64,000 bases of DNA, taken from assembly GCF_900112305.1 (NCBI RefSeq), contig NZ_FOKT01000003.1, positions 310,001-374,000 of the forward strand. The letters are read 5' to 3'. Positions 1-64,000 of this stretch are shown one piece after another. The translations under genes and the position numbers were made by a program. Position 1 is the stretch's first letter. Each line of letters begins with the position of its first letter. The DNA is from Microbulbifer thermotolerans. Its GTDB lineage: Bacteria > Pseudomonadota > Gammaproteobacteria > Pseudomonadales > Cellvibrionaceae. The notes below the pieces were generated by a model that was given only the letters and a program-made list of their open reading frames with translations, searched no databases and had not been told where the DNA came from.

Positions 1-692
1 TAATCCAATGCCGGTTTACCGAAACTGGGGGCTTCCGCCAGGCGCACATTGCGCGGAATACAAGTGCGGTACAGGCGCTCCCCAAAGTATTCAGACAGCT
101 GCTCGGACACGTCGCTGGTCAGGCTATTGCGGGGGTCGTACATGGTGCGCAGTATGCCCTCGATTTTCAGTTCGGGGTTGGCTGCGCGCTGTATTTGGGT
201 GATGGTATCGATCAACGCAGAGAGCCCCTCCAACGCGTAGTATTCGCACTGCATAGGAATCAGTACGCCGTTGGCGGCACAGAGGGCGTTGACCGTCAGC
301 ATATTCAGGGATGGCGGGCAGTCCACCACGATATAGTCGTAATCTTCACGGACATCGCGCAGGGCGCGGCGCAGTCGGGACTCGCGCCCGTCTATTTCCA
401 GCAGTTCCACCTCCGCGGCGGAAAGGTCACCGTTGGCCGGCATCAGGTCGTAGCCGCTTTCGGTGGTGACGATCGCCTTGCGCGCCGGCAGCTCGGTGGC
501 GAGCACATCGTAGGCGGACAGTTGCAGTTCCCCCTTGTCGACGCCGCTGCCCATGGTGGCATTGCCTTGGGGGTCGAGATCGATCAACAGGACCCGGCGC
601 CGGTTGGCGACCAGGGATGCGGCCAGGTTGACGCAGGTGGTGGTCTTGCCCACCCCCCCTTTCTGGTTGGCCACTGCAAATATCTTGCTCAA
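1..692 (-). CDS. parA: ParA/Soj chromosome-partitioning ATPase (partial, runs off the window start)
   Basis: The protein reads leftward from a TTG start at 692 and leaves the window before its stop. It opens with SKIFAVANQKGGVGKTTT, the deviant Walker A motif of ParA/Soj ATPases. It continues with VLLIDLDPQGNATMG (Walker A') and, near the window edge, ERLYRTCIPRNVRLAEAPSFG, the conserved C-terminal part of chromosomal ParA. About 230 of the usual ~260 residues are present. The TTG start is preceded by an AGGA-like ribosome site and no better start is visible. ParA works with ParB, expected just beyond the window, and parS sites to segregate the origin; two parS-type palindromes occur in recF. 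It lies downstream of rsmG on the same strand, the usual rsmG-parA-parB order. Confidence 0.95.
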   Translation of the reverse strand, partial: MSKIFAVANQKGGVGKTTTCVNLAASLVANRRRVLLIDLDPQGNATMGSGVDKGELQLSAYDVLATELPARKAIVTTESGYDLMPANGDLSAAEVELLEIDGRESRLRRALRDVREDYDYIVVDCPPSLNMLTVNALCAANGVLIPMQCEYYALEGLSALIDTITQIQRAANPELKIEGILRTMYDPRNSLTSDVSEQLSEYFGERLYRTCIPRNVRLAEAPSFGKPALD

Positions 693-836
693 GGTTCTTG
701 TCCTATATTCTCCCGAAAAGCGCTCTCCCCGAGCTCTTCAGGTGTCGCCGCGAAAAGCCGGCATCAAGGGCACTCATCCTCCTTGCAAAGGGAGTGCTCG
801 GGTCTCGCAAATTCGATTCTTCCACGGGCGCAGGGT

Positions 837-1484
837 CTACGCCGGATTGCCGCGCGTTGCCTCGCGGCGGAGTACGATCAGGTGGCGATCCGCGTCGCAA
901 CCGGGTACCGACAGGGGGCGCACCTGCTCGACCTTAATGCCTTTTGGGAGTCCACTCAACTCATCTTCCGGCAACTTGCCTTTCATCGCGTAAAACCTAC
1001 CCTCGCTTGACAGCAAGTGCTCACTTACAAGCACCATATCAGCGATGGATGCGAAGGCCCGGGAGACCACCGCGGCGAACTTTTCCTCCGGTGCGAAGGC
1101 TTCCACGCGCTTGTTTACCACCTGCACATTGGGCAGCGGCAGCGCACAGGCCACCTGAAACAGAAAGCGGGTTTTCTTGCCGTTGCTGTCGAGCAGGGTA
1201 ACCGGCCGCTCCGGATGTGCGATCGCCAGCGGTATGCCCGGGAGGCCGCCGCCGCTTCCCACATCGATAAGCGGTCCCTCACCGCAGAGGTCGACCACAC
1301 TTAGACTGTCGATAATGTGCCGCTCGAGCATTTGCTGCGGATCGCGGATTGCCGACAAGTTGTAAGCGGCATTCCAGCGCGCGAAAAGCGCCAAGTACTG
1401 CAGCAGCTGGTCCTGCTGGACAGCGCTCAACTCGACCGACAGTTGTGACGCCGCCTCAACCAATCGCGGGCGAAATGCTTCCAT
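837..1484 (-). CDS. rsmG: 16S rRNA (guanine-527-N7)-methyltransferase RsmG (GidB)
   Basis: RsmG methylates G527 of 16S rRNA using S-adenosylmethionine. The SAM-binding loop DVGSGGGLPGIPLA and the family signature RWNAAYNLSAIRDPQQMLERHIIDS are both visible. From the ATG at 1484 (MEAFRPRLVEAASQL) the protein is 215 aa, the usual size. An open frame continues upstream to 1556, but the added residues are not family-like. The ribosome site of the chosen start is weak, so the start is moderately certain. It lies 89 bp downstream of mnmG on the same strand and upstream of parA, the standard mnmG-rsmG-parA cluster next to the origin. Confidence 0.95.
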   Translation of the reverse strand: MEAFRPRLVEAASQLSVELSAVQQDQLLQYLALFARWNAAYNLSAIRDPQQMLERHIIDSLSVVDLCGEGPLIDVGSGGGLPGIPLAIAHPERPVTLLDSNGKKTRFLFQVACALPLPNVQVVNKRVEAFAPEEKFAAVVSRAFASIADMVLVSEHLLSSEGRFYAMKGKLPEDELSGLPKGIKVEQVRPLSVPGCDADRHLIVLRREATRGNPA

Positions 1485-1573
1485 TTGCAGAGAAATTGTA
1501 GATTCTCCCCTATAAACCCCGAGAGGTATTGTTATCAGCTGCGGGAATGCCCCCATCGGCTCCCGCGAAACAG

Positions 1574-3463
1574 TTATACGGCTTTTTTGCGCGTCAGCAG
1601 GCCCCGCTTCTTGAGCTGGATCAGCAGCAGTGACACCGCTGCCGGTGTCACTCCGGGGATCCGGGAAGCGCGTGCCAGGGTGTCCGGGCGCGCTTCGCCC
1701 AGCTTCTGTTTGACCTCGCTGGAAAGGCCGGATACCTGGCTGTAGTCAAAGTCCACCGGAATGGGTGTGTCTTCATAGGCCCGCAACCGCTCGATCTCTT
1801 CCCGTTGGCGATCGATATAGCCGGCATACTTAGCGGATATTTCAACCTGCTCGGCAACCCGCTCATCTTCCACCGGCTCTCCCTTCAGCGACGCCACATC
1901 CGTGTAGCCCAGCTCCGGGCGGCGCAGGAGATCCATCAAGCTGTACTCCCGCGCAAGCGGCTGCGGCAGTTTGCCTTCGACGGCGGCGGCCTGGGGGGTC
2001 TGCGGGTGTACCCAGGTATCCCGCAGGCGCTGTTCCTCGCGCTCGATGGCCTCGCGTTTTTCACAGAAGGCCGCCCAGCGGTCGTCCCCGACCAGTCCCA
2101 ACTGGCGTCCGGTCTCGGTCAGGCGCAGGTCTGCGTTGTCCTCGCGCAATAGCAAGCGGTACTCGGCACGGCTGGTGAACATACGGTAGGGCTCTTTGGT
2201 GCCACTGGTGATCAGGTCATCCACCAGTACGCCGAGATAGGCCTGGTCGCGGCGCGGCGACCAGACCTCGCGCTCCTGTGCCAGTAGCGCCGCATTGGCG
2301 CCAGCCAGCAGCCCCTGCGCTGCGGCCTCCTCGTAACCGGTAGTGCCATTGATTTGGCCAGCAAAGAAGAGACCTTGAATAAATTTGGTTTCCAGCGACG
2401 GCAGCAGGTCTCGGGGGTCGAAGAAGTCATATTCGATGGCGTAGCCGGGGCGGGTGATATGTGCCCGTTCAAAGCCCGCAATCGAGTGCACCAGATCCAG
2501 CTGCACATCAAAGGGCAGGCTGGTGGAGATACCATTTGGGTAGAGCTCGTTTGTACTCAGCCCCTCCGGCTCGATAAACACCTGGTGGCTGTCTTTGTCG
2601 GCGAAGCGCTGCACCTTGTCCTCGATGGACGGGCAGTAGCGGGGGCCTACACCTTCGATAACACCGGAGTACATGGGGGACCGGTCGAGGCCGCCGCGAA
2701 TGATTTCGTGGGTGCGCAGATTGGTATGGGTGATCCAGCAGCACACCTGGCGCGGGTGTTGGTCGCGGCTGCCAAGATAAGACATCACCGGGGTCGGACT
2801 ATCCCCCCACTGTTCCTCCAGACCGGAGAAGTCCACCGAGCGGGCGTCTATACGTGGGGGAGTGCCGGTTTTCAGCCGCTCCACACGGAAGGGCAGCTCC
2901 CGCAGGCGCTCCGCCAAAGCGATGGAAGGGGGATCTCCGGCGCGACCGCCGGCGTGGTTTTCGAGGCCAATATGAATGCGGCCGCCGAGAAAGGTGCCCG
3001 TGGTGATGACGACCGTCTTGGCACGAAAGCGCACTCCCGCGTTGGTTACCACACCAACCACCCGCTCACCTTCGACAATCAAATCGTCGGCGGCCTGCTG
3101 GAAAATTTCCAGATTTTCCTGGTTCTCCAGAATCCCACGGATGGCTGCGCGGTACAGAGCGCGGTCCGCCTGGGCGCGGGTGGCCCGTACCGCGGGGCCT
3201 TTGCGGGCATTCAGCACGCGAAACTGGATGCCGGCACGATCAGTGGCTTCCGCCATGGCGCCACCGAGGGCGTCTACTTCCTTTACCAGATGACTCTTGC
3301 CAATACCGCCGATGGCGGGGTTACAGGACATCTGCCCAAGGGTCTCAATATTGTGCGTCAGCAGCAGGGTGGCCGCTCCCATGCGCGCCGCCGCCAGCGA
3401 GGCCTCAGTGCCGGCGTGGCCGCCACCGATCACAATCACGTCATAGGTCCGGGGGAAATCCAT
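1574..3463 (-). CDS. mnmG: tRNA uridine-5-carboxymethylaminomethyl modification enzyme MnmG (GidA)
   Basis: MnmG is the FAD-dependent partner of MnmE and makes the cmnm5 modification of U34 in certain tRNAs. The 629-aa protein has the N-terminal dinucleotide-binding motif [11 protein letters not shown] and the signature [16 protein letters not shown]. The C-terminal tail contains [20 protein letters not shown], typical of the family. The ATG at 3463 ([14 protein letters not shown]) fits the family; an in-frame extension to 3499 looks unrelated. MnmE lies 16 kb away at 19291-20667, whereas the two genes are often close neighbours, which points to an insertion between them. Upstream is an origin-like noncoding region. 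Confidence 0.97.
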
Positions 3464-3579
3464 AGCTGTTGCCACAGGCGGTGAAAAAGGGGCGCACATT
3501 TTATAGCCAGTGGGTGAACGACAGCAAATGCTGTAGCCAAAAAATTTGTGCCCTGAAATGCGTGACCAGCGGTTGAAAA

Positions 3580-3960
3580 ACTGCCCAGGGATTCTTTTTT
3601 AAATAATCAATCTATACACATTGTGAATGAATAGGTTTTTGTATTGGTTGTATTTATTAGTGCCTCCAGTTTGCGGTATAAGTCTTAAAAATTCATATAA
3701 ATCAATAGGTTAGAGTCAATGCTAAGTTGGAGATAACCCCTGTGCAGGCCGCGGGACAAGCCCTGTAGGTGCCTGTGTACTGGCGGGATAACTTCTCCCC
3801 ACTTGATCCCCGGTCCAATTTATCCCCATTTCCCCACGCCATTTTTGGCCAAGTTACCCTCGAATTTGTCCACAGACTGGTTTTCCACACCGCCTTTTGT
3901 TGATAAGTCCGTGTTGAAGAGAAGGGGAAGTTGTGTGCAAACGAGAAGGTGTGAATAAGC
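3580..3960. other. gidA-side origin-like region: AT-rich stretch plus DnaA-box-like 9-mers
   Basis: The 865 bp between mnmG and the TetR gene contain no convincing gene. Nearest mnmG, about 3590-3715 is strongly AT-rich and could be an unwinding element. Further on are 9-mers close to the DnaA box TTWTNCACA: TTATCCCCA (3820-3828, one mismatch), TTGTCCACA (3866-3874, one mismatch), TTTTCCACA (3881-3889, match) and, inverted, TGTGAATAA (3950-3958, match). The layout gidA, AT-rich stretch, DnaA boxes resembles E. coli oriC. The rpmH-dnaA gap is a competing candidate. I see nothing definite in the rest, 3960-4328. Confidence 0.45.
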
Positions 3961-4328
3961 CTGTGGGTAGTTGTGCGTAACTTTTGTGAGCTGGCGGTGG
4001 AATTAACGGTATACAAAAGTTTGCGTCTGTAACACATGCCCCTACAGTGCGCGCTGAGCGATGCTGTGGTGTCTCTCTGGTGTATACCTCAGCAGGAGGC
4101 TGCGGGGGTTTTGACAGTTTTTGTTTGAATTCACGAGCGGTGAACGTTGTGACTGCCGCGGGTGAGCTTTAGTCTTTTGGTGGAGGCTGGGGGAGAAATA
4201 GCGGTCCCATGGCCGCTGCAATCATGGGTTGATCTTCACCGTGAGGGCATTCCGAGTAGGTATAAGCGCGTACACCGCTATGCGCGTTTGGACCGCTACT
4301 TGCGTGTTGTGTGCGAGGCGTTCTACGA

Positions 4329-4940
4329 CTACGGGGACAAATGCTCTTGTCCGGTCAGACTGTGGAATACCCCGTCAATTAACTCCATGACTTGTTCTTT
4401 GCTGCCTTGCATGTGGGCATAGGTGCGCAAGCCCATGATCTGCATTTGCAGATAGCGCGCCAGGTACTCCGGGCTTCTTGCGGCATCCACTTCCCCCATC
4501 TTTTGGGCTCGGGCCAGAACATCTGCAAACGCTGATTCTAAGTCCTGCAGCAGCCGCTTTGCTTCGGCCAATAGGTCCGCGTTGTCATCGGTCAACTCGG
4601 CGATTGTCTTGACCAGCATACACATGGTGCTGGGAGCGGATGTTTGCCCCCCTGCGATTGAGTCCTCGATAAATTTCTTCAGTCCCGTCAGCGGTGAGGT
4701 GGACGACTCGACATAAGCGTTTAAGCGGTCTTTGCTGGTAGATGTGTAGTGCTGAATGGCTTTACTGAACAGCGCTTCCTTACTGCCAAACGTGGCGTAA
4801 ATGCTTCCAGGGCGCATATCGATGGCCTGCTGGATGTTGCGCATGGAGGTCGCGTGAAAACCTTTGGCCCAAAACAGGCGTGTAGCTTTGTTAATGGCCT
4901 CTTGGTGGTCGTACTTAGCGTTGGGCACCCTTAACTCCAT
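4329..4940 (-). CDS. TetR/AcrR family transcriptional regulator
   Basis: This 203-aa repressor has an N-terminal TetR helix-turn-helix (ATRLFWAKGFHATSMRNIQQA ... PGSIYATFGSKEALF, about residues 20-65), followed by a variable ligand-binding domain. The sequence resembles the NemR/AcuR-like branch that senses reactive small molecules; the ligand cannot be told. It is divergent from an AhpD-like gene at 5031, and the gap holds two 16-bp TTGAAC-N4-GTTCAA palindromes, the nearer ending one base before the start codon at 4940. I infer self-repression and control of the divergent gene, a common arrangement for TetR regulators of detoxification enzymes. Confidence 0.9.
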   Translation of the reverse strand: MELRVPNAKYDHQEAINKATRLFWAKGFHATSMRNIQQAIDMRPGSIYATFGSKEALFSKAIQHYTSTSKDRLNAYVESSTSPLTGLKKFIEDSIAGGQTSAPSTMCMLVKTIAELTDDNADLLAEAKRLLQDLESAFADVLARAQKMGEVDAARSPEYLARYLQMQIMGLRTYAHMQGSKEQVMELIDGVFHSLTGQEHLSP

Positions 4941-4941
4941 C

Positions 4942-4980
4942 TTGAACGGGTGTTCAATTTTATCTTGAACGATCGTTCAA
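4942..4980. promoter_or_regulatory. tandem TetR-type operators between the repressor and the AhpD-like gene
   Basis: Two inverted repeats with the same half-site, TTGAACGGGTGTTCAA (4942-4957) and TTGAACGATCGTTCAA (4965-4980), lie 23 bp centre to centre in the divergent promoter gap. The second is a perfect 16-bp palindrome. On the minus strand a GATAAAAT element between them could be the -10 of the TetR gene. Binding by the adjacent repressor is inferred from position and symmetry. Confidence 0.7.
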
Positions 4981-5030
4981 GGGTAGTTAAAGTCCGCCAT
5001 ACCTTTATCAGACACAGTGGAGTATTAACC

Positions 5031-5582
5031 GTGAAATTCACTCTGCACACCATTGAGAGTGCCCCCGAGGCCAGCAAGCCGCTGCTTGAAAAATCCCAGC
5101 AAGCCTTTGGTAACCTTCCCGGGTTGCATCAGGTGATGGCGGAAGCCCCGGCGGTGCTGGCCGCTTACCAGCAATTGCACGAGCTCTTCCTGCAGACATC
5201 TTTTAACGCTGAGGAATTGACGGTGGTCTGGCAAACCATAAATGTGGAGCACAAATGCCATTACTGTGTGCCGGCGCATACAGCGATCGCCCACATGATG
5301 AAGGTGGACCCTGCACTAACTGAAGCGCTGCGTAATGGCGATCCAATGCCCAACGCCAAGTTACAGGCGCTGCACGACACCACGCTGGAAATGGTGCGTA
5401 ATCGGGGGCATATCAGTGAGGAGCAGCTCGCGGCCTTTGAGGCGGCAGGTTACGGTCCGCAGCAGCTACTGGAGATTACGCTGGGGTTATCGCAAAAGGT
5501 GATGAGTAACTACATTAACCACTTTGCCGAGACGCCGGTGGATAAAGCTTTTCAGCAGTATGCCTGGACGCCCAACCAATAG
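5031..5582 (+). CDS. AhpD-like / carboxymuconolactone decarboxylase-fold protein
   Basis: The 183-aa protein carries EHKCHYCVPAHT (about residues 80-91), the CxxC-plus-histidine core of the AhpD-like alkylhydroperoxidase fold. Family members act as peroxidase or thiol redox partners, or as decarboxylases; which applies here is unknown. The GTG at 5031 is preceded by TGGAGT at a good distance and fits the family N-terminus. An upstream ATG at 4950 would add residues encoded across the operator region and is rejected. It is divergent from the TetR gene and ends in a strong hairpin terminator. The pairing suggests an inducible defence against an electrophile or peroxide. Confidence 0.85.
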   Translation: MKFTLHTIESAPEASKPLLEKSQQAFGNLPGLHQVMAEAPAVLAAYQQLHELFLQTSFNAEELTVVWQTINVEHKCHYCVPAHTAIAHMMKVDPALTEALRNGDPMPNAKLQALHDTTLEMVRNRGHISEEQLAAFEAAGYGPQQLLEITLGLSQKVMSNYINHFAETPVDKAFQQYAWTPNQ

Positions 5583-5591
5583 CGGGCAGTG

Positions 5592-5622
5592 CATCGGAGC
5601 CGTTCTCGGCTCCGATGTTTTA
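5592..5622 (+). terminator. rho-independent terminator
   Basis: An 11-bp perfect stem (CATCGGAGCCG / CGGCTCCGATG) with a TTCT loop is followed by TTTTA. It lies 10 bp after the stop of the AhpD-like gene and directly abuts the end of the convergent nitroreductase gene. Confidence 0.85.
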
Positions 5623-5623
5623 C

Positions 5624-6319
5624 TCAGAACCAGGAAACCACCTGGTCCATAGGGCGGCGGGTTTTGGCGAAGGGCGGTTCTCCAGCCCGGTAACCGAAGG
5701 CCACCATAACTGCCGGCTGGTAGCGCTCTGGGTCGATGCCGAAATGCTCTTGCAGCACCTCGACGGTTTTGGCCATTTCAAAGCCTTCAATGGGGCAGGA
5801 ATCAATGCCCAGCAGGGCTGCTGCGGTCATCATATTGCCCAGTGCGATATAAACCTGACGCGCTGACCAATCAGCAACTTGGCGTTTACCCTCAACGCCG
5901 AAATCGTGGGTCTGAAATTTCTCGTAGGCCTGGTTGATGAAGCCAATTACCTCCTCGGGGAGTTTTTTTACCTCGCGCATGTGTTTTTGCAGGTAGTCTG
6001 AGTGGTGGTGCATGGTGGCATCGGTGTGCGCCAGGAAAATCACGAAGTGGCTGGCGGTGCCCAATTGGCCGGCTGTGCCGTTAGTGGCGCCGTTAGCCCC
6101 CCAGGCGAAGTCTCGGAACAGCTCGCGCTTTTCCGGTGACTGCACCACCAGAATCTGCCAGGGTTCGAACCCGAAAGAGCTCGGTGACAGGCGGGCGGCC
6201 TCCAGAATGGTATTGAATTCGTCAGCGCTGATTTTGCGCTGTGGGTCGAACACCTTGCAGGCGTGGCGGAAGTTGAAGGCGTTGATGATCTGCTGTTGAA
6301 CGTCGGCGGTGTTACTCAT
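5624..6319 (-). CDS. nitroreductase family NAD(P)H-dependent FMN oxidoreductase
   Basis: The 231-aa protein has the nitroreductase-fold N-terminus (INAFNFRHACKVFDP ... ILEAARLSPSSFGFEPWQILVV) and the later GIDSCPIEGFE segment that lines the flavin site. Members reduce nitro-compounds, quinones or similar electrophiles with NAD(P)H through FMN. It is the last gene of a three-gene minus-strand set (MDR oxidoreductase, monooxygenase-like protein, nitroreductase) with short gaps, divergent from a LysR regulator. The set looks like a quinone or xenobiotic-handling operon; the substrate cannot be deduced. Confidence 0.92.
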   Translation of the reverse strand: MSNTADVQQQIINAFNFRHACKVFDPQRKISADEFNTILEAARLSPSSFGFEPWQILVVQSPEKRELFRDFAWGANGATNGTAGQLGTASHFVIFLAHTDATMHHHSDYLQKHMREVKKLPEEVIGFINQAYEKFQTHDFGVEGKRQVADWSARQVYIALGNMMTAAALLGIDSCPIEGFEMAKTVEVLQEHFGIDPERYQPAVMVAFGYRAGEPPFAKTRRPMDQVVSWF

Positions 6320-6354
6320 GGTTTTACTCCAGGTTTTGCTACTGCTTTCAGGGC

Positions 6355-6645
6355 TTACCCAATCCGGGTCATTTCGTGGAGGGTGAAGGATTCAATGGCG
6401 CCCTCCACGGCTTTTTGAAAATCTCTGATATGTGGGCTTTTCTCGTGTGCTTGCAGTGATTCCATTGATTCCCACCGTTCAAAAAACAGAAAGTGTGCCG
6501 GATCTCGGTTGTCTTGATGCAGGTCGTATTGCAGGCAGCCTGACTCACCGCGAGTGGGAATAATCAGCTTTTCCAGTTCCGATTTAACCAATGGAATCCG
6601 GTCTGCCATGGCTCTGATATGGGCGACAATGCTTAATTGGTGCAT
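6355..6645 (-). CDS. antibiotic biosynthesis monooxygenase (ABM/YgiN-like) domain protein
   Basis: The 96-aa protein starts at the ATG at 6645 (MHQLSIVAHIRAMADRIPLV). It has the ferredoxin-like ABM fold pattern: ESGCLQYDLHQDN followed by FLFFERWESMESLQAHEKSPH. YgiN-type members are small quinol monooxygenases that work as dimers without a cofactor. An open frame extends upstream but overlaps the MDR gene in another frame and has no family character. It sits between the MDR oxidoreductase and the nitroreductase in one apparent operon, consistent with quinone metabolism. Confidence 0.88.
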   Translation of the reverse strand: MHQLSIVAHIRAMADRIPLVKSELEKLIIPTRGESGCLQYDLHQDNRDPAHFLFFERWESMESLQAHEKSPHIRDFQKAVEGAIESFTLHEMTRIG

Positions 6646-6691
6646 GGGTTTAGTTTCCTGCTTATAGGTATTGGGACGCGCTGCTGATCGT

Positions 6692-7729
6692 TCAAAAGCC
6701 TTCCAGTACGATCTTGCCGACGGCGCGGCCCGACTCCAGTTCCGCGTGCGCGGCTTTGAGGTTGTCTGCGTTGATGGCGCCCAGGTGTTTGCCGGCTGTG
6801 GTGCGCAAGTGCCCCTGGTCCACCAGTTCAGCCACATGTTCCAGCAGTTCATGCTGGGCCTTGAGGTCCTTTGCCCGGTGCATGGAGCGGGCGAACATAA
6901 ACTCGATGTGCACCGACAGGCTTTTGGGTTTAATTTTCATCACTTCCAATGAGGCCGGGTCGTCGATCAGGGCGATTCGCCCAAAGGGCACCAGTAGATC
7001 CACATAGGTTTCGAAATACCGGTCGGTGGCATTGAGACTGGCCACGTGCGTCACGGGCCCGGTCTTGCCTCCGGCGATCAGGGCATCGATCTGAGGTTTA
7101 AGGGGCTGACTGTGGTCTACCACCAGGTCCGCGCCCAACTCCGTGACCCACTTGCGGGACTCTTCCCTGGATGCGGTGGCAATCACCGTGGCACCGGTGA
7201 GTGTTTTCGCCAGCTGCACAAGAATGGAGCCAACGCCACCGGCGGCACCGACCACCAGCAGGACCTCGTCCGTCGGCTGCCGGTCACCCGGTGTCTGACG
7301 CTGAAGCTGCAGGTGTTCGAACAGCAGCTCCCAGGCGGTGATACTGGTCAGGGGCAGGGCCGCCGCTTCAGCGTCGGACAGACTGCTCGGTTTGTGGCCG
7401 ACAATGCGCTCGTCCACCAGCTGGTATTCGGCGTTGCTGCCGGGGCGGGTCAGGTCACCGGCATAGTAGACCTGGTCCCCAGGCTGAAAGAGGCTGACTT
7501 TTTCTCCGGTGGCGATCACTTCGCCGACGGCGTCCCAACCGATTACCTTGTACTGCCCCTCTTCTGCGGGCACATTCTGGCGGACCTTGTAATCCACCGG
7601 GTTGACGGCGATGGCCCGGACCTTGACCAGCAGATCGTGACCACTGGCCACCGGTTGGGGCAGTTCAATGTCTAGCAGGGATTCCCTGTCGGTGATGGGC
7701 AGGGCCCGCTTATAGCCAACAGCTTTCAT
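6692..7729 (-). CDS. zinc-type alcohol dehydrogenase-like / quinone oxidoreductase (MDR superfamily)
   Basis: The 345-aa protein is a medium-chain dehydrogenase/reductase. It has an N-terminal GroES-like domain (VKVRAIAVNPVDYKVRQN) and a cofactor loop LLVVGAAGGVGSILVQLAKTL at about residue 150. It lacks the cysteine cluster of structural-zinc alcohol dehydrogenases and fits the quinone oxidoreductase-like branch. The ATG at 7729 (MKAVGYKRALPITDRE) has GGAGG just upstream; a longer frame to 7774 is not supported. It is the first gene of the three-gene oxidoreductase operon and is transcribed away from the LysR gene, its likely regulator. Confidence 0.9.
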   Translation of the reverse strand: MKAVGYKRALPITDRESLLDIELPQPVASGHDLLVKVRAIAVNPVDYKVRQNVPAEEGQYKVIGWDAVGEVIATGEKVSLFQPGDQVYYAGDLTRPGSNAEYQLVDERIVGHKPSSLSDAEAAALPLTSITAWELLFEHLQLQRQTPGDRQPTDEVLLVVGAAGGVGSILVQLAKTLTGATVIATASREESRKWVTELGADLVVDHSQPLKPQIDALIAGGKTGPVTHVASLNATDRYFETYVDLLVPFGRIALIDDPASLEVMKIKPKSLSVHIEFMFARSMHRAKDLKAQHELLEHVAELVDQGHLRTTAGKHLGAINADNLKAAHAELESGRAVGKIVLEGF

Positions 7730-7851
7730 GGTAAACCTCCGGTTTTCGCTGTCTTCAGTGGGGTGCGAATTCATGGAGGCTAGTCTGCGCTTTTATTGAT
7801 CTGCTAATAACCGTCTAATATCGAAAACATTATCTATTTATTTTTGAAAAT
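7730..7851. promoter_or_regulatory. divergent promoter region of the LysR gene and the oxidoreductase operon
   Basis: This 122-bp gap separates two divergent starts and is markedly AT-rich at 7795-7850. LysR regulators usually bind in such gaps. I see AT-rich imperfect dyads but no operator that I would define to the base. Confidence 0.5.
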
Positions 7852-8781
7852 ATGCTTATCGAAGATCTGCAGATCGTTCTGAAGGTGGCGGAGTTTCGCA
7901 GCATTACCGCCGCGGCCACCAGCCTGGACATGCGTACTGCCACTGCCAGTGCGGCGGTAAAGCGCGTTGAGCAGGCCCTGGGGGCGGAGCTTTTTGTCCG
8001 CACCACACGCCAGCTGCGTCTTTCCTCTGCCGGAGAGAAATACTTGCCCCAGTGCGAACAAGCGCTGCAGATGCTGGATCAGGCCCGGCAGAATATCCGC
8101 GGTGACCTGGATCTGGTGGAGGGGCAGCTGCGTCTGGCGGTGTCCTCCGATCTGGGCCGCAACCGGGTAATGCCCTGGTTGGATTCCTTCACGGATCAAT
8201 ATCCGGCCCTCACATTGCGTATCCATATCAGTGACAGCACAGTGGACTTTTACAGGGACGCCGTCGATATGGCGCTGCGTTACGGTTCCCCCAACGACGC
8301 CAGCCTCTACGGCTTCAAGATCTGTGATGTGCCCGGCGTGCTTTGCGCCAGCCCCGGGTATCTGGAATCCCGCGGCGTTCCCAGTCATCCCCACGACCTG
8401 GCCTCCCACAACGGGCTCTTTTACCAGCTGCACGATATTCCCCACGACGTCTGGACCTTTACCCGGGGCGAGGCCCAGTTCAAGGTGAAGATGCAGGGAA
8501 ACCGGACGGCCAACGACGGCGATTTGGTGCGCCGCTGGTGCGTGGCGGGCAAGGGGGTGGCGGTCAAGTCCTGCCTCGACATGGCGGACGACCTGCTGGC
8601 CGGCCGGGTGGTCAATGTGCTGCCGGAATACCGCCCGCGCAGCACCGAACTCTGGCTCATCTGCCCCAGTCGCCAGTCCATCACCCCGGCCATGCGTCTG
8701 CTCCGGGATGATCTCCAGGCTCGCTGCCGCGATATTCTGCACCAGTTGCGCACGCGGCATCTGCTGCCAGCGGAATCCTGA
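7852..8781 (+). CDS. LysR family transcriptional regulator
   Basis: The 309-aa protein has the N-terminal winged helix typical of LysR (LQIVLKVAEFRSITAAATSLDMRTATASAAVKRVEQALGAELFVRTTRQLRLS, given here in overlapping parts at about residues 5-60), followed by a periplasmic-binding-protein-like effector domain (EGQLRLAVSSDLGRNRVMPW onward). The effector is unknown. It is divergent from the MDR/ABM/nitroreductase operon and is its probable activator. This head-to-head layout is the common form of LysR control. Confidence 0.93.
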   Translation: MLIEDLQIVLKVAEFRSITAAATSLDMRTATASAAVKRVEQALGAELFVRTTRQLRLSSAGEKYLPQCEQALQMLDQARQNIRGDLDLVEGQLRLAVSSDLGRNRVMPWLDSFTDQYPALTLRIHISDSTVDFYRDAVDMALRYGSPNDASLYGFKICDVPGVLCASPGYLESRGVPSHPHDLASHNGLFYQLHDIPHDVWTFTRGEAQFKVKMQGNRTANDGDLVRRWCVAGKGVAVKSCLDMADDLLAGRVVNVLPEYRPRSTELWLICPSRQSITPAMRLLRDDLQARCRDILHQLRTRHLLPAES

Positions 8782-8793
8782 TATCCGGTTGTG

Positions 8794-9312
8794 CTATAGG
8801 GATAACTCGGCGGTCTCCCCGGCAGATAACACTCGGTACTCAGGCTGAACCACACTCAGGTGGACACTGCCCAGACTATCTGGGAAGCGCACTAGCAGGT
8901 TTTCAACCTGTTGGAAGCTGTGGCGGGCAAACAGGACAATCTCCATATCTTCGGAGCCAGCCGGCCGGGTGAGGCTGACCCGGTCAAAAGAGAGTTTCCT
9001 GCCGTTGATCTGTACCAGAGTCTGTACCGTGACAAGCTGCCGCAGAAACCTCTGCTGCTGCTCACTGTCCAGGTTTGGTGGCATCAGGCTATCGGTATCT
9101 CCCAGCAACCAGGCCTCCGGGTCGGCGAGTGCCGCCTGCCAGTGTTGCGCATTGGTCAGTATGTGGATTTCAACCTGACCGCTGCGCAGTATGACACTGG
9201 CGCTGGTGGTGTCTGTGATATGGGCCTGGGCACCGCCCAGCGACAAAAACAGTATCAGTAGCCCGGTGGCCGGGAGTGTCAGTCGCCGGAGAAAATTTGC
9301 CTTGAGCACCAT
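8794..9312 (-). CDS. exported protein of unknown function, paired with the YHYH lipoprotein
   Basis: The 172-aa product begins with a signal peptide (FLRRLTLPATGLLILFLSLGG, cleavage probably after AQA at about residue 30). The mature part starts HITDTTSASVILRSGQVEI, reminiscent of the extracytoplasmic N-terminal part of some HupE/UreJ-like membrane proteins, but here it stands alone without membrane helices. The start lies a few bases after the stop of the upstream YHYH gene, so the two are surely co-transcribed. No enzymatic motif is visible and I do not recognise a named family. Confidence 0.75.
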   Translation of the reverse strand: MVLKANFLRRLTLPATGLLILFLSLGGAQAHITDTTSASVILRSGQVEIHILTNAQHWQAALADPEAWLLGDTDSLMPPNLDSEQQQRFLRQLVTVQTLVQINGRKLSFDRVSLTRPAGSEDMEIVLFARHSFQQVENLLVRFPDSLGSVHLSVVQPEYRVLSAGETAELSL

Positions 9313-9315
9313 GGG

Positions 9316-11013
9316 TTATTGTCCCGGTGACGTGATCGTTACCCGGCATAGCAGGGTATTATCTTTTTTCAGGTCGCCGCCCCAGATCAGTTTTGCCTGC
9401 GGGGCCCAGTTGATACGGTTGTACCCTTCTTTGGGGCCAACCTCTGAGGCTCTGTGCTCAACGGCAAAGGGCCACTGGCTGTCATCAAAAGCGGTCGTCA
9501 TCCAGCCCTCGGGTTCAGGTTCAATCTGATTAGTGCAGGGCGCCACACCGGCCTTAGGATTCTGCTCTGCAGCACAGGCTTCATTTAGGGGCGCGCGGTG
9601 GATAACCTTGCACTTCCAGCTATTGTCCGAGTGGGCAATGACTTTGTTTGTATCGAGATCGGTAATCTGCAGGATAAAACCACCGTCCCCCATTTGCTGC
9701 CGCGGGGTGCCGATATACTCCAGCCCAGTATCGTTTTCCCGGAAATCCTTGATGATCAGATTTAGGTGTAGCGGGTACTGGGCAATGAAATCCACTACTT
9801 CGGCGTTAAAAGAACGCTCGGTGGTAATGGGTACGGAATCCTCTACCAGCAGGCGGTCACCGAGATAGGCGGAAAACCAGTTGTCTGCCCAGGCTTCCAA
9901 TCTGAATCTGTGACCGCCCGGCGTTATTTCCACAGTTTCAGCCTGATGTACCTGAACCGCATCGTTGCGTGGCCGCGGTGGCCGTGGACGCCTTCCTGAG
10001 TCATCGCGACAGAAGGTACCACGCTCAACAATACCGCCATGTGTGATGGTTTTCTGTTCGAACTCATAGCAGTTGCGCCGATCATCTCTGGGCCGGTAGG
10101 TGACGTAGTACTCTTCTCCCTGATAGCTATAGGACATGGTCCGGCTGCCATCTTCGGCAATGGTGTGGCGTAGGTTCTCAACTCCTTCCCTGGGGGGCCG
10201 AAGGTCCGCCCGGATAGGGTTGTCACCAGCCAGCGGGGCAACCCGGGGAAGGCGTTTTTTATCCACTTCGCCCACCAGACACTGGATGATATAGGGGGGA
10301 GTCGCTGAGGTGTGGTAACGGTAGCCGTACACTGGGTCGGCCTGGCCGTTACAGACATCCAGGCTGCCCTCGGCGATAGGGCTGCCGTCCGGATTCCGGT
10401 CGCCGTAGATAGGGTAACCATCGTAGGCCCAACCGATGATCGGGCTATCTTCGCGGTTTGCCATCGTTGCGATCATGCAGGTCGGTGCGGCGTGGTAGTG
10501 ATAGTCATCGCCGCGGCCGGCGTGACCGCCGCAGTTATCCAGCTGCCCCAGTCTGACCGTGTCGTGCTGCGGGTCATAATGGTGCACATCCAGCTCTCCT
10601 TGGGTTGAGTAGTCGTAGATGGGCACTCCGTTGACCGCAACGCCCACAGCGCCATCAATAGTGGTCAGTTGGTCAGAAGAAGCCGGGTTTAGTTTGATGG
10701 GAGCTCTATAGTGTGGGGCGGGGACGGGTATCTGTTCATTGGTGCCGGTTATGCCGTTCATCATGTCATGAGCGGGATAAGTTGCCGAAGCAACGTAGGC
10801 ATAATCAGAATCGCAGGTGACATCGACCTTGTCGGCAAAGCCGGCTTTGCGGACTGAAGACTTTATGGCTTCACAACGCTCCCGGGCTGAGAGCGCGCCC
10901 ACTGCCGGTGAAGCCTGCTCTGCGGTTTGTTTATCCGCTGTGCGGCTGGGATCACAAGCTGCCAATCCCAGCGCTGACAATAGCAGTAAACAATTAATAT
11001 GGGTGCTGCGCAT
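9316..11013 (-). CDS. YHYH domain lipoprotein
   Basis: The 565-aa protein has a lipoprotein signal (LLLLSALGLAAC, acylated Cys at about residue 20), so it is probably membrane-anchored and extracytoplasmic. The central part contains CGGHAGRGDDYHYHAAPTC, the motif that names the YHYH domain, followed by SPIIGWAYDGYPIYG, also typical. YHYH proteins are common in marine bacteria; their biochemical role is not established. The C-terminal third (from about residue 350) is a separate beta-rich region with several cysteines that I cannot assign. It forms a two-gene unit with the exported protein at 8794-9312. Confidence 0.85.
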   Translation of the reverse strand: MRSTHINCLLLLSALGLAACDPSRTADKQTAEQASPAVGALSARERCEAIKSSVRKAGFADKVDVTCDSDYAYVASATYPAHDMMNGITGTNEQIPVPAPHYRAPIKLNPASSDQLTTIDGAVGVAVNGVPIYDYSTQGELDVHHYDPQHDTVRLGQLDNCGGHAGRGDDYHYHAAPTCMIATMANREDSPIIGWAYDGYPIYGDRNPDGSPIAEGSLDVCNGQADPVYGYRYHTSATPPYIIQCLVGEVDKKRLPRVAPLAGDNPIRADLRPPREGVENLRHTIAEDGSRTMSYSYQGEEYYVTYRPRDDRRNCYEFEQKTITHGGIVERGTFCRDDSGRRPRPPRPRNDAVQVHQAETVEITPGGHRFRLEAWADNWFSAYLGDRLLVEDSVPITTERSFNAEVVDFIAQYPLHLNLIIKDFRENDTGLEYIGTPRQQMGDGGFILQITDLDTNKVIAHSDNSWKCKVIHRAPLNEACAAEQNPKAGVAPCTNQIEPEPEGWMTTAFDDSQWPFAVEHRASEVGPKEGYNRINWAPQAKLIWGGDLKKDNTLLCRVTITSPGQ

Positions 11014-11189
11014 TATTGGTTCCCTGTTTTGTTCCGGGCTGTAACTAGGCCCATTTCAGCCTATCCCCAGCGTGGTTAAGATAGGGTTAATTCGTTGCGC
11101 TGGGGCAGACTGGCGCCGGAAGAGGCTGCAAATCGTAGGATCTGAGCGCCAATTTGTTGATTAAAAGGCTGCTATCAGGAGTTTGCACC

Positions 11190-11786
11190 ATGTGGGATCA
11201 AAGGTACGCAGAAGAAGGCTTTGCCTATGGCACAGAGCCGAACGCATTTCTGCAGTCTGAGTATGGCCGTATACCGAGCGGTGGTCGGGTGCTCTGCCTG
11301 GCGGAAGGGGAGGGCCGGAATGCGGTTTTTCTGGCTCGGCAAGGTTATTTGGTAACTGCGGTTGACCAGTCTTCTGTGGGGCTGCGGAAGGCCCAGAGTC
11401 TCGCTGCGGATCAGGGGGTGGAAATCGAAACGGTGGTGGCGGATCTGGCCGACTATGACCTGGGGCGGGAAGCCTGGGATGGCATAGTGTCCATTTCCGC
11501 ACATATGCCCCCCTCTCTGAGGAAGCAGCTCCACGCCCAAGTTGTCTTGGCACTGAAGCCGGCTGGGATTTTTATTTTGGAAGCTTACACTCCGCGCCAT
11601 CTCGAGATGGCGGGAATTGGCGGGCCGTCCGACAGGTCATTGATGATGTCCCTTGATGAGTTACGCGGGGAGCTTTCTGGGCTGGATTTCTTGATCGGCC
11701 AGGAAGTGGAAAGGTATATCTCTGAAGGCCGGTATCATCAGGGCGAAAGCGCTGTAGTCGAGATTGTTGCCCGGAAGCGTCCCTGA
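11190..11786 (+). CDS. class I SAM-dependent methyltransferase (TehB-like)
   Basis: The 198-aa protein begins MWDQRYAEEGFAYGTEPNAFL and has the SAM-binding motif VLCLAEGEGRNAVFLARQGY followed by VTAVDQSS (motif II). This pattern is typical of small cytosolic methyltransferases of the tellurite-resistance TehB or thiopurine type. The ATG at 11190 has AGGAG nine bases upstream; an upstream alternative at 11154 is not supported. The substrate is unknown. It is transcribed alone between the divergent YHYH operon and a hairpin. Confidence 0.88.
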   Translation: MWDQRYAEEGFAYGTEPNAFLQSEYGRIPSGGRVLCLAEGEGRNAVFLARQGYLVTAVDQSSVGLRKAQSLAADQGVEIETVVADLADYDLGREAWDGIVSISAHMPPSLRKQLHAQVVLALKPAGIFILEAYTPRHLEMAGIGGPSDRSLMMSLDELRGELSGLDFLIGQEVERYISEGRYHQGESAVVEIVARKRP

Positions 11787-11792
11787 TTCCAA

Positions 11793-11823
11793 CAGAGTCC
11801 GGACACACTCTGCCCGGACTCTG
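11793..11823 (+). terminator. hairpin after the methyltransferase gene
   Basis: A 10-bp stem (CAGAGTCCGG / CCGGACTCTG) with an 11-base loop begins six bases after the methyltransferase stop. No T-run follows, so this is either a weak terminator or an RNA-stabilising hairpin. Confidence 0.45.
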
Positions 11824-11837
11824 CCGGGACTCCCTGA

Positions 11838-12115
11838 CTATGAGTCTGTCATTTCAGCCTTGTCTGCCAGACCTCCTCCCAGTACCCGGTACAGAGTGAT
11901 TCGGTTTTCCAGGTCCGCTTGCTGTAAGGGATAATGTCGGGAAGAAAGCGGCTCTTGCCGCGCCAATATCAGCATTGGCGGATTTCAGATTGTGTTCGGC
12001 AGCCAGTACATCAGGACGCTTAAGCAGTACCTCTGACGACAATCCCGCAGGAACATCGGTTACCAGATTTTCGCTTTCGGTTAAGGTTTCAGGCAGAGTT
12101 TTTCGTCCGGCTGTT
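11838..12115 (-). pseudogene. remnant of a NodT/OprM-type outer membrane efflux protein
   Basis: Two pieces of an RND-type outer membrane channel are recognisable. The first reads [23 protein letters not shown], then [16 protein letters not shown], the conserved middle signature of NodT-family lipoproteins. The second, in another frame and directly joined, reads [20 protein letters not shown] and a stop at 11838, which is the family C-terminus. Some 200 residues that should separate them are missing, as is the N-terminal half. The junction lies at GCTTGCTGTAAG (11917-11928, plus strand), which fits both flanking segments and may be the surviving copy of a short direct repeat. No adjacent pump genes remain. 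Confidence 0.8.
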
Positions 12116-12138
12116 GAGTGTTTAGAGCGGTTGGCCGG

Positions 12139-13923
12139 TTATACCGGCCAGGTACCAAATGGTTGTTTCTCCAGCTGCATTTGGCCTTTTTCGTCCTGCC
12201 AGATATTAATCCAGGCACGCCAGTTGACGTCATCCACTTCCGGATAATCGAGCCGATAGTGGCTGCAGCGGCTCTCTTTTCGCATAAGGGATGCCCGCAT
12301 CTTCATTTCTGCGGTGATAATCATGTTTTCAGTTTCGTGGGCGAGGCGCAGCTTATGGCGGTCGTCTGCCAGTAGCATGGGTACATGGTGCTCCCGCAAT
12401 TCCTCCACATAGGCCAGCGCCGCCTGCATCAGTCGCTCCTTTTTGATGTAGAGCACGAAGTTGGGGATCATGACGCTCTGCAGAACTTGGGTGACCCAGG
12501 CCGGGCTGTAGCCGCGCTCCCGCTGCAAAGGCGCCAAAATTTCTTCCTCCACGGCAGCGAGTTTTGATGCTGGCAGTTCCACAGCCTTGGCCTTTTGACT
12601 GGCCTTAGCTGCAGCCTCTCCCGCAATGGCGCCCTGCACGGCAGAACCCGCTAGGGATGAGCCAATCTGGGTGTAGATTCCTCCGGACATATAGGAGCCT
12701 AGCGCGTCTCCGGCTGCGTAGAGGCCGGGAACAGTGCTCAGGCCGGTTTCGTCGACCGGCACCAGCCCTTCCGATTTGTGGATCGCCATGCCCGCGGATG
12801 AACCACCCACTTTAGGCCCTTGCATCCCGGGCGGACCGCTCGGTTTCTTATCCCCGAAGAGTCCAGCCAGAAATCCACTCTGTTGCGGAGGCATTGGTGG
12901 TGGGCCGCCAGCACGGCGGAAAGCTTCGGGTACATAGGGGCCGCCGCTGACTTGTTCCATGGACGGAGGGCCATCTGATCGCTCACCGGGCCCCTTTCCC
13001 GCGGGGCCGCCGGGTGGGCCCATGCCTTGGGACGAGGGCCCTAAGACATAGGCTGTGTAATTCATGTCCACCCCGAGATCGTGGTGGATATCTACTGAAG
13101 TGATATTGGGCTTTTCTTCCACTTGGCCGTGCCAGTTGTCATAGCAGGAACCGGAGTTGACCGCGGATGCCGGGTGGCCGTCGTTCCATTCCTTGCCGGT
13201 GACTTTGGCGCCGATCTTGTAGGCCATGACGGTGCCGTCGTGGGTGAGATCACACAGGGGAAAACCACTGGATTTAAAGCCGCCGGAACCTGTACAGAGC
13301 ACCACGGTTTTAGCGCGAAAGTGGAGAATTCGATTGTCATCCAGGCTGAATCCGGAGGCGCCTACTACGCGGCCTTGCTCCTTCAGCAGATGGGTGATCA
13401 TGATCCGCTCATGCAGCGGAATGCCGCGCGCTTCAATCGGGCGCATAAAGCTGTTGTTGTATAGCGCGGAATCGAAAAAGCCCCAGGACTTCAGCTCTTC
13501 CACCCGCGCTTTGGAGTACTCTGCCAACTGCCGGGTGAACACCGGGTTGCTACTGCCCAGGGATGATTCGGAGACTTTAGCCACGAATTCATCGATGCTC
13601 ATATTGGCGGTGGCCGGATCGTAGCTGAAGATCCCTTTGGCAAAGGGCGTCAGTCCGGAGCTGCCCAACCGCCCTTTGGAGACGATTAAAACACGGGCAC
13701 CGGCATCGTGTGCTTTGACCGCGGCAAAGAGCCCGGCCATGCCGCCGCCAATCACCAAAACATCCGTTTCGAGCAAATTCGACGAAAACGCCTGGGGATC
13801 AATCTTCGGCTGGTTTTTCACTGGTGCCGCATTCAGGTTGAGCGAGCTCAGCGCGGATGCGCCTAGCAGAGTGCCGGCGGCGGCGCCCATAAAACGGCGC
13901 CGGGAAAGATCTGTCTTCTTGCT
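12139..13923 (-). CDS. TAT-exported FAD flavoprotein of the fumarate reductase/succinate dehydrogenase family, with a Pro/Gly-rich insert
   Basis: The 594-aa protein starts at a GTG (13923) preceded by GGAGG. Its N-terminus SRRRFMGAAAGTLLGASAL is a twin-arginine signal. Next come the FAD-binding motif VLVIGGGMAGLFAAVKAHDAG and, near the C-terminus, LYAAGDALGSYMSGG, as in fumarate reductase flavoproteins and related oxidoreductases. About residues 293-372 form a low-complexity loop rich in Pro, Gly and Met between the substrate and FAD parts, unlike ordinary members. The ferredoxin and the flavocytochrome upstream are its likely electron donors. The substrate is unknown. Confidence 0.85.
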   Translation of the reverse strand, partial: SKKTDLSRRRFMGAAAGTLLGASALSSLNLNAAPVKNQPKIDPQAFSSNLLETDVLVIGGGMAGLFAAVKAHDAGARVLIVSKGRLGSSGLTPFAKGIFSYDPATANMSIDEFVAKVSESSLGSSNPVFTRQLAEYSKARVEELKSWGFFDSALYNNSFMRPIEARGIPLHERIMITHLLKEQGRVVGASGFSLDDNRILHFRAKTVVLCTGSGGFKSSGFPLCDLTHDGTVMAYKIGAKVTGKEWNDGHPASAVNSGSCYDNWHGQVEEKPNITSVDIHHDLGVDMNYTAYVLGPSSQGMGPPGGPAGKGPGERSDGPPSMEQVSGGPYVPEAFRRAGGPPPMPPQQSGFLAGLFGDKKPSGPPGMQGPKVGGSSAGMAIHKSEGLVPVDETGLSTVPGLYAAGDALGSYMSGGIYTQIGSSLAGSAVQGAIAGEAAAKASQKAKAVELPASKLAAVEEEILAPLQRERGYSPAWVTQVLQSVMIPNFVLYIKKERLMQAALAYVEELREHHVPMLLADDRHKLRLAHETENMIITAEMKMRASLMRKESRCSHYRLDYPEVDDVNWRAWINIWQDEKGQMQLEKQPFGTWPV

Positions 13924-13931
13924 CACGGCCG

Positions 13932-14147
13932 CTACCTCCAGGAAACCATTACCGGGATGCTCTTTTCCGGGGTGATACTGATGGCGCCCACGGGGCAGTA
14001 CAGGCGGCATAGATGACAGATCTGGCAATCTTCCACGTAGGCGATATAGGCCTTATTTCTCTCTCTATCCATTTGGATTACATCGGTAGGGCAGCTTTTG
14101 ACGCAGGCCTCGCAACCGATGCAACCGGATATTTCATGAATCGGCAT
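13932..14147 (-). CDS. 2x[4Fe-4S] ferredoxin-type protein
   Basis: The 71-aa protein carries two four-cysteine motifs, CIGCEACVKSCP and CQICHLCRLYCP, enough for two [4Fe-4S] clusters. It resembles the small ferredoxin subunits that accompany flavoprotein reductases, such as the adenylylsulfate reductase beta type. It lies 8 bp upstream of the flavoprotein gene and just downstream of the flavocytochrome, so it probably carries electrons between them. No signal peptide is seen. A TAT-exported flavoprotein partner would require co-export or a cytoplasmic stage; this is unresolved. Confidence 0.9.
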   Translation of the reverse strand: MPIHEISGCIGCEACVKSCPTDVIQMDRERNKAYIAYVEDCQICHLCRLYCPVGAISITPEKSIPVMVSWR

Positions 14148-14169
14148 GGTGGTTTCCGTAATTCAATAA

Positions 14170-15552
14170 TCAAAATGACAGCTGTTCATAGTGAAGTTGG
14201 CTGGCGGGTATTCCCAGGGATTTGGTATGTCGGCGCACAGCCTGCACCATGCCCGCTGGGCCACAGGCATAGACTGCCCATTGCTGCTGATCTTTGCCCA
14301 ACCCCTGTTCCAAAATAGTTTGGTCGATAACGCCGGTGTAGACGTCCTCGGTGCCGGTTTCCGCTTCGCTGCACACGAGTAACTGACGGAAATCCTGCAT
14401 CGTTTTTTCCAGATTGCGGATCTCGTCTTGCAGCACCATTTGGTCCATGGATTGATTTCCGTATATCAAGCGCACCGGGCGGCTTTCCCGCCTGGCGGCC
14501 AGGCCCCGCAGAAGGCTGAGCATAGGGCCGATACCGGCACCACCTGCCACCAGAAGGATTCCCCGGGCTCTGTCACTGTCTTGCAGACTCATACTGCCGT
14601 AGGGGCCATCTAGATAAACCGCTTGTCCAGGTGTCAGGTGGTCCAGATGGCCGGTGTAATCCCCCAGCTCGCGAATAATGAATGACAGCTGCGGCAAGTC
14701 CCCGCGACTGGAGGCTATGGAAAACGGGTGCTCGTTCATATCGAACGGGGAGCCGGAGGTGTTGATCCAGACAAACTGGCCGGGTGCAAAGTCGAAGTAC
14801 ACTTCGGGGGGCTTTTCTAGCGTCAGCTGCCAGTCGCTGCGGCTAACCCGCTGTACGGATTTCAGGGTAAAGGGAACGCGCTTTAAGCGCAGTGGTTTGA
14901 TCAGATGGTTGTAAGTCATCAGAGCGGCAACCGCGGCAAGGAGTCCCCACCAAAGCTGATTGAACTGCGGCTGGAACTGGCCGTGGCGGCCCACACTGGT
15001 GACATGCAGGGTGGCCAGTACCGCCACACCGGCAAAAGCCAACAAATGCAGTAAGCGCCAGGTTTCATAGCGCATCGGCAGTGACCGTTTAAACACTGCC
15101 AGTAATACAAACACCAGCATTAATCCCCAGGCGATCAGGCCGGTGAGCATGGCGGGGGATGTCAGCACGCTGACCAAGCTGGTCATGCCATCATCCCAGG
15201 ACATCAAAAAACGGGGCGCGAGAATCAAGAAGGGATGCAGGAAGAACAGGTAGCCCAGGAATTTTCCCACCTGTTTATGCCGGGTCATGCTCCAGTCGAT
15301 ATTGCCGAACAGGCTGCCTTTGCGAATCCGCCCGACGAGGGGAAACTGTACGATAAAGGCCGCCATACCCAGCACCCAGGCGGCACTGAGAATTTCGGAG
15401 TACCAGTCCTTGAAGTCCATGCTCAGTGCTTGGGTCGCCAAATAGGGGATTGCCAGCAGAAGCCAGTAGCGGGCTTTTAAGTTGAATCCCTTGGTCTTTC
15501 GTACTCCGGACTCCGCCAGCCAGCGATTCCAGATCAGATTCTGAGTTGCCAT
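14170..15552 (-). CDS. ferric reductase-like transmembrane flavocytochrome (NADPH-oxidase/ferric reductase fold)
   Basis: The 460-aa protein has an N-terminal membrane part of about six helices (residues ~15-215) with histidines suited to haem ligation (FFLHPFLIL, WRLLHLLAFAG). A ferredoxin-NADP reductase module follows: FAD motif EHPFSIASS, nucleotide loop VAGGAGIGPMLSLLRG and terminal ACGPAGMVQAV. Such proteins move electrons from NAD(P)H across or within the membrane. The ATG at 15552 has GGAG just upstream. It is followed closely by the ferredoxin and flavoprotein genes, suggesting an electron path from NAD(P)H through haem and FeS to the flavoprotein. Confidence 0.88.
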   Translation of the reverse strand: MATQNLIWNRWLAESGVRKTKGFNLKARYWLLLAIPYLATQALSMDFKDWYSEILSAAWVLGMAAFIVQFPLVGRIRKGSLFGNIDWSMTRHKQVGKFLGYLFFLHPFLILAPRFLMSWDDGMTSLVSVLTSPAMLTGLIAWGLMLVFVLLAVFKRSLPMRYETWRLLHLLAFAGVAVLATLHVTSVGRHGQFQPQFNQLWWGLLAAVAALMTYNHLIKPLRLKRVPFTLKSVQRVSRSDWQLTLEKPPEVYFDFAPGQFVWINTSGSPFDMNEHPFSIASSRGDLPQLSFIIRELGDYTGHLDHLTPGQAVYLDGPYGSMSLQDSDRARGILLVAGGAGIGPMLSLLRGLAARRESRPVRLIYGNQSMDQMVLQDEIRNLEKTMQDFRQLLVCSEAETGTEDVYTGVIDQTILEQGLGKDQQQWAVYACGPAGMVQAVRRHTKSLGIPASQLHYEQLSF

Positions 15553-15640
15553 GGCATCTCCAAACACAACAGCGAGGAAAAAACGCGGAAAGCGCGGTGC
15601 GACTTTCCGCCAAGGAGGACGAATCGAGGAAGCCCGTCGC

Positions 15641-15901
15641 TCAGCGCCGGGGTGCGTCGAGAGGGACGGCGACCAGCTGGCCGTCTTCTTGTTGGCAGGT
15701 GGCTTCTAGGTCTTCACCTTCGCGTCCGGGAAAAGTCACCTGGTCGCCTTCGGCTTTGCCTTCACAGGCTTCGAATGCTTCTGGTGGCGGCCCGGAAGGA
15801 CGCTTTCCTTCAGGAGGGGCGGCGTGACCGCAGGCGGACAAGAGCCCGAGCAGTATCAGGCCGGTGAGTGTGGATTGCGGCTTGCGCGTCATTTGTGTCA
15901 C
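15641..15901 (-). CDS. small lipoprotein with a paired-cysteine motif
   Basis: The 86-aa product has a lipoprotein signal with the lipobox LLSAC. The mature part is Pro-rich and then reads AFEACEGKAEGDQVTFPGREG ... LEATCQQEDGQLVAVP. This matches a widespread small-protein pattern (ACxGKxxGDxCxF ... GTC ... LVC) found near redox genes, but two of the usual cysteines are replaced here. The function is unknown. It lies between the response regulator and the flavocytochrome on the same strand and shares a Pro/Gly-rich style with the flavoprotein insert. Confidence 0.7.
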   Translation of the reverse strand: MTQMTRKPQSTLTGLILLGLLSACGHAAPPEGKRPSGPPPEAFEACEGKAEGDQVTFPGREGEDLEATCQQEDGQLVAVPLDAPRR

Positions 15902-16011
15902 CTCGCTTTTATGGGGCGTTTTGCTGCAATGGCATCAGCTTATTGCGAAGTGGCGTACAGATTGTGGAGGAAATATGGAATTTGTAGCTGCTGGGAGCCG
16001 GCGAGGTGTGT

Positions 16012-16704
16012 TCACTCCAGCTCAAAGCGGTAACCGGCGCCGTAGATAGAATGAATGATCTGTTTTTCCGGCAGATAGAGGGACAGTTTCCTGCGCAGGT
16101 TTTTGATGTGGCTGTCGATAGTGCGTTCACTGACGAGGCGGTAGTCGTCGTACATGATGTTCAACAGCGCATCGCGGCTGAAAACCACGCCGGGGTGCTC
16201 TATTAAATGCCTGAGGAGGCGGAATTCTACCCGGGTCAGATCCAGGGCCTGGCCGTTGACACGGATGCTCATGCGCGCCGGATCGATAGCAAAGAGGGCT
16301 TCTTCAGAATTGGGGGACGACGGGGGCGCATGTTCCATCCGCCTGAGGATTACTTTTACCCGGGCTACCATTTCCCGCAGGCTGTATGGCTTGCAGACAT
16401 AGTCGTCGGCGCCTGTTTCCAGTCCCCGCAGGCGATCGGCTTCCTCCACTCTGGCTGTGGACATGATGATGGGCACCTGGGACTGGCGGCGGATTTCCCG
16501 GCAAAGGTCCATGCCGTCTCCACCGGGCAACATCAGATCCAGTATCACCAAATCCGCCCGGTGTTCCGCCAGCCAGGGCATGACCGCGTCGGCACGAGAC
16601 AAGCAGTGGGCCCGGTAGCCCGCCGCCTGCAGATACTCGAACAGCAGTTGCGACAGCTTTTGTTCGTCTTCCACCACCAGTATGGTTTTGCGGCTGTCCG
16701 ACAT
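16012..16704 (-). CDS. OmpR/PhoB-family response regulator
   Basis: The 230-aa regulator has a receiver domain with acidic pocket VVEDE, phospho-acceptor Asp in LVILDLMLPGGDGMDL and the conserved Lys in DYVCKPYS. A winged-helix DNA-binding domain follows (LTRVEFRLLRHLIEHPGVVFSRDALL ... ERTIDSHIKNLRRKL, in parts). It most resembles the BaeR-like group. It is 12 bp downstream of its partner histidine kinase and upstream of the lipoprotein and electron-transfer genes, which are its natural candidate targets. Confidence 0.93.
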   Translation of the reverse strand: MSDSRKTILVVEDEQKLSQLLFEYLQAAGYRAHCLSRADAVMPWLAEHRADLVILDLMLPGGDGMDLCREIRRQSQVPIIMSTARVEEADRLRGLETGADDYVCKPYSLREMVARVKVILRRMEHAPPSSPNSEEALFAIDPARMSIRVNGQALDLTRVEFRLLRHLIEHPGVVFSRDALLNIMYDDYRLVSERTIDSHIKNLRRKLSLYLPEKQIIHSIYGAGYRFELE

Positions 16705-16716
16705 GGGGTCACATTC

Positions 16717-18168
16717 CTACCTCAAGGATCTCTCGCGGGGCAGCGAGATTTGTATTGCCAGGCCGCCAAGGGGGCTCTTTGCGGCCCGGATTTGTCCGCC
16801 GTGGGCGAGCACAATCTCCCTGCAGATGGCGAGCCCGAGCCCGGAACCGCCCAGAGCGCGGCTGCGGGAGCGGTCAACCCGGTACAGGCGGTCAAAGATT
16901 TTCTCCAGCTCTGTTTCGGACACTCCGGGCGGGCTGTCTTGTACTTCCAGAACAATACGCTCTCCGTCGCCATCGATCAGAATGCGGATTTCCCCTTTGG
17001 GGTCCGTGTACCTAAGGCTGTTTTCCAGCAGATTGCCCACCAATTGAGACAGGCGCCGGGCATCGGCCAGTACTAGCAGTGGCTCACTATGATCGGCGTC
17101 CAGAGTGAGGGAAAGCTTCTGCTGCTGCAAGCGCGGTTCAAAGTGGGCGATTTGCGTCTGTACCAGCGCGGTCAGATTCACTGGCTCCTGTACCAGTTGC
17201 AGGGTGGCTTGATCGGCCAGGGAGAGCAGGTGAAGGTCATCCACCAGTTTTCCCAAGGCTTCGATTTCGCTGTGTAGGGCGGCCATGCGCTCGGGGGTGG
17301 GCTTGCGGATACCGTCTAGCAGGGCCTCTATTTCGCCGCCGATCACTGCGATCGGAGTGCGCAGTTCGTGGGAGATATCCACAATCCACTGGCGTCTGAT
17401 CTGCTCGTTGCGGGCCAGAGTTTGGGCCAGTTGATTGAAGTTGGCCGCGAGTTCGCTCAGCTCGTTACGGCCCCTGACGGTTACCCGGGTCGCGTAGTTA
17501 CCTGCCGCCAGCTGCCGCGCCGCGGTCATTACCCGCTGAATGGGACGCAGGAACCAGCGCGCCCATGCGGCGGCCACCAACAGGGACAGAAGCAGGCCTG
17601 CCAGCAGTATCCACACTAGGTTGGTGCGCTGTTGTTCGATAAAGCTGCGGGCCAGTTCGTCGGTGATGATTTCAATCGGCTGTAGGCCGATCCAGGCCAC
17701 GGTTTTGCCGCCACTGCGCACTGCGTACCAGTGGTCTTCGCGCACGGGAATTCTGGGGCCGGCAATGGGGTCCCGTCGGGTATCCACCAGGACTATGCGG
17801 TGGGCCAGGGGGATGGAGGCGGCCATCAGGTCCGGGCCAGACGACGGTGCGGGAATGTCCGCTACCTCTTGTTGCTGCCGGCGGGGCGGCTGCTCCCGCA
17901 TCTGTGGAGGTACTACGATGCCCGCGGATTCCAGCATTTTCGCCCACTGGCGGTAATCGTCGCGCAGAAACTGCCAGCTTCCCCGGCGCTTGTAGGCGTC
18001 CGCCAGCAGGCTGGCGACCCGTTCAATCTGCAGGATTTCATTTTGGCGGGCGTAGGACACGAACCCTCTCTGGAAGGACCAGTTCACCAGCAGCAGGATC
18101 AGGGTGACAATGACGCCCAGAGTTAGCAGCAGGCTTAGGAGCCACTTATAGAAAACGCTGAATTTCAA
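16717..18168 (-). CDS. sensor histidine kinase (BaeS-like)
   Basis: The 483-aa kinase has an N-terminal membrane helix (LLSLLLTLGVIVTLILLLVNW), a periplasmic sensor region (about 30-170), a second helix (LVWILLAGLLLSLLVAAAWA) and a HAMP domain (RPIQRVMTAARQLAAGNY). Then come the phospho-acceptor box DISHELRTPIAV and the GHKL ATPase motifs (LLENSLRY, DSPPGV, GGSGLGLAI). The periplasmic part holds a Gln/Arg-rich stretch near residue 95. The kinase gene precedes the regulator, reversing the more common order. The signal is unknown; the neighbouring redox genes and DsbG suggest envelope redox stress (inference). Confidence 0.93.
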   Translation of the reverse strand: MKFSVFYKWLLSLLLTLGVIVTLILLLVNWSFQRGFVSYARQNEILQIERVASLLADAYKRRGSWQFLRDDYRQWAKMLESAGIVVPPQMREQPPRRQQQEVADIPAPSSGPDLMAASIPLAHRIVLVDTRRDPIAGPRIPVREDHWYAVRSGGKTVAWIGLQPIEIITDELARSFIEQQRTNLVWILLAGLLLSLLVAAAWARWFLRPIQRVMTAARQLAAGNYATRVTVRGRNELSELAANFNQLAQTLARNEQIRRQWIVDISHELRTPIAVIGGEIEALLDGIRKPTPERMAALHSEIEALGKLVDDLHLLSLADQATLQLVQEPVNLTALVQTQIAHFEPRLQQQKLSLTLDADHSEPLLVLADARRLSQLVGNLLENSLRYTDPKGEIRILIDGDGERIVLEVQDSPPGVSETELEKIFDRLYRVDRSRSRALGGSGLGLAICREIVLAHGGQIRAAKSPLGGLAIQISLPRERSLR

Positions 18169-18464
18169 CTTGTACCGCCTGTCGTTTTCATCGCTGTGGC
18201 TGTGGTCTTACCGCTAAAGAGCCGTTTCCTACCACTGCTGTTTCTCCATCTTTGCCGTCGGGTATTTGAGGCGTCTTTTACAATAGCGGCCGATTAAGTT
18301 GGGTTTCCCGAATTGGCTCCTCGCAGTGGTAGGCAGTTTGAACGGCCTGAGGGAACCAGTGTTGGTCAATGTTGCCTCAATTACCACTGCACAGACTAGG
18401 GGCAGGGACTATCCGGTGACCTTATGGAGCGGGTTGCTATCAATAGCGTGTTATTGGGAGAAGA

Positions 18465-19253
18465 ATGATGATGTTACGACCCCGGCTGATGGTTTTCATA
18501 TTGTTCTCGGCGGCCTTTATGACCTGTGTATCGGCCCGCTCGGTTGCCGGGGCCCCTTACCCCCCAGTGGTTCAGCAGTTGGTGGATCAGGGCGTCCGCA
18601 TTGCCGGGAGTTTCAAAGCACCCGATGGTTTGACCGGCTATGTGGGGGAGATGCAAGGGCAGCCGGTGGCTTTTTATCTGACACCGGGCGGAGAGCACGT
18701 GATTGTGGGCCCGATGTTGTCTGCCTCCGGTGAAAATCTGACCGAGGCAAAAGTTCAGGAACTGGTTGTGGGCCCAAAGAATGCCAAAGCCTGGCGCGCG
18801 CTTGAGAAAGCGGAGTGGGTGCGTGAAGGAAGCGCCGGTGCGCCGGTTATTGTGTATACCTTCACCGATCCAAACTGCCCGTTTTGCCACCGTTTCCACC
18901 GTGCTGCGCGGCCGTGGATCGAAGCTGGCCGGGTGCAGCTTCGCCATATCCTGGTCGGTATTATCAAGCAAGATAGCCTGCCCAAGGCCGCCACGATTTT
19001 GGGGGCTGAGGACCCCGGCGCGGCGCTCCGGGAGAATCAGGAGAAATACGGCAGTGGAGGAATTGCGGTGGTGCCGAAGCGTGTGGAGGCTTACTCCGAC
19101 ACCATACGGGAAAACAATGCGCTAATGTCCAGCCTTGATTTGCACGCCACACCCAGCACCTACTACAAAGGCCCCAATGGTCAGATCTTTATGAAGCAGG
19201 GCGCTCCCGATGAGGATGAGCTGGTTAAAATGATGGGGGGCCCGAGGCCCTGA
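18465..19253 (+). CDS. DsbG-like periplasmic thiol:disulfide interchange protein
   Basis: The 262-aa protein has a signal peptide ending near VAG at about residue 29. An N-terminal dimerisation-type domain (VVQQLVDQGVRIAGSFKAPDGLTGY) is followed by a thioredoxin fold with the active site FTDPNCPFCHRFH (CPFC). The cis-Pro segment is LHATPSTYY. This organisation is that of DsbG/DsbC isomerases, closer to DsbG by its N-terminal region. It probably protects or isomerises periplasmic thiols. The start is one of three consecutive ATGs after GGGAGAAG. It is divergent from the histidine kinase and convergent with mnmE. Confidence 0.88.
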   Translation: MMMLRPRLMVFILFSAAFMTCVSARSVAGAPYPPVVQQLVDQGVRIAGSFKAPDGLTGYVGEMQGQPVAFYLTPGGEHVIVGPMLSASGENLTEAKVQELVVGPKNAKAWRALEKAEWVREGSAGAPVIVYTFTDPNCPFCHRFHRAARPWIEAGRVQLRHILVGIIKQDSLPKAATILGAEDPGAALRENQEKYGSGGIAVVPKRVEAYSDTIRENNALMSSLDLHATPSTYYKGPNGQIFMKQGAPDEDELVKMMGGPRP

Positions 19254-19290
19254 CGGGGGGCAACCTCGCCGGGGCGATGGGGGAAAGTGG

Positions 19291-20667
19291 TTATTTTCCG
19301 ATACAAAAGCTGCCGAAGATCCGCCCCAACAGCTCGTCGGCGGTGACTGCGCCGGTAATTTCCCCCAGTGCCTGCTGCGCCTGGCGCAGATCTTCTGCGA
19401 GCAGCTCGCCGGCACCGCTAGCCTGTAACTGGCTGGCGCCCGCTTCGATAAACCCTCTCGCCCTGGACAGGGCCTCCAGGTGGCGGCGGCGGGCGCTGAA
19501 GTTGCCCTCAGCGGCCCCACTGTAGCCCATGCATTGTTTTAGGTGTTCCTTCAGTGCCCCGAGGCCGGCGCCCGTTTTGGCACTGAGGGCGATGACCGGC
19601 ACGCCGTCGGTATGGGCTTGTAGGCCGGCGGTGTAATCGGTGAGGTCGATCTTGTTCAATACCAGGGTCAATCTTTCCGTAGCTTGCAGTTGGGCGGTGA
19701 ACTCAGGCCAGACCGCCTCCGGGTCCATTGAGTGGGCCTGTTGCGCATCTACAACCAGCAGTACCCGGTCCGCCTGGCGTATTTCCTCCCAGGCTCGCTC
19801 TATTCCGATCTGCTCGACTTTGTCCGGTGCCTGCCGCAGCCCGGCGGTGTCGGCGAACTGAAGCGGCATACCGTCGATATGTATAGTTTCACGCAGAATG
19901 TCCCGGGTGGTACCGGCGATATCTGTCACGATGGCGGCGTCGTGCCCGGCGAGGGCATTCAACAGACTGGACTTACCGGCGTTGGGGCGCCCGGCGATGG
20001 CGACCCGCATCCCTTCGCGCAGCAAGCTGCCCTGGCGCGCCTGGGCCTCCACGGCCGACAGTTGTTGCAGGAGTGCCCGCAAGTCGGCTGCTACCTTGCC
20101 GTCCGCAAGGAAATCGATTTCTTCTTCAGGAAAATCAATCGATGCTTCGACATAGATACGTAACTGCGTCAGATTTTCGACTAAGCTTTCTATTTTTTCG
20201 GAGAATACTCCTTGCAGGGAGTTGATTGCATTGCGGGCTGCTTGGGCGCTACCAGCTTCAATCAGGTCCGCGATTGCCTCAGCCTGGGTCAAATCGATCT
20301 TGTCGTTCAGGAAGGCGCGCTGGGAAAACTCTCCCGGGCGCGCCTGGCGGGCGCCCAATTCAAGGGCCGCTTTGAGCAGCTGGTCCAGAATCACCGGGCC
20401 ACCGTGTCCCTGCAGCTCCACCACATCTTCGCCAGTGAAGGAGTTGGGGCCGGGGAAGAAAAGAGCGATACCTTGGTCGACCAAATGGTCACCGTGAAAA
20501 AAATTGCTGTAGTGGGCGTAGCGCGGCTGCAGCGCCTTGCCACCGCAAATAGCGCGGGCGATTGGCAGGGCTTTCTCGCCTGAGAGGCGAATTACGCCGA
20601 TGCCGCCGCGCCCCGGGGCGGTGGCAACGGCGGCGATGGTGTCTTTATCCGGGTTTTGCTGGGTCAT
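19291..20667 (-). CDS. mnmE: tRNA uridine-5-carboxymethylaminomethyl modification GTPase MnmE (TrmE)
   Basis: MnmE is the GTPase partner of MnmG in U34 tRNA modification. The 458-aa protein has the N-terminal tetrahydrofolate-binding domain ([22 protein letters not shown]) and a G domain with [29 protein letters not shown] and NKIDL. It ends with the invariant FGSFCIGK, whose cysteine is conserved in the family. It follows yidC on the same strand with a strong hairpin between them. The adjacent order yidC-mnmE is standard; the absence of mnmG directly next to it is explained by the accessory block 4329-19253. Confidence 0.97.
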
Positions 20668-20687
20668 CGGTTGAGTCTACTCCAACC

Positions 20688-20715
20688 AAAAGGGGCCGCA
20701 GTTGCGGCCCCTTTT
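20688..20715. terminator. strong bidirectional hairpin between yidC and mnmE
   Basis: A perfect 13-bp stem (AAAAGGGGCCGCA / TGCGGCCCCTTTT) with a two-base loop is flanked by A and T runs. It would terminate transcription leaving yidC leftward, so mnmE probably has its own promoter or relies on readthrough. Confidence 0.85.
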
Positions 20716-20773
20716 GTGTTTTGGCGGTCTATCGCTCCAGAACCGCATTTTGGTTTCCGGAGCAGGGGCGGGG

Positions 20774-22432
20774 TTATACCTTGCCCGCGTCCACCTGTTT
20801 GTTGATATACCAAGTCTGCGCAATGGTGATCAGGTTGTTGGCGATCCAGTAGAGCACCAGACCGGCCGGGAACCATAGGAAGAAAAAGGTCATCATCACC
20901 GGCATCAGTTGCATGATACGCGCCTGCGTCGGGTCTGTCGGCTGTGGGTTGAGCTTTTGCATAAACCACATGGACAAGCCCATCAGAGCGGGCAGGATAA
21001 AGTAGGGGTCCTTGGCGGACAGATCGTGGATCCAGAATATCCAGGGCGCGTGGCGCAACTCCACTGTCTCGGTCAGCATCCAGTAGAGAGCGATAAAAAC
21101 CGGCATCTGCAGCATAATTGGCAGACAGCCGCCCATCGGATTAATTTTCTCCCGGCGGTAGAGCTTCATGGTCTCCTCCGCCAGCTTCTGCCGGTTGTCT
21201 TTGTATTGCTCCTGCAGCTTCTTCATCTGCGGCGCGAATTTACGCATGCGAGCCATGGACTTGGTGCCAGCGGCGGACAGGGGGAAGAGCAGCGCCTTGA
21301 TGAACACCGTCAAAAGGATAATGGCCCAGCCCCAGTTGCTGGCGATATGGCTCTGGATAAAATGCAGGACGCCAAACAGAGGCTTTGCGATCCACCATAG
21401 CCAGCCGTAATCCACGGTGAGGTCCAGGTAAGGGGAGATTTCTTCCAGGCGGTAGACGTCTTTCGGGCCCGCATAAAAAGCGGCGCTCAACGTTCCCTGG
21501 TTGCCGGGGGCAATCGCGACCGGCGGCGAGGTGAACCCCATGCGGTAGAGCCCACCGGACAGCTGGCGCAGCTCGAAGGTATTGCGCTCGTCCTGAGGCG
21601 GAATCCAGGCACTGAGGAAGTAGTGCTGGACCATGGCCACCCAACCGCCCTCGACGGTTTCGCGGGTCGGCTTTTCGGCAATATCCTCAAAGTCCTGCTT
21701 GAAGTAGTTTTCTTCGGTAGTGTGCATCGCCGCACCGAGGAAGGGGGACACGCCGATGCCTACGTCGACCGGGGGTTCTTGGTCGTCACGCTTGATTTGC
21801 CCGAACATGGCCGCGGACCAAGCCTCGCTACTGCGGTTGTCCACCAGGTAGGTGACGTCGATTAAGTAGTCCCCGCGGTGGAAGGTGAACCGCTTGGTAA
21901 TGTCGGTTTCTCCCTGGTTGAGCGTCAGATCCACGGTGAGGGTGTCTTGGCCCTCCTTCAGTGCGTACTTGGTTTCCGCAACGGTGAATAAGGGGCGGCC
22001 AGCGGCGCTGTCGGTGCCGTTCTGCCCGATTAAACCACTTTGGGCGATATAGGTATGGTCGCGGGTCTGGTTCAGCAGTATCAGCGGGCGATCCGGAGTG
22101 TGCAGTTCCTCTTCATACCGGCGCAGTGCGACTTTGACGATGTCTCCGCCGCGGGGATCGATCAATAAGTCAAAAACGTCTGTGGTGACGCTGATCAACT
22201 TGCGTTGCGCGTCACTCTTGCCGGCGGCGGTGTCGCTCTGTGCTTCTAGTTGTGGTACGTCGTTGTCGGCCCGTGTTTGTGTGGCTGGACTGCTGGTGGG
22301 GAGTTCCTCACGCACCACTGTCTCTCGATCGGGAATCGGCGCGCGCCGCTCCTGAAAGTCGTTCCACTGGTATATCAAGGCCAGGACCACTGCGGCGATG
22401 CCGCCCAACAGTGTATAGCGTTGCCAATCCAT
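20774..22432 (-). CDS. yidC: membrane protein insertase YidC
   Basis: YidC inserts and folds inner-membrane proteins with or without SecYEG. The 552-aa protein starts at the ATG at 22432 (MDWQRYTLLGGIAAVVLALIY), giving an N-terminal membrane anchor and a large periplasmic beta domain (about 60-330). The conserved five-helix core follows, with GWAIILLTVFIKALLFPLS, the cytoplasmic loop KMKKLQEQY-like segment, GGCLPIMLQMPVFIALYW and a C-terminal FFLWFPAGLVLYWIANNL. An in-frame extension to 22621 overlaps yidD and is not real. It lies between yidD and mnmE in the rpmH-rnpA-yidD-yidC cluster. Confidence 0.97.
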   Translation of the reverse strand: MDWQRYTLLGGIAAVVLALIYQWNDFQERRAPIPDRETVVREELPTSSPATQTRADNDVPQLEAQSDTAAGKSDAQRKLISVTTDVFDLLIDPRGGDIVKVALRRYEEELHTPDRPLILLNQTRDHTYIAQSGLIGQNGTDSAAGRPLFTVAETKYALKEGQDTLTVDLTLNQGETDITKRFTFHRGDYLIDVTYLVDNRSSEAWSAAMFGQIKRDDQEPPVDVGIGVSPFLGAAMHTTEENYFKQDFEDIAEKPTRETVEGGWVAMVQHYFLSAWIPPQDERNTFELRQLSGGLYRMGFTSPPVAIAPGNQGTLSAAFYAGPKDVYRLEEISPYLDLTVDYGWLWWIAKPLFGVLHFIQSHIASNWGWAIILLTVFIKALLFPLSAAGTKSMARMRKFAPQMKKLQEQYKDNRQKLAEETMKLYRREKINPMGGCLPIMLQMPVFIALYWMLTETVELRHAPWIFWIHDLSAKDPYFILPALMGLSMWFMQKLNPQPTDPTQARIMQLMPVMMTFFFLWFPAGLVLYWIANNLITIAQTWYINKQVDAGKV

Positions 22433-22440
22433 CTTTTTAC

Positions 22441-22674
22441 CTAGGAGTCTTTGTCTGTGGGGGCGGGGGGGACGGGGTCCGGGCCGCCGGGATGCCAGGG
22501 GTGGCATTTTATAAGGCGTAGGGCGGTTAAATAAGCCCCTTTTAGGAATCCATGCCTTATTAATGCCTCTTCCGCATAATGTGAGCAGGTGGGGTAGAAG
22601 CGGCACTGGTTGCCTACCCATGGGCTGGCCAAATAGCGGTAGAGGTGTATCAGTTTGATCGCCAGCCAGCTCAT
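22441..22674 (-). CDS. yidD: membrane protein insertion efficiency factor YidD
   Basis: The 77-aa protein matches YidD: IKLIHLYRYLASPWVGNQCRFYPTCSHYAEEALIRHG (in parts), with the conserved cysteines in CRFYPTCS and CHPWHPGG near the end. It assists YidC-dependent insertion at the membrane. Its start overlaps the end of rnpA by four bases and it ends eight bases before yidC, so translation of rnpA, yidD and yidC is probably coupled. Confidence 0.96.
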   Translation of the reverse strand: MSWLAIKLIHLYRYLASPWVGNQCRFYPTCSHYAEEALIRHGFLKGAYLTALRLIKCHPWHPGGPDPVPPAPTDKDS

Positions 22675-23066
22675 TTGCGGCTTACCTGTTGTGGCTGCTG
22701 TGCGCGGTTCGCCAGTTTGCGCCAGAGTTTGTTCAGTAACTTGGCCAGTGCGGCTTTGTCCAGCTCTGCGACGCCGGGGCGGGCCAGGACAATGGCATCC
22801 ACGGCTGGCAGATTGTGTTGGTTGAGCCGGAAGGTCTCGCGGGCAATGCGCTTGATACGGTTGCGATCGCTGGCATTGCGAACGTGCTTCTTGGCGATAA
22901 CCAAGCCGAGACGGGGATGGTCGAGGTCGTTGTGACTGGCGAGGATCAACAGATTCGGGTGTGCCGCACGTATTTGGCGCTTGGCGTTGAAGACCGCACG
23001 ATATTGCGCCGCGGTCAGCAGGCGCAGCGGCTTGGCAAAACCGAAGTCGCTGCGCGCCTGTTGCAT
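22671..23066 (-). CDS. rnpA: ribonuclease P protein component
   Basis: RnpA is the protein subunit of RNase P, which matures tRNA 5' ends. The 131-aa protein has the N-terminal FGFAKPLRLLTAAQYRAVF and the RNA-binding signature ASDRNRIKRIARETFRL, the RNR motif. Its length is typical. It lies 33 bp downstream of rpmH and overlaps yidD by four bases, the conserved rpmH-rnpA-yidD order. Confidence 0.97.
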   Translation of the reverse strand: MQQARSDFGFAKPLRLLTAAQYRAVFNAKRQIRAAHPNLLILASHNDLDHPRLGLVIAKKHVRNASDRNRIKRIARETFRLNQHNLPAVDAIVLARPGVAELDKAALAKLLNKLWRKLANRAQQPQQVSRK

Positions 23067-23099
23067 ATATAGGAGGGTGCCCCGTTGCCGGGTACAGAA

Positions 23100-23234
23100 T
23101 TATGCAGACAGGACTTTGCGACCTTTGGCACGGCGGCGGGCCAAAACCTTGCGGCCGTTTTTGGTTGCCATACGGGCGCGGAAACCGTGGGTGCGCTTGC
23201 GCTTCAAGTTGCTGGGTTGGAATGTGCGTTTCAT
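23100..23234 (-). CDS. rpmH: 50S ribosomal protein L34
   Basis: The 44-aa protein [18 protein letters not shown]...[21 protein letters not shown] is an unmistakable L34. The ATG at 23234 is correct; a longer open frame upstream is noncoding. It is the first gene of the leftward rpmH-rnpA-yidD-yidC operon and faces away from dnaA across the putative replication origin. Confidence 0.98.
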
Positions 23235-23459
23235 TGTCTTGCTACCTGGGACTTTGTATTCGGAAACTCCTGGGCCCGCCCTGGCGGGGCTTTGCCCAGT
23301 CGCCGCTCCAGTGCCGGCAGGCCGGCGAAAGCGGAGCAATGCGCTGCAAAGGCGGCGGATTGTATAGAAAGGCACCAGCGAAATCAACGCGAACGGCGGG
23401 GAAAATCAACGCCTCGGCCCCGGTGCTTGGGAATGGACACGCCGCTGTTGGCGGCAAGT

Positions 23460-23772
23460 AATTGAGGCGACAGCAGTATTTCGGAATTCCCACCGATTGG
23501 CCCCAAGATATACACAGATCGCTGTGGATAACGTCTGTGGAATTCTTTTTGCGGGTTGCTTAATTAGTGGTCAAACCTTTGATAACAAGGGGATTTTTGT
23601 CACAAGATTTCCAATAATTGCCCACTTGCTTGTGGATAACCCTGCGGTGCAAAGGTATACTGCGCAGATCACTCGGTTGGGTCCGTTGCCATCCACAGAG
23701 GCGGTATCGTACCTGTCTGCCGCTGCCCATTTTTTGGGTCTTGTCTTTATTTAAGGGGTTTTGGGGGGTTTC
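23460..23772. other. rpmH-dnaA intergenic region, candidate oriC and dnaA promoter
   Basis: The 538 bp between rpmH and dnaA hold no gene. Two perfect DnaA boxes TGTGGATAA occur at 23523-23531 and 23631-23639. Weaker ones are TATACACAG (about 23509) and CATCCACAG (about 23689). A T-rich and A-rich stretch lies between them (23540-23610). In Pseudomonas species the functional origin lies in this gap. Flanking genes diverge from it (rpmH leftward, dnaA rightward), as expected at an origin. The dnaA promoter must also lie here. Confidence 0.7.
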
Positions 23773-25284
23773 TTGTCTGAATCCGTTTGGAAGCAGTGTG
23801 CTAGCTGTTTGCAGGATGAATTGCCCGCACAGCAGTTCAATACCTGGATAAGGCCACTGCGTGTCAATCCGGCGAGTTCCGCGGGCGAATTGCGGCTGTT
23901 GGCCCCCAACCGCTTTGTGCTCGACTGGGTGGCGGATAAGTTTCTCAACCGCATTCGCGAGCTGTTACAGGAATTTTCCGGTGGTCAACCGATCCAGGTG
24001 GTATTGGAGATTACAGAAAGGCGCCCGGCGCGTTTTCAGCGTACCCGCGTGGCCGCGCGCCAGTCGGCTGCGACTGCTCAGCCGGCGCCCGCAAGGGGAT
24101 TTTCCGCCGCACGGGTAGCGCCCCATCCGGCAGTGCAGGAGGAGGGGAGCGCGGAGCAAATCACCAGTGGAGAGCTGGCGTTGACCGACCTGCGCGGGGG
24201 GGGCGCTCAACGGCCGGGCGCCGAACCCGTGCGCAATGTAGAAGTGGAAGGCGCGATCAAGCACGGCAGCTCTTTAAACCGCAATTTCACCTTTAAATCC
24301 TTTGTTGAGGGCAAGTCCAATCAGTTGGGCTTGGCGGCGGCACAACAAATTGCCGACAACCCTGGCGGCGCCTATAACCCGCTCTTTATTTACGGAGGTG
24401 TTGGCCTCGGCAAGACCCACCTGATGCACGCGGTGGGCAATGCGCTGGTGGAGCGCAATCCCAATGCCAAGGTGGTCTATTTGCATTCGGAGCGTTTTGT
24501 TGCGGACATGGTCAAGGCGCTGCAATTAAACGCGATCAGTGACTTTAAGCGGTATTACCGCTCGGTAGACGCACTGTTAATTGACGATATCCAGTTCTTT
24601 GCCGGTAAAGAGCGCTCCCAGGAAGAGTTTTTCCACACGTTCAACGCATTGCTCGAGGGCGGACAGCAGATCATCCTCACCTGTGATCGTTACCCCAAGG
24701 AAATTGACGGCTTGGAGGAGCGATTGAAGTCCCGCTTTGGCTGGGGGTTGACGGTAGCGGTGGAGCCACCAGAGCTGGAGACCCGAGTGGCCATCTTAAT
24801 GAAGAAGGCGGAGCAGGTGGGTGTGGACCTGCCCCATGATTCCGCTTTCTTTATCGCCCAGCGCATACGTTCCAATGTGCGTGAGCTGGAAGGGGCACTG
24901 CGGCGGGTGATTGCCAACGCCCAATTTACCGGCCGACCTATCGATGACCTGTTGGTACGGGAGGCGTTGAAAGATCTGCTGGCGCTGCAGGACAGGCTGG
25001 TAAGCGTAGATAATATTCAGCGGGTGGTGGCTGAGTACTACAAGATTAAGGTGTCGGATCTGCTCTCCAAGCGTCGCAGCCGCTCGGTGGCGCGGCCACG
25101 CCAGGTGGCGATGTCCCTGGCCAAGGAGCTGACGAATCACAGTCTGCCGGAGATCGGCGATGCCTTTGGGGGGCGGGATCACACCACAGTGCTGCACGCT
25201 TGCCGCAAGATTCGCGAGTTGCAGGAGACGGACGCGGATATCCGCGAGGACGTTAAGTTGCTGACCCGCTCGTTGACAACCTGA
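23773..25284 (+). CDS. dnaA: chromosomal replication initiator protein DnaA
   Basis: DnaA binds DnaA boxes and unwinds the origin. The 503-aa protein has domain I ([26 protein letters not shown]), a variable linker with Ala/Pro/Gln-rich sequence (about 95-165), the AAA+ domain with Walker [11 protein letters not shown] and Walker [10 protein letters not shown], and the C-terminal DNA-binding signature [12 protein letters not shown]. The start is probably the TTG at 23773, giving the family-like SESVWKQC. An upstream in-frame TTG at 23761 adds four residues and cannot be fully excluded. It heads the dnaA-dnaN-recF-gyrB set. Confidence 0.97.
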
Positions 25285-25332
25285 TTCAATGACTGACGAT
25301 AACCGATAAATCCAAGCAAGGCGAAATTACCG

Positions 25333-26439
25333 ATGAAATTCAATGTGAGCCGGGACGCCCTATTAAAACCGCTACAACTGGTCGCCGGCGTTGTGGAGAA
25401 GCGCCAGACGTTGCCGGTGCTGGCTAATGTGTTGATTCAGCTGCAGGGGCAGGAACTGTCGCTGACCGGTACCGATCTGGAAGTGGAAATCGTCGGCCGC
25501 CTGCCGGTGGACGGAGTGGAAATGGAAGGGGAGGTGACCGTACCGGCGCGCAAGTTGTTGGATATCTGCCGGTCGCTGCCCGATGGCGCCGAACTTAAAT
25601 TTGAGCGCGATGGTGAGCGCCTGGTGCTGCGCAGTGGCCGCAGCCGTTTTCTGCTTTCCACACTTCCCGCAGCGGATTTCCCCAATCAGGACGAGACCAG
25701 TGCCCAGACCCGTTTTGCGATTTCACAGCGGGAAATACGCCGTTTGATCGAGGCCACCAGCTTCGCCATGGCGCAGCAGGATGTGCGCTACTACCTGAAC
25801 GGTCTGCTGTTGGAGTGTCGCCCACAGCAGCTGCGTGCCGTGGCCACCGACGGGCACAGGTTGGCGCTCTGTGACCGCGATGCACCGGGACTGAATGTCG
25901 ATGCACCCATTCAGGCGATTGTGCCGCGCAAGGGGGTGTTGGAGCTGGGGCGCCTGCTGGAGGATACCGATGCACAGGCGGAAGTCGTGCTCGGAAGCAA
26001 TCATATCCGCGTTGTCAGCGGTCAGTTCACCTTCACATCCAAACTTGTGGATGGGAAGTTCCCGGACTATGAACGTGTGCTGCCGCGTGCGGCGGGCAAT
26101 GAAATCTATGCTGATCGTCAGGCATTGCGCCAAGCTTTCTCGCGCGCCGCTATTCTTTCCAACGAGAAATATCGCGGTGTGCGCCTGCAGGTGTCCGAGG
26201 GGCTGCTGCAGATAGTGGCCAATAACCCGGAGCAGGAAGAAGCTGAGGAGCAGTTGGTGGTGGATTACGTTGGCGAACCGCTGGAGATCGGTTTCAACGT
26301 TTCCTACCTGCTGGATGTGACTGCCGCGATCCATAGTGAAAAGATCCGCATTGGCCTCGCAGACGCCAACAGCAGTGCCTTGATTCAGCAGCCCGAAGAG
26401 GGGGATTCCCTCTACGTGGTTATGCCAATGCGGCTCTGA
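25333..26439 (+). CDS. dnaN: DNA polymerase III beta subunit (sliding clamp)
   Basis: DnaN is the ring-shaped processivity clamp of the replicative polymerase. The 368-aa protein begins MKFNVSRDALLKPLQLVAGVVEKRQTLPVLANVL, has the internal three-fold domain pattern, and ends with VVMPMRL, the conserved clamp C-terminus. It follows dnaA by 48 bp. A hairpin terminator between dnaN and recF suggests that part of transcription ends there. Confidence 0.98.
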   Translation: MKFNVSRDALLKPLQLVAGVVEKRQTLPVLANVLIQLQGQELSLTGTDLEVEIVGRLPVDGVEMEGEVTVPARKLLDICRSLPDGAELKFERDGERLVLRSGRSRFLLSTLPAADFPNQDETSAQTRFAISQREIRRLIEATSFAMAQQDVRYYLNGLLLECRPQQLRAVATDGHRLALCDRDAPGLNVDAPIQAIVPRKGVLELGRLLEDTDAQAEVVLGSNHIRVVSGQFTFTSKLVDGKFPDYERVLPRAAGNEIYADRQALRQAFSRAAILSNEKYRGVRLQVSEGLLQIVANNPEQEEAEEQLVVDYVGEPLEIGFNVSYLLDVTAAIHSEKIRIGLADANSSALIQQPEEGDSLYVVMPMRL

Positions 26440-26479
26440 TTGTCAGCAGTGCCCGTTTCCTTAACACCGCTTCTCGTCA

Positions 26480-26510
26480 CCGCCATATCTCCGGATATGG
26501 CGGTCTTTTT
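26480..26510 (+). terminator. rho-independent terminator after dnaN
   Basis: A 10-bp stem (CCGCCATATC / GATATGGCGG) with a TCCG loop is followed by TCTTTTT. It lies 40 bp after dnaN and 45 bp before recF. Confidence 0.85.
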
Positions 26511-26554
26511 ATGGGAGTTTCATCCGGCTCCTGCCACTTTGTTCTGTAAACGGT

Positions 26555-27670
26555 ATGCTAGCCGTGGCTTTGAATCGTCTTGAGCTGAGCAACTTCCGCA
26601 ATATCACTTTCGCTGAACTGTCTCTGGTACAGGGGGTGAATCTTTTCTGCGGTCCCAACGGCAGCGGAAAGACGTCTCTGCTCGAAGCGGTACATATGCT
26701 CTCTACCGGTCGCTCGTTTCGCTCCAGAAAACACAAGGCTGTGATTCAGGAGGGTGCACTTGGCTTGACCGTTTTCGGCCGGCTTTCAGGTGGCGATAGC
26801 CTTGGGGTAGAGCGGCTCGCAGATGGTGGGGGGCGCATACGGATCAATCGCGCACCTGCGTCCTCCAGTTCACAGCTGGCTAGCTGCCTTCCGTTGCAGG
26901 TGATTAACAGCGACAGTTTTTCGGCGCTCGATGGTGGTCCCGGTGTGCGCCGGCGTTTGTTGGACTGGGCAGTGTTCCACGTGGAACATTCCTTTGCCGA
27001 GGCGTGGAAAAACTATCAAATCGCACTGAGTCAGCGAAATGCGTTGCTCCGCCGTGGTAAAATTGTGCCGGATTTACTTTCGGTATGGGAACGCAGACTG
27101 GCGGAGAGTGGAGAGCATGTCGACGCGTTGCGTCAAAGGCTTTTCGCTGGACTTAATGCTGCCTTAACGGCCTTGCTTAAGTCGTTGCCCGATTCCCCGT
27201 TATCGCGGATTGAAATGTCCTATCGGCGCGGCTGGCGCAAAGAGGTTTCCCTGATTCAGGCACTCGAAGAATCGCGCCAGGGGGATCTGGCACAGGGCAA
27301 TACGCGGGTGGGACCGCATCGGGCTGATCTCAGGTTTTCTGCCTCTGGCGAAGCCGCCCACCAGATTCTATCCCGTGGCCAGCAGAAAATGCTGGTCTGC
27401 GCCTTGCGTACCGCGATGGCTGAGCTTGTCTGTCGTCACCGGGAAAAGCCTGTGTTCCTGGTGGATGATCTGCCATCGGAATTGGATGAGTTGAATCAAT
27501 TACAGTTCGCCCGTTGGGTTAGCCGCTGTGCCAGCCAAGTGTTGGTTACCGGAATTGAGGTGGAGGCGACCAGTCGCCCCTGGCTTGCGTTATCCCCACC
27601 CTGGAACAGCCCCAAAGTGTTCCACGTGGAACATGGGCATATCAGTGCCGAGTCTTCGGCCGCGACATAA
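26555..27670 (+). CDS. recF: DNA replication and repair protein RecF
   Basis: RecF helps load RecA onto gapped DNA. The 371-aa protein has the SMC-like ATPase motifs: Walker A CGPNGSGKTSLLEAVHML, signature LSRGQQKMLVCALR and Walker B VFLVDDLPSELD. It starts at the ATG at 26555 with a modest ribosome site. Two perfect 16-bp palindromes of parS type are embedded in the coding sequence, encoding VFHVEH both times (26973 and 27618). The C-terminus beyond the second one is not conserved, so the site may have shaped the protein end. gyrB follows 18 bp later. Confidence 0.97.
   Translation: MLAVALNRLELSNFRNITFAELSLVQGVNLFCGPNGSGKTSLLEAVHMLSTGRSFRSRKHKAVIQEGALGLTVFGRLSGGDSLGVERLADGGGRIRINRAPASSSSQLASCLPLQVINSDSFSALDGGPGVRRRLLDWAVFHVEHSFAEAWKNYQIALSQRNALLRRGKIVPDLLSVWERRLAESGEHVDALRQRLFAGLNAALTALLKSLPDSPLSRIEMSYRRGWRKEVSLIQALEESRQGDLAQGNTRVGPHRADLRFSASGEAAHQILSRGQQKMLVCALRTAMAELVCRHREKPVFLVDDLPSELDELNQLQFARWVSRCASQVLVTGIEVEATSRPWLALSPPWNSPKVFHVEHGHISAESSAAT
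26973..26988. other. parS: parS-type centromere site inside recF (copy 1)
   Basis: TGTTCCACGTGGAACA is a perfect 16-bp palindrome that matches the ParB-binding parS sequence known from Pseudomonas. It lies within recF, about 3.2 kb from the rpmH-dnaA gap, where origin-proximal parS sites are expected. A partial parA gene is present at the window start. Confidence 0.85.
27618..27633. other. parS: parS-type centromere site inside recF (copy 2)
   Basis: This is a second identical TGTTCCACGTGGAACA, 645 bp from the first and near the 3' end of recF. Both copies encode Val-Phe-His-Val-Glu-His, in the same reading frame. Confidence 0.85.
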
Positions 27671-27688
27671 GTTTGATGGAGTGAGTAA

Positions 27689-30112
<2,424 letters not shown>

Positions 30113-30329
30113 ATTGGCTGTCAGATCTCAGGAACTTTGCTCTGGAGTCTCAAGTCCATGCTCCCCAGTCTCAGACAAATACGCCGCGGCAGGGGAGGCA
30201 CCCTCCTATTGAGTGACAAGTTAAAAACATATTTTGTCTGATAATTCACATTATCTAACGCAACTCGAAATAGAAGCTACTGACGTAATTTTGAGCTAAC
30301 GCGTGCGAAATAGTGACAAAAGGTAGGCA

Positions 30330-32546
30330 ATGCCAGCTATGAGCCGTCCAACCTACAAAATCCGACCGGCCGCAAGACTGATCAGAACAATCGGCCAAGA
30401 TTTAATCAAAGATGTCTATGCGGCTATCGTCGAACTGGTTAAGAATTCATACGATGCAGATTCACCTAATGTAGTTATCTCCTTTAACTACGAGGAGAAA
30501 AGTAGTCGCTTAACGATCAGTGTTGAGGATCATGGGCATGGAATGAGCTCAGATATTGTCTGCAATCAGTGGCTCGTTCCCGCGACTGACGACAAACTGA
30601 AAAGGCGAACCAGTGCAAAAAAACGCGTCTTACAGGGCAGAAAGGGGATAGGGAGGTTCGCCGCAGCCATTTTGGGACAGCGTATCCTTCTTGAAACTAC
30701 ACAAAGTGGTACCACTACCTCACTGATTCTGGATATGGAGGAGCTGGAGTCCACTCAATATTTGGATGAATTTGATATTCCGATAGATGTCGTTAAGACG
30801 GGGAAGCCAGATGGCACAAGGTTGGAAATTGAGAAGGATGGAATAAGCTCGGAACAAGTTAAGGCTATATGGACCCCAAAACAGATCCATAAGCTACTTG
30901 TTGAGCTACGTAGCCTCACTGCACCTGCAGAGGTTTATGAAACCGCAAAATCTCAAGGCTTTGAGATTCAGCACGACAAATTCGAAATAGAGTTGCGATT
31001 CAACAAGTTCCCTGATGATAAATACTCTGACCAAACTATCGAGATTAAACCATTCCCAGTATTAGACCTATACGACTATAAGATCTCAGGGAAAGTTGAT
31101 GCGAACGGAAACGCTGAGCTGGAATTTGAAAACCAAAATATCCCTTCTTTACCCCCCCAACATATATCACTAAATATTCCTTTAGACAGCGATAACGGCC
31201 AAACATACCCTGGCGAGATATTTTTAGATCTACGTGTATACGATCGTGATCCTGATAGTATTGAAAATATCATTAAGCGAGGATTGAAAGATCCGACAAC
31301 GGGGGAGTACGTCGGAAAACAAGAGGCTAGAAAAATCCTTGATGAGTACTACGGAGTAGGAATTTATCGAGAGCAGTTCAGGATAAGGCCGTACGGAGAG
31401 CCGTCTTTTGATTGGCTCGAACTCGATAAAAAAAGGGTACAAGACCCTTCAAATAATATAGGGCACAACCAAACAATAGGTTTTGTGTATATTCGCTCTG
31501 AAGAGCAGTCCGGACTGAAGGAAAAAAGTGCTCGAGATGGTCTTGTTGAAAATGGGGCCTACTCAGGCTTAGTAACTCTTGTTTCTCAGGCAATCAATCA
31601 GCTGGCCACAAGAAGAAGACAGTACCGACAGCAGGCGTTAAAAGGTGGGCGCAGGAGAACACTACAGGACGAAGTTGACTCCCTTTTCGATTTTGATGAT
31701 ACCCGGAAGCGAATCAACAAAGAGCTTAATGAACTAGGGATTGCTCGCAGTGATAGAGAGCGCGTAGGTGTTGTTGTCGATAAAGTTTTGGATGATGAAA
31801 AGCAAAAAAAATCCGCAATAGCTAGGAAAATAAGAGACACGATTGCGATTTATCAGGGACAAGCAACACTTGGGAAAATTACTCATGTACTGCTGCATGA
31901 GGGGCGTAAGCACATAAAGTATATTTCTGAAACCGTTCCAAGAATAGCAAACTGGTCCCTTCAGATGGCGGATGGACCAAACGAGAGCCTGTCCCAAAAA
32001 ATAGAAGAACGTGGAAGCAAAGTGATCACACATGCCAAAGGGTTGAGCCATTTATTCGCCAGAATTGAGCCACTCGCAAGAACCCGGCGCGCCCCAAATA
32101 AAAACTTAAATTTAAAAAAAGAAGTTGAAGCCACATTTAACATCTTTGCTTCTGAGTTAAATTCAGCACAGATTTCCTACGAAGTGGATGCTGAAGAAAA
32201 GAATCTAAGTATCAATGGTAACGAAATGGACTTTATCACGGTCCTTTCAAACTTGATTGAAAACAGCATCTATTGGTTGGGCTACTCAACCTCTACAAAT
32301 AAGAAAATAAGCGTTAACATCTTTAGGGATAAAAATCATGTTTTGCTTGAATACTTTGATAATGGTCCTGGTTTCCAGGGGGACAACTTAAGTTTAATGT
32401 TTGAGCCTGGTTACAGTATGAAGCCAAATGGCACAGGACTTGGATTGGCATTGGCTGGAGAAGCTATAGGTAGACTTGGCGGCAAGATTGAAGCAAAGAA
32501 AACTAAAATTGGTGCTTTGTTCGAAATAATTTTCGGGGGGGATTGA
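30330..32546 (+). CDS. dual-GHKL ATPase: MORC/Hsp90-like N-terminal domain fused to a histidine-kinase-like C-terminal domain
   Basis: The 738-aa protein has two separate Bergerat ATP-binding folds. The first (about 15-200) shows ELVKNSYDAD (E35, N39), DHGHGM (D67) and GRKGIGRFAAA (103-113), as in MORC/Hsp90/MutL-type ATPases. The second (about 600-738) shows SNLIENS (N641-N645), DNGPGF and GTGLGLALAGEAI, as in histidine kinases. Between them, H523 in HVLLHEGRKHIKYI lies where a kinase H-box would be, after a charged helical region (450-520). No membrane segment is seen. A receiver-domain gene follows after one base, so phosphotransfer is plausible but unproven. The substrate and the signal are unknown. 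Confidence 0.85.
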   Translation: MPAMSRPTYKIRPAARLIRTIGQDLIKDVYAAIVELVKNSYDADSPNVVISFNYEEKSSRLTISVEDHGHGMSSDIVCNQWLVPATDDKLKRRTSAKKRVLQGRKGIGRFAAAILGQRILLETTQSGTTTSLILDMEELESTQYLDEFDIPIDVVKTGKPDGTRLEIEKDGISSEQVKAIWTPKQIHKLLVELRSLTAPAEVYETAKSQGFEIQHDKFEIELRFNKFPDDKYSDQTIEIKPFPVLDLYDYKISGKVDANGNAELEFENQNIPSLPPQHISLNIPLDSDNGQTYPGEIFLDLRVYDRDPDSIENIIKRGLKDPTTGEYVGKQEARKILDEYYGVGIYREQFRIRPYGEPSFDWLELDKKRVQDPSNNIGHNQTIGFVYIRSEEQSGLKEKSARDGLVENGAYSGLVTLVSQAINQLATRRRQYRQQALKGGRRRTLQDEVDSLFDFDDTRKRINKELNELGIARSDRERVGVVVDKVLDDEKQKKSAIARKIRDTIAIYQGQATLGKITHVLLHEGRKHIKYISETVPRIANWSLQMADGPNESLSQKIEERGSKVITHAKGLSHLFARIEPLARTRRAPNKNLNLKKEVEATFNIFASELNSAQISYEVDAEEKNLSINGNEMDFITVLSNLIENSIYWLGYSTSTNKKISVNIFRDKNHVLLEYFDNGPGFQGDNLSLMFEPGYSMKPNGTGLGLALAGEAIGRLGGKIEAKKTKIGALFEIIFGGD

Positions 32547-32547
32547 G

Positions 32548-33681
32548 TTGACGTCAGCAATGCGCATTTTGGTAGTAGAGGATGACGATGATACATTCGA
32601 CACTTATAAAGATACCGTTGATGAATTGGTCGAAGATGGACGAAAAATCGAACTTGTAAGAAAGGAATCAGCTAATGACGCTCTTTTTGCACTACTCTCT
32701 AAGGATTTTGATGGTGCTATTGTTGACTTAAACCTCAACCCCAATGATTCTTCTGAATCTACAGGCAATGATGTTCTGGCAGAAATTCTTCAAAAGCATC
32801 GCTTTCCCGTATTTGTTGTATCCGGAAATATACAAAACCTTAGAGAAGATATTCGAAAAAAAGAGTCAGACTTCCTGCGTTTTTTCAACAAAGATTCGAA
32901 TACTTCAAATAAAACTATTTTTCGTCATCTTACTGACATATATGATACAGGAATAACTAATATTTTGGGGGGGCGCGGTTTAATTGAACGTCATATTGGA
33001 GAAATTTTTTGGGGACATTTGGCTCAAGATTTTTCAGCTTTGTCCAAGGGGGAGCTCATCTCCGAAAGACGGCTACTCCGATACAACGTCAGCCACCTTC
33101 TTGAATATCTCGACATTTCAGAGAAGGAAGAGTATCACTACCATGAGGCGGAGTTTTATATCCGCCCGCCAATCAGAGCGCATATTGCTCCCGGTGACAT
33201 TGTAGAAGCAAATGAAGCAGACAAAGTTACCAGATTTCTTGTTTTGTCTCCGGCGTGTGATATAGCTGTTCGCGGATTAGATGGCCCGACACCTATTATC
33301 AATGCGAATATGATCATGCTCGCACCGATCATTCCAATAAATCGGTCGGCTTTCCTTGAGCGTGAAATAATCCATCCCGGCGATAATAGTGCAAAACGTG
33401 AAAAGAAACTGAGTGAAATTGTCAAAAGTAAGGCAGAAAAATTTGCTTTCCTCCCTGAGTATGCGGACATTTATCCTGGGGTTGTAGATTTTCAGAATAT
33501 CCATACTTGGAGCCTGGATAAGTTTCTAGAGGCAAAACGAATAGCGACCGTAGCCAATTCTTTCCTAAAAGATATCCAGTCAAGGTTCTCCTCCTACGTG
33601 GGACGGCAGGGGCAACCTGATCTTAATAAGAAGGAAATAATAAAAAGGCTGAAGGGTAATTTGAAGCCTGAGGATCAATAA
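32548..33681 (+). CDS. receiver-domain protein with unrecognised C-terminal region
   Basis: The 377-aa protein opens with a complete receiver domain: acidic pair in VVEDDDD (D12, D13), phospho-acceptor D60 in GAIVDLNLN, S92 in VFVVSGN and K115 in FFNKDS. The remaining 260 residues have no DNA-binding motif or other domain that I recognise; they include HIAPGDIVEANEADKVTRFLVLSPACDIAVRG, a beta-rich stretch, here quoted in part. The start may be the TTG at 32548 (G-run just upstream) or the ATG at 32560 (MRILVVEDD). It is one base after the ATPase gene and overlaps vsr by one base (TAATG), so the three genes form an operon. It is the likely phosphoryl acceptor of the ATPase. Confidence 0.8.
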   Translation: MTSAMRILVVEDDDDTFDTYKDTVDELVEDGRKIELVRKESANDALFALLSKDFDGAIVDLNLNPNDSSESTGNDVLAEILQKHRFPVFVVSGNIQNLREDIRKKESDFLRFFNKDSNTSNKTIFRHLTDIYDTGITNILGGRGLIERHIGEIFWGHLAQDFSALSKGELISERRLLRYNVSHLLEYLDISEKEEYHYHEAEFYIRPPIRAHIAPGDIVEANEADKVTRFLVLSPACDIAVRGLDGPTPIINANMIMLAPIIPINRSAFLEREIIHPGDNSAKREKKLSEIVKSKAEKFAFLPEYADIYPGVVDFQNIHTWSLDKFLEAKRIATVANSFLKDIQSRFSSYVGRQGQPDLNKKEIIKRLKGNLKPEDQ

Positions 33682-34085
33682 TGTCTGATGTCTTAAGCCC
33701 AGAGCAAAGAAAATTTTGCATGTCACGTATTTCTGGGCGGAATACTCAACCCGAGCTGGCGCTAAGGAAAGGCTTGTGGGTAATTGGATATAGGTACCGA
33801 CTTCGGACGCAACTGCCGGGAAATCCGGATATAGTCTTTCCCAAAAAGAAGGTTGCAGTTTTTGTAGATGGTTGCTTTTGGCACAAATGCCCAAAACATT
33901 TCGTAATACCAAAAACCCGTACTAATTTTTGGATGGATAAAATCAACAAAAATTGTGAGCGGGACAAGCGGGTTACAAAAGAATTAAAGCAATCGGGATG
34001 GAAGGTGCTCCGTATCTGGGAGCACGAGATAAAGGAAAACCTGTCGGCTTGCGTGGAGCGCGTTGAAGCGCTCCTGAGTCAGTGA
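33681..34085 (+). CDS. vsr: very short patch repair endonuclease (Vsr)
   Basis: Vsr nicks DNA 5' of T in T:G mismatches that arise by deamination of 5-methylcytosine. The 134-aa protein has all family landmarks: MSRISGRNTQPELALRK, LPGNPDIVFPKKKVAVFVDG, CFWHKCP (zinc and active-site region), FW-x2-KI-x2-N and GWKVLRIWEHEI. Its start overlaps the stop of the receiver gene, and its stop overlaps the stop of the endonuclease gene on the other strand. The C5-methyltransferase in the same island gives it a reason to exist: repair of mutations at the methylated site. Confidence 0.95.
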   Translation: MSDVLSPEQRKFCMSRISGRNTQPELALRKGLWVIGYRYRLRTQLPGNPDIVFPKKKVAVFVDGCFWHKCPKHFVIPKTRTNFWMDKINKNCERDKRVTKELKQSGWKVLRIWEHEIKENLSACVERVEALLSQ

Positions 34086-35369
34086 TTTTCCTCTAACCAA
34101 CGCTGGACGTCTGATGGATGCCCCAGCTTTCTAAGAAGCAGCTTGGCAATATCGGAGGCACTTAAAACAACCACTAGGTGGTCGTCACTCTTAAGTTCCT
34201 TGTAAGCTTGATTTGCAAGGTAGGAAGTGGTTACTAACACCCCAAACTGACAATGGCGCAGCCGGGAAATCAATCGCGAAATTTCTTTTACTCCGACCCC
34301 GTTGTTGATCGCATAGCATTTCGCCTCCATAACGAAATCAACATCTATCCCACTTGCTCCCTGGCAGATACGGTATTTCCCCGTTGCATCCCTGCCTCCA
34401 TCCCTCCATGGCCTTGTGATCTCAATATTGTGCGCATTTGGCATTGCGATACTGACCAAATCAGCTGCAAGGGACTTGAACCCCGTTGGAGAATCCTTGA
34501 AACGATTGTAGATAGACGAGATAACAGATTGTTCGTCGTGACCTGCCCCCCACTTTCTAGTCCACTTCAATCCTAGTAATGTTCATCACCAATGAGGACG
34601 ATGAACATTACTAGGATTGAAGTGGACTAGAAAGTGGGGAGCAGGTCAGTCGGTGGAAAGATCCGTTTGATCTTTCGTTGATCGAATACCGACTGTTCTT
34701 TCTGTGACCAGCCGATCGTATTTACGTTTATTTATCCAGTCTAACCATGGTTTCGGGGCGTGAGGGGAGGTCTGTGCCAAGCCGTTTTGTGCATCCCGTA
34801 TCCAGCTTCTCGAAACAATGGGCACATTTAGTATTGTGAACGTTGCCCGATAGTTCTGGAATCGGACATCCCTCTGCTGATGTTCTCCAAATCGCAGTGA
34901 GATCCTCGTCAGAACTCATGCCCTTGGCGCCCGGAACAGCCAGCCCTAGAAATCTGGTATCGCGGTATGTGCCCCTTTTGCGAAAGAGAAGGATAGGGGG
35001 GAATGCCGTCGTGGGTGAGGGCTTGCCGTGGCAGTACTCGAAAATGCTACGAAGGATCTTGTTTCCGTCGCGCTTCGTATCATGCAGATCGCCAGGCGCG
35101 CGTTTGTCGCCGTAGTAAGTAAACAAACCGTTTTCGATATCCAGCTCATCTGGCCAGTCAAGATTCGAGAAATCAGTCTGAAGCACCAGTAACTTAAGGG
35201 AATCAACTTCCGTTCTAGGGCTTCCGAGACACCGAAACCCTGCTCCGTTATCAACACCTAACAGTGCAGGAAGCGGGTTATCAGAATAGTTACCCTTTCT
35301 CGAGCCGCCATAAATTGCGTCAACGAAAAGGTCCTGACTGAAAAGCTCTGTACTGATAATTTCCATCAT
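34079..35369 (-). pseudogene. broken restriction endonuclease: AspBHI-type N-terminal domain plus Mrr-like nuclease domain
   Basis: The N-terminal part (from ATG at 35369) reads LFVDAIYGGSRKGNYSDNPL ... LFTYYGDKRAPGDLHDTKRDG ... FLGLAVPGAKG, the AspBHI_N-like recognition domain as I recall it. After C168 a one-base excess (CC for C at 34864-34865) shifts the frame. The correct sequence continues in another frame as RFQNYRATFTILNVPIVSR. A 110-bp inverted-repeat element at 34539-34648 then interrupts the gene. The last 150 codons restore the nuclease domain: RPWRDGGRDATG ... DFVMEAKCY (PD-(D/E)xK type) and FGVLVTTSYLANQAY. Dropping one base and 114 bp gives 1176 bp, exactly 392 codons including the stop. 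Its start overlaps the methyltransferase stop by four bases. Confidence 0.85.
34539..34648. mobile_element. 110-bp miniature inverted-repeat element inside the restriction gene
   Basis: The element consists of two 49-bp arms (34539-34587 and 34600-34648) that are inverted copies with one mismatch, around a 12-base spacer. It is flanked by GTCG on both sides (34535-34538 and 34649-34652), a 4-bp target duplication. The ends TGACCTGC(C/T)CCCCACTTT resemble ends of IS3-family insertion sequences (from memory). It has no coding capacity. Removing it with one GTCG restores the reading frame of the nuclease domain. Confidence 0.88.
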
Positions 35370-36346
35370 GCAACATCGCGCTGGAGGAGTGCGAGTTCGT
35401 TCAGCTTTTTAAAGATGATTTCAGTAACGGGGGAACATACCCCGTTTCCACAAAGCTTTATTTTGTCACGGCGGCTGCCTACGGGAAGTTTGTGTTTACT
35501 ATTACCACACATTGCTTTAAGTAGTTCTGAAGGCTGTAGCATTCTGAGCTGTGGCTCGCCTTTTTTCCATGTGACCAAGCCGAAGCGGTCAAGAGTAGTT
35601 ACCGTACGCAATGGGTCTTCAAGCCGTTGCCACCCTCCCGCATAGTCAGAGCCGTAGTAGACAATTAGGAAGTCTTTGTTTCTTCCTAGTTCGGCCATCG
35701 CACGCTCGGCACGCTCTATTGTTGCCTTTGCTCTATTCGGACTATAAAGCGGCTTGGATTTGTACTGTCCTGACCAATCGATAATTGATGCAGCAGTTTT
35801 TCGCTGGCGTCTATGAAGCTTCAAGAGATCTTCTTTGGTTATCTTCGTACCCAACCTGTCGCAAACCAGAAACATACGCTTTCTGGCCTGGGGTGCGCCG
35901 AAGTCAGCAGCATTCAATTCCAGTGGACTGACTTCATATTTTTGCCTGCGGATGTCTTGGATAAGCCTTTCCAGGCCCGCCCACTTCTTCATCCGCGGTA
36001 CGTTCTCTACGATTACCCAGCGGGGTTTTAGGGCTCTCATCCAGGGAATTATACCTAGGGCCGCTTCTTTGCTCTGTTCACAGCCGGGGCGGGCACCACG
36101 GGCAATGGAATGAGAGGTACACTCAGGAGAGGTAAGCAGTACGTCTGGCTGATACTTCCGTGCATATTTTTGCGGTGCCACATTTTCAATACGTTCGGTA
36201 AGAACCTCCGCCTCGGGGAAGTTATGTTGATAGGTTGCTGTCGCAAGATCCCAAGCATCTACAGCAAGAAGAGGTGTTGCTCCGGCATTGACTGCACCAC
36301 GAGCACCAAAACCGCCACCGCAAAAAAGGTCTACAAAAGTAAGCAT
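35366..36346 (-). CDS. DNA (cytosine-5-)-methyltransferase
   Basis: The 326-aa enzyme has the ordered C5-methyltransferase motifs. Motif I is DLFCGGGGFG-like (FVDLFCGGGFGARGA); motif IV carries the catalytic cysteine as TSPECTSHS, the PEC variant rather than the usual PPC. Motif VI is VIVENV, motif VIII QARKRMF, and motifs IX-X appear as RMLQPSELLKAMCG and LCGNGVCSPVTE. The short variable region (about 200-260) implies a single compact recognition domain. It is the first gene of the leftward pair; its stop overlaps the endonuclease start (ATGA). With the nuclease broken it should act as an orphan methyltransferase. The target site cannot be deduced. Confidence 0.92.
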   Translation of the reverse strand: MLTFVDLFCGGGFGARGAVNAGATPLLAVDAWDLATATYQHNFPEAEVLTERIENVAPQKYARKYQPDVLLTSPECTSHSIARGARPGCEQSKEAALGIIPWMRALKPRWVIVENVPRMKKWAGLERLIQDIRRQKYEVSPLELNAADFGAPQARKRMFLVCDRLGTKITKEDLLKLHRRQRKTAASIIDWSGQYKSKPLYSPNRAKATIERAERAMAELGRNKDFLIVYYGSDYAGGWQRLEDPLRTVTTLDRFGLVTWKKGEPQLRMLQPSELLKAMCGNSKHKLPVGSRRDKIKLCGNGVCSPVTEIIFKKLNELALLQRDVA

Positions 36347-36839
36347 CTAAATATCCAATTTATTTATGCTGGCTAGAGCTTCACGGAGTAAAAAATAGAC
36401 GAAAAAACAGTTGACATGGCGGCAGAATAAATTTTTCTGCGCGCTTTACGCAATGCCGAAGGCATGAGGTAAAGGGCGCAGCCTCCCGGAATGCGTTGAT
36501 CACAATACTGTAGGTCGCGATGTACGCGAAGAGATGGAGCAACACCCCTAGCGAATACCTTTAATTGGATTACATTTCTAGCGCAAAGTCTACCTGCGCG
36601 ATCGGTGTGAATTCACATCGAGCTGCTGTTCGGTACTATGCTGATACTGGCACGCTTCGTGAACGAAACCTGCCTGATTTTGGATATGCGTAATCACTAA
36701 CCCGGTTACTACAAGTAGTTTCAGAAGGGAAAGTGGTCAAGATTCGCGAAAGTGCATCAATTTTTGATGTTGCTGCTGTTATTGCACGTAGCGTCATCCA
36801 CTTGGCCTTTGGCGACACATTACCTTCCGGCATCAAAAA
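36347..36839. other. noncoding right part of the island with a hairpin and a possible MerR-like remnant
   Basis: About 490 bp between the methyltransferase and the gyrB fragment show no intact gene. At 36438-36480 a nested imperfect palindrome has stems TGCGC, CTTTAC and ATGCC paired with GGCAT, GTAAAG and GCGCA. At about 36584-36693 one frame reads NSHRAAVRYYADTGTLRERN and then DFGYA and a stop, faintly like the N-terminal helix-turn-helix of MerR regulators. TGTGAATTCACA (36606-36617) is a perfect 12-bp palindrome. The methyltransferase promoter should lie at the left side. I regard the rest as decayed sequence. Confidence 0.4.
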
Positions 36840-37241
36840 GGTACCGGTTATCCGTTCGGCTATGAATTCTTCGATTCCGCTGAATACCGCTCGATCTGTA
36901 CCTTGGGCGAGAAGCTTCAGGACCTGTTGGAAGAGGGGGCCTATGTCCGCCGTGGTGAAAAGCAGCAACCGGTGACAAGCTTCCCCGAAGCCCTGGAGTG
37001 GCTGATGAATGAAAGCCGCCGCGGCTACGGTATACAGCGCTACAAGGGCCTTGGTGAAATGAACCCCGATCAGCTGTGGGAAACCACCATGAACCCTGAG
37101 AGCCGCCGCATGCTGCAGGTAACGGTGGAAGACGCCATCGCCGCGGACCAGATCTTCACCACGCTGATGGGCGACCAGGTGGAACCGCGCCGGGAGTTTA
37201 TCGAGAGCAATGCGCTGGCAGTGGAAAACCTGGATGTATAA
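36840..37241 (+). pseudogene. truncated duplicate of the gyrB 3' end
   Basis: This is the last 134 codons of gyrB, beginning [18 protein letters not shown] and ending in the normal stop. Homology starts abruptly at GGTACCG (36840). The middle group of five mismatches to the intact gene is entirely synonymous ([14 protein letters not shown] preserved); the first group includes Asp to Gly and His to Tyr. No N-terminal part or ribosome site is present, so it should not be translated as a functional subunit. It is followed by the terminator at 37292, probably the original gyrB terminator. Confidence 0.95.
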
Positions 37242-37244
37242 GGG
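36840..37244 (+). repeat. right direct repeat: 3' end of gyrB
   Basis: This is the partner of 29708-30112. Beyond 37244 the two sequences lose similarity (TTGGGTTAACC here, TTGGCTGTCAG there). This copy retains the apparent ancestral downstream flank. Confidence 0.97.
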
Positions 37245-37291
37245 CTTGGGTTAACCGGAATAGGGGTTCCAAGCTGCATTCAGCAAGAACA

Positions 37292-37320
37292 AAAAAGGCC
37301 GCTCTATGAGCGGCCTTTTT
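37292..37320. terminator. rho-independent terminator, probably the original gyrB terminator
   Basis: A perfect 13-bp stem (AAAAAGGCCGCTC / GAGCGGCCTTTTT) has a three-base loop and A/T tracts on both sides. It lies 50 bp after the gyrB fragment and 19 bp before the end of the convergent cysH-like gene, so it can serve both. Confidence 0.88.
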
Positions 37321-37338
37321 ATAATCGGATAGGACACA

Positions 37339-38016
37339 TCACTTTTCCAGCAACAGCCCGCACTCCCGGTGCTCTTCGCCTTTGGTGGGGTCGAAGTAAA
37401 CATCGTTGTCCGGCAGGTCGTGCTGATAGACGTACTCTTCGACGTCTATTTCCTTCAAGTGGAACATGGGCGCCACGCGGATGGTACCGTGGCTGCCGGT
37501 GGTGAAGATATTCAGGCTCTTCCGGTGCGCGTTTTGATCGTGGCGAATGCCGTTCATCCACACATCTGGTTTCAATTCCTCCATGGCCCGGTTGAAGGGT
37601 TCCAGTTTGACGGTGCGGGAGAAGAAATCGTGCGCCGGCGTATCCAGCGGGGGAATTTCTCCGTAAACCGCTTTGTAGTGCGCGGCAGACACCTTGGGGG
37701 TATAGGTGAAGAGATTGAGATTGAATTCTTTCACCAAGCGATCGATATGGCGGTAGGTCTCCGGCGTGTTATAGCCGTGATCCACCCAGATTACCGGGAT
37801 ATCCGGTTTGGCCTGAGTGACCAAGTGCAGGAATGCCACCGCCAGCGGGCGGAAATTGGTGAAGACGACCGGATTCTCCGCGTGCTCAATGGTGAAGCGC
37901 ATAATTTCACTGGGCTTGGCACCCTGAAATTGTTGATTCAGCGCCTCCAGGTCCGCACCGTGATGGAAGGTGCGCTGGGGATAGGCGCGGACGGCATTGC
38001 TGCTGGCGTTACCCAT
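37339..38016 (-). CDS. cysH: phosphoadenylyl-sulfate (PAPS) reductase-like protein
   Basis: The 225-aa protein belongs to the CysH family of assimilatory sulfate reduction. It has VVFTNFRPLAVAFLHLVTQAKPDIPVIWVDHGYNTPETYRHID (in parts), the PP-loop-like nucleotide region, and GIRHDQNAHRKSLNIF. It ends with RECGLLLEK, placing the catalytic Cys in an ECGL motif near the C-terminus; typical members end with ECGLH. No extra cysteine pairs of the FeS-type APS reductase are seen, so PAPS is the likelier substrate. It is transcribed alone, toward the gyrB terminator. Confidence 0.88.
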   Translation of the reverse strand: MGNASSNAVRAYPQRTFHHGADLEALNQQFQGAKPSEIMRFTIEHAENPVVFTNFRPLAVAFLHLVTQAKPDIPVIWVDHGYNTPETYRHIDRLVKEFNLNLFTYTPKVSAAHYKAVYGEIPPLDTPAHDFFSRTVKLEPFNRAMEELKPDVWMNGIRHDQNAHRKSLNIFTTGSHGTIRVAPMFHLKEIDVEEYVYQHDLPDNDVYFDPTKGEEHRECGLLLEK

Positions 38017-38138
38017 AAAAAACTCGAAACTGGTGTTCTATCAGGAGGTTGGCATGCTAACGCTTGCGGCAACTAGAGAGAAACAATAAAAAGAAGTGAA
38101 TCCATAAGATTCAGTTATAAGGAATCAAGGCAACTTAT

Positions 38139-38588
38139 TTACGCTGCTTTCAGTTTTGGTCGGTAGCGCATCAAGATCTCTGCCTGACCACTAACGGCGC
38201 AGGGCTGCCTGCCGGTTTCCTTAAAATCCTGCTGCTGCAGAAAGTAGCGCCCGTTCAGGTTTTCTTCCAACACTGTCATCAGCAGTTGCGGCCGTCCCCG
38301 CTTGGCGCAGCGCATCAGTTCACTACCGGCGCCCCGCTTTGTGAACGCTGGGCTAACACAGAGATACTCCAGTTGGTCGGTTCCTGTAATCAGTGCGAAC
38401 CCCTCCGCAGTTTGCTTTCCATTTGCCGTATAGACCAAACAGAGGTCAGCGGTTTGCAGACAGTGGCCAAAATTGCTCAGTTTGCCCTGCCAAACCTGTT
38501 GTGGAATAGAGGGGTGCGCATCGACCAGAGTGCGAAGCCAGAGCGCTTGCAGACGTTGGAAGTCCGAGGGAACCGCGGGTCGGATCAT
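38139..38588 (-). CDS. GNAT family N-acetyltransferase
   Basis: The 149-aa protein has the GNAT fold pattern: IRPAVPSDFQRLQALWLRTL at the N-terminus, then LEYLCVSPAFTKRGAGSELM (motif A; the usual Q/RxxGxG/A appears as KRGAGS) and VLEENLNGRYFLQQQDFKETGR. It should transfer an acetyl group from acetyl-CoA to an unknown amine. The ATG at 38588 is the better start; a TTG nine codons upstream is possible. Confidence 0.82.
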   Translation of the reverse strand: MIRPAVPSDFQRLQALWLRTLVDAHPSIPQQVWQGKLSNFGHCLQTADLCLVYTANGKQTAEGFALITGTDQLEYLCVSPAFTKRGAGSELMRCAKRGRPQLLMTVLEENLNGRYFLQQQDFKETGRQPCAVSGQAEILMRYRPKLKAA

Positions 38589-38667
38589 ACCAGCACCGTA
38601 AGTAAATACTTGCAAACAATCCTAGTCAGGGAACCCGGCAGCTCCTAGTCGGCCAATATAGGTTGCG

Positions 38668-39867
38668 TTATGCACCGCGTTTGCCGAGGTGGACAAATTG
38701 CGCTTTTAAGTAGCTGGTCTCGGGAATCGCCGGGTGCACAGGATGGTCCGCGCCCTGGCCCCCGCTGGCGAGCAGCGCCGCCGGGCGCCCCAGTTGGTGC
38801 GCGGCTCCCCGTACACAGTCGACCAGCTCATCCGCTTTTAAATGCATCGAGCAGGAAGCGCTCACTAATAGGCCATCTGCGGCCAGCAGGCGCATTGCCA
38901 GTTGGTTGATATGCCGGTAGGCGGCCAGCCCGGATTTGTGGTCCTTGCGCCTTTTGATAAAGGCGGGCGGATCCAGTACCACCACATCGAATTGCTCCCC
39001 CTCGGCCACCATGGCTTTCAGGACCTCCAGCGCCTTGCCGCGCACTGTGTGTAAACGCCCCTCCACGCCATTGTGAGCGGCATTTTCCTGGCACCACTGC
39101 AGTGCCTGTTCCGATGCGTCCACACAGGTGACATGGTCGGCCCCGTTGGCCAGTGCCTGTACGCCCCAGCCACCGGCGTAGGAGAAGAGGTCCAGTACGC
39201 GCCTGCCCTTGACCCACTGGTTCAGCCGCGCGCGGTTGTCCCGATGATCGTAAAACCAGCCGGTTTTCTGTCCCCGGTGCACCGGCGCCAGCAGTGCGAC
39301 GCCGTTTTCGGAAAACGGCACCATTTCCGGCACTTCTCCGTAGACCACTTCGTTCACCAGTGGCATTTCCTCCGGGCTGCGGCCCTGGTGGTCGTTGCGC
39401 AGCAAGATACCGCGCGGATTCAGCAGAGATGCGAGGGCGTCCACCACCTGCGGCAATAGCTTTTCCATGCCCCAGTTGCTCACCTGTACCACAAGGTGAT
39501 CGCCAAAGCGGTCCACCACCAGCCCTGGCAACCAGTCCGAATCACCGTATACCAGGCGGTAATTGGGAGCGTTAAAGTAGCGCTGCCGCAGTCTCAATGC
39601 AGAGTGTAAGCGCTCACTTATTAGGGCGGCATCCAGTTCTTTGTCGCGGGAGACAAGGCGGCCGCAGATCAGTTGACTGGGATTTACAAAGGCGGTGCCG
39701 AGCGAATTACCCCGGCTGTCCAGCACCCGGCACTGGCTGCCGGGCTCAATACCCTTGAGGGACGACCGCTTGGTGTCCACTTCGTTGCTGTAGATCCATA
39801 GATGGCCGCGTTTCAGGCGGCGCTCCGCACCGCGGTTTAATATCAGATCCGCCAATGTATTCTCCAT
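38668..39867 (-). CDS. rlmI: 23S rRNA (cytosine-1962-C5)-methyltransferase RlmI
   Basis: The 399-aa protein has an N-terminal PUA domain (LNRGAERRLKRGHLWIYSNEV), a linker domain and a C-terminal SAM-dependent domain with VLDLFSYAGGWGVQALANGA and VVLDPPAFIKRRKD. This domain order and length fit RlmI (YccW), which modifies C1962 of 23S rRNA. A conserved catalytic cysteine is seen in VSASCSMHL. It is a single gene divergent from rimO across a 178-bp gap. Confidence 0.93.
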   Translation of the reverse strand: MENTLADLILNRGAERRLKRGHLWIYSNEVDTKRSSLKGIEPGSQCRVLDSRGNSLGTAFVNPSQLICGRLVSRDKELDAALISERLHSALRLRQRYFNAPNYRLVYGDSDWLPGLVVDRFGDHLVVQVSNWGMEKLLPQVVDALASLLNPRGILLRNDHQGRSPEEMPLVNEVVYGEVPEMVPFSENGVALLAPVHRGQKTGWFYDHRDNRARLNQWVKGRRVLDLFSYAGGWGVQALANGADHVTCVDASEQALQWCQENAAHNGVEGRLHTVRGKALEVLKAMVAEGEQFDVVVLDPPAFIKRRKDHKSGLAAYRHINQLAMRLLAADGLLVSASCSMHLKADELVDCVRGAAHQLGRPAALLASGGQGADHPVHPAIPETSYLKAQFVHLGKRGA

Positions 39868-40045
39868 AGATAGTGGCCGAGGGCGGCATTGTGCGCCTCA
39901 ACGCGGGCAGGTCAAGCAAACATTTTCCGGCAAAAGCGCACAGCGGCAGGGGCAGAGCGGAGCTCCGGTCGCTATGCAAGCGGGCCCGGCACCGTTAGAA
40001 TTGCCCGCTTTTTAAACAAACCCAAATAAGTGCTCGGGAGCCAAA

Positions 40046-41371
40046 ATGACCAGCAACACCCCGAAAGTCGGCTTCGTATCCCTCGGCTGCCCCAAGGCAA
40101 CCGTGGATTCCGAACGCATTCTGACGCAGCTGCGTATGGAGGGCTATCAGCTGGTGCCCAGCTACGAGGCCGCCGACGTGGTGGTGGTCAATACTTGTGG
40201 CTTTATCGATAGCGCCAAGGCCGAGTCCCTGGATGCGATTGGCGAAGCCATCGCCGAAAACGGTAAGGTCATTGTCACCGGTTGTATGGGCGTCGAAGAA
40301 GAAAATATTCGCCAAGTCCACCCGAGTGTACTTGCGGTAACCGGCCCACAGCAGTACGAACAGGTGGTCAATGCAGTTCACGAGGTTGTGCCCCCGCAAC
40401 AAGAACACGATCCGTTCGTTGATTTGGTGCCGCCTCAGGGTATCAAGCTGACCCCCCGCCACTACGCTTATCTGAAAATCTCCGAAGGTTGTAACCACAA
40501 TTGCAGCTTCTGCATTATTCCCAGTATGCGCGGCAAGCTGGTCAGCCGTCCGGTGGGCGAGGTGCTGGGAGAAGCGGAGCGACTGGTGAAAGCCGGCGTG
40601 CAAGAGCTGCTGGTGATTTCCCAGGACACCAGCGCCTACGGCGTAGATCTGAAGTACAAACTGGACTTCTGGGATGGGCGCCCGGTGAAAACCCGCATGT
40701 TGGAGCTGTGCGAGGCACTGTCATCTCTGGGTGTATGGGTACGCCTTCACTACGTATATCCATACCCCAATGTCGATGATGTGATACCGCTGATGGCGGA
40801 GGGCAAACTGCTGCCCTATCTGGATATTCCCTTCCAGCATGCCAGTCCCAAAATTTTGAAGGCGATGAAACGCCCGGCCTTCGAAGACAAAACCCTGGCG
40901 CGTATCAAAAAGTGGCGTGAGATATGTCCGGACCTGACCATCCGCTCCACCTTTATCGTCGGCTTCCCTGGGGAGACGGAAGAGGACTTCCAGTATCTGC
41001 TCGACTGGTTGAGTGAGGCACAGCTCGATCGCGTCGGTTGCTTCCAGTACTCGCCGGTTGACGGCGCTCCGGCAAACGCGTTGGAGGGAGCGGTACCGGA
41101 GGAAGTGAAACAAGAGCGTTGGGAGCGATTTATGGCGCACCAGCGGGAAATCAGTGCGGCGCGTCTGCAGCGGAAGATCGGCAGCGAAATCGAAGTGTTG
41201 ATCGATGAGGTGGATGAAGAGGGGGCGATTGGCCGCTCCTGGGCGGACGCGCCGGAAATTGACGGCGCCGTCTACTTAAACGGCGAGACACACCTCACAC
41301 CGGGCGAGAAGGTTCGTGCGCGTGTGACCCACGCAGATGAATACGATCTTTGGGCCGAGTCGCTCTCCTGA
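40046..41371 (+). CDS. rimO: ribosomal protein uS12 methylthiotransferase RimO
   Basis: RimO is a radical SAM enzyme that methylthiolates Asp of ribosomal protein S12. The 441-aa protein has the N-terminal UPF0004 domain ([19 protein letters not shown] with cysteines in VVNTCGFI and VTGCMG), the radical SAM triad in [11 protein letters not shown] and a C-terminal TRAM domain (about 375-440). Length and start (ATG after GGAG) are normal. It stands alone between rlmI and the secreted subtilase. Confidence 0.97.
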
Positions 41372-41422
41372 TCCGGCCCGTTTGTTTGGGCACCTCCACG
41401 CGAGCGCGGGGTGCCCTGAAAA

Positions 41423-44404
41423 TCACTGGGTATTGATCATCACTTCCGTCTCGGCAAAGGTTTGTTCCCCATCACCGTGGCGGAGTAATCCCAGTGCACG
41501 GCCACCGGGCGCCAGCCCCATCCAATCGAGAGACACACTGCTACGTCTGCCGACGTCTGCCGCGGTGGGTGCGCTCAAAAGCGCATTGCCAGCGTCGCCC
41601 TTCAGGTTGAAATTGAACAGCGTGTAGGGTGTTGGACCGGCGGCGGAGGCGTAATCGACCACGAACGCCGCGTACTGTCCCGGCTCCGGATTGCGCAGCG
41701 TCACCGTTTCTGCGGAAGTTGGCGTGCCACTGCTGCCTACCAGCGGGAAGTCGGGTGCCGGACCGTAGACTTGCAGATCCAGGTCGTCGGAACCGTCCCC
41801 GGCACCCACATCCGCATCAAACAAAGCTATTCGGGACAGCTCCGTGCCTTCGGGTATCTCGAAGAAAATCAGGTCGTTGTCACCATCCTCTACAGCGCCG
41901 GGATAGGCGATACCTTCGGCCAAGCCGCTGATCTGTACTTGGTAATTGCCGCTGTAACCGAACTGTACATCGAAACTGAGTGAGCCCTCACTTCCGCTAC
42001 CAATGACAGATTCTGGCGCGGTGATGGGCACCGGGCGCAGGGCGATGGGGCTGCGCACTTGATAGCGGTTACCCAGGGAATGCCAGGTGAGGGAGCCGAA
42101 GGTCCACTCGCCGAGGCTGGCGGCATCGGTGGCGGTAAAAGTCACCCGATAAGTGGCACTCTCGCCCCGCTTGAGGCGCAATACCCGGGGCTGGACATGG
42201 ACATTGACCCCCTCGGGCGCGTCCACGGAAACCCAATACCACTGGCGTCCCGGTGCCACACTGGTCACCCTGCGGGTAATTGTCTGGCTGCCGGCAAGCT
42301 CCGCGACACCAATGGAAGCAAGGTTTAGGTCACTGGAGTCTGTGGAGTATCCAAGGGCTTCCAGTTCGCTGCAGGTGGTGCCATCCACCAATTGGGGCTG
42401 CTTTTCAGCGCCACAGAGAAAGGCGAAGTAATCCGGCAGACTCGCGTCGTATACCAGGCCGGGAGTAAAGGCGTCGGACGGACTGATGGCACCGCTGCCT
42501 ATATCGAATGGATCCGCCGCTTCGGAACCAAAGGATTTGCGCAGGCCACTGCGCGCGGTGGTCATCAAAGCCGATTTGGCCATGGCCGGCGTCCAGTCCG
42601 GGTGTACCTGCTTCAGCAGTGCCATTACCCCCGCCACGTGGGGGCTGGCCATGGAAGTACCGTTCATGGCGGCGAACAAATTGCCGCCGCTGGAAACCGG
42701 GGAGGTTCCGGCGATGATGCCGACCCCGGGTGCGGCCACATCCGGTTTGATAATATCCGGGGCGCCGCCATTGGCACCGCGCGAGGAGAATCCGGCAATG
42801 CGGTCGACCCGCGATACCTGGATCTCCGGGCTGAGGGTACCGGCGCTGTCGCTGCTGGCGGCGATCAGCGCACCGTCCGAGTGGCGAATCATAATGCCGG
42901 GAATGGTGGTATCCGGGGCCGACATGACGATGGGGTCCATGCGATCGGGCCCGGTGCCGTCGTTGTACACGACGATGGCGCGGGCACCGGCGGCGGCAGC
43001 GTTATTGTACTTGTCGGTAAAGGCACAGCCGCCGCGGATTACCAACGCGATCTGCCCGTCGATGGCGTCACTGTTAGTCAGTGGCCCGCAGGCATCCTGG
43101 GGTTCGGTAGTCACTACATTGGCGGAAATAGCGCCAACGTCGGCCAGGGAAACCGGGCCGCCGCCCTCCAGCCCTTCATAGGTTGCGGCGATGTCTGCCG
43201 GCGCGTCCAGCCGCAGTCCGGTGCCGAAACTCTGATCGTCTTCCATGGCGGCCACCGCGGTTACCCAGGGCACGCCGGATGGTGTACCGACGGTCTCGGA
43301 ATCCGGACCCCGATTGCCGGCGGATACGGATACAAACACACCCGCATCGGCGGCGTATAAAAAGGCGATGTCGTCGGGGCCATTGAAGGTGGTACTGCTG
43401 CCCCCGACAGAGAAGTTGATGACATCCACGCCGTCGGCTACCGCCTGATCGATAGCGGCCATGGAGTCGGAGGAGAAGCAGCCGCTGTCGTCGGGATTGG
43501 GCGCATCCCAGCACACCTTGTACACGGCGATACGAGCGCGGGGGGCCATACCACTGAGGATGCCGCCGGTGGGACCTTCGACACCGTAGTTGCCGCCGGC
43601 GGTAGTGGCGGTGTGGGTGCCGTGGCCGCCGGCATCCCGAGCGGAGAGAAACTCATAGTCCGCCAGTGTATTCACCGTCAGGAAAGCGTCGGAATATGAC
43701 TCCGCTTTAATCAGCTTGCGGTTGCACTCGAAGGGGGCGTCCGCCGGGTTGAATTCCGAATTGCCGAAATCGCAGCCTTCACCGACAAAGTGATCCGGCA
43801 CTGGCCCGTAGGGGACCGCGCGGCCACGGTTGCCGCGCCGCGGTGTGGGCGTATCCGCTAGGCTCGGATGTTCTCGGTGGACGCCGCTGTCGATTACGCC
43901 GATCACGATATCCTCGCCGGTGACGCCCCAGAGCCAGGGCCCGAAGAAGCCGGTGAGACCGAGGAAATCCCGCGTTGAATCCGTCTGGGGTTTGAGCAGT
44001 TTATCCTCCCAGACACCGAGCACATCCTTGCGTGCCCGCAGCGCTTCGGCGTCTTTGCTGCTCATCAGAGCAGCGAACCCGTTAAAGGCCACCTGATATT
44101 CGTGTACCTTGCGCGCCCCCGGCACAGAGGCCAGTACCGTATCGCGCCGAGCGCGGAGGAAGTCGGCGTAATGGCGGTACTGGCTGCTTTGGGGGTTCAG
44201 TTTTGCATTGGCGTTTGGTTTGGTAGCCGCCAGTCCGGGAATGTGGCCTTCGTAGGCCACCAGTGGCTTATCCGCCAACTGGACGATGTATACCTTGTGG
44301 TCCCGGCGGATATCCGGCTTCAACGTCTTTGGATCTGTTTCTGCCATACTGCCGAAAGACAGCAGTATGCCGGCAAGCAGCAGTGAACTTCTTATTATCT
44401 TCAT
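41423..44404 (-). CDS. secreted S8 family serine peptidase (subtilase) with PA domain
   Basis: The 993-aa preproprotein has a signal peptide (SSLLLAGILLSFGSMA), an I9 inhibitor-type propeptide (about 35-135) and a subtilisin catalytic domain with Asp172 (GVIDSGVHREHPS), His261 (GGHGTHTA) and Ser584 (NGTSMASPHVAG). A protease-associated domain is inserted at about 425-530. A fibronectin-like domain (about 680-790) and a PPC-like C-terminal domain (about 810-960) follow. This order resembles plant-type subtilases and is common in marine polymer degraders. It probably digests extracellular protein. It is transcribed alone, with a 232-bp upstream gap holding its promoter. Confidence 0.93.
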   Translation of the reverse strand: MKIIRSSLLLAGILLSFGSMAETDPKTLKPDIRRDHKVYIVQLADKPLVAYEGHIPGLAATKPNANAKLNPQSSQYRHYADFLRARRDTVLASVPGARKVHEYQVAFNGFAALMSSKDAEALRARKDVLGVWEDKLLKPQTDSTRDFLGLTGFFGPWLWGVTGEDIVIGVIDSGVHREHPSLADTPTPRRGNRGRAVPYGPVPDHFVGEGCDFGNSEFNPADAPFECNRKLIKAESYSDAFLTVNTLADYEFLSARDAGGHGTHTATTAGGNYGVEGPTGGILSGMAPRARIAVYKVCWDAPNPDDSGCFSSDSMAAIDQAVADGVDVINFSVGGSSTTFNGPDDIAFLYAADAGVFVSVSAGNRGPDSETVGTPSGVPWVTAVAAMEDDQSFGTGLRLDAPADIAATYEGLEGGGPVSLADVGAISANVVTTEPQDACGPLTNSDAIDGQIALVIRGGCAFTDKYNNAAAAGARAIVVYNDGTGPDRMDPIVMSAPDTTIPGIMIRHSDGALIAASSDSAGTLSPEIQVSRVDRIAGFSSRGANGGAPDIIKPDVAAPGVGIIAGTSPVSSGGNLFAAMNGTSMASPHVAGVMALLKQVHPDWTPAMAKSALMTTARSGLRKSFGSEAADPFDIGSGAISPSDAFTPGLVYDASLPDYFAFLCGAEKQPQLVDGTTCSELEALGYSTDSSDLNLASIGVAELAGSQTITRRVTSVAPGRQWYWVSVDAPEGVNVHVQPRVLRLKRGESATYRVTFTATDAASLGEWTFGSLTWHSLGNRYQVRSPIALRPVPITAPESVIGSGSEGSLSFDVQFGYSGNYQVQISGLAEGIAYPGAVEDGDNDLIFFEIPEGTELSRIALFDADVGAGDGSDDLDLQVYGPAPDFPLVGSSGTPTSAETVTLRNPEPGQYAAFVVDYASAAGPTPYTLFNFNLKGDAGNALLSAPTAADVGRRSSVSLDWMGLAPGGRALGLLRHGDGEQTFAETEVMINTQ

Positions 44405-44636
44405 TTTTTGATGTCCCTTCGTGATTGATTTTTTTCAGGACAGGAAGCGATTGAAAGGCGGGACTTTCCGCCGCTCTCCCGGGCAGGGAATGGCGGTACT
44501 GCGGGTCAGATCCTTCAACCCTTCCTCCGCGGGTAATCCGCTACTGATGGTGCGCGAATTGGCGGATTGAAATTTCCTGAAACTTGCTTTTAAAGGAGGG
44601 AACGGCGCAATTCAATCGATTGGCGCGACAATTGTT

Positions 44637-45206
44637 TTATTGTGCTCCGGAGGGAGAAGTGCCGAGCAGGAATTGCGCGAACTGGGCCAAGTTGTCGAAT
44701 ACAGCGGTATCTGCCAGCCGCTCGTCGGGCTGCTGCAGGAGTTGTCGCAGCGTCCCCTCACCGGCCCCTGTTCTCACCAGTACGGGCCTGCACCCTTTCG
44801 TGAGGGCCGTGTGTAAATCTTTAAGCTGGTCGCCGACCAGGTAACAGCCGTGCAGACTGGTGTCGAACTCCGCTTCTATCGCATCGAGCAATCCGGGTTC
44901 GGGCTTGCGGCAGCGACAGTTATCTTCGGGGCTGTGAGGGCAGTAGAAAATGGCTGCGATCTCGCCGCCGGCATCCTCCACCAGCGCGCGCATTTTTGCG
45001 TGCATCGCTTCCAGGTCGTCCAGGTCAAACAGGCCCAGTGCCAGGCCGCTCTGGTTGGTGGCAATCACCAGCTGGTGCCCTGCGCGGCTCAATTCGGCCA
45101 TGGCTTCGATACTGCCGGGCAGAGGGGTCCACTCGTCAGCGGATTTGATGTGGGCATCGGAGTCATAGTTGATGACTCCATCCCTGTCCAGCACGATGAT
45201 TGCCAT
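44637..45206 (-). CDS. gmhB: D-glycero-beta-D-manno-heptose 1,7-bisphosphate 7-phosphatase
   Basis: The 189-aa protein is a HAD-superfamily phosphatase of ADP-heptose synthesis for the LPS inner core. It has the nucleophile motif LDRDGVINYDSDAHIKS (DxD), IATNQSG (motif II), a zinc-binding loop with CPHSPEDNCRCRKPEPGLL, and VGDQLKDLHTA for the final acidic motif. Size is normal. It lies downstream of glyS with the small DUF2442-like gene in between. The glyQ-glyS-gmhB neighbourhood is common in pseudomonads. Confidence 0.95.
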   Translation of the reverse strand: MAIIVLDRDGVINYDSDAHIKSADEWTPLPGSIEAMAELSRAGHQLVIATNQSGLALGLFDLDDLEAMHAKMRALVEDAGGEIAAIFYCPHSPEDNCRCRKPEPGLLDAIEAEFDTSLHGCYLVGDQLKDLHTALTKGCRPVLVRTGAGEGTLRQLLQQPDERLADTAVFDNLAQFAQFLLGTSPSGAQ

Positions 45207-45311
45207 GAAATTCTTTTTCGCTCTGTTGGAGAGAATACCGGGCCGCTATTTGTTCTTTAGCAGGTTGTTTTTATACAGGTCTTCGACTGGAAAAATCACC
45301 GTGTAATCGTC

Positions 45312-45503
45312 TCAATTCAGGTTTCCATCGACGATTTTAAAAGTTCGAAAGTTTGATTCGGACTTATATTTTTCGTAGTCGGGGTGCTCCATCGAAAAAA
45401 TAAATGTCGCAAAATCGACAAGCTGCTTATGACCATCTGAAAACTCGATTTCCAGTATATGAGGTTTCACATGATGTGCGGCTTTAAGCGAAATTTCTGA
45501 CAT
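45312..45503 (-). CDS. DUF2442 domain protein
   Basis: The 63-aa product (MSEISLKAAHHVKPHILEIEF...) matches the DUF2442 pattern, with LEIEFSDGHKQLVDFATFIF and a C-terminal FRTFKIVDGNL. Members are small proteins of unknown role, often paired with DUF4160 proteins in toxin-antitoxin-like pairs; no partner is present here. The ATG at 45503 is chosen. A longer frame back to 45575 would run through a 38-bp palindrome and is rejected. Confidence 0.7.
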   Translation of the reverse strand: MSEISLKAAHHVKPHILEIEFSDGHKQLVDFATFIFSMEHPDYEKYKSESNFRTFKIVDGNLN

Positions 45504-45551
45504 TTTTATTCGCTGTGTAAGAGCCCTTCGAACTCCCTGCGTTTTTAGAAC

Positions 45552-45589
45552 CCAGGGAACCTCTGATGAATTCATCAGAGGTTCCCTGG
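45552..45589. repeat. 38-bp perfect palindrome made of two repeat-family ends
   Basis: The sequence is perfectly self-complementary, centred on GAATTC at 45568-45573. Each half begins CCAGGGAACCTCTGAT. The 14-mer AGGGAACCTCTGAT recurs exactly at 63875-63888, and related ends occur at 52905-53004. It looks like two element ends joined with nothing between them, in the gap between glyS and the DUF2442 gene. Confidence 0.9.
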
Positions 45590-45683
45590 ATAACTATTTC
45601 TAATTACCGAGACGTAATTCAGGGTCGTAACATCCGTTGCTGTAAAACTTGGTACTTTCGTTCTGCAGCAAGTGATTTTTTTA

Positions 45684-47765
45684 CTATTTCGCTGGTACCA
45701 ACAGAGAGATGTCCGCCACTTCGAGGAAGAGAGATTGCAACTGTGCCAGTAATGCCAAGCGGTTGTTGCGCAGTGCTTCGTCGTCGGTCATTACCATTAC
45801 GTGATCGAAGAAGTTGTCGACGGTTTCACGCAGTCCGGCGAGACCGGCCAAGCCCTCGGCGAACATTGCTGCTTTGTACAGCGGTTCCACTTCGGTGCGC
45901 GCCGTCTGCACCTCTGCGTAGAGGGCTTTTTCCGCGTCCTCTTGCAGCAGCTGCTCGTTCACTTCACTGGGAACAGATCCCTCGAATTTGGCGAGGATAT
46001 TGGACACCCGTTTGTTAGCCGCGGCCAGTGCTTCTGCCTCTGGGAGTTGGCTGAAGGCATGTACCGCGTGCACGCGGTTATCGATATCCAGCGGGCGAGA
46101 AAGTTTGCGGGCGGCCACGGACATAAAGACTTCTGCGGCGATACCCTGATCTTCGTAGCGGGCGCGGAAGCGCTCGAGAACGTAAGTGAGCGTTTGCTCG
46201 ACAACGGTGTTGTATTCGCCCAGTGCGGTGCGCGGGTATTGGTCGCGGGCCTGCTCCAGCAAATCACGCAAATCCAGGTCCAGCTTCTTTTCCACCAGCA
46301 GGCGGATCACACCCAAGCTGGCGCGGCGCAGCGCGAAGGGATCGCGGGAGCCGCTGGGCGGTTGCCCGATACCGAAAATACCCACCAGTGTATCGAGCCG
46401 GTCCGCCAGGGCAATCAGGGTACCCGTTTCGCTGCGCGGCAGCTCGTCGCCGGCGAACTTGGGCATGTACTGCTCGTACATGGCCTTGGCCACATCCAGC
46501 GGCTCGCCGTCATTTTCCGCGTAGTAGTAACCGGCAATACCCTGCAGGTCGGGGAACTCGAACACCATTTCGGTGACCAGATCGGATTTGCACAGCAGGC
46601 CGGCGCGCTCGGCGAGGTCAGCGTTGGCGCCGGTCTTTTCGGCGATGGCGCGAGCCAGCGCCGCAACCCGCTCCGTCTTGTCATAGACACTGCCCAAGTG
46701 CTGCTGGAAGACAATTTTCTTCAACTTCTCGCGGCGGGATTCGAGGCTGGTCTTTTTGTCGGTTTCGAAGAAGAAAGCGGCGTCAGCCAGGCGCGGGCGT
46801 ATCACCCGCTCGTTGCCGTGAATCACCTGGGCCGGATCGCGGCTTTCGATATTGGATACGGTGATAAAGAAGGGCAGCAGCTGGCCGTCCTGATCCACCA
46901 CGTGGAAGTATTTCTGGTGTTCTTTCATGGACGAGATCAGTGCCTCCGCAGGTACTTCCAGGAAGCGTTCCTCGAAGCGACCGGTGAGGGCGACGGGCCA
47001 TTCCACCAGAGCGGTGACTTCGTCCAGTAGATCCTCATCGATGACAGCCACGCCGTTGACGTTGTTGGCTTCGGCCATCACCTGTTCGCGGATGATTTCG
47101 CGCCGCTCGGCGAAATCCACAACCACGTAACCGGGGTCGCGCAATTGCCGCACATAATCACTGGCGGACGCGACTTCAAGTTCGCGGTTGCAGTGGAAAC
47201 GGTGGCCGCGGGTGGTGTTGCCGGCTTTGAGTCCCAGAACTTCGCAGTCCACCACTTGGTCGCCGAACAGCATCAGCAGCCAGTGCACTGGACGCACGAA
47301 TTCGGCCCGGCGCGCGCCCCAGCGCATGCGTTTGGGTATCGGCAGCTTGGCTAGTGCCTGGTTGACAATGTCCCCAAGCAGGGTCGCGGTGTCGGCACCT
47401 TTCTGCTCACTAACAAAGGCCAGTCGTTCGCCTTTATCGGTGTCGATACGGCTCAATTGCTCAACGCTTACCCCGTTGCTGCGCGCAAAGCCCTCGGCGG
47501 CTTTGCTGGGCTTGCCTTCTTTATCAAAAGCGGCGGCCACGGCAGGACCGAGTTTTTGTATCTGCTTGTCCCGTTGTTTTTCCGCCAGCTCGGAAACGGT
47601 CACCGCCAATCGTCGGGGTGCGGCGTAAGCTTTTACCGCGCCAAAATCCAGTTCGGCGGCTTTCAGCCCCTCGGTGACGCCTTCGGCAAAAGCGTCCATC
47701 AGCTTGCGCAGCGCTTTCGGCGGCAGCTCTTCCGTGCCCAGTTCTACCAAAAATTCCCGCGCCAT
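45684..47765 (-). CDS. glyS: glycyl-tRNA synthetase beta subunit
   Basis: The 693-aa protein begins FLVELGTEELPPKALRKLMDAF and contains FSMKEHQKYF-like ISSMKEHQKYFHV and GIGQPPSGSRDPFALRRASLGVIR, all diagnostic for GlyS of the tetrameric enzyme. The C-terminal anticodon-binding region (about 580-690) ends FFDHVMVMTDDEALRNNRLALL. With GlyQ it charges tRNA-Gly. Its ATG overlaps the glyQ stop (TAATG), indicating translational coupling. Confidence 0.97.
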   Translation of the reverse strand: MAREFLVELGTEELPPKALRKLMDAFAEGVTEGLKAAELDFGAVKAYAAPRRLAVTVSELAEKQRDKQIQKLGPAVAAAFDKEGKPSKAAEGFARSNGVSVEQLSRIDTDKGERLAFVSEQKGADTATLLGDIVNQALAKLPIPKRMRWGARRAEFVRPVHWLLMLFGDQVVDCEVLGLKAGNTTRGHRFHCNRELEVASASDYVRQLRDPGYVVVDFAERREIIREQVMAEANNVNGVAVIDEDLLDEVTALVEWPVALTGRFEERFLEVPAEALISSMKEHQKYFHVVDQDGQLLPFFITVSNIESRDPAQVIHGNERVIRPRLADAAFFFETDKKTSLESRREKLKKIVFQQHLGSVYDKTERVAALARAIAEKTGANADLAERAGLLCKSDLVTEMVFEFPDLQGIAGYYYAENDGEPLDVAKAMYEQYMPKFAGDELPRSETGTLIALADRLDTLVGIFGIGQPPSGSRDPFALRRASLGVIRLLVEKKLDLDLRDLLEQARDQYPRTALGEYNTVVEQTLTYVLERFRARYEDQGIAAEVFMSVAARKLSRPLDIDNRVHAVHAFSQLPEAEALAAANKRVSNILAKFEGSVPSEVNEQLLQEDAEKALYAEVQTARTEVEPLYKAAMFAEGLAGLAGLRETVDNFFDHVMVMTDDEALRNNRLALLAQLQSLFLEVADISLLVPAK

Positions 47766-48721
47766 TACTGCTTCTCCTCTTCTGCGACTTCTTCCGCCAG
47801 TATTTCTTTGCGAAGCGCCTCCGCGGCCAGCGGGAAACCGAGGGCCTTGCGTGCGTCGTAGTATGCCTGGGCCACTGACCGGGCCAGGGTGCGCACGCGC
47901 AGAATGTAGCGCTGGCGTTCGGTAACAGAGATAGCCTGGCGGGCATCCAGCAAATTGAACGCGTGGGAGGCTTTCATAACCTGTTCATAGGCCGGCAGCG
48001 GAAGGCCCTGCTCGATCAGGCGGCCGCTCTCACGCTCGCAGTGGTCGAAGGTGGCAAACAGGAACTCCACGTCTGCCTGCTCGAAGTTGTAGTGGGACAT
48101 TTCCACCTCGTTCTGGTGGAAAACATCGCCGTAACTGACCGGGCTGCCGTCGGGGCTGCGGGTCCACACCAGGTCGTAAATGGACTCCACGCCCTGCAGG
48201 TACATGGCGATGCGCTCCAGGCCGTAGGTGATCTCTCCGGTGACTGGGAAACATTCGAGGCCGCCCACCTGTTGGAAATAGGTGAACTGGGTCACCTCCA
48301 TGCCGTTGAGCCACACTTCCCAGCCGAGTCCCCAGGCTCCCAGGGTGGGGGATTCCCAGTTGTCCTCGACAAAACGGATATCGTGCACGGCAGGGTCGAT
48401 GCCCAGGGCGCGCAGGCTGTCCAGGTACAGCTCCTGGATATTGTCCGGGGAGGGCTTCATCACTACCTGGTACTGGTAGTAGTGCTGAAGCCGGTTGGGG
48501 TTTTCGCCGTAGCGGCCGTCGGTGGGACGCCGGCAGGGCTGCACATAGGCGGCGTTCCAGGTCTCGGGCCCCACCGCGCGCAGGAAGGTGGCCGGATGGA
48601 AGGTGCCGGCGCCCACTTCCATATCCAGAGGCTGTAGAATGACGCACCCTTGGCGCGCCCAGTAATCTTGCAGGGCAAATATTAAGCCCTGGAAGGTGCT
48701 GAGGTCGTATTGCTTGGACAC
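47765..48721 (-). CDS. glyQ: glycyl-tRNA synthetase alpha subunit
   Basis: The 318-aa catalytic subunit begins [25 protein letters not shown] and has [40 protein letters not shown] and [19 protein letters not shown], the class II active-site region. The start is a GTG at 48721 with CCGGAG eight bases upstream; an in-frame extension to 48778 is not family-like. It is the first gene of the glyQ-glyS pair and is divergent from the acyltransferase gene. Confidence 0.96.
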
Positions 48722-48876
48722 CGCTATCTCCGGATCAGTAAGTGCTTGTGTTCGCTGACTGGGGGCAAAGGGACGCAATTATAGCGGCAGCAGGTTGCGC
48801 GCTGAAAGCGCTGCGGCTGCGCGGCGGGTAGCCGGTGGCCATACTGAACACGAGTCCGAATGGAGAAGTAGTCGCA

Positions 48877-49767
48877 TTGGATATTAAGAGCCGCTTGGCG
48901 GTGGCTGCACTCAAACTGGTTGGCAGATTGCCGCTGCGCTGGTCGCGCCGGCTCGGCCGCCTGTTTGGCCGCCTGGCAATTCTCAGCCGCAGCGATAGTC
49001 TGCGCGTCAGCCGTATCAATCTGCAGCTGTGCTACCCGGCCATGGACCCCGACCAGAGGGAGCAGCTGGCGCGGAACAGTGTCCTGCATACAGCCATGAC
49101 CGGGTTCGAGGTGGCGACAATCTGGCGTCAGCCATGGAGTCGTAGCGAAGACCATATAGTGCGGGTGCGCAATCAACAGTTGTTGTGTGATGGTGTGGAA
49201 GAGGGCCGCGGTGTCTTGGTACTCATGCCACACACCGGCAACTGGGAAATCTTCGGCATGTATCTGGCCACCCTCGGCCCTTCCACAGCCCTCTACGCAC
49301 CGCCGAAAATCGCCGCGCTGGACCCGATCATCCGCAGTGGGCGCGAGGCCACAGGTACCAACATGGTACCCACCAACGTGCACGGCGTACGCGCGCTGCT
49401 GAAGGCATTGAAGGCCGGCAATATCGTCATGGTATTACCGGACCAGGAGCCGGATATGGGCGGTGATTTCGCGCCCTTTTTCGGTAGGCCGGCACTTACT
49501 ATGACGCTGGCTTACAACCTACTGCAACGCACCGGCTGCCGCTGCGTGTTTGGGTTTGGCAAGCGGGTTGAGGGTGGCTTCGAACTGGTGTTCCTGCCTG
49601 CGGAGCAGGCGATTTACAGCGATGAGCAGAAGGTGTCACTGGCGGCCATGAACCGCGGTGTTGAGGCCTGTATCGCCGAGGCACCGGAGCAGTATCAGTG
49701 GGAGTACAAGCGGTTCCGCAAGCAGCCGGAAGGCAAGAGTCGCATCTATCAGAAAAATCGGCGCTGA
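48877..49767 (+). CDS. lysophospholipid/lipid A acyltransferase, LpxL/HtrB family
   Basis: The 296-aa protein has one N-terminal membrane-associating segment, the catalytic HX4E motif in LMPHTGNWEIFG, and LPDQEPDMGGDFAPFFGRPA, the conserved substrate region of lauroyl/myristoyl lipid A acyltransferases. I choose the TTG at 48877 (LDIKSRLAVAALKL) with GGAG 11 bases upstream; a GTG at 48835 in the same frame is possible. It should add a secondary acyl chain to lipid A at the inner membrane. It is divergent from glyQ. Confidence 0.9.
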   Translation: MDIKSRLAVAALKLVGRLPLRWSRRLGRLFGRLAILSRSDSLRVSRINLQLCYPAMDPDQREQLARNSVLHTAMTGFEVATIWRQPWSRSEDHIVRVRNQQLLCDGVEEGRGVLVLMPHTGNWEIFGMYLATLGPSTALYAPPKIAALDPIIRSGREATGTNMVPTNVHGVRALLKALKAGNIVMVLPDQEPDMGGDFAPFFGRPALTMTLAYNLLQRTGCRCVFGFGKRVEGGFELVFLPAEQAIYSDEQKVSLAAMNRGVEACIAEAPEQYQWEYKRFRKQPEGKSRIYQKNRR

Positions 49768-49806
49768 CCGGAGTGCCCGCGGGCACTCCAGCCTTTTGAG
49801 GCACAA

Positions 49807-50994
49807 TCACGCGCCGTTGCGGAATGCGACCACCACCGGTACCCGCGCGGCGCGCCAGGCGGGGAAGAAACCGCTGACGAAACCGATAAACAGGGCCAGA
49901 GCTGCGCCCTGCATAAACAGGTCCGGAGACACTTCGAAGCTGAACACCACCTGGGTAAAACTGCCGCCCAATGTGGAAGTGCTGAGGCCGTCGAAAAACA
50001 GAAAGGCAGCCAGAGAGCCCAGCAGACCGCCGGCCGCGGCAAGTACCAGCGCCTCGGCGACGGTACCGCAGAAGGCGGAAAAATTGCCGAAGCCGAGGGC
50101 GCGCAGGGTGGCGATTTCTTTCGCCCGGTCCGCCACCGATGTGTACATGGTGTTCAGCGCACCGGCGAGTGCCCCCAGAGCCATCACAAAGCTAATTACA
50201 CGCCCGAAGATGGCCATATACCGCAACTGTTCCCCCTGATTGGCGAAATAGTCGCGCTCTGTCTGGATATCCAGATTCAGGCGCGGCTCACGCTCTATGG
50301 TTTCCCGCAGCGGCGCGAGATCGCCGGGGGTTTGCAGTTGCACGCGGATCGTCTGGTAGCTGCTGCCGCGGTTGTAGTGGGCCTGGACCATTGCCGCATC
50401 TGCCCACAGCTCGCTTTCAAACACATTGCCGCCGGTGGAGAAAATACCGACCACTGTCCATACATTTTTTCCGAAGCGTACTTCCTTGCCGATCTCAAAG
50501 CCGTCAAATTCCCTCAGCACACCGGCACCGACGATCATCTCGTTGGTGCCCGGAGTGAACATGCGCCCCTCCAGCAGATGCATATTTTCCCGCATGGCCA
50601 TGCCCTTGGCGTTCAGGCCGCGCAGTGGAATATTGGCTTCTGTGCCACTGGCTTTTTTGATGCCGTCAACGATGACATAGAGCTCCGGTGAAATGAGCGG
50701 GCCCTGTGCGTCGCGGGCGATACCTGCAGACTCGGCCACCAGATTGACCTGCTCGCGGGTGAGCACACTGTTCAACTCCGCCGCCGCGCCCTCGCGCATT
50801 AAAATCGCCACGCGGTCCGATCCGGCGCCTTCCATGGTTGCCTCGAATCCCTTGGCCATAGCCAGAAAGGCCAAAAGTACCGCCACCACCACCGCCGAGG
50901 CTAGCACCATTGCCAGGGACATCCACAAGCGACGCGGCAGGCTGCGGATATTCATTGCGGTCACGGTGACAATTTGTGAAAAAAGAGAGCCCAT
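49807..50994 (-). CDS. ABC transporter permease, FtsX/MacB type (second permease)
   Basis: The 395-aa protein has an N-terminal membrane helix (LWMSLAMVLASAVVVAVLLAFLAM), a large periplasmic MacB-like core (about 45-260) and three C-terminal helices ending in GFVSGFFPAWRAARVPVV, the FtsX-family signature. It lies four bases after the first permease. With two different permease subunits the transporter is probably a heterodimer. No outer-membrane partner gene is present in the operon. Confidence 0.92.
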   Translation of the reverse strand: MGSLFSQIVTVTAMNIRSLPRRLWMSLAMVLASAVVVAVLLAFLAMAKGFEATMEGAGSDRVAILMREGAAAELNSVLTREQVNLVAESAGIARDAQGPLISPELYVIVDGIKKASGTEANIPLRGLNAKGMAMRENMHLLEGRMFTPGTNEMIVGAGVLREFDGFEIGKEVRFGKNVWTVVGIFSTGGNVFESELWADAAMVQAHYNRGSSYQTIRVQLQTPGDLAPLRETIEREPRLNLDIQTERDYFANQGEQLRYMAIFGRVISFVMALGALAGALNTMYTSVADRAKEIATLRALGFGNFSAFCGTVAEALVLAAAGGLLGSLAAFLFFDGLSTSTLGGSFTQVVFSFEVSPDLFMQGAALALFIGFVSGFFPAWRAARVPVVVAFRNGA

Positions 50995-50998
50995 TTCT

Positions 50999-52156
50999 TT
51001 ACCCCCTGTTAAATGCCGTGACGATATTCAGGCGCAGCGCATTGAGCGCTGGGAGCAGGCCGGTGACAATCCCCAGCAACAACATATAGCCGACCGCTTG
51101 AATAACAATTTTGCCGTCCATGATCAGATTCGGCAGGAACTGGCCCATGGTGGATTTGATGCCTTCGAGCAGAAAGTAAGCCATCGCCAGGCCGGAGAGG
51201 CCGCCGAGCAGAGCGATGAGGAGGGATTCCGACAACACCATGCGGAATATTCTCGGGCTGGAAAATCCCAGTGTCTTGAGAACCGCGATCTCGCCAGTGC
51301 GTTCGCGAATGGCCAGTGCCATGGTATTGCCCACTACTACGAGAATGGTGAAAAATGCCATAAATACCACGCCGAATATAATCAGCCCGATATTGCCGAT
51401 CTGTTCAATAAATGCCTTACTGAACGCTTTTTCGGTGCTTGTATCTGTCTCGTAAGGTGAGTTGGCAAACATGGCATCAATAGTTTTCGCCACCTGCTCA
51501 TTCAAAGAAGCATCTTCCGTGGTCAGTGTCAGCCAGCCTATGGTGTCGCCACCGAAAGTGGCTGTCTCCTGAAAGTATTTGTAGTGGAATACCGCCATGC
51601 GAGTGTCCGCTTGCGCATCGGCATTGTGAAATATCCCCTCGACAACGAAATCCCAGGTCTGACCGCCGTCTCTGTGGGAAAAAATATTGGAGGAGATGGG
51701 CACCCGGTCGCCGATTTTCCAACCATACATTTCCGCAAGCTTCTGCCCCACCAATATACCCTGGCGGTTGCGCAGCCAAGCCTCGCGTTGTTCCGGTGGC
51801 ACCAGTTGATCCGAATAGACGTCGAGATAGGATTCCGGTTCCACGGCCATCACACTGATGATATTTGCCGGCTCCTGATAGTAGCCGCCGAACCAGTTGA
51901 GGTGTGTTACATCCCGCACCCCTTCGACGGCAGCGACTTTGTGGAAGTAACTTTCCGGTAAGGGGACTGTGAAATTGATGCGGTTAAATACGACCAGGCG
52001 ATTGTCTGCGGACATTTCCACACCCGCATCCAATGCACTTTTAAAAGTAATTATGGTGCCGAAAATCAGAAACGCGATAAAGATGGAAAAGCAGGTAAGA
52101 AAAAGCCGCAGCGGCTTCCTCGTCATGTTTTTGTAAATTAAATAGAAGTCACTCAT
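50999..52156 (-). CDS. ABC transporter permease, FtsX/MacB type (first permease)
   Basis: The 385-aa protein shows the same plan as its neighbour: helix at the N-terminus (LRLFLTCFSIFIAFLIFGTII), a periplasmic domain, then three helices with LKTLGFSSPRIFRMVLSES and GIVTGLLPALNALRLNIVTAF. Its start overlaps the end of the ATPase gene by four bases. The second permease follows after four bases. Confidence 0.92.
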   Translation of the reverse strand: MSDFYLIYKNMTRKPLRLFLTCFSIFIAFLIFGTIITFKSALDAGVEMSADNRLVVFNRINFTVPLPESYFHKVAAVEGVRDVTHLNWFGGYYQEPANIISVMAVEPESYLDVYSDQLVPPEQREAWLRNRQGILVGQKLAEMYGWKIGDRVPISSNIFSHRDGGQTWDFVVEGIFHNADAQADTRMAVFHYKYFQETATFGGDTIGWLTLTTEDASLNEQVAKTIDAMFANSPYETDTSTEKAFSKAFIEQIGNIGLIIFGVVFMAFFTILVVVGNTMALAIRERTGEIAVLKTLGFSSPRIFRMVLSESLLIALLGGLSGLAMAYFLLEGIKSTMGQFLPNLIMDGKIVIQAVGYMLLLGIVTGLLPALNALRLNIVTAFNRG

Positions 52157-52848
52157 GCCACCAATTCCCTTTGTACGAATTTGCCTTTGTCCAGATGGAG
52201 TGTCTGCTTGGCGTATTTGGCGGCGGCGGGGTCGTGAGTGACCATGACGATGGTTTTTCCGTGCTCACGATTCAATAGCTGCAGCATCTCCAGAACCTCG
52301 TCGGCGGTGGTGCGATCCAGGTCGCCGGTGGGTTCGTCGCACAGCAATAATTGGGGGTCAGAAACAATAGCGCGGGCGATAGCCACCCGCTGTTGCTGTC
52401 CGCCGGACATTTCACCGGGCATATGCTTGGCGCGGTCGGAAAGACCCACAAGCGCCAATGCGGTCTCCACATGTTTTTTGCGCTGGGCCCTCGACAGTTT
52501 TGTCAGTAGCAGGGGCAGTTCCACATTGCGCGCAGCGTTCAGCATCGGCATCAGGTTGTAGAACTGAAAAATAAAGCCGATGTTGCGGGCGCGCCAGCGG
52601 GTCAGGGCGCCTTCGCTGAGATTGTCCACCCGCGCGCCGTCGAACCAGATTTCGCCGGCACTGGGCTGGTCAACTCCACCGAGCATATTCAACAAGGTGG
52701 TTTTGCCGGAACCCGAAGGGCCCATAATGGCGATGAAATCACCCCGGTTGATGGTCAGATCGAGATCCTCAAATATAGTGATTTTTTCTTTACCTTTGAC
52801 GAAACACTTACTGACACCTTTTAACTGGAACAATACATCCTGTGGCAT
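52153..52848 (-). CDS. ABC transporter ATP-binding protein (MacB/LolD type)
   Basis: The 231-aa ATPase has Walker [18 protein letters not shown]-loop, signature [14 protein letters not shown], Walker [13 protein letters not shown] and the H-loop VTHDPAAA. It belongs to the group that drives MacB/LolD-like permeases. It is the second gene of the leftward operon membrane fusion protein, ATPase, permease, permease. The substrate could be a peptide, siderophore, lipid or antibiotic; the sequence does not say. Confidence 0.95.
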
Positions 52849-52904
52849 TGATTGGCCCCTCGGCTATTTATTGAATTTTCATTTCGTATAAGTATTTCCC
52901 GCTA

Positions 52905-53004
52905 GAGAAGCACTGATTAATACTCGCGAAATCTGTGGTGAGATTCTCATCTGACCTCAATGTGTATCTGCCGCATTGTGCAGCATCTTAATCAGAGGTT
53001 TCCC
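52905..53004. repeat. ~100-bp inverted-repeat element overlapping the fusion-protein stop codon
   Basis: The left end reads GAGAAGCACTGATTAA (52905-52920) and the right end, inverted, GGGAAACCTCTGATTAA (52988-53004). Both resemble GGGAACCTCTGATTAA at 63876-63891. The right end supplies the last codons (Gly-Asn-Leu) and the TGA stop of the membrane fusion protein. Flanking target duplication is not clear. It looks like a miniature element that has been tolerated at a gene end. Confidence 0.6.
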
Positions 53005-54035
53005 AGTGATTCGCCGGTACTCAGAAAAGCCACTTTTACCCCCATATCAGGCAGAATTCGTGCATCCTTTCCGTCTATGCCGATGCGCACGCGCACTGTG
53101 GCCTTGGCGCGATCGGCGGTGGGAATGATCGCGACGACGGTAGCGGGAATATCCCAGTCCGGATAGGCATCCAGATTGGCGATAACTTTCTGCCCCGGCG
53201 ATACCCTGCCAATAAAGGCCTCGTTTACATCTACTTCGATTTCCAGGGAGTTCATATCCACAATGGTGCAAATACCGGTACGGGTGAAGCCGCCGCCAGC
53301 GGAACTGGGCGCGACGATTTCACCGGGTTGAGCATTCTTTTGTGTAACAACCCCTGAAAAGGGTGCGCGAATCGTGTGGTCTTCTAGGTGCTCTCTCTGG
53401 CGTTCCACCTCGATTTTGGCCACTTCTATATCGGCGCGCGCGCTGGCCAGGTCCGCCTGAAGACTCGCCACGGTGGCCTCGCTCCGGGTCAGTTCGGCCT
53501 GGCTGGAATAGTCCTTGTCGCGCAGACCGGCATAGCGGATGCGCTGGCGTCGCGCCTCTTCCAGGTTGGCGATAATGCTGGCCTGGCGCGCCTGAAGCAC
53601 CTTCACCTGGGCCTGGGCAAAGGCCAGATTCACCTTCGCCTTACTGTCGTCCAGACGGGCCAGCACCTGGCCCTCGGTCACATACATTCCTTCCTCTACA
53701 TCCACACTCGAGATCAGACCCATCACTTCGGAGGACACGGTGGCAATGCGGCGCGCTGTGATATAGCCGGAAGCGTTGAGGACTGTCTCCCGTTCCCGGA
53801 TGGCTGGGGGAGCAATTTCGTGCGCAGTGGTTTTTTTTACTGCGGCTGCGATGGCTGGCTGTGGTGCCTTCCCCTCTCCTTGTATTACCGATACCGCCAA
53901 AGCGCCCAGCAGCAGGCCGCCGAGCGCACCGACAGCGGCGGCAATCGCGCGCTGTCGTGCGGGCAAGGCAGTTTCGGAAGGCGCGTCCCGGTCAATACTC
54001 AGTTGACCGAGCAACTCGCGAGTGTTTTTGCTCAT
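52992..54035 (-). CDS. HlyD/MacA-family membrane fusion protein
   Basis: The 347-aa protein has one N-terminal membrane anchor (IAAAVGALGGLLLGALAVSVI) and then the split lipoyl/coiled-coil/beta-barrel order of periplasmic adaptors: SGYITARRIATVSSEVMGLI, a helical hairpin (about 125-200) and RAPFSGVVTQKNAQPGEIV. It is the first gene of the ABC operon and should link the permeases to an outer-membrane channel encoded elsewhere. The last residues and the stop come from a repeat element (52905-53004), so the native C-terminus may have been altered slightly. Confidence 0.92.
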   Translation of the reverse strand: MSKNTRELLGQLSIDRDAPSETALPARQRAIAAAVGALGGLLLGALAVSVIQGEGKAPQPAIAAAVKKTTAHEIAPPAIRERETVLNASGYITARRIATVSSEVMGLISSVDVEEGMYVTEGQVLARLDDSKAKVNLAFAQAQVKVLQARQASIIANLEEARRQRIRYAGLRDKDYSSQAELTRSEATVASLQADLASARADIEVAKIEVERQREHLEDHTIRAPFSGVVTQKNAQPGEIVAPSSAGGGFTRTGICTIVDMNSLEIEVDVNEAFIGRVSPGQKVIANLDAYPDWDIPATVVAIIPTADRAKATVRVRIGIDGKDARILPDMGVKVAFLSTGESLGNL

Positions 54036-54140
54036 TAATGCTTTGCTTATTATTAGTGATTTCTAGCCGAGCTTTACTGTGGCAGATATTTAAATTTTTT
54101 ACCACAGAAGCAGCGTACCACTTGCGCTGAGTGGAGAGGA

Positions 54141-55592
54141 TCAGTGGCGCCAGAACGCTGGGGTGAGCAGTACCAGAAGAGTAAAGATTTCCAGTCGCCC
54201 CATCAGCATCGCCAGAATCAGAAACCACTTGGCCACTTCATTCACTGATCCGTAATGACTGGCCGCTTCCCCCAGGGCGGGGCCGATATTGCTGAGACAA
54301 GAAGCAACGGTAGAAAACGAGGTGACGAAGTCTTCACCGGTGGCCATAACGATAATTGTCAGTACAAAGAAAGAGAGAATATAAACGGCGAAGAAACCCC
54401 ACACGGCGTCGGTGACCCGCTCGGGCACCAGTTTACGGTTTACCTTGATCGGTACCACCGCATTGGAGTGCACCAAACGGTTCAGTTCCCGCAGGCCGGA
54501 TTTCATGATCAGCATGACCCGCACCGCCTTGATGCCTCCGGAGGTAGAGCCGGCGCAGGCGCCCATAATACCGAGCAACAATAAAAAATAGGGAAGGAAG
54601 GCGGGCCAGGCGGTAAAATTTTCCGACGCGAAACCAGCGGTGGTGCCGATGGAGACCACCTGGAAAAATCCGTGCAGAAAACTGCTGCCCGGAGAGAACA
54701 TCCCCAAGAACCAGAGATAGCAGCTGATTAGCAGCCCGGCGGAGACAGTGAGAGTCGCATAAAAGCGGAATTCCGAGTCGCGCCAGTAGTGCGTCAGGCT
54801 TCGGTTGCGGAAGGCGAAGAAGTGCAGGCCAAAGTTGATCGCGGCGGTGAACATGAACAGGATGCAGATGGTCATGATCGCGTGGTTGTTGGCGTAGAAC
54901 CCCATGCTGTCGTCGTGGGTCGAAAAGCCGCCGTTGGCCACGGTGGAAAAAGCGTGGGCCACCGCGTCGAATACCGTCATGCCCGCCCACCAGTAGCCCA
55001 GGCCACACAGTAACGTCAGGGTGATGTAAATAACGAACAGTGCACGGGCTGTCTCGGCGATGCGCGGGGTCAGCTTGGTGTCTTTCACTGGGCCTGGGAT
55101 TTCCGCCTTGTACAACTGCATGCCGCCGATGCCCAGCATGGGTAGAATGGCCAGGGCGATCACGATCACGCCGATACCGCCGAACCACTGCAATTGCTGG
55201 CGGTAATAGAGAATGGCCGGTGGCAGGTTGTCCAAGCCGGTAATGACAGTGGCGCCGGTGGTCGTCAGTCCGGAGATGGATTCGAAAATGGAGTCCGTGA
55301 TCCCCAGAGCCGGCTGCGGGCTGATGATTAGGGGCAGGGCACCGAAACTGCCCAGTACCAGCCAGAAGAGGGAGGTCACCACAAAGCCGTCGCGGGTGCG
55401 CAGTTCCTGGTGCAGATCGTGTACCGGCAGCCACAAAAACAGACCGGTGATCAGCGTAATCACAAAAGCGGCGCCGAAGGCCGTATGGGTGCCGTCGTCG
55501 TACCAGAGAGACACGGCAATTGGCGGCAACAGCGTCAGGCTGAATACCGTCAGAAGGATTCCGAAAACTCGCGTTATTACCGCTATCCGCAT
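54141..55592 (-). CDS. trkH: Trk system potassium uptake protein TrkH
   Basis: The 483-aa membrane protein has about ten helices and the four pore-loop repeats of TrkH, visible as SGLTTTGATVI, AFSTVANGGFSTHDDS, STGTTAGFA-like SIGTTAGFAS and FSTVASCLSNIGPALG. It is the potassium-translocating subunit gated by TrkA. It ends the leftward def-fmt-rsmB-trkA-trkH set, 67 bp downstream of trkA. Confidence 0.96.
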   Translation of the reverse strand: MRIAVITRVFGILLTVFSLTLLPPIAVSLWYDDGTHTAFGAAFVITLITGLFLWLPVHDLHQELRTRDGFVVTSLFWLVLGSFGALPLIISPQPALGITDSIFESISGLTTTGATVITGLDNLPPAILYYRQQLQWFGGIGVIVIALAILPMLGIGGMQLYKAEIPGPVKDTKLTPRIAETARALFVIYITLTLLCGLGYWWAGMTVFDAVAHAFSTVANGGFSTHDDSMGFYANNHAIMTICILFMFTAAINFGLHFFAFRNRSLTHYWRDSEFRFYATLTVSAGLLISCYLWFLGMFSPGSSFLHGFFQVVSIGTTAGFASENFTAWPAFLPYFLLLLGIMGACAGSTSGGIKAVRVMLIMKSGLRELNRLVHSNAVVPIKVNRKLVPERVTDAVWGFFAVYILSFFVLTIIVMATGEDFVTSFSTVASCLSNIGPALGEAASHYGSVNEVAKWFLILAMLMGRLEIFTLLVLLTPAFWRH

Positions 55593-55659
55593 CGGCGCTA
55601 TTCAGCCTGTTGTCTGTCCTGAAAACGGGTAGATCGCCTTTTTCCGCCCGCATCCGCAG

Positions 55660-57045
55660 TTAAAAGAAACTGAAGCCCACCTGGAATAATTGTTCCACAT
55701 GGCGTGTTTGTCGGCGGTCCACCAAAAAGACAATGACGTGGTCATTCGTCTCCACCACTACGTCGTCGTGGGCGATCAGCACTTCGCTGCCCTGTTCCGT
55801 TTCCCGCACTATGGCGCCGATTGAGGCGCCCTCGGGCAAGTCGATATCCTCGATCTTTCTGCCCACCACCTTGGAGGTACGTTTGTCGCCATGGGCGATG
55901 ACCTCTATTGCCTCGGCAGCGCCGCGGCGCAGCGAGTGCACGTTGACCATGTCGCCGCGGCGGACATGGGTGAGCAGGCTGCCAATAGTGTTTTGCTGCG
56001 GCGATATGGCGATATCGATTTCCCCTCCCTGCACCAAGTCGACGTAGGCGCGGTTATTGATCAGGGTCATCACCTTGCGCGCACCCAGGCGTTTGGCCAG
56101 CAGAGAGGACATGATGTTGGCCTCGTCGTCGTTGGTTACCGCAAGGAAAACATCCGTGTCTTCAATGTTTTCTTCCAGCAGCAGATCCTGGTCCGAGGCG
56201 CTGCCGTTCAGCACGATGGTATGGGAGAGTTCCTCTGACAGAAAAACGCACCGCTCGTGGCTCTGCTCAATGATTTTTACCGCGTAGCGGTTTTCCAGTT
56301 TGTGCGCCAAGCGCAGGCCGATATTGCCTCCTCCGGCGATGGTGACGCGTTTATAGCCGTGTTCCAGGCGGCGCAGTTCGCTCATGACTGCGCGGATATT
56401 GGCGCGCGCGGCGATAAAGAACACCTCGTCGCCGGCTTCGATCACTGTGTCGCCCTGGGGAATGATCGGGGTGTTGCGGCGGTAGATGGCGGCCACGCGG
56501 GTGTCCACCTTGGGCATATGCTCGCGCAGGTAGCGCAACTGGCGGCCCACCAGCGGACCGCCTTTTACCGCTCGTACCGCCACCAGTTGCACCCGGCCAT
56601 CGGCGAAATCCAGCACTTGCAGTGCGCCCGGGTGCTCAATCAGGCGCGCGACATACTCGGACACTAGGTGCTCCGGGCTGATCAAGACATCGATGGGAAT
56701 AGACTGGGTGTCGAACAGCTGGGGGTGCTGCAGGTAGGCGCCGGCGCGCACCCGGGCGATCTTGGTGGGCACCCGGAACAGGGAGTGGGCGATCTGGCAG
56801 GCGACCATGTTGGTTTCGTCGTTGTTGGTTACCGCCACCAGAATGTCGGCGTCTTCTATCCCCGCTTCCAGCAGAATATTCGGGTGGGCGGCATGGCCGA
56901 TCACGACGCCGATATCCAGGCGGTCGCGCAACTCCCGCAGGGTTTTCTCGTCGCTGTCCACCAGCACTATATCGTTGCGCTCGGAGGCGAGGCTTTCTGC
57001 CAGTGAGCCGCCCACTTGGCCGGCGCCGAGAATGATAATTTTCAT
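55660..57045 (-). CDS. trkA: Trk system potassium transporter TrkA
   Basis: The 461-aa cytosolic regulator has two RCK repeats, each with an NAD-binding loop ([16 protein letters not shown] and [16 protein letters not shown]) and a C-terminal TrkA_C domain. It binds nucleotides and controls TrkH. The 31-bp gap to rsmB and the gene order are the conserved def-fmt-rsmB-trkA arrangement. Confidence 0.97.
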
Positions 57046-57076
57046 AGACTGTCGAAGTTCGCGGTTCGGGCCGCTG

Positions 57077-58384
57077 TTATTCGGCTTTGCTCAGCAGAGC
57101 GTAGTAGAAACCGTCGCCACCGTCCGGCTGCGGAAACCGCTGCACACCCGCGATTTGGGGTTCGCCCCAGAGCGCGCCATTCAGCGTGTGCGGCGTATTG
57201 TCGCTCGCATCCTCCGCCTCCGCAACGAAGCCTGCCACCACCTCGGCGTTCTCCGCCGGCAGTATCGAGCAGGTAGCGTAGAGCAGGCTGCCGCCGGGTT
57301 TGAGCAGTGGCCACATTGCCCGCAGGATTCTGGCCTGAAGATCCGCCAGTTCGGCGATATCCGCTTCGCGGCGCAGCAGTTTGATATCCGGATTGCGGCG
57401 GATGACGCCGGTGGCGGAGCAGGGGGCGTCGAGCAAAATGCGATCGAAGAGCTGTCCGTCCCACCAGGCCGCGGGTTCGGTGGCATCGGCACAGATCAGT
57501 TCCGCCGCGAGGCGGGTTCTGCACAGATTTTCCCGCACGCGGTCCAGGCGCTCTTCATCTATGTCAAGCGCGCTCAGCGCAATCGATGGCTGCTGTTCCA
57601 GCAGATGGCAGCTTTTGCCGCCGGGCGCCGCACAGGCGTCCAGAATCCGCTCGCCCGCCGCGGGTTGGAGCAGTTGTGCCGCCAGCTGCGCCGATTCGTC
57701 CTGTACGCTGACCAGACCCTCATTGAAGCCGGGCAATTGATCCACTGCACGGGGCTGGGCGAGCGTGATGCCCACCGGCGAGATGTCGCAGGGGGTGGCG
57801 GATATACCGGCCGCCTGCAATTGGTGCAGATAGTCATTGCGGGAAATCTTGCCGCTGTTGACCCGCAGCGTCATCGGCGGGCTGGCGTTGTTGGCGCGGA
57901 AAATCTCCCCGGCCCGATCGGGCCAGGCGGCTTTTATGCGCCGCCACAGCCAGTCCGGATGCGCGGAACTGAACTGTGGGTTACCGGATAGTTTCCGTTG
58001 TAGCTGTTCGCGGCTGCGCTGATAGGCGCGCAGTACACCATTGATAAGACCGGTGGCGCGATCCAGCCCCAGTTCGCGGGCGGCATTAACTGTGGCTGAG
58101 ATGGCGGCGTGGTCGGGAATGCGGGTGTACTCCAGCTGATAGAGGCCGAGTAACAGCAGTGCCTCAATTTCCCTATCCGCCGGCCGCCTGCGCAGCAGCT
58201 TCTGCGCCAGCAACTGCAGCCGCGGCGCGGTGCGCGCGCTGCCGTAGCAGAGTTCACGCAGCAGCGCCCGGTCGCGTTCACGCACCTTGCCTTCGACCAG
58301 CGGCAACTGTTTTGCCAGGGAGCCCTGGTCCGCAAACAGGGCCGCCAGCACTCGCGCCGCCTGGGCGCGGACATCGGCAGTCAT
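57077..58384 (-). CDS. rsmB: 16S rRNA (cytosine-967-C5)-methyltransferase RsmB
   Basis: The 435-aa protein has an N-terminal NusB-like RNA-binding domain (about 5-135, with [17 protein letters not shown]) and a SAM domain with [16 protein letters not shown]. The catalytic cysteines are in [18 protein letters not shown] and [15 protein letters not shown]. It methylates C967 of 16S rRNA. Its ATG immediately follows the fmt stop with no gap, so the two are co-translated. Confidence 0.97.
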
Positions 58385-59347
58385 TTATTCACCCAGCCGC
58401 ACACCGGGTGCGAAGAGCGCCCGGTAGCCTTTGAGTATCTCTTCTGCTGGCAGGGCTTTTTTGCCTGGCAGTTGCAGCAGCTGCAGCCGTAGCGCCTCGC
58501 GGCCGCAGGCAACCAGTATGCCCTCGGCGTCGGCGGAGAGGATGGTGCCGGGGATGTCGCGGTGGCAGCCGCGCTCCAGTTGCGCCTTGTAAATGCGCAA
58601 CCGCTGCTTCCCTTTTGCATCGCTACAGGTGGTCCAGCAGACGGGGAAAGGGTTGAAGGCGCGAATTTGCCGGTCCAGCTCCTCCGCTGGGCGGAGCCAG
58701 TCGATGCGCGCTTCTTCCTTGCTGATTTTGGCGGCGTAGTTGGCCTTGGTGTCGTCCTGGATTCGCGGTACTGCGGTGCCGGCAGCCAGTTGTTCGAGGG
58801 CTTCCAGCAGGGCCGGCCCACCCAGACCTGCCAGTTTGTCGTGCAAGCTGCCACCGGTATCGGCCGGGGTGATCGGGCAGCGCTTTTCCACCAGTACGGG
58901 GCCCGTGTCCAGGCCCGCTTCCATCTGCATAATGGATACGCCGCTGACCGCATCGCCGGCCTCAATGGCGCGCTGTATGGGGGCGGCGCCGCGCCAGCGC
59001 GGCAATAGGGAGGCGTGCACATTAACGCAGCCCAGGCGCGGTGTATCCAGTACCGCCTGCGGCAGTATCAGGCCATAAGCGACCACTACCATCAGGTCGG
59101 CATTCAGTGCGGCCAACTCTGCCTGTGCCGCTTCATCGCGCAGGCTCTGGGGCTGGTAAACGGGAATTTCGTGCTGCTGTGCCAGCTGTTTGACCGGGCT
59201 GGCCTGCGGCTTTTTTCCGCGCCCGGCGGGCCTGTCCGGCTGGGTGTAGGCGGCGATTACCCTGTGCTGGCTGTCGAGCAGTGTCTGTAAGTGTACGGCG
59301 GCAAACTCCGGTGTGCCGGCGAAAACAATATTCAATGGTTGCGTCAT
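58385..59347 (-). CDS. fmt: methionyl-tRNA formyltransferase
   Basis: Fmt formylates initiator Met-tRNA with 10-formyltetrahydrofolate. The 320-aa protein has IVFAGTPEFAAVHLQTLLDS, YGLILPQAVLDTPRLGCVNVHASLLPRWRGAAPIQRA (in parts, containing the SLLPRWRG catalytic motif) and a C-terminal OB-like tRNA-binding domain. It is the second gene of the def-fmt-rsmB operon, 59 bp after def. Confidence 0.98.
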   Translation of the reverse strand: MTQPLNIVFAGTPEFAAVHLQTLLDSQHRVIAAYTQPDRPAGRGKKPQASPVKQLAQQHEIPVYQPQSLRDEAAQAELAALNADLMVVVAYGLILPQAVLDTPRLGCVNVHASLLPRWRGAAPIQRAIEAGDAVSGVSIMQMEAGLDTGPVLVEKRCPITPADTGGSLHDKLAGLGGPALLEALEQLAAGTAVPRIQDDTKANYAAKISKEEARIDWLRPAEELDRQIRAFNPFPVCWTTCSDAKGKQRLRIYKAQLERGCHRDIPGTILSADAEGILVACGREALRLQLLQLPGKKALPAEEILKGYRALFAPGVRLGE

Positions 59348-59406
59348 GGGTTCCGCTGTGGAAGGGCCGCCGGGGTCCCCCGGCGGCGAATCAATTCAGA
59401 AGGTCT

Positions 59407-59913
59407 TCAGGCGCGTCTGCGGTGGGCTTTTTCCAGTTTGGAGCGGATGCGGTTGCGTTTCAGCGGCGACAGGTAGTCGACAAACAGTTTGCCGTCCAGG
59501 TGGTCCACTTCGTGTTGCACGCATACCGCCAGCAGGCCCTCAGCCTCCAGAGCGAAGGTCTCGCCATTGCGGTCCAGGGCCTTGACGCGCACCTTGCGCG
59601 GCCGCTCCACCGTTTCATAAAAGCCGGGCACCGACAGGCAGCCCTCATCGTACTGGTGTATCTCCTCGTCGAGCACCTCGATTTCCGGGTTGATAAACAC
59701 CAGCGGTTCGTTTTGATCTTCGGAAACATCGATCACCACGATACGCTGATGGACGTTTACCTGGGTTGCGGCCAGGCCGACACCGGGGGCGGCGTACATG
59801 GTTTCGAACATGTCGTCCACCAGTCGGCGCAGCTCGTCGGTTACTTTTTCGACCGGTTTTGCGACTTGGCGCAGGCGCGGATCGGGAAATTCGAGGATCT
59901 CAAGTTTGGCCAT
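59407..59913 (-). CDS. def: peptide deformylase
   Basis: Def removes the formyl group from nascent proteins. The 168-aa protein has the three family motifs [19 protein letters not shown] (metal-binding Cys) and [12 protein letters not shown] (HExxH). It starts the leftward operon and is divergent from the LysM gene across a 138-bp promoter gap. This divergence is conserved in many gammaproteobacteria. Confidence 0.98.
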
Positions 59914-60051
59914 AACACCGTGACAAACTTCTAGTATTCATGGAACTTGCGCTGATAACATAATGATCGCGCTCGATATTTGCCGCTAAACCACCGGGGC
60001 GGTGGCCTGGCGCCGTAAGATTATAGCGATAAAGAGCATAGGAATGCTTCA

Positions 60052-61125
60052 ATGAGAAAAATTATTCTGGCGGCCACGGCCCTGTTGCTGGCGGTGGCCT
60101 TTGGCATTCAGGCGCAGGACCAGGTGCGCCTCAACCCGGACCACCCGGATGTTTATGTGGTACAGGAGGGGGACACGCTTTGGGATATCTCCGGCCGCTT
60201 CCTCGCCGAGCCCTGGCAATGGCCGGAAATCTGGCAGGTTAACCCCCAGGTGGAAAACCCGCATTTGATCTATCCCGGCGACCGGCTGCGCCTCGTCTAT
60301 GTGGAGGGCCAGCCCCAGTTGCACCTGGAGCGGGGACCGCGTGGCTACAAACTGAGCCCGGCGGCCGGAACGAACAGTTTGCACCCGCAGGTGCGTCGCG
60401 AACCCCTGGCGGACGCAATACCGGCGATTCCGCTGGACGCTATCAACGCTTTCCTTTCCCGCACCCGTATTGTCGCACCGGATGCCTTCAAAGGCGCGCC
60501 CTATGTAATCTCCGGTGCCGATCAACGCATTTTGATGGGGGCCGGTGAAAGGATTTACGCCCGCGGCGATTTCCGTGAGCCGCTGGCCTCCTACGGTATC
60601 TATCGCCCCGGTCCCGTCTACGCGGACCCGGTCACCGGCGAGATACTCGGCCGCCAGGCACTGGACGTGGGTTCCGCTGACCTGTTCCAGCTGGACCCGG
60701 ATCACCGCGAAAACTTTGCCGTGGCCACGATGCAAGTTACACGTACGGCCCGCGAGATTCGCCTGGAAGACCGGTTGTTACCGGTGGAGGAGCGCTCTAT
60801 CGCGGCCCTGTTCCAGCCCGGTGCGCCGGCGGTGCCTGTGGACGGCTACATCCTCGGTGTGGACGAAGGTGTAACCCAGATCGGCAAGTACGATGTGGTC
60901 GTGGTGAATCGCGGCGAGCGCGAAGGGCTGCAACCCGGCCATGTGCTGTCTATTTACAAGCAGGGCGCTACGGTTCGCGACCGTATCGAGCGCGATACTG
61001 TGAAGTTGCCGGACGAGTACGCTGGCGTGATGATGGTATTCCGCACCTTCGAGAAGATGAGTCTGGCGCTGGTGCTCGAAGCGGACCGGCCCTTGGAAGT
61101 TATGGATCTGGTGCGCAACCCCTAA
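60052..61125 (+). CDS. LysM peptidoglycan-binding domain protein
   Basis: The 357-aa exported protein has a signal peptide (IILAATALLLAVAFGIQA) and a LysM domain (about 36-90: YVVQEGDTLWDISGRFL ... IYPGDRLRLVY). A long C-terminal region of beta character follows, with VNRGEREGLQPGHVLSIYKQG. Its position divergent from def and upstream of dprA is conserved in related bacteria. The role is probably in cell-envelope maintenance; no enzyme motif is visible. Confidence 0.92.
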   Translation: MRKIILAATALLLAVAFGIQAQDQVRLNPDHPDVYVVQEGDTLWDISGRFLAEPWQWPEIWQVNPQVENPHLIYPGDRLRLVYVEGQPQLHLERGPRGYKLSPAAGTNSLHPQVRREPLADAIPAIPLDAINAFLSRTRIVAPDAFKGAPYVISGADQRILMGAGERIYARGDFREPLASYGIYRPGPVYADPVTGEILGRQALDVGSADLFQLDPDHRENFAVATMQVTRTAREIRLEDRLLPVEERSIAALFQPGAPAVPVDGYILGVDEGVTQIGKYDVVVVNRGEREGLQPGHVLSIYKQGATVRDRIERDTVKLPDEYAGVMMVFRTFEKMSLALVLEADRPLEVMDLVRNP

Positions 61126-61212
61126 AGGCGTTCCACGCGCACTGCCTTGCGTGCGGCGGCACCGCCACTTGGGGCTGCCGCCCACACGCAAAAGCACGAG
61201 AAGCCAATTCGC

Positions 61213-62352
61213 ATGGATGCGTTGACTGCTACCTTGGCGCTGTTGCGGCTGGAGGGTTTGGGCCCCGGCCGCTACTGGCAACTGATCGAACATTTCGGCG
61301 ACCCGGTCGGGGCGCTGCAATCTCTCTCCGAATTCCCTCCCAATCGTTTCCCCGAACGGGTTCAAGGCCAATGGCGCGAGTTGGCAAGGCTCGGTGAGCA
61401 CAGCGCGCAGGTCGCCTGGGCGTATGCGGAACAAGAACGCTGTGCTGCCGCCGGGGTGCGGCTGTTGTCCCACAGCGAAGACGACTATCCGCGCCTATTG
61501 GCGGAAATCTCCCGCCCGCCGCCGCTGCTCTATGTGCGCGGTGCCGTTGAGGCCTTGCAGCTGCCGCAGATTGCGGTGGTGGGGGCCCGGCGGGCCAGCC
61601 GCAGCGGACTGGACAACGCCCGCGCTTTTGCCACCGAGCTGGCCGGCAGCGGTTTTGCGGTTACCTCCGGCCTTGCGCTCGGGGTGGACGCCGCGGCGCA
61701 TCTCGGCGCGCTCAAAGCCGGGGGTGTAACCCTGGCGGTGCTCGGCAGCGGTGTGGACAGGCTCTACCCGCGCCGTAACCAGCCACTGGCGGAGGACATT
61801 GTTGCTGGCGGTGGAGCCATCGTCAGTGAACAGCCCATGGGCAGTGCCCCGGAAGCGAGCAATTTCCCGCGGCGCAATCGCATTATCGCTGGCTTATCCC
61901 TGGGGGTATTAGTGGTGGAGGCCGCGCTGCGCTCAGGTTCTCTGATCACAGCACAACTGGCCCTGGAGCAGAACCGAGAAGTGTTCGCCATCCCGGGCTC
62001 AATCCACAATCCGTTGGCTCGCGGCTGCCACAAATTAATCAAGGAAGGCGCGGCGTTGGTCGAGACCAGTATGGATATCGTCCAGCAACTGGGTGGCCTT
62101 CTGGCTCAGCCGCCGGCTGACGCGCATGAACCTGGCGGCGGAATTCTGGAAACACGGCAGCGGCGTCTGGTGGAAGCATTGGGCGGGGATCTCCGCACGC
62201 TGGAGCAATTGGCGCGGGATACCGGTGAGGATACGGGCCCCCTGATGGCGCAGTTGCTGGAGCTGGAGTTGGCGGGGATAGTGGAGCAGTTGCCCGGCGG
62301 TTATCAATTGACGCCCGCCGGGGCGGCCCACCTGCAGGAAACGATCGATTAG
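61213..62352 (+). CDS. dprA: DNA-processing protein DprA (Smf)
   Basis: DprA binds incoming single-stranded DNA and loads RecA during natural transformation. The 379-aa protein has an N-terminal SAM-like domain, the Rossmann-type core VVGARRASRSGLDNARAFA ... SGLALGVDAAAHLGAL ... VLGSGVDRLYPRRN, and a C-terminal winged-helix-like DprA domain (about 310-375). The ATG at 61213 with GAGAAG upstream fits the family start. It follows the LysM gene as usual. Confidence 0.95.
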   Translation: MDALTATLALLRLEGLGPGRYWQLIEHFGDPVGALQSLSEFPPNRFPERVQGQWRELARLGEHSAQVAWAYAEQERCAAAGVRLLSHSEDDYPRLLAEISRPPPLLYVRGAVEALQLPQIAVVGARRASRSGLDNARAFATELAGSGFAVTSGLALGVDAAAHLGALKAGGVTLAVLGSGVDRLYPRRNQPLAEDIVAGGGAIVSEQPMGSAPEASNFPRRNRIIAGLSLGVLVVEAALRSGSLITAQLALEQNREVFAIPGSIHNPLARGCHKLIKEGAALVETSMDIVQQLGGLLAQPPADAHEPGGGILETRQRRLVEALGGDLRTLEQLARDTGEDTGPLMAQLLELELAGIVEQLPGGYQLTPAGAAHLQETID

Positions 62353-62433
62353 AAGAGGTCTTGCCCGTCAACCGGTTCGCCGTGCATCGCGGGTCCGACA
62401 ATACTGATTCGGACTTGGAACAGGAGGTAGCCA

Positions 62434-63876
62434 ATGGCGGACAAACCCACTCTCACCACCACGGCCGGTGCGCCTGTACCGGATAACCGCAACAGTCTTA
62501 CCGCAGGGCCGCGAGGGCCCCTGCTGCTACAGGACTATCAGTTGATCGAAAAGCTGGCGCACCAGAACCGCGAGCGGATTCCCGAGCGCACGGTACACGC
62601 CAATGGCTGGGGTGCGCACGGCACTCTGAAGATTACGGGGGACCTTTCTCGCTATACCTGCGCCAAGGTATTGCAGCCAGGTGTTGAGACCCCTATGTTG
62701 GCACGATTCTCCACCGTTGCCGGAGAGCGTGGCGCCGCGGATGCGGAGCGGGATGTGCGAGGTTTTGCGCTCAAGTTTTATACCGAAGACGGCAACTGGG
62801 ATTTGGTGGGCAACAACACGCCGGTATTCTTCGTTCGCGACCCATACAAGTTCCCGGATTTTATCCACACCCAGAAGCGTCACCCGCGCACTAACCTGCG
62901 CTCACCGACCGCCATGTGGGACTTTTGGTCCCTGTGCCCGGAAAGTATCCATCAGGTCACCATACTGTTTTCCGACCGCGGCCTCCCGGTATCGCCCATG
63001 CATATGAACGGCTACGGCTCTCACACCTATTCCCTGTGGAATCACAGCGGGGAGCGCTACTGGGTCAAGTTCCATTTTAAGACTCAACAGGGGCACAAGT
63101 ACTTCACCAATGCAGAAGCGGCGGAAGTGATTGGTCACAGTCGCGAGAGCTATCAGGAGGCGCTCTACGGCGCCATCGAAAGGGGCGACTATCCCCGGTG
63201 GACCATGCAGGTACAGGTGATGCCGGAAAAGGATGCGGACAAAATGCCTTTTAACCCTTTTGATCTCACCAAAGTCTGGCCACACGGCGATTTCCCGCCC
63301 ATCGATGTGGGTGTGATGGAACTCAACCGCAACCCGGACGATTACTTCGCCGAAATAGAACAGGCGGCGTTCTCACCATCGAACATCGTGCCCGGTATCG
63401 GCCATTCTCCGGACAAGATGCTCCAGGCGCGCATCTTTGCCTATGCCGATGCCCACCGCCACCGTCTCGGTACCCACTATGAACACCTGCCAATCAACGC
63501 GCCCAAATGTCCGGTGCACAACTACTACCGCGACGGAGAAATGAACACTACCGGCTGCCGGACTGGAAATCCGGATGCCTATTACGAGCCGAACTCTTTT
63601 GCAGGTCCGATTGCGGATCCCCGCGCCAAGGAACCGCCGCTGGCCATATCCGGTGATGCCGATCGCTACGAACACAGCGAGGGCAATGACGACTACAGTC
63701 AGGCCCGCGCCCTTTTTAATCTGTTTGACGATGGCCAGAAAGAGCGCTTGTTCGAAAATATCGCCGAGTCCATGTCCGGCGTACCGGAAGAGATCATTCG
63801 GCGCCAGTTGGGGCACTTTGCAAAGGTCCACCCGGACTATGCCGATGGTGTCAGGGTCGCATTGGGCATACGCTAG
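62434..63876 (+). CDS. haem catalase (small-subunit, clade 3 type)
   Basis: The 480-aa enzyme decomposes hydrogen peroxide. The catalytic His lies in [15 protein letters not shown], the distal Asn in [19 protein letters not shown], and the haem-ligand Tyr in [17 protein letters not shown] (the usual YPDT is YADA here). Length fits clade 3. GGAGG is well placed before the ATG at 62434. The TAG stop overlaps the first bases of a repeat-family end (63875 onward), so the true ancestral C-terminus could have been longer or different. No linked OxyR gene is seen. Confidence 0.95.
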
Positions 63877-64000
63877 GGAACCTCTGATTAATTTGTGTGA
63901 ACGCTTTGGTTAGTTCCGTGGCGCTCAGGCAATAGGATGGCCATTTCGAAAACGCACGAGTACTTCCCTGTATCCGACAGTTTCGAAATGGCCATGCTAT
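63875..64000. repeat. repeat-family end plus inverted repeat running off the window
   Basis: AGGGAACCTCTGAT at 63875-63888 is identical to the half-site of the palindrome at 45552-45589. Further on, a 20-base arm (63932-63951) is repeated inverted at 63981-64000 with one mismatch around a 29-base loop; the pairing may continue past the window. It could be the start of an insertion sequence or a miniature element. No coding sequence is visible in the part seen. Confidence 0.6.

What the first reader, a model, noticed from the sequence alone, without database searches (positions are those of the whole stretch)
30330..34085. Candidate undescribed system: dual-GHKL ATPase, receiver protein and Vsr in one operon
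The three genes are packed with 1-bp gaps or overlaps. The first product combines a MORC/Hsp90-like ATPase and a histidine-kinase-like ATPase in one soluble protein; the second has a complete receiver domain without a DNA-binding output; the third is Vsr. A two-component-like pair inside an R-M island suggests that phosphorylation controls DNA damage sensing, restriction or repair. Known GHKL-containing defence systems (for example the MutL-type protein of MZA, from memory) have different partners.
Basis: partly seen in the sequence, partly recalled or inferred. Interest (0 to 1): 0.8.

Follow-up and report, generated by a model that had tools for sequence, protein, structure and literature searches.

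The report
Methylase-linked two-component defence module
A bacterial DNA-methylation cassette carries a kinase and receiver gene pair that looks like a phosphorylation-triggered anti-phage module; the pair was predicted in 2021, but its likely effector end, and the swapping of that end for nucleases used in other defence systems, appear to be new.

Summary
30330-34085 encodes a 738-aa protein (MORC-like GHKL+S5 ATPase joined to a complete histidine-kinase core, H523), a 377-aa receiver protein (D60) and Vsr, in one tight operon beside a Dcm gene. "Undescribed" does not hold: Bellieny-Rabelo 2021 (PMC8011034) predicted this kinase/receiver pair next to C5-methylases and Vsr. The window pair misses that paper's Pfam models but belongs to a sister subfamily. 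New points: (1) the receiver protein has an output domain with a PemK/MazF-like fold and an invariant Cys-Asp...Arg-x-Gly signature instead of MazF's catalytic residues. (2) Where that domain is missing (14 of 14 complete short receivers), the next gene encodes a PtuB-like HNH or an LmuA/Avs1a-like metallo-beta-lactamase protein. (3) A DNA methylase lies nearby in 64 of 70 loci, but its type changes (C5, N6/N4). (4) Vsr follows Dcm, not the pair. (5) One Dcm-AspBHI-Vsr cassette type is paired with kinases only 26-29% identical. (6) In the window the AspBHI-like nuclease is a pseudogene. Most likely this is a methylase-linked defence module in which a His-Asp relay fires an exchangeable effector. 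Trigger, phosphotransfer and phage protection are untested.

The parts
30330..32546 (+). MORC-HK sensor kinase, 738 aa: N-terminal GHKL (aa ~10-196), S5-like (~219-388), DHp helices 473-547 and 552-583, catalytic ATP-binding domain 591-735
   Evidence: Foldseek: SMCHD1 2.9e-13, MORC2 1.9e-11, HK853 2.7e-13
31896..31898 (+). phospho-acceptor His523 codon (LLHEGR)
   Evidence: invariant in 69/69 of A5 and 136/136
32548..33681 (+). receiver-effector protein, 377 aa (TTG start; alternative ATG at 32560)
   Evidence: AF2 pLDDT 93
32557..32907 (+). receiver domain with Asp60 (codon 32725-32727)
33145..33618 (+). PemK/MazF-like output domain with Cys237-Asp238 and Arg353-x-Gly355
   Evidence: fold; conservation
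33681..34085 (+). Vsr mismatch endonuclease; accessory of Dcm rather than of the pair
34079..34570 (-). C-terminal (Mrr_cat) fragment of the AspBHI-like restriction enzyme, pseudogene
34539..34648 (.). palindromic MITE-like element (49-bp arms) inserted in the nuclease gene; further copies elsewhere in the genome
34728..35369 (-). N-terminal (RE_AspBHI_N) fragment of the same pseudogene; frameshift between 34864 and 34881
35366..36346 (-). Dcm, C5-cytosine methyltransferase (326 aa, apparently intact)
36840..37249 (+). second copy of the gyrB 3' end (410 bp, 97%) marking the right edge of the island; first copy 29708-30117

Best explanation
The HK-RR pair is a soluble His-Asp signalling defence module that travels with a DNA methyltransferase. 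Proposed steps: (1) the methylase marks self DNA (inferred from linkage). (2) The MORC/SMCHD1-like ATPase half of the kinase, an ATP-driven DNA clamp in its eukaryotic relatives, senses DNA lacking the mark, or DNA damaged or arrested during infection (inferred, signal unknown). (3) The kinase core autophosphorylates His523 and passes the phosphate to Asp60 (inferred from complete, invariant machinery). (4) Phosphorylation frees or activates the effector: in the window the fused PemK/MazF-like output domain with its Cys-Asp/Arg-x-Gly site, in other clades a separate HNH or metallo-beta-lactamase protein encoded by the next gene (coupling shown by gene order; activity inferred). The outcome would be destruction of nucleic acid or growth arrest that backs up or replaces a conventional restriction enzyme. 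Vsr repairs deaminated 5mC left by Dcm and is a passenger of the methylase. Rough likelihoods: phosphotransfer pair 0.85; PemK-like fold 0.8; defence role 0.75; the methylation-gated trigger 0.45.
For: Pair linkage: 73/79 and 52/66. Reciprocal search of 398 genomes with the output domain: all 3 strong foreign hits and 2 of 3 weak ones sit next to the kinase. H523 and D60 conserved in 136/136; N-terminal ATPase residues E35/N39/D67/K105 in 135/136. AF2 with Foldseek: kinase core, MORC-type module, receiver. Output domain: several PemK/MazF/endoribonuclease models among the BFVD hits at probability about 1, target TM up to 0.66; in profile-profile comparison PemK outscored all 24 background families (21.1 vs at most 13.8), though E is only 0.006. 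Effector exchange: all complete short receivers have a nuclease-type gene at -32 to +7 bp (13, plus L169): HNH or MBL. Examples resemble PtuB (3e-15) and LmuA/RTasMBL/Avs1a (2e-12 to 2e-6). The tree gives one HNH clade and two separate MBL placements. DNA methylase near 64/70 pairs, of changing type. The same Dcm-AspBHI-Vsr cassette type is joined to HKs only 26-29% identical. Patchy: full-length homologues in only 4 other same-genus genomes.
Against: No experiment. MazF's catalytic Arg and Thr are not conserved, so the output domain may bind rather than cleave. The fold call rests on a predicted model and moderate E-values; the domain alone could not be searched. The HNH cases are one clade, so the exchange events are few (about three). 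Six of 70 loci show no methylase among the genes tested. Linkage to R-M genes also fits a regulator of R-M expression.
Confidence: 0.55

Rival explanations
1. The pair regulates the R-M cassette itself: it senses imbalance or foreign DNA and the phosphorylated receiver protein adjusts expression or activity of methylase and nuclease (the 2021 authors' suggestion).
For: Strong linkage to methylases; R-M systems often carry controllers (general knowledge); PMC8011034 speculates this.
Against: No DNA-binding output is found. In the window the nuclease is dead while HK, RR, Vsr and Dcm stay open. Effector-type nuclease genes replace the output domain.
Confidence: 0.2
2. The HK-RR pair is itself the restriction arm: the methylase protects sites, the MORC-HK clamp scans for unmodified sites, and the receiver-effector cuts there, so methylase+HK+RR(+HNH) is a complete phosphorelay-type R-M system.
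For: Loci such as L169, L111 and L120 have methylase-HK-RR-HNH/MBL with no other restriction enzyme recognised among the scanned neighbours; methylase linkage 64/70.
Against: The window's cassette type has an AspBHI-like enzyme of its own, intact in L168 and present in L016. Site-specific cutting has not been shown; some loci show no methylase.
Confidence: 0.15
3. The three genes form a DNA-repair pathway in which a MutL-like GHKL kinase and receiver control Vsr repair of T:G mismatches.
For: Vsr directly behind RR in 12 loci; MutL-Vsr precedent discussed in PMC2292703; HhH-GPD glycosylase behind RR in L076 and L081.
Against: Vsr absent from all 21 Dcm-less loci and from 21 of 49 Dcm loci; HNH and MBL effectors fit defence better.
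Confidence: 0.05
4. An ordinary two-component regulator that merely hitch-hikes with R-M islands.
For: Receiver and HK core are canonical.
Against: MORC-type N-half instead of a sensor domain, no DNA-binding output, repeated re-pairing with the same cassette type, exchangeable effectors.
Confidence: 0.05

Closest known systems
HEF_HK (PF19191) / Response_reg_2 (PF19192) TCS-like pair, Bellieny-Rabelo 2021 (PMC8011034)
   Same: HATPase_c_3 + DHp + HATPase_c kinase, adjacent receiver gene, C5-methylase and Vsr neighbours; the SPACD motif of the output domain is present in two of three members examined
   Different: Window proteins miss both Pfam models (E>0.5); kinase about 740 vs 990 aa, receiver 377 vs 555-617 aa; no output domain, effector exchange or defence effector was reported there
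MORC / paraMORC GHKL ATPases in R-M operons (Iyer 2008, PMC2292703)
   Same: GHKL+S5 module, linkage to Dcm, Vsr and HNH
   Different: Here fused to a full histidine kinase and paired with a receiver; 'receiver' does not occur in that paper
Detocs defensive two-component system
   Same: Two-component-type defence system with a toxic effector (PMC11249213; further detail from memory)
   Different: Three genes with a PNP effector that degrades ATP; no methylase or MORC module that I know of (memory); no homology test made
Septu (PtuB HNH), Lamassu (LmuA), DRT-associated MBL and Avs1a effectors
   Same: The swapped-in HNH and MBL genes match these models
   Different: Their sensors are ATPases or reverse transcriptases, not histidine kinases (general knowledge)
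MZA system (MzaB GHKL)
   Same: MzaB model matches the N-terminal GHKL of one relative weakly (L169, 6.9e-8)
   Different: Other partners; no match for the window protein

Membership tests
HEF_HK/Response_reg_2 pair (PF19191/PF19192) | match to the Pfam models | tested here: not met
   no hit for the window pair at E<=0.5; PF19192 hits 1 of 73 relatives
HEF_HK/Response_reg_2 pair (PF19191/PF19192) | homology to accepted members | tested here: met
   HK profile hits three PF19192-linked kinases at 7e-97, 3e-96 and 8e-102; RR profile 2e-3 to 2e-13
HEF_HK/Response_reg_2 pair (PF19191/PF19192) | HK gene next to RR gene in an R-M context | tested here: met
Histidine kinase (class I core) | phospho-His in DHp hairpin plus N, G1, G2 boxes | tested here: met
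   H523 136/136, N641/N645, D677 130/136, G703; Foldseek HK853
Histidine kinase (class I core) | autophosphorylation and phosphotransfer | not testable with these tools
   needs biochemistry
Response regulator | acidic pair, phospho-Asp, Ser/Thr, Lys | tested here: met
   D12 123/136, D60 136/136, S/T92 122, K115 108 (+19 Arg)
PemK/MazF toxin family | SH3-like PemK fold | tested here: inconclusive
   supported by Foldseek; profile E 0.006 only; no Pfam hit
PemK/MazF toxin family | catalytic Arg and Thr/Ser | tested here: not met
   R229 in 8/73, no conserved Thr after beta-3; hence not filed as a MazF toxin
Type II R-M system with AspBHI-like nuclease | intact nuclease gene | tested here: not met
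   frameshift plus inserted palindrome
PADLOC-listed defence system | existing model covers the gene pair | tested here: not met
   only partial hits REase_II 2e-10 and PDC-M60C 7e-4
Detocs | PNP effector with three-gene set | not tested
   no Detocs sequence compared; no PNP domain in the window proteins

The most novel reading that the evidence does not exclude
A widespread class of phosphorelay immunity: DNA methylase marks self, a MORC-type ATPase fused to a histidine kinase detects non-self DNA, and a receiver fires an exchangeable effector (PemK-like Cys-Asp domain, PtuB-like HNH, LmuA-like MBL), replacing or backing up classical restriction.
Probability: 0.5. Interest if true: 0.85.

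Novelty: new variant of a known kind. Interest (0 to 1): 0.6.

Why it matters
His-Asp phosphorelays are rare in known bacterial immunity (Detocs is the one example I know of). If confirmed, this would join three separate themes, namely DNA methylation as a self mark, MORC-type ATPases (chromatin silencers in eukaryotes) and two-component signalling, in one module found across phyla. It would also give a function to a gene pair known since 2021 only as two predicted domains. The effector-exchange pattern makes the role directly testable in laboratory E. coli.

Tried and rejected
Sequence search of the output domain against PDB and Pfam found nothing; a first profile comparison with eight PemK sequences was not significant. 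I considered that the short receivers might be split genes with the output domain in the next ORF; rejected, since the next ORFs have no hit to that domain and are HNH or MBL. L013 and L014 appear to be ordinary HK/RR neighbours; they were left out of the locus statistics and the tree, although the 136-pair residue count still includes them. The 220-263-aa genes behind receivers in another viral clade gave no family. Literature searches for later work on HEF_HK found only the 2021 paper and one incidental mention; a 2026 paper lists HATPase and REC among unvalidated predicted defence domains (PMC13092281).

Full report
CHECK. The three ORFs are present as stated: 30330-32546, 32548-33681 and 33681-34085. 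They sit in a low-GC island (down to 0.38, against about 0.55-0.60 outside) behind gyrB. The gyrB 3' end is repeated on the far side (410 bp, 97%). The island also holds, on the other strand, a Dcm methylase and an AspBHI-like restriction gene. The latter is a pseudogene: compared with an intact homologue in a same-genus genome (L168, 383 aa) it has a frameshift between 34864 and 34881 and an inserted 110-bp palindromic element that occurs elsewhere in the genome. The same gene is interrupted by a DDE transposase in L170, reduced to 96 aa in L078 and was not found in L017, while HK, RR, Vsr and Dcm remain.

ANATOMY. The 738-aa protein folds (pLDDT 87.5) as a GHKL+S5 module matching SMCHD1 and MORC2, followed by a kinase core matching HK853. 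A 75-residue helix carries His523, with a second helix (552-583) and the catalytic domain behind it. The second protein (pLDDT 93) is a canonical receiver followed by about 240 residues that no library recognises. From the order of motifs (GDIV, FLVLSP, MIMLAPI, GVVDFQNIHTWS, RIATV...SFLKDIQSRFSSYVG) I suspected a PemK/MazF-like barrel before the structure search. Foldseek against viral models then returned several PemK/MazF-family hits, and a profile comparison put PemK above all 24 background families, although with E 0.006. The catalytic residues of MazF are not conserved. Instead, among 73 relatives Cys237 and Gly355 are invariant and Asp238 and Arg353 nearly so.

RELATIVES. 145 loci were collected with the kinase profile. 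The receiver gene follows the kinase directly in 73/79 genome loci and 52/66 viral loci. Searching 398 genomes in the other direction, with the output domain, gave the same pairing for all three strong foreign hits and for two of the three weak ones. H523 and D60 are present in 136/136 pairs. Among 70 loci with full flanks, 49 have Dcm and 15 more have an N6/N4/Eco57I-type methylase, nine by Pfam and six by homology to those. Vsr occurs only with Dcm (28/49 vs 0/21, p 1.8e-6), so it belongs to the methylase. Same-genus loci L168 and L170 have close relatives of the window's Dcm (68-70%), AspBHI (54-59%) and Vsr (57-63%), but kinases only 26-29% identical. One cassette type has therefore been joined to very different kinase-receiver pairs, which argues for functional coupling rather than shared descent.

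EFFECTOR EXCHANGE. 93 of 106 long receivers match the output-domain profile. Receivers of 209-243 aa lack it, and in all 13 complete cases the next gene starts within -32 to +7 bp. It encodes an HNH protein (nine loci) or a metallo-beta-lactamase-fold protein (four loci). A fourteenth case (L169) lies in a genome of the window's own genus, behind an N6 methylase. PADLOC models identify examples of these partners as PtuB-like (Septu, 3e-15) and LmuA/RTasMBL/Avs1a-like (2e-12 to 2e-6). In the kinase tree the HNH cases form one clade (support 0.998) and the MBL cases fall in two places, so there are about three exchanges, not fourteen. A further viral clade has a 220-263-aa gene of unknown kind in that position.

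INTERPRETATION. The pair reads as a signalling front end that drives an effector, held next to a methylase that can mark self. The trigger is unknown. Either the pair backs up restriction, or in loci where no other restriction enzyme was recognised it is the restriction arm itself. Control of R-M expression, proposed in 2021, is less likely because no DNA-binding output is found and because the output domain is exchangeable with nuclease-type genes.

PRIOR KNOWLEDGE. PMC8011034 already reported the HK-like/RR-like pair (PF19191/PF19192), its 91.6% linkage, its R-M context and Vsr directly behind RR. The window pair falls outside those models, but profile comparison shows a common family, and the SPACD motif occurs in two of three accepted-type receivers examined. 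That paper found no other known domain in the receiver proteins. PMC2292703 described paraMORCs in R-M operons without receivers. The finding is therefore a new variant and an extension of a known predicted pair, not an undescribed system.

Noticed in passing
window 29708-30117 and 36840-37249: The 3' end of gyrB (410 bp, 97%, last 250 bp nearly identical) is duplicated on both sides of the island, suggesting entry or recombination at the gyrB end.
   Followed up: partly
window 34539-34648; G000 C22:346597-346666; C18:71971-72039: Palindromic MITE-like element with 49-bp arms, at least three copies in the genome, one inside the AspBHI-like gene.
   Followed up: yes
L144:8362-9102 and homologues in L132, L134, L137, L155, L156, L157: A 244-263-aa gene with no convincing Pfam or PDB match, tightly behind the receiver, with invariant HxD and further His/Arg/Asp residues: possible unknown effector.
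   Followed up: partly
L170:4437-5414: A DDE (IS630-like) transposase gene interrupts the AspBHI-like gene in another genome of the genus; with L078 and L017 this suggests repeated loss of the nuclease next to an intact Dcm and Vsr.
   Followed up: partly
L083:8736-9950: A PAPS-reductase-domain gene (DndC-like?) in the place of the methylase before HK-RR, hinting at DNA phosphorothioation as an alternative mark.
   Followed up: no
L076:13319-13942, L081:4354-4974: An HhH-GPD DNA glycosylase directly behind the receiver gene, perhaps in the role that Vsr has elsewhere.
   Followed up: no
L080 (archaeal MAG, uncultured Cenarchaeum): A cluster of several MORC-HK and receiver genes in tandem.
   Followed up: no
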